From Pyrinomonadaceae bacterium (GTDB lineage: Bacteria > Acidobacteriota > Blastocatellia > Pyrinomonadales > Pyrinomonadaceae), in the NCBI GenBank assembly GCA_013813825.1, contig JACCRA010000227.1, positions 1-11,630 of the forward strand: 11,630 nt of DNA. Direction: 5' to 3'. A program made the translations under genes and the position numbers. The number at the start of each line of letters is the position of its first letter. The first letter of the stretch is position 1. Positions 1 to 11,630 of this stretch are shown piece after piece. The notes under the pieces are model-generated. The model was given only the letters and a program-made list of their open reading frames with translations. It ran no database searches and was not told the DNA's origin.

Positions 1-1875
1 GCAGGCGAGGAACTGGCCGAAGCGGCCGAACTTGATGACCATCCCCGCGCCGCACTTCTCGCAAATCTCATCGGTCGGGATCGCCTGCTGCTTCGCCGCC
101 TTCATCTCGGCCTCGGCGGTCTCCAAATCTTTCGCGAACTTGTCGTAAAACTCGCGTAGCGCCGAAGTCCACTTCAGTTTCCCTTCCTCGATCTCGTCAA
201 GCTCTTCTTCCATCCGCGCCGTGTAGGATTCGTTGAAGAGATCGTTAAAGCTGGCGACTAAGAGATCGTTGACCGTCGTGCCGAGCGCCGTCGAGTGAAA
301 GCGCCCTTCGACTTTCTCGACGTACTCGCGATCCAAGATCGTCGTCATGATGGCGGCGTAAGTCGAAGGCCGGCCGATTCCTTTTTCTTCGAGCGCCTTC
401 ACGAGCGTCGCTTCGGTGTAGCGCGGCGGCGGCTCGGTAAAGTGCTGTTCGGGCGTCACGGAGTTGAGTTTGAGCGCCTCGCCGCGTTCGACGAGCGGCA
501 GCTTGCGCGCGACCTCCGCGTCGTCCTCGTCTGTCTTCTCATCGCGTCCTTCTTCATAGACGCGCAGAAAGCCGTCGAACTTCTGCACCGAGCCGGTCGC
601 GCGAAACACGAAGCGCCCGGCCTCGATGTCAATCGTCGTCTGATCGAAGATCGCCGCCATCATTTGCGACGCGACGAACCGCTGCCAGATCAGGCGATAC
701 AGCTTCAACTCTTCATTGTTAAGATAACCTTCAAGTGATTCCGGCGTCCGCCTCACGTCGGTCGGTCGGATGGCTTCGTGCGCGTCCTGCGCGCCCTTCT
801 TCGAGCGGTAATGCACCGCCTTCTCCGGCAAGTATTGCGGGCCGTACTGCTGGCCGATGAAGTCGCGCACCTCGCCGAGCGCCGTGTCGGAAACGCGCGT
901 CGAATCGGTTCGCATGTAAGTGATCAAGCCAACCGCACCTTCCGCTCCGAGTTCGATGCCCTCATAGAGTTTCTGCGCCAGCATCATCGTCTTCTTAACC
1001 GCGTAGCCGAGCTTTCTGGAAGCCTCCTGTTGCAGCTTCGACGTGATGAACGACGGCACTGGATTCCGCTTCCGCTCTTTCGTCGTGACTTCCGCGACCT
1101 TGAAACTCTGCCCCTCCGCTTCGGCGACGATCTCGCTGGCCTGCTGTTCATTCGCGACCAGGATTTCGCTTTTCTTAACTTCCTGATCGAAGCCAGAGGT
1201 CTTTACCGTCTGCTCGCCGATCTTCCACAAACGCGCCTCAAAGGCGGGCGGCAACTTCGACGTCAAGTTGGCCGCGACGGTCCAATACTCCGTCTTCACA
1301 AACTTTTCGATCTCGCGCTCACGCTCAACCACCATCCGCAAGGCCACCGACTGCACGCGCCCGGCACTCAAACGTCCGCCGATGGTTTTGCACAACAGCG
1401 GCGAGACCTTGTAACCAACCAATCGATCCAGCACGCGCCGGGCTTGCTGTGCATCGACGAGATGCACATCGATCTGCTTCGGCTCGTTAAAAGCCTCCTG
1501 CACGGCGCGCTTCGTGATCTCATTAAACATCACGCGGAAGGCCGGCTTCTTCGGGCGCTTCGGCACGATCTCTTCGGCGAGGTGCTGGCAGATCGCTTCG
1601 CCTTCGCGATCAGGGTCGGCGGCCAGATAAATAGCGTCGGCTTCCTTCGCAGCCTTCTTTAACTCGGCGACGGTCTTCTTGTTATTGCGCTTCTTCGTAT
1701 CCGGGATCACTTCATACGTTGTCGCGAAATCATGTTCCACATCGACGCCCAAGCCCTTCGACGGCAAATCCTTGATGTGGCCGAGCGAGGCCATCACGCG
1801 GTAGTCCGCGCCGAGGTATTTGCCAATCGTCTTCGCCTTCGCCGGCGACTCGACCACTACTAGATTCTTTGCCAT
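1..1875 (-). CDS. topA: DNA topoisomerase I (type IA), C-terminus cut by window edge
   Basis: Relaxes negatively supercoiled DNA in the cytoplasm by making a transient single-strand break through a 5'-phosphotyrosine. The 625 visible codons begin MAKNLVVVESPAKAKTI, the Toprim start, with the conserved Glu at residue 9. The Toprim acidic motif DPDRE is at residues 87-91. The catalytic motif ITYMRTDST has its active-site tyrosine at residue 320, matching E. coli Tyr319. The motif GIGRPSTYA follows in the C-terminal part of the catalytic core. At the end, Cys605, Cys608 and Cys625 open a four-cysteine zinc-finger repeat typical of TopA tails, so the protein continues beyond position 1. The ATG at 1875 is chosen because it gives the family N-terminus exactly. 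No good Shine-Dalgarno sequence lies directly upstream, which is odd. A 365 bp noncoding leader precedes it. Identification is secure; only the tail length is unknown. Confidence 0.97.
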   Translation of the reverse strand, partial: MAKNLVVVESPAKAKTIGKYLGADYRVMASLGHIKDLPSKGLGVDVEHDFATTYEVIPDTKKRNNKKTVAELKKAAKEADAIYLAADPDREGEAICQHLAEEIVPKRPKKPAFRVMFNEITKRAVQEAFNEPKQIDVHLVDAQQARRVLDRLVGYKVSPLLCKTIGGRLSAGRVQSVALRMVVEREREIEKFVKTEYWTVAANLTSKLPPAFEARLWKIGEQTVKTSGFDQEVKKSEILVANEQQASEIVAEAEGQSFKVAEVTTKERKRNPVPSFITSKLQQEASRKLGYAVKKTMMLAQKLYEGIELGAEGAVGLITYMRTDSTRVSDTALGEVRDFIGQQYGPQYLPEKAVHYRSKKGAQDAHEAIRPTDVRRTPESLEGYLNNEELKLYRLIWQRFVASQMMAAIFDQTTIDIEAGRFVFRATGSVQKFDGFLRVYEEGRDEKTDEDDAEVARKLPLVERGEALKLNSVTPEQHFTEPPPRYTEATLVKALEEKGIGRPSTYAAIMTTILDREYVEKVEGRFHSTALGTTVNDLLVASFNDLFNESYTARMEEELDEIEEGKLKWTSALREFYDKFAKDLETAEAEMKAAKQQAIPTDEICEKCGAGMVIKFGRFGQFLAC

Positions 1876-1888
1876 TTTAACGACAGTG

Positions 1889-1916
1889 ACAGGCGACGGG
1901 TGACAAGTGGCGGGTA
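1889..1916. repeat. Degenerate heptamer tandem repeat upstream of topA
   Basis: Consecutive 7-mers ACAGGCG, ACGGGTG, ACAAGTG and GCGGGTA share a period of seven, with GACAGTG just before them (1882-1888). The array lies 14 bp from the topA start. An eight-base A run (1917-1924 region) follows on the plus strand. It resembles the short tandem heptanucleotide repeats scattered between genes in some bacteria. Function unknown. Confidence 0.5.
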
Positions 1917-2154
1917 AAAAAAACCGCCCTTCATTACCGTTCACCGGCCATTGATTGCTCCTTATCGATTATCACTTAGATGCGCGCGTGCCCCGTCCGG
2001 CTTGCCGCCAGCCTGACCGCCGCCGAGAACAAAGCACACACAACCCGACTGCTCGCCAGTTCAAGTCGTCGTCCGGCGTCGGAGCAGTGCCCGAGTATTG
2101 AAAATAGCACTAAGGAGGACTCTGAAGTCAAACGGGTTAGAGTGAGAGCACGCC

Positions 2155-2180
2155 TTTCTTCTGAAAGAAGAAACTTTTTT
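2155..2180 (+). terminator. Terminator-like hairpin with T run (plus strand), weak
   Basis: A perfect 8 bp inverted repeat, TTTCTTCT (2155-2162) and AGAAGAAA (2166-2173), has a 3-base loop and is followed on the plus strand by C and six T (2175-2180). The shape is that of a Rho-independent terminator, but the stem is A/T-rich and no plus-strand gene leads into it. On the minus strand it would be a small hairpin in the topA leader or past the end of the efflux operon. Confidence 0.3.
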
Positions 2181-2240
2181 GAGAGGGGAACGCAACCGAC
2201 GCGCGGACGACTTTACTCTGTCAGAACCACCCCGCCGGCC

Positions 2241-2615
2241 TTAAGGAAAGACGAGCGTAACCAGCGTGATCGCGACAGCGGTGAAGAGCGCCCGCCGGTG
2301 AATGCGTCGCGACTGCCGGCGGAGTTGCTCGCTCAGTTCATCGTCGTCAATGCGCTCTTCGCCCGTGTCCAGATTGCGCGTCCCGCGCGCGGCCAGCGCG
2401 ATTCAGGTCTTCTCCCGCGCCTGCAACAGTCCCAGCCCGGCGATCCAGACGGGAAGGAAAACGACGAGGCGCGTCCAGCGCGGTGCGTCGTACACCACCA
2501 GCACGAAAGCCGCCGCCACGCCGATGGTCAGCGCCACAATGCCGAGCAGACGCCGCTTGCGCTGCTCGCGGGGACCAATATTGCAGACTTCGGAAGTCAT
2601 TGAGGTCTCGATCAC
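2241..2615 (-). CDS. Small three-helix membrane protein with in-frame TGA; candidate selenoprotein
   Basis: Read conventionally, this gene makes 70 residues and stops at TGA (2403-2405). Reading on in the same frame gives 53 more residues to TAA at 2241-2243, for 124 in total with the TGA at residue 71. The first part has a CNIGPREQRKRR motif (Cys11) and two hydrophobic helices (about residues 24-41 and 49-66). The part after the TGA has ALAARGTRNLDTG, an acidic stretch, a basic stretch and a third hydrophobic helix ending the protein. From memory, an uncharacterised family of small membrane proteins shares CNIG near the start and a conserved Cys after a QA-xxx stretch, exactly at the TGA. 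Selenocysteine insertion is therefore plausible; a nonsense mutation or sequencing error is the alternative. The GTG start at 2615 overlaps the preceding stop as GTGA. An ATG at 2600 is equally possible and gives a shorter leader before CNIG. Function unknown; the Cys/Sec pair hints at redox or metal chemistry. Confidence 0.72.
2376..2390 (-). promoter_or_regulatory. SECIS-like hairpin just downstream of the in-frame TGA
   Basis: In the mRNA, 12 nt after UGA, GCGCG (2390-2386) can pair with CGCGC (2380-2376) around a five-base loop CGGGA (2385-2381). The loop starts 17 nt after the UGA and has G as its second base. Both features fit the general description of bacterial SECIS elements: an apical loop about 16-37 nt after UGA with an early G. 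There is no obvious bulged U, and GC-rich DNA forms such hairpins easily, so this is only suggestive. Confidence 0.3.
2403..2405 (-). other. In-frame TGA at a conserved Cys position (possible Sec codon)
   Basis: The codon follows LLQAREKT and precedes IALAARGTRNLDTG in an otherwise open frame. Coding character and membrane-protein architecture continue unchanged past it. In the family as I remember it this residue is Cys, and TGA is one base from TGC or TGT. Whether it is recoded depends on the host having SelA/SelB/SelC/SelD, which this window cannot show. Confidence 0.55.
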
Positions 2616-3322
2616 CGCTGCTCATCGCGGAGTGTTGCCAGCGGTTGTCCGGCCGTCACACGGTCGCCGACGCGCGCGTTGATGGCGCTCACCGTCCCGG
2701 CGGAGGGAGTTGCAGCCATCACCAACCGCTCCGACGGTGACGGCGTGGTAGCGACAGAGTTTGGGAATTGTTGCGGCTGTTGCCGGGCGGCGACGAGGCC
2801 GGATTGCGCGTCCTGCGCTGACGCTTGCGCCCGCCGCAATTGTTGCTGCGCTCGTTCGTACTGCGCCCGTGCGCCGTCCAATTGAGCTTGCGGCACGTCG
2901 CCGGAAGCGGCGAGCGGCGTCAGACGCTGCACTTCCACTTCAGTTCGCACGACTTCAGTTCTGGCGGCCTCAATTCCTTCCTGTGCCGTCGCGATGCCTC
3001 TGCGTGCCCGCGCCTGCGGGTCTTCCGTCGGCCCCGGTGGCGGCACGCCACCGGGCGTCTCCGTGCGGACGGCGATCTCGACCACCGGCGCGCCGGCGCT
3101 CACAGTCATCCCCTCTCGCACAAAGACCCGCCGCACCTCTCCCGCCGCCGGCGCATTGACGATCACGATGCCGCGCGCGACGTCCGTCTCGTTGTCATCT
3201 CCCGAAGACTGACAGGCCGCGAACACAACGAGCGCGCCTGTCAATAGCAGCAGGGGACCAGTTCGCAATACGGCCCAGCGCGGCGGACAAATCTCTACTT
3301 TTGCCAGAGGTCTATTATTCAT
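2612..3322 (-). CDS. Adaptor-like lipoprotein: lipoyl halves plus coiled-coil hairpin, no beta-barrel
   Basis: A 236-residue protein that looks like a minimal membrane-fusion (HlyD/AcrA-like) adaptor. After a hydrophobic segment the sequence LVVFAAC puts a likely lipidated Cys at residue 37; Phe at -3 is slightly unusual for a lipobox. A first half-lipoyl motif (NAPAAGEVRRVFVREGMTV) is followed by a Gly/Pro linker, then a long Ala/Gln/Arg/Glu-rich helical hairpin (about residues 100-180). A second half-lipoyl motif (PSAGTVSAINARVGDRV) ends the protein. The beta-barrel and membrane-proximal domains of normal RND adaptors are absent, yet both ends look intact, so it is not a simple truncation. 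The ATG at 3322 is chosen over longer reading because upstream codons are the shadow of the outer-membrane gene, whose stop it overlaps by 8 bp. Probable accessory periplasmic partner of the pump or outer-membrane factor (inference). Confidence 0.85.
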   Translation of the reverse strand: MNNRPLAKVEICPPRWAVLRTGPLLLLTGALVVFAACQSSGDDNETDVARGIVIVNAPAAGEVRRVFVREGMTVSAGAPVVEIAVRTETPGGVPPPGPTEDPQARARRGIATAQEGIEAARTEVVRTEVEVQRLTPLAASGDVPQAQLDGARAQYERAQQQLRRAQASAQDAQSGLVAARQQPQQFPNSVATTPSPSERLVMAATPSAGTVSAINARVGDRVTAGQPLATLRDEQR

Positions 3323-5669
3323 TCGGTCTTGCTGCTTCCGCCGCCGCACTGCTCGAACCTGCTCCCGGTGTTCCCAAGATTGTGTTGGCGGCGTCCGCGC
3401 TGTTAGCGGCGGCGGGCCGCAGTTCAAGTTCGCGCGTGGGCGTGTCCGTTCGCAACGCGACGTTGTTGGCGTCGAGCGTATTGCCGATGGCGCGTTGGAA
3501 TTCGGCGATGGCTTTGTTGAGATCGGTCTGCGCCTGCAATTCACGACCGCGCGCCGCCAGCAGTTCGTTCTGCCTTTGCAGCACTAAAAAGACGGTGGTC
3601 GTGCCGGCCCGGAATTGCCGTTGCTCGCTCTCGGACTGCTGCTCGGCGGAGGAGCGCGTGGCGGCGGCGGAAGCGAGGCGCGCTTCGGCCGAGCGCAAGG
3701 CCTGCGTGGCATTTCGCACGTCGGCCTCGATCACTTGTTCGGCCTGCGCGCGCTGGTTCTGGATGCGCCGGCCTTCGACGAGCGAGCGGCCGAGATTCGC
3801 CTGCGCGGTGCGATTCCGCAGAGGGAGTTCGACGCGCACGCCGACGCGGTACGTCGGATAGTCCTGACCGATCAGGTTCGACAGCGATTGTGGATAACCG
3901 CCGATTAGGTTCGGCGACACCGCGCCGCCGGTCGTGGTGGCGGGCAGCGGCGGCAGTCCCGCAATCGTGGAGAGTTCGTTGACGCGCGCACGCAAAGCCG
4001 CGTTGCCGCTCAAGACTGACCCTGTGCCGGTGTTGGCGGCCTGCGTCGGCGCGCCGGAGAGTCCGACGGAGGTGTATGTCCCGACGAGATCGAGTTGCGG
4101 CTTCGACTGGTCGCGGAAAAATCTGGTGTCGAGTTGGTTGATCTCGGCGGTGGTTTGCAGTTGCGCCAGTTCCGGGCGATTGCTGATCGCGGACGCCACC
4201 GCCTGTTCGAGCGGCACGCGCGGCGCTTCGAGATCGACGGGCGTGATCGGCGTCAGCGGGCGCGACCACAATGCGGACGCGCGATCCGGCAGCACCAACG
4301 TCTTTAATACATTTTCCGCGCGCGTCACCGCTTCCTGCGCGGTATAGACGCTCTGCTCGAACGTCGTGACCTGCGTGTTGGCGGCGACGATCTCGATGGG
4401 AGCCAGCACGCCTCGTTCGACGAGTCGTTGGTTACTTTCGAGTTGGACGCGCGCCTGTTTGACGGCGTCGATCTGAACTTGCAAATTGCGGAGCGCGAAG
4501 GCCAAGTCCCAGTAAGCCTGCTGCACCTGCGCGATCACTTCGATGGCGCGCTGGCGGAATTGCGCGTCGGTTAAGCTGAGGTTCTTTTTAGCGATCTCGA
4601 TGGTGCGGCGATTGTTGTCGAAGCGCCGGCCGCGCAAGAGCGGCTGCGTGTAGGTGAAGTTGAAGGCCGTCGGGAATTGCGGATTGAGCGTGACGTTCTG
4701 GTTGTTCGTCGTCAGGCGCGTCGAAGAAAAATCGAGTTGGTACGAGCCGCCGGCGTAGGGCGAGAAGCCGCCGAAGCGCATCGCGCCGGTCGCGTCCGTC
4801 TGCATGACCGAGCCGTTTTGCGCGCCGCCGAGGGTCGAACTGGTCGGCGTGACGCGGCTCTCGTAATAACTCTCCGTCGAAAAGATCGGATCGTAGATGC
4901 CGCGCGCCGCCTGCAAATTATACTCGGCGATCTGCACGTCGATCCGCGAGCCGTCGATGTCGTTGTTATCTTTCAGCGCCAGCGCGATGGCTTCGTTGAG
5001 CGTCAGCGGAACCTGATCGGCCATGTCCACGCCGACGCGCTCGGCGCTCGGCAGCGGTCGTTGCGTGGCTTCAAAGTTTGGCGCGATGGGCGGCGGCTCC
5101 GTCGGCAATTCGGCGGGGGCGATGCCGCTCGAAGCGCCGACGCCCGAGCCGGGCACGACAGTTCCCGGCGTGCCGGCGGTTGCCGGCCCGGCGCTGCCGG
5201 GAGTTGTCGCCCCTTCCGCTTGCGGCGGAGTTGTGCCGGCGGGCGTGCTTGTTTGCGGCTGCCCCGGCGCGGTCTGTTGCGAGGGCGGCTGCACTTGCGG
5301 CGAGATCGGGCGCGGCCCCTGCGTGTTGGGAGTTGTCTGCTGGCGTTCCTGCTCCACGCCCGTTTGCGGCTGCGTGCTCTGCTGCGCTTCGTTGTCGGGG
5401 CGCACCGGAGCGGACGAGGAGTTAGGGGGCAACTGCGTGGTCGGCGGCGGCAACGCGCCGGGCCGTCGCTGTTGTCCCTGTGTGGACGAGCCGGCGGGAG
5501 GCGATTGCTGTGTCGTTGAAGACGGCGGCTGTTGCCGTGTTTGATTCTGCGCCACGGTGGTGGTCGCGACGGACGCCGACAAGAGCGCCACCGCGACGAG
5601 CATCGAGCAGACGGCGCGCGGAATTATCGTTTGCAATGCGCGCTTAATCGCCTGAAGTGTGATCGACAT
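3315..5669 (-). CDS. TolC-like outer-membrane efflux protein with long Pro/Gln/Thr-rich N-terminal region
   Basis: Outer-membrane channel of the tripartite exporter. The N-terminus has a basic and hydrophobic export signal ending near residue 40 (VATTTVAQ). Residues about 41-210 are low-complexity, rich in Pro, Gln, Thr, Ser and Gly, and not part of the usual fold. The two outer-membrane-efflux repeats follow. The first starts near residue 217 (VPLTLNEAIALALKDN) with an amphipathic helical segment around 355-460. The second starts near 484 (VPLEQAVASAISNRPEL) and ends with the helix containing FRAGTTTVFLVLQRQNEL. At 784 residues it is much longer than typical family members (about 420-500), mainly because of the N-terminal region. 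The ATG at 5669 has GAAGGA upstream and overlaps the pump gene by 26 bp, indicating co-translation. No lipobox is obvious, so it is probably cut by signal peptidase I. Confidence 0.93.
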   Translation of the reverse strand: MSITLQAIKRALQTIIPRAVCSMLVAVALLSASVATTTVAQNQTRQQPPSSTTQQSPPAGSSTQGQQRRPGALPPPTTQLPPNSSSAPVRPDNEAQQSTQPQTGVEQERQQTTPNTQGPRPISPQVQPPSQQTAPGQPQTSTPAGTTPPQAEGATTPGSAGPATAGTPGTVVPGSGVGASSGIAPAELPTEPPPIAPNFEATQRPLPSAERVGVDMADQVPLTLNEAIALALKDNNDIDGSRIDVQIAEYNLQAARGIYDPIFSTESYYESRVTPTSSTLGGAQNGSVMQTDATGAMRFGGFSPYAGGSYQLDFSSTRLTTNNQNVTLNPQFPTAFNFTYTQPLLRGRRFDNNRRTIEIAKKNLSLTDAQFRQRAIEVIAQVQQAYWDLAFALRNLQVQIDAVKQARVQLESNQRLVERGVLAPIEIVAANTQVTTFEQSVYTAQEAVTRAENVLKTLVLPDRASALWSRPLTPITPVDLEAPRVPLEQAVASAISNRPELAQLQTTAEINQLDTRFFRDQSKPQLDLVGTYTSVGLSGAPTQAANTGTGSVLSGNAALRARVNELSTIAGLPPLPATTTGGAVSPNLIGGYPQSLSNLIGQDYPTYRVGVRVELPLRNRTAQANLGRSLVEGRRIQNQRAQAEQVIEADVRNATQALRSAEARLASAAATRSSAEQQSESEQRQFRAGTTTVFLVLQRQNELLAARGRELQAQTDLNKAIAEFQRAIGNTLDANNVALRTDTPTRELELRPAAANSADAANTILGTPGAGSSSAAAEAARPNE

Positions 5670-8600
5670 ATCTATCCTTCATGGTTGCGCTGGAGGGGGC
5701 TGGCCGGGCAACTTTCGTTTTGCGAGAGAAGATGCCGGCGACACCGGCGTAAGCCTCGGAGAGACGACGCCCCGCGCCGCCTTTGAAGTTATTGAAGCCC
5801 GCGCCGGCCCAAGCCCATACGCGCGAGTCCTTCGCGTCCTCGAACAGCGAGTAAAAGACCGGCACGGCCAAAAGCGTCAGCAGCAAGCACATGGACTGTC
5901 CGCCGACCACCAGCACGCCGATAGAACGATTCGTGGCCGCGCCCGCGCCGCTGCCCACAATAAGCGGGATCATGCCCGCGACGAGCGCGATGGTCGTCAT
6001 CAGGATCGGCCGCAGGCGGTCGCGATTGGCCTGCAAGATCGCGCTGTACCGTTCCATGCCGTGCGAGCGCAACTCGTTCGTGTGATCGATCTGCAAGATC
6101 GCGTTCTTCTTGACGATGCCGAACAAGAGCAAAATGCCGAGCGCGGAGAAGATGTTGAGACGTTGTCCGGCAATCAAGGTTGAGAGCAACGCGAACGGGA
6201 TCGAGAGCGGCAACGTCAAGAGGATCGTCACCGGATGGATGAACGACTCGAACTGCGCCGCGAGAATCAGATACATGAAGACGAACGAGAGCAGGAACGC
6301 CAGCATGAACGATTGATTCGCGCGCTGTAATTCCTTCGACTGCCCCGTGACGCCCGTCAGATAGCCCGCCTCCATGTTCAACTCCCGCGCGTAACGCTGA
6401 ACGGCAACGAGGCCGTCGGCCTCCGAGCCGTTCGGCGCGAAGCTCGCCGAGATCGTCACCTGCCGTTGCCGGTTCAGACGATCAATCGAAGCCGGACTCT
6501 CGCCCTCTTCGAGACGCACGACCTTCTCCAACCCGACCGTGCCGCCGGCTGACGACGCGACGGTGAAGTTGCTCAAATTCTCGCGCGTCCGCCGGAACTC
6601 TTCACCCGCGCGCACGACCACGTCGTATTGATCCGACCCGTCACTGAAAGTCGTGACGCGCGTTCCCGCAGCGAGCGTGTTCAAAGCCTGCGCTACGTCG
6701 CCAGCGCGCACTCCGAGGTCTGCCGCGCGCTGGCGGTCAATGAGGATGCGCACTTCCGGGCTGCTCAATTGGAGCGAGCGGTCGGCGTCGCGAAAGTTCT
6801 CATCCTTCTTGATGCGCTCGACCAGCTTGTTGGAATACTCATCGAGTTTCTGAATGTCGGGGCCGCTGATGAAGAAACCCAACGACGACCCGCCGCGCCC
6901 TTGGCCGAGACTCGCGCCGATGGAAGACCCGCCCGATGCGTTAATCACATACTCCTTCGGATACTTCCTTTTCCGGATCATGTCACGCGTCTGTTGGATC
7001 AACTCGGCCTGCGAAAACTCGCGCTCTTTCACCGGCGTGAGAGACACCTGCACCGAGCCTTGATTCGGCGAACCGCCGCCGCCGAAGCCGCCCGCGTTGA
7101 CGAGCGTGTTCTGGACGCCGGGAATTTGCTCGCGCACGTCGCGCGCGACGCGCTCCAACACCGACTGCGTCGCCGGGAGGCTCGTGCCCTGCGGCGCGCG
7201 TAAATTTACTGAAAAGGCCGACTCGTCTTCGTCAGGCAAAAAGTTGTAACCGACATATTTGTAGAGCGGCCAGATCGAGGCGACGACGACCACGCAGAGC
7301 ACGACGACGATCCAACGGTGAGCCATTGACCAACGGAGCATCCACATGTACGAGCGATCAATCGGACGATAAAAGCGTCCGCCCTTCGACGACGCATGTT
7401 CCTTCTGCGCGCCGTGCTCATCACGACGCATGTCAGGCGGCGTCTCTTCGCCGTCCGCGCCGTCGCCCACGCCACCCGCTCCGGCTGGCGGTAAACCTTC
7501 GGGCGTGATGGATTCTTTCGGCGGTTTGATCCAGCGCGCCGCGAGCATCGGCGTGAGCGTGAACGAGACGATGAGCGAGACGGCAATCGCGGCGGCGGCG
7601 GTCAGGCCGAACGAAGACATGAAGCGCCCGACGATGCCGGTCATGAAACCGACGGGGATAAAGACGGCGAGCAACGAGAGCGTCGTCGCCATCACGGCGA
7701 GGCCGATTTCGCGCGTGCCTTCGACCGCCGCCTGAAATGGATGCATTCCCTTCTCTTCAACGAAGCGGTAAATGTTCTCTAACACCACAATCGCATCGTC
7801 GATCACGATGCCGACCATCAAGGTCAGCGCCAACATCGTCATCTGATTGAGCGAGTAGCCGAGCGCCGCGATGATGGCGAAGGAGGCGATGATCGAAGTT
7901 GGGATGGCGAGCGCGGCGATGATCGTCGAGCGGAAATTCCACAAAAAGAGAAAGACGATCAAAGCCGCGAGCAGGCCGCCGACGATCAAGTGCTCTTCGA
8001 TGGCGTGCAGAGAGGTCTCGATAAACTCCGACTGATCGCGCGTGACGACGACCTTGAGGTCTGTCGGCAGGAGCGGCTGAATCTCCGCCATGCGCTGCTT
8101 CACGCCTGAGATAACGGCGACGGTGTTCGCGCCCGACTGTTTGCGGATGCCGAGCGACACGGACGGCACGCCGTTTAGAGACGCCGCCGATTGCGGGTCA
8201 ACGCCGCTGTCTTCGACGCGCCCGATGTCGCTGATCTTGACTGCGTACCCGTTCCGCGTCGCGACGACAATGTCGTTGAAATCTTCGACCCGCGTAATCT
8301 TCGAGAGAGTCCTGAGCGTCACCGTGCGTGCGCCTTCGTCGAGTCGTCCGCCGGGCAGTTCGAGGTTCTGCGCCCGCAAAGCGTTCGAGACTTCCGTGAC
8401 CGACAAATTGTAAGCGCGCAGGCGATCCGGTTCGATGTAAATTTTGATCTCGCGCAGGCGTCCGCCGAAGACGATGACTTCGCCGACGCCGTCCGCCGAT
8501 TCGATGCGCTCCTGAATCTGCTTCTGCACGATGTCTGTGAGTTCGACCGACGAGCGCGGCGCGCTGATCGCATAGACGAGGACGGGCTGCGAGTCGGGGT

Positions 8601-8997
8601 CGGACTTGCGGACGATGGGCGGGTCGGCGGTCTCCGGCAGACGGTTGATGATAGTGCTGACCTTGTCGCGCACTTCCTGCGTCGCGAGGTCCGGGTCTTT
8701 CTCCAGGTTGAAATTGATCGTGACGTTCGAGCGACCCTGCGCGGAACTGGAGCGCATCTCGTCAATGCCGGGGACAGTGTTGACCGCGCCTTCGATGATG
8801 TCCGTGATCTCGGTCTCGATCTCCTGCGGAGCCGCGCCCGTGTTCGTCGTCGAGATCGAGACGGTCGGGATGTCGATCTTCGGAAAGCGATCAACGCCAA
8901 GCGTGAAGAAAGAGAAACCGCCGATGACCGTCAACAGCAGAATAATGACGGTCGCAAAGACGGGCCGCCGCACGCAAATCTCAGCTAACTTCTGCAT
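5644..8997 (-). CDS. RND efflux pump, inner-membrane transporter (AcrB/HAE1-like)
   Basis: Proton-driven inner-membrane transporter that should pass substrates to the outer-membrane channel through the adaptor encoded upstream. The N-terminus MQKLAEICVRRPVFATVII and the following GVDRFPKIDIPTV are the classic start of RND permeases. The proton-relay pair in helix 4 is visible as Asp400-Asp401 in MVGIVIDDAIVVLENI, and helix 10 has Lys963-Lys964 in FGIVKKNAILQIDH. The usual two-fold repeat of porter domains and twelve helices fits. It is 1117 residues, longer than the usual 1030-1050. The excess lies in a Gly/Glu-rich cytoplasmic loop (about 492-541) after helix 6 and a C-terminal tail of about 66 residues from 1052. 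The ATG at 8997 has AGGAG just upstream. Sequence alone suggests the HAE1 (drug or amphiphile) class rather than heavy-metal pumps; the substrate cannot be named. Confidence 0.96.
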   Translation of the reverse strand: MQKLAEICVRRPVFATVIILLLTVIGGFSFFTLGVDRFPKIDIPTVSISTTNTGAAPQEIETEITDIIEGAVNTVPGIDEMRSSSAQGRSNVTINFNLEKDPDLATQEVRDKVSTIINRLPETADPPIVRKSDPDSQPVLVYAISAPRSSVELTDIVQKQIQERIESADGVGEVIVFGGRLREIKIYIEPDRLRAYNLSVTEVSNALRAQNLELPGGRLDEGARTVTLRTLSKITRVEDFNDIVVATRNGYAVKISDIGRVEDSGVDPQSAASLNGVPSVSLGIRKQSGANTVAVISGVKQRMAEIQPLLPTDLKVVVTRDQSEFIETSLHAIEEHLIVGGLLAALIVFLFLWNFRSTIIAALAIPTSIIASFAIIAALGYSLNQMTMLALTLMVGIVIDDAIVVLENIYRFVEEKGMHPFQAAVEGTREIGLAVMATTLSLLAVFIPVGFMTGIVGRFMSSFGLTAAAAIAVSLIVSFTLTPMLAARWIKPPKESITPEGLPPAGAGGVGDGADGEETPPDMRRDEHGAQKEHASSKGGRFYRPIDRSYMWMLRWSMAHRWIVVVLCVVVVASIWPLYKYVGYNFLPDEDESAFSVNLRAPQGTSLPATQSVLERVARDVREQIPGVQNTLVNAGGFGGGGSPNQGSVQVSLTPVKEREFSQAELIQQTRDMIRKRKYPKEYVINASGGSSIGASLGQGRGGSSLGFFISGPDIQKLDEYSNKLVERIKKDENFRDADRSLQLSSPEVRILIDRQRAADLGVRAGDVAQALNTLAAGTRVTTFSDGSDQYDVVVRAGEEFRRTRENLSNFTVASSAGGTVGLEKVVRLEEGESPASIDRLNRQRQVTISASFAPNGSEADGLVAVQRYARELNMEAGYLTGVTGQSKELQRANQSFMLAFLLSFVFMYLILAAQFESFIHPVTILLTLPLSIPFALLSTLIAGQRLNIFSALGILLLFGIVKKNAILQIDHTNELRSHGMERYSAILQANRDRLRPILMTTIALVAGMIPLIVGSGAGAATNRSIGVLVVGGQSMCLLLTLLAVPVFYSLFEDAKDSRVWAWAGAGFNNFKGGAGRRLSEAYAGVAGIFSRKTKVARPAPSSATMKDRYVDHTSGD

Positions 8998-9011
8998 AAC
9001 TCTCCTAGCTC

Positions 9012-9059
9012 TCAGCCATCAGCTTTCAGTCAGCCTCAGAATTTTAAGCTGATGGCTGA
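9012..9059. repeat. Inverted repeat with tandem TGATGGC units between adaptor and pump genes
   Basis: A perfect 14 bp inverted repeat, TCAGCCATCAGCTT (9012-9025) and AAGCTGATGGCTGA (9046-9059), is separated by 20 bases. The right arm runs on as a repeated TGATGGC unit to about 9065. It fills most of the 74 bp gap between the pump start and the adaptor stop. Inside an operon it could form a strong mRNA stem that affects decay or the ratio of the flanking products. It looks like a member of a dispersed intergenic repeat family. Confidence 0.75.
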
Positions 9060-9071
9060 TGGCTGAACGCT

Positions 9072-10409
9072 TCATTGACGCACCCGCGCGCCTTCAAAAA
9101 GTTGTGGCAGGTTGTTGGTCGCTACGGTCTCGTCCGCTTGGATGCCGGAGATGATTTGCACCATGTCGCCCTCTTCCGTGCCGATCTGCACGACGCGCAA
9201 TTTTGCGATGTCGCCTTGAATCACGAAGGCGCGGTACGACTGCGTGTTTTGATCCGAGAGGATAGCGGAGCGCGGCACGAAGACGGCCTTGTTTCCGCCC
9301 GGCCGCGTGATCCGCGCGGTGGCGAACATGCCGGACCGGAGCGCGTTGTCGCCGTTCTCGACGGAGACTTCGACAATCGCCGCGCGCGAAATCGGATCAA
9401 TAGCCGGGTTGACCGCCGCGACGCGCCCCCCGAACTTCCGGTCGCGGTGCGCATCAACTTCCAGCGAGACGCCCATGCCGGATGTAATAAACGGCACTTC
9501 CGATTCCGGCACTTGTAATTGCAACTTGATCGGGTTGGTTCGCAACACGGTCGCCACGACGGACGCCGGCGTGACGTATTCGCCGGCGGCGATGGGGCGA
9601 TTGCTGACGTAACCGGCATACGGCGCGCGGATCACCGCGTCGGCCACGGCCTTTTGCGCGATGGAAACTTGGGCGCGCGCCGACGCGACTTCCGCCTCGG
9701 CGGTCTGAATGGCTTGATTGCTCTGGCGCGCGGTGTTGCGCGCGGATTCGAGTTGCTGGCGCGTGCTATTGACCCGCGCTCTGGCTGTGTCGCGTTGCGT
9801 GCGGTATTGATCGTAAACACTGAGCGCCACATCGCCCGTCTCGACCAATTCGCGGTAACGCTTTTCGTTGGCCTCAGCCAAGCGCAACTCGGCCTGCGCC
9901 TGTTCCAAATTCGAGTTTGCCGCGCGCACTTCGGGAATCTGGCCGGCGTCGAAGCTGCCGCCGGGCCGCAAACCGAGACGCGCTTCCGCCTGCCTGACGC
10001 CGGCGATGGCCTGCTGCACGCCGGACTCCGCTTGTTGTAGACGCAGCCGCGCGTCCCGGTCGTTGAGACGCGCGAGCACGTCGCCCTGCCGCACGAACGC
10101 GCCGACATCAATGGGTGTCGCCACCACTTGCCCGGAGGCTTGCGAGGAGACGTCCGAAGTCTCGTCGGCCACTAAGCTGCCTGACGTCTGAATAAACGAC
10201 GGCACTTCGCGCGCGACGGCCTTCTCGGTCGTGACAGCCACGGGCGGGGCTTCCGCCGCGGCAGCAGTTCCATCGCCCCCCGCCGCCCCTTCCTTCGCGT
10301 TCGCCTTTGATTCGGAGCGCCCGCAAGCCGCACCGAACAGTGAGACGGCAAGTAACAAGCCACAGAGTTGGGCGGCGCGAACTCTGCGAAAGACGAATGA
10401 AGAAGACAT
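9072..10409 (-). CDS. RND efflux periplasmic adaptor (membrane-fusion) lipoprotein
   Basis: Periplasmic adaptor that links the RND pump to the outer-membrane channel. The 445-residue protein begins with a basic and hydrophobic leader and a lipobox, SLFGAAC, giving a likely lipidated Cys29. A flexible Ala/Gly-rich linker follows to about residue 56. The first half-lipoyl motif (SSQASGQVVATPIDVGAFV) is at about 88-106, then a long Ala/Gln/Arg-rich coiled-coil hairpin to about 245. The second half-lipoyl motif (VIRAPYAGYVSNRPIAAGEY) is followed by the beta-barrel (QLQVPESEVPFITSGMGV, GRVAAVNPAIDPISRAA) and a C-terminal membrane-proximal domain. The ATG at 10409 is preferred over the longer frame from 10487. 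AAGGGA sits about 7 bases before it, and it places the signal peptide at the N-terminus. It is the first gene of the operon, 74 bp upstream of the pump gene. HlyD/AcrA family membership is clear. Confidence 0.95.
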   Translation of the reverse strand: MSSSFVFRRVRAAQLCGLLLAVSLFGAACGRSESKANAKEGAAGGDGTAAAAEAPPVAVTTEKAVAREVPSFIQTSGSLVADETSDVSSQASGQVVATPIDVGAFVRQGDVLARLNDRDARLRLQQAESGVQQAIAGVRQAEARLGLRPGGSFDAGQIPEVRAANSNLEQAQAELRLAEANEKRYRELVETGDVALSVYDQYRTQRDTARARVNSTRQQLESARNTARQSNQAIQTAEAEVASARAQVSIAQKAVADAVIRAPYAGYVSNRPIAAGEYVTPASVVATVLRTNPIKLQLQVPESEVPFITSGMGVSLEVDAHRDRKFGGRVAAVNPAIDPISRAAIVEVSVENGDNALRSGMFATARITRPGGNKAVFVPRSAILSDQNTQSYRAFVIQGDIAKLRVVQIGTEEGDMVQIISGIQADETVATNNLPQLFEGARVRQ

Positions 10410-10477
10410 AAATATCCCTTTAACCTTTGTACCTGAAAACGCCCCGCGCCGCCGCACGGTTACATAAATCCCACGAC

Positions 10478-10487
10478 TTGCCGGCAA
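10478..10487. promoter_or_regulatory. Perfect 10 bp palindrome TTGCCGGCAA upstream of efflux operon
   Basis: TTGCCGGCAA is self-complementary and lies 69 bp before the adaptor start codon, within the expected promoter/leader zone. It could be half or all of a repressor operator, but a 10 bp palindrome in GC-rich DNA may be chance. Confidence 0.25.
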
Positions 10488-10522
10488 AGTTCAATCGAAA
10501 ACAAGCCTCAATCACTGCCACG

Positions 10523-10540
10523 ATCTCAAATCTCAAATCT
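10523..10540. repeat. Short ATCTCAA tandem repeat
   Basis: ATCTCAA is repeated twice and followed by ATCT (period 7). A related CTCAATCTCTCAAC stretch lies at about 10583-10596. The heptamer period matches that of the repeats upstream of topA and between the adaptor and pump genes, although the sequences differ. No function is evident. Confidence 0.5.
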
Positions 10541-10622
10541 TTTAACTTCAGGTCATCCCACCGCGCGGCTACGGCCTGAGGTCTCAATCTCTCAACATTT
10601 AAGTTGATCGCTGACTATTACC

Positions 10623-10650
10623 GTAATAAATTTGCAATTAAATGTATTAC
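10623..10650. promoter_or_regulatory. AT-rich imperfect palindrome in divergent intergenic region; candidate operator
   Basis: The 28 bp from GTAATA (10623-10628) to TATTAC (10645-10650) match in 10 of 14 symmetrical pairs, with a 6 bp perfect outer arm. It stands out as AT-rich within a GC-rich window. It lies between the divergent efflux operon and the plus-strand gene, 37 bp before the latter's start. A weak plus-strand promoter, TTGATC (10604) to TAAATT (10627), spacing 17, would overlap it. This fits a dimeric regulator site, but no regulator gene is nearby. Confidence 0.4.
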
Positions 10651-10686
10651 AGTGTCGAGGACGTCACGGACGGGGAGGGCGGATGA

Positions 10687-11451
10687 ATGGATGATTGGGG
10701 CGAAGAACGGGCGAGGAAGCTGCGCGAGTTTCTCAAACTCGACGCGGAGAGTCTATTAATCGCACCGGACGAAATGGCCGCATTAGAACTGCGGCCGGAA
10801 ATGGCCGACGGCCTCGCTCATTTCAATATCGAATGGCATCTCATCCCGTCGGCCGAGGCCGTCCCGCTCGATGACTCGTATCTGTTGCGCCTCTACCCGA
10901 CGGCCGCGCGAGATTTCGCGAAACCTCACGAGCACGGAGCGAGCCGCCGCGAAGCACTCATCACGGGACACCGGCGACATCAAGGGCGCGTCATCGGCGT
11001 GGAGACGACGAGGAAGCCGTGTTACCTGCCGGGCAACCGCCAGTTTTACGGCACGGCCTACGGCCACGACGCCTCTTCCGATCCGTTCGCGGCCTACATG
11101 GGACGCGCCGGGATGATGAACGGCACGCGCTACGCGCACAACTATCTCTCATTGCGCGAATTCATCCGCGTCGTGAATGAAGACTGGCGCGCCCGCTCGC
11201 TCCTGCCCGCCGGCTATCGCGTCACCATCTGTCCGCCCGCCGTCTTTAACCTCGTCGGAACCATCTTTCATCCAGAGTGGAGCGCGACGGAGACGCTCGA
11301 ACTTGGCTTCTACCGCGACGAGCAAGGCAACGCGACATGCTACGCCGTCGGCGCGAACGCGCCGGGCGACTTCTCCTTCTTCAACGTGGTCGAGGGCGAA
11401 GCCGACTGGTCGCTGATGGGCTTTCGCCTCGCGCTCGTGCCGGAACACTGA
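10687..11451 (+). CDS. Hypothetical protein, 254 residues, soluble, function unknown
   Basis: I do not recognise this protein. The ATG at 10687 has GGAGG (10674-10678) eight bases upstream, a strong ribosome binding site. No signal peptide or membrane segment is visible, so it is probably cytoplasmic. The N-terminal 80 residues are acidic and include MDDWGEERARKLREFLKLDA. The C-terminal half is rich in aromatic residues and glycine, with stretches such as NRQFYGTAYGHD, YMGRAGMMNGTRYAHNY, VFNLVGTIFHPEW and GEADWSLMGFRLAL. Cys occurs only singly (KPCYLPG, VTICPP, NATCYA), and no helix-turn-helix or catalytic signature is evident. The ending WSLMGFRLALVPEH looks like an intact fold end. It is transcribed away from the efflux operon and towards dprA, whose stop lies 53 bp beyond its own. 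Coding is supported by the ribosome site and full-length open frame; the role is open. Confidence 0.8.
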   Translation: MDDWGEERARKLREFLKLDAESLLIAPDEMAALELRPEMADGLAHFNIEWHLIPSAEAVPLDDSYLLRLYPTAARDFAKPHEHGASRREALITGHRRHQGRVIGVETTRKPCYLPGNRQFYGTAYGHDASSDPFAAYMGRAGMMNGTRYAHNYLSLREFIRVVNEDWRARSLLPAGYRVTICPPAVFNLVGTIFHPEWSATETLELGFYRDEQGNATCYAVGANAPGDFSFFNVVEGEADWSLMGFRLALVPEH

Positions 11452-11504
11452 ATCAGACTTTAATTACACAACTTGAGGTCAAACCTTATCACGCCCGCGC
11501 GGCT

Positions 11505-11630
11505 TCACAATTTTCTGACGAAGCACTTGCCCGGTAGTTGCCGGATCAGTTCGCGCATTTCCAGCCCCAGCAGCGCGCTTGAAAGTTCGGGCACTGCCAG
11601 CTTGCTGGCCTCGGCGAGCGCGTCGATGTG
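11505..11630 (-). CDS. dprA: DNA-processing protein DprA, C-terminal 41 residues only
   Basis: The minus strand carries an open frame entering from the right edge and ending at TGA (11505-11507). It reads HIDALAEASKLAVPELSSAL and ends LIRQLPGKCFVRKL. This is the characteristic end of DprA/Smf proteins: a small winged-helix domain with the pattern HIDxL, helix, LxxLE, then RQLPGxxFVR. DprA binds incoming single-stranded DNA and loads RecA during natural transformation. The C-terminal winged-helix domain is present in many but not all members. The Rossmann-like DNA-binding core lies outside the window. The gene points towards the efflux operon and topA, in the same orientation as both. Confidence 0.85.
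   Translation of the reverse strand, partial: HIDALAEASKLAVPELSSALLGLEMRELIRQLPGKCFVRKL

Follow-up and report, generated by a model that had tools for sequence, protein, structure and literature searches.

A predicted selenoprotein from an undescribed family of small membrane proteins, encoded at the end of an RND efflux operon in Acidobacteriota

Does the TGA inside a small gene at the end of an efflux operon stop translation, or is it read as selenocysteine (Sec)? The gene in question occupies 2241..2615 on the minus strand of the window, by which we mean the whole stretch of 11,630 nucleotides that was analyzed. Translation from 2615 to 2241 gives 70 sense codons, a TGA as codon 71 (2403..2405, minus strand), 53 further sense codons, and a TAA (2243-2241), which confirms the open reading frame given in a preliminary description of this DNA and assigns it to the minus strand. 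With the TGA translated as U, the product is a small membrane protein of 124 residues with Sec71 if it begins at GTG 2615, which overlaps the TGA stop of the upstream HlyD2 gene, or of 119 residues from the alternative start, ATG 2600. Hydropathy places hydrophobic segments at residues 23-41, 48-66, and 105-123; residue 71 sits just past the second of these, and the third falls within the post-TGA extension, IALAARGTRNLDTGEERIDDDELSEQLRRQSRRIHRRALFTAVAITLVTLVFP. The extension had been described as protein-like with a third hydrophobic helix, and both segment 105-123 and a gap-free alignment around the site in 19 genomes bear this out. The N-terminal 24 residues hold five Lys/Arg and three Asp/Glu, and the loop at residues 65-107 holds 10 and nine, respectively. 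Because of this Lys/Arg excess and the positive-inside rule, which was used to orient the membrane segments, a cytoplasmic location of the N-terminus and of loop 65-107 is slightly favored, the charge bias being slight and the topology read from hydropathy and charges only.

We then examined which residue stands at the TGA column in the other 24 members, which were aligned or read. The 25 family genes, all from Acidobacteriota genomes, comprise 13 with TGA and 12 with Cys at residue 71, and none has TAA, TAG, or Trp there. The proposal that the TGA falls on a conserved Cys of the family, and the expectation of Cys or TGA in homologues, were thus upheld by all 24. Within the window's own family group, 19 of 119 genomes carry the gene, the window's genome included; 10 of these genes have TGA and nine have TGC, in a gap-free alignment around the site (the nine include L036, an incomplete copy of 81 residues at the edge of a contig, which was counted as Cys). 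Two more members, L051 and L052, came from a profile search that covered 162 genomes of the class; both have TGA, belong to a second family group, and show 42-43% identity to the consensus of the own family group. Sampling 396 genomes across the phylum gave three more Cys forms (G492, G242, and G478), and a search of the class to which G492 belongs (193 genomes) gave one more TGA form, L086 in G601, from a class other than the window's and with 54% identity to the same consensus. These overlapping, non-exhaustive samples place the TGA forms in three family groups and two classes.

In the 22-row alignment A2, which omits L021 (a near-copy of L020), L036, and the later-found L086, residue 71 is among nine invariant columns when Sec is written as Cys. 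Cys11, the cysteine of the CNIG motif, is not conserved, unlike residue 71: 18 rows have a residue at that column, and only four of these have the Cys. The suggestion that Cys11 and Sec71 make this a Cys/Sec protein therefore does not extend to the family, which has no general Cys/Sec pair. A second Cys at position +9 from the site was seen in 5/9 Cys forms and 2/13 Sec forms (P 0.074; L018-L036, L051, L052, and L086), a hint that it is enriched in Cys forms. Two matches were dropped: L037, a second weak match in G101 (E 6e-4) that has a TGA but aligns with gaps at 38% and was not recovered by the profile search, and L089, which covers 54 profile positions (E 5.5e-5) and has its TGA at a different column. 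L038 is the same matched sequence as L027/L072 of G107 and was counted once, and a scan of genome contigs yielded one locus.

Taken by itself, the window would permit a nonsense mutation, a sequencing error, or a decaying pseudogene, the window being one contig of an assembly fragmented into 819, and the preliminary description had kept the first two as an alternative. The identical TGA stands in 13 genomes, and this recurrence across genomes and family groups excludes both a sequencing error and a nonsense mutation private to the window. Relatives with the same TGA ahead of a frameshifted, decaying 3′ part had also been raised as damaging to a selenoprotein; what we observed in the 13 TGA forms was an alignment with no gap around or after the site and no second stop in the aligned spans. 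Median dN/dS was 0.204 upstream of the TGA and 0.280 downstream (median dS ~1.09; 45 pairs among the 10 TGA forms of the own family group). Judged from these comparisons, purifying selection acts on the sequence downstream of the TGA, and we attach next to no probability to error or decay as the explanation of this gene.

An extension kept under selection leaves the question of how codon 71 is read, and here the distribution of the two residues is informative. On the inferred trees, Sec and Cys forms are interspersed and interchange repeatedly. The protein tree, built with the site masked (21 rows), calls for seven Sec/Cys changes, at least two of which are forced by well-supported branches; it has many weak branches (8/18 open). 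A tree of the neighboring RND and TolC proteins (16 rows) calls for five changes, at least three of them forced. The Sec/Cys labels cluster no more than shuffled ones. L034, a Sec form, and L027, a Cys form, are sisters within one genus (support 100/99).

Selenocysteine insertion at a UGA would be expected to involve a SECIS element, and on the minus strand at 2376..2390 there is a hairpin, GCGCG-CGGGA-CGCGC, that is a candidate for a bacterial SECIS, with its apical loop at 2385-2381; it was assessed by pairing, RNAalifold, codon fixity, and published limits. The hairpin starts 12 nt and its apical loop 17 nt past the TGA, and this sequence is present in most TGA forms. All 65 of 65 cells pair across the 13/13 TGA forms, against 0-63% for slid partners in the same alignment of 13, and RNAalifold, unprompted, recovers the same five pairs plus three outer pairs. 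The sole compensatory change, A-U in place of the usual G-C, is in L086; two of the pairs in L034 are G-U, and this copy is without the GGG loop. The nine Cys forms used as control, from which the three distant Cys forms were omitted, also pair in 41/45 cells, so pairing alone separates TGA from Cys forms poorly. With a single compensatory pair, and with shuffles equaling the covariation score in 76/500 cases, covariation is weak as proof of a SECIS element. Hairpin stability was rejected as proof, codon-preserving shuffles being nearly as stable in both groups: there was no stability excess over synonymous shuffles (z of -1.15 to -1.87 in TGA forms and 0.01 to -1.84 in Cys forms). Single-sequence folding gave the hairpin in 6/12 TGA forms and competing folds in the rest, the window's copy included. 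A search of the window against Rfam gave no match.

Codon choice at the hairpin was more discriminating. These statistics use 12 TGA forms (without L086), where the pair counts use 13, and the same nine Cys forms as control; codon positions are counted from the TGA. Glycine +7 is GGG in 10/12 TGA forms vs 1/9 Cys forms (P 0.0019), and position +8 is ACG in 11/12 vs 0/9 (P 3.4e-5). Around the TGA forms, GGG accounts for 7-21% of Gly codons, as counted in the three longest open frames per locus, some of which may be spurious at certain loci; against this usage, 10/12 gives P 4.6e-8 on the assumption of independent rows, which the rows not fully are. Among 54 testable codons, +5, +9, and +8 took the top three places for fixity and +6 came fifth; Gly +7 lies outside the 14 lowest fixity values shown, the fixity test requiring one codon in all rows. 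The bacterial SECIS limits given in the available part of PMC13188914 are a loop of 3-9 nt, a stem of 4-16 bp, a G in the first two loop positions, a spacing of 16-37 nt, and a minimum free energy of at most -7.5. All 13/13 TGA forms fall within them (loop of 5 nt, stem of 5 bp, G at loop position 2, spacing of 17 nt), and the hairpin core energy is -8.4 to -9.6 in the 12 folded TGA forms. It is on codon fixity and the loop sequence that the argument for a SECIS element relies.

The fixed hairpin codons also bear on whether the TGA could be a real stop, followed by a separately re-initiated 53-codon part, or an ordinary leaky stop. Selection on the second half needs no fusion by itself, and an ATG at +3 or +11, present in some members, might allow a split gene to restart. 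Yet no ATG position is common to all TGA forms (+3 in 5/12, +11 in 8/12), the codon is always TGA (13/13) and never TAA or TAG, and the other 12 members have Cys at this position. With the hairpin codons fixed in the TGA forms besides, a split gene or leaky stop is unlikely, retaining only a small share of the probability.

To decode UGA as Sec, the genomes would need the corresponding machinery, and the presence of selA, selB, selC, and selD was checked in the window's genome (3.96 Mb, 819 contigs, 78% complete). The first three were found: a tRNA-Sec with anticodon TCA (74.7 bits), SelA at 548.6 bits (cut-off 267.9), and SelB at 376 bits (cut-off 242.25). SelD, the fourth, was not found over cut-off in this 78% complete assembly, which leaves it as the single gap in the set. 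UGA-bearing homologues occur in 12 other genomes of three family groups, and the machinery searches covered 11 of these 12 (all except G601). Among TGA genomes, a tRNA-Sec match of at least 68 bits was obtained in 11/12 tested, SelD was over cut-off in 10/12 (the exceptions being the window's genome and G106, which is 94% complete), and SelB was over cut-off in 9/10 of the own family group, with G102 below. SelB is over cut-off in 94/119 genomes of that group. Cys genomes gave a tRNA-Sec match above 65 bits in 9/12; in G107, G242, and G492, the best matches were tRNA-Ser. We also note that G160, the twelfth TGA genome, has a divergent tRNA-Sec candidate (L079, G160:C29:19638-19728; 56.8 bits) with TCA in its anticodon loop and no ARAGORN call, and that G106 has two tRNA-Sec genes (L084 and L085) and no SelD over cut-off.

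SelD itself provided a second case of an in-frame TGA in these genomes. It was over cut-off in 18/24 genomes overall; every one of these SelD genes contains a single in-frame TGA, and in 17/18 read (L091-L108) this TGA is at the UxxK site, the motif catalogued for Sec-containing SelD in the part of PMC13188914 available. The SelD genes with in-frame TGA at UxxK therefore make it appear that UGA is decoded as Sec generally in the clade. Like the small membrane protein gene, SelD has a hairpin with a G-starting loop after its TGA, in 8/17 folds; it differs in being a known enzyme and in that its hairpin candidate starts ~27 nt past the UGA vs 12 nt.

Codon 71 might also be translated by a non-Sec tRNA, giving Cys, Ser, or some other residue, or an altered genetic code might make it Trp. 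SelC-like tRNAs with unusual anticodons or other identities are known, some of them from Acidobacteria (PMC7609411, in the part available), and G159 has a selC-like tRNA with anticodon GCA (L081, G159:C85:25781-25870) beside a tRNA-Sec with TCA. The window's genome, however, has a tRNA-Sec with TCA together with SelA, no member has Trp at the site, and TGA is a stop here, as the neighboring HlyD2 gene ends at one. Such alternative decoding is very improbable, about as remote as error or decay and more so than a split gene.

Sec decoding is the reading that we prefer. The claim of a new selenoprotein with an in-frame TGA at a Cys position draws support from the comparison in several ways, namely Sec/Cys interchange, selection past the TGA, the hairpin codons, and the presence of tRNA-Sec, SelA, and SelB. 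We conclude that the gene product is very probably a selenoprotein from a family not described before, with codon 71 (UGA) read as Sec via SelB and an in-frame SECIS hairpin. SelB would bring Sec-tRNA and bind the hairpin within the coding region, and Sec would be inserted at codon 71; this decoding step follows in part what is established for bacterial Sec insertion. Actual selenium insertion at codon 71 is what we infer from these data.

Next, we compared the protein with known families. The window protein matched no Pfam or NCBIfam model over cut-off. For 22 members, the best weak matches were to PF13398 (E 0.0046; five members match at E ≤1) and TIGR00933 (E 0.00075; one member only), in a table that does not show cut-offs. 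A PDB profile search gave a best E of 0.53, and searches of PHROGs and plasmids gave no match. A 2026 catalogue lists 119 bacterial selenoprotein families and subfamilies, none of which, as far as its names and motifs go, fits (PMC13188914, in part). As there is neither a curated model match nor a row in the available part of that catalogue, we call this a new selenoprotein family, set apart from the 119 by name or motif. With catalogued selenoproteins that have Cys homologues, it shares a UGA at a Cys position, a hairpin that fits the bacterial SECIS limits, and Sec machinery. Some catalogued families also combine Sec with a transport context, in the same part of that source: the SO_0444 Cu/Zn efflux transporter, a putative mercuric transport protein, and SaoP, SaoX, and SaoB. 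Those are transporters or binding proteins, whereas the window encodes a separate small protein after an RND-TolC operon, with one Sec and without a UxxC or CxxU motif. Nine further new families come from Desulfosarcina and Desulfosediminicola; the test set of that study, in the portion available, included one Acidobacteriota genome, which gave no new family (PMC12013277). Among papers found by searches of the open-licence PMC literature, titles and abstract openings describe no such protein, which leaves its absence from print unproven.

We then asked what the neighborhood suggests about function. Four genes precede the small gene on the minus strand. HlyD1 (9072..10409) is an RND periplasmic adaptor (TIGR01730, 225.8 bits, cut-off 94.9), followed by an RND efflux permease of the AcrB family (5644..8997; PF00873, E 3.4e-276), a TolC-type outer membrane efflux protein (3315..5669; PF02321, E 4.6e-38), and, immediately upstream of the small gene, HlyD2 (2612..3322), recognized by Pfam and NCBIfam and short and adaptor-like, with a lipoprotein-like N-terminus by reading. 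The order HlyD1-RND-TolC-HlyD2-gene, with the small gene ending the row, is that of the own family group, in which HlyD2 is directly upstream in 17/19 loci (the window and 16/18 relatives). The two remaining loci are near contig edges, and in L024/L067 a tail resembling the HlyD2 C-terminus was seen by eye before the gene. A strong HlyD2 match (E <1e-30) was found in 19/119 genomes, 18 of which carry the gene; in G085, HlyD2 and a TolC end were seen and the stretch read does not contain the gene, and in G102 the gene occurs with no HlyD2 match. At five loci of other family groups (those of the second family group and of the three distant Cys forms), the operon proteins used as queries found nothing. 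In the second family group, the gene adjoins a D-Ala-D-Ala carboxypeptidase-like gene (by reading). The G601 locus was read by eye only, and no pump gene was recognized in it. The link to an efflux operon that had been put forward thus stands for the own family group and not for those five loci. Since the gene lies outside the RND operon in other family groups, an efflux role of the small protein is offered as a hypothesis.

The role of the protein would turn on one reactive selenol or thiol next to the membrane, residue 71 being probably at the cytoplasmic face. A membrane-anchored selenol/thiol redox protein that reacts with oxidants or electrophiles at the membrane, and may serve the pump, is a tentative suggestion that we hold with low confidence. 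In the own family group, the protein would be made together with the RND pump and may sense for it, regulate it, or protect it. More doubtful still is the specific proposal of a membrane selenol sensor or repair protein built into the tripartite RND operon, with the same family working outside efflux elsewhere. If it were true, pump function in these Acidobacteriota would be tied to selenium and redox state. The operon offers a concrete lead to function.

A standard gene caller would cut this predicted selenoprotein to 70 residues. Further missed selenoproteins are likely in the own family group, we infer, because 94/119 of its genomes carry SelB over cut-off; little on selenocysteine use in Acidobacteriota was found in the literature searched. 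The repeated Sec/Cys exchange, including that between L034 and L027 in one genus, constitutes a natural experiment on what Sec contributes to a small membrane protein. Finally, the window also contains an open reading frame of 254 residues on the plus strand (10687-11451), which gave no Pfam or NCBIfam match at E 0.001; in G601, a relative of it was recognized by eye close to the homologous gene (L090 9078-9416).
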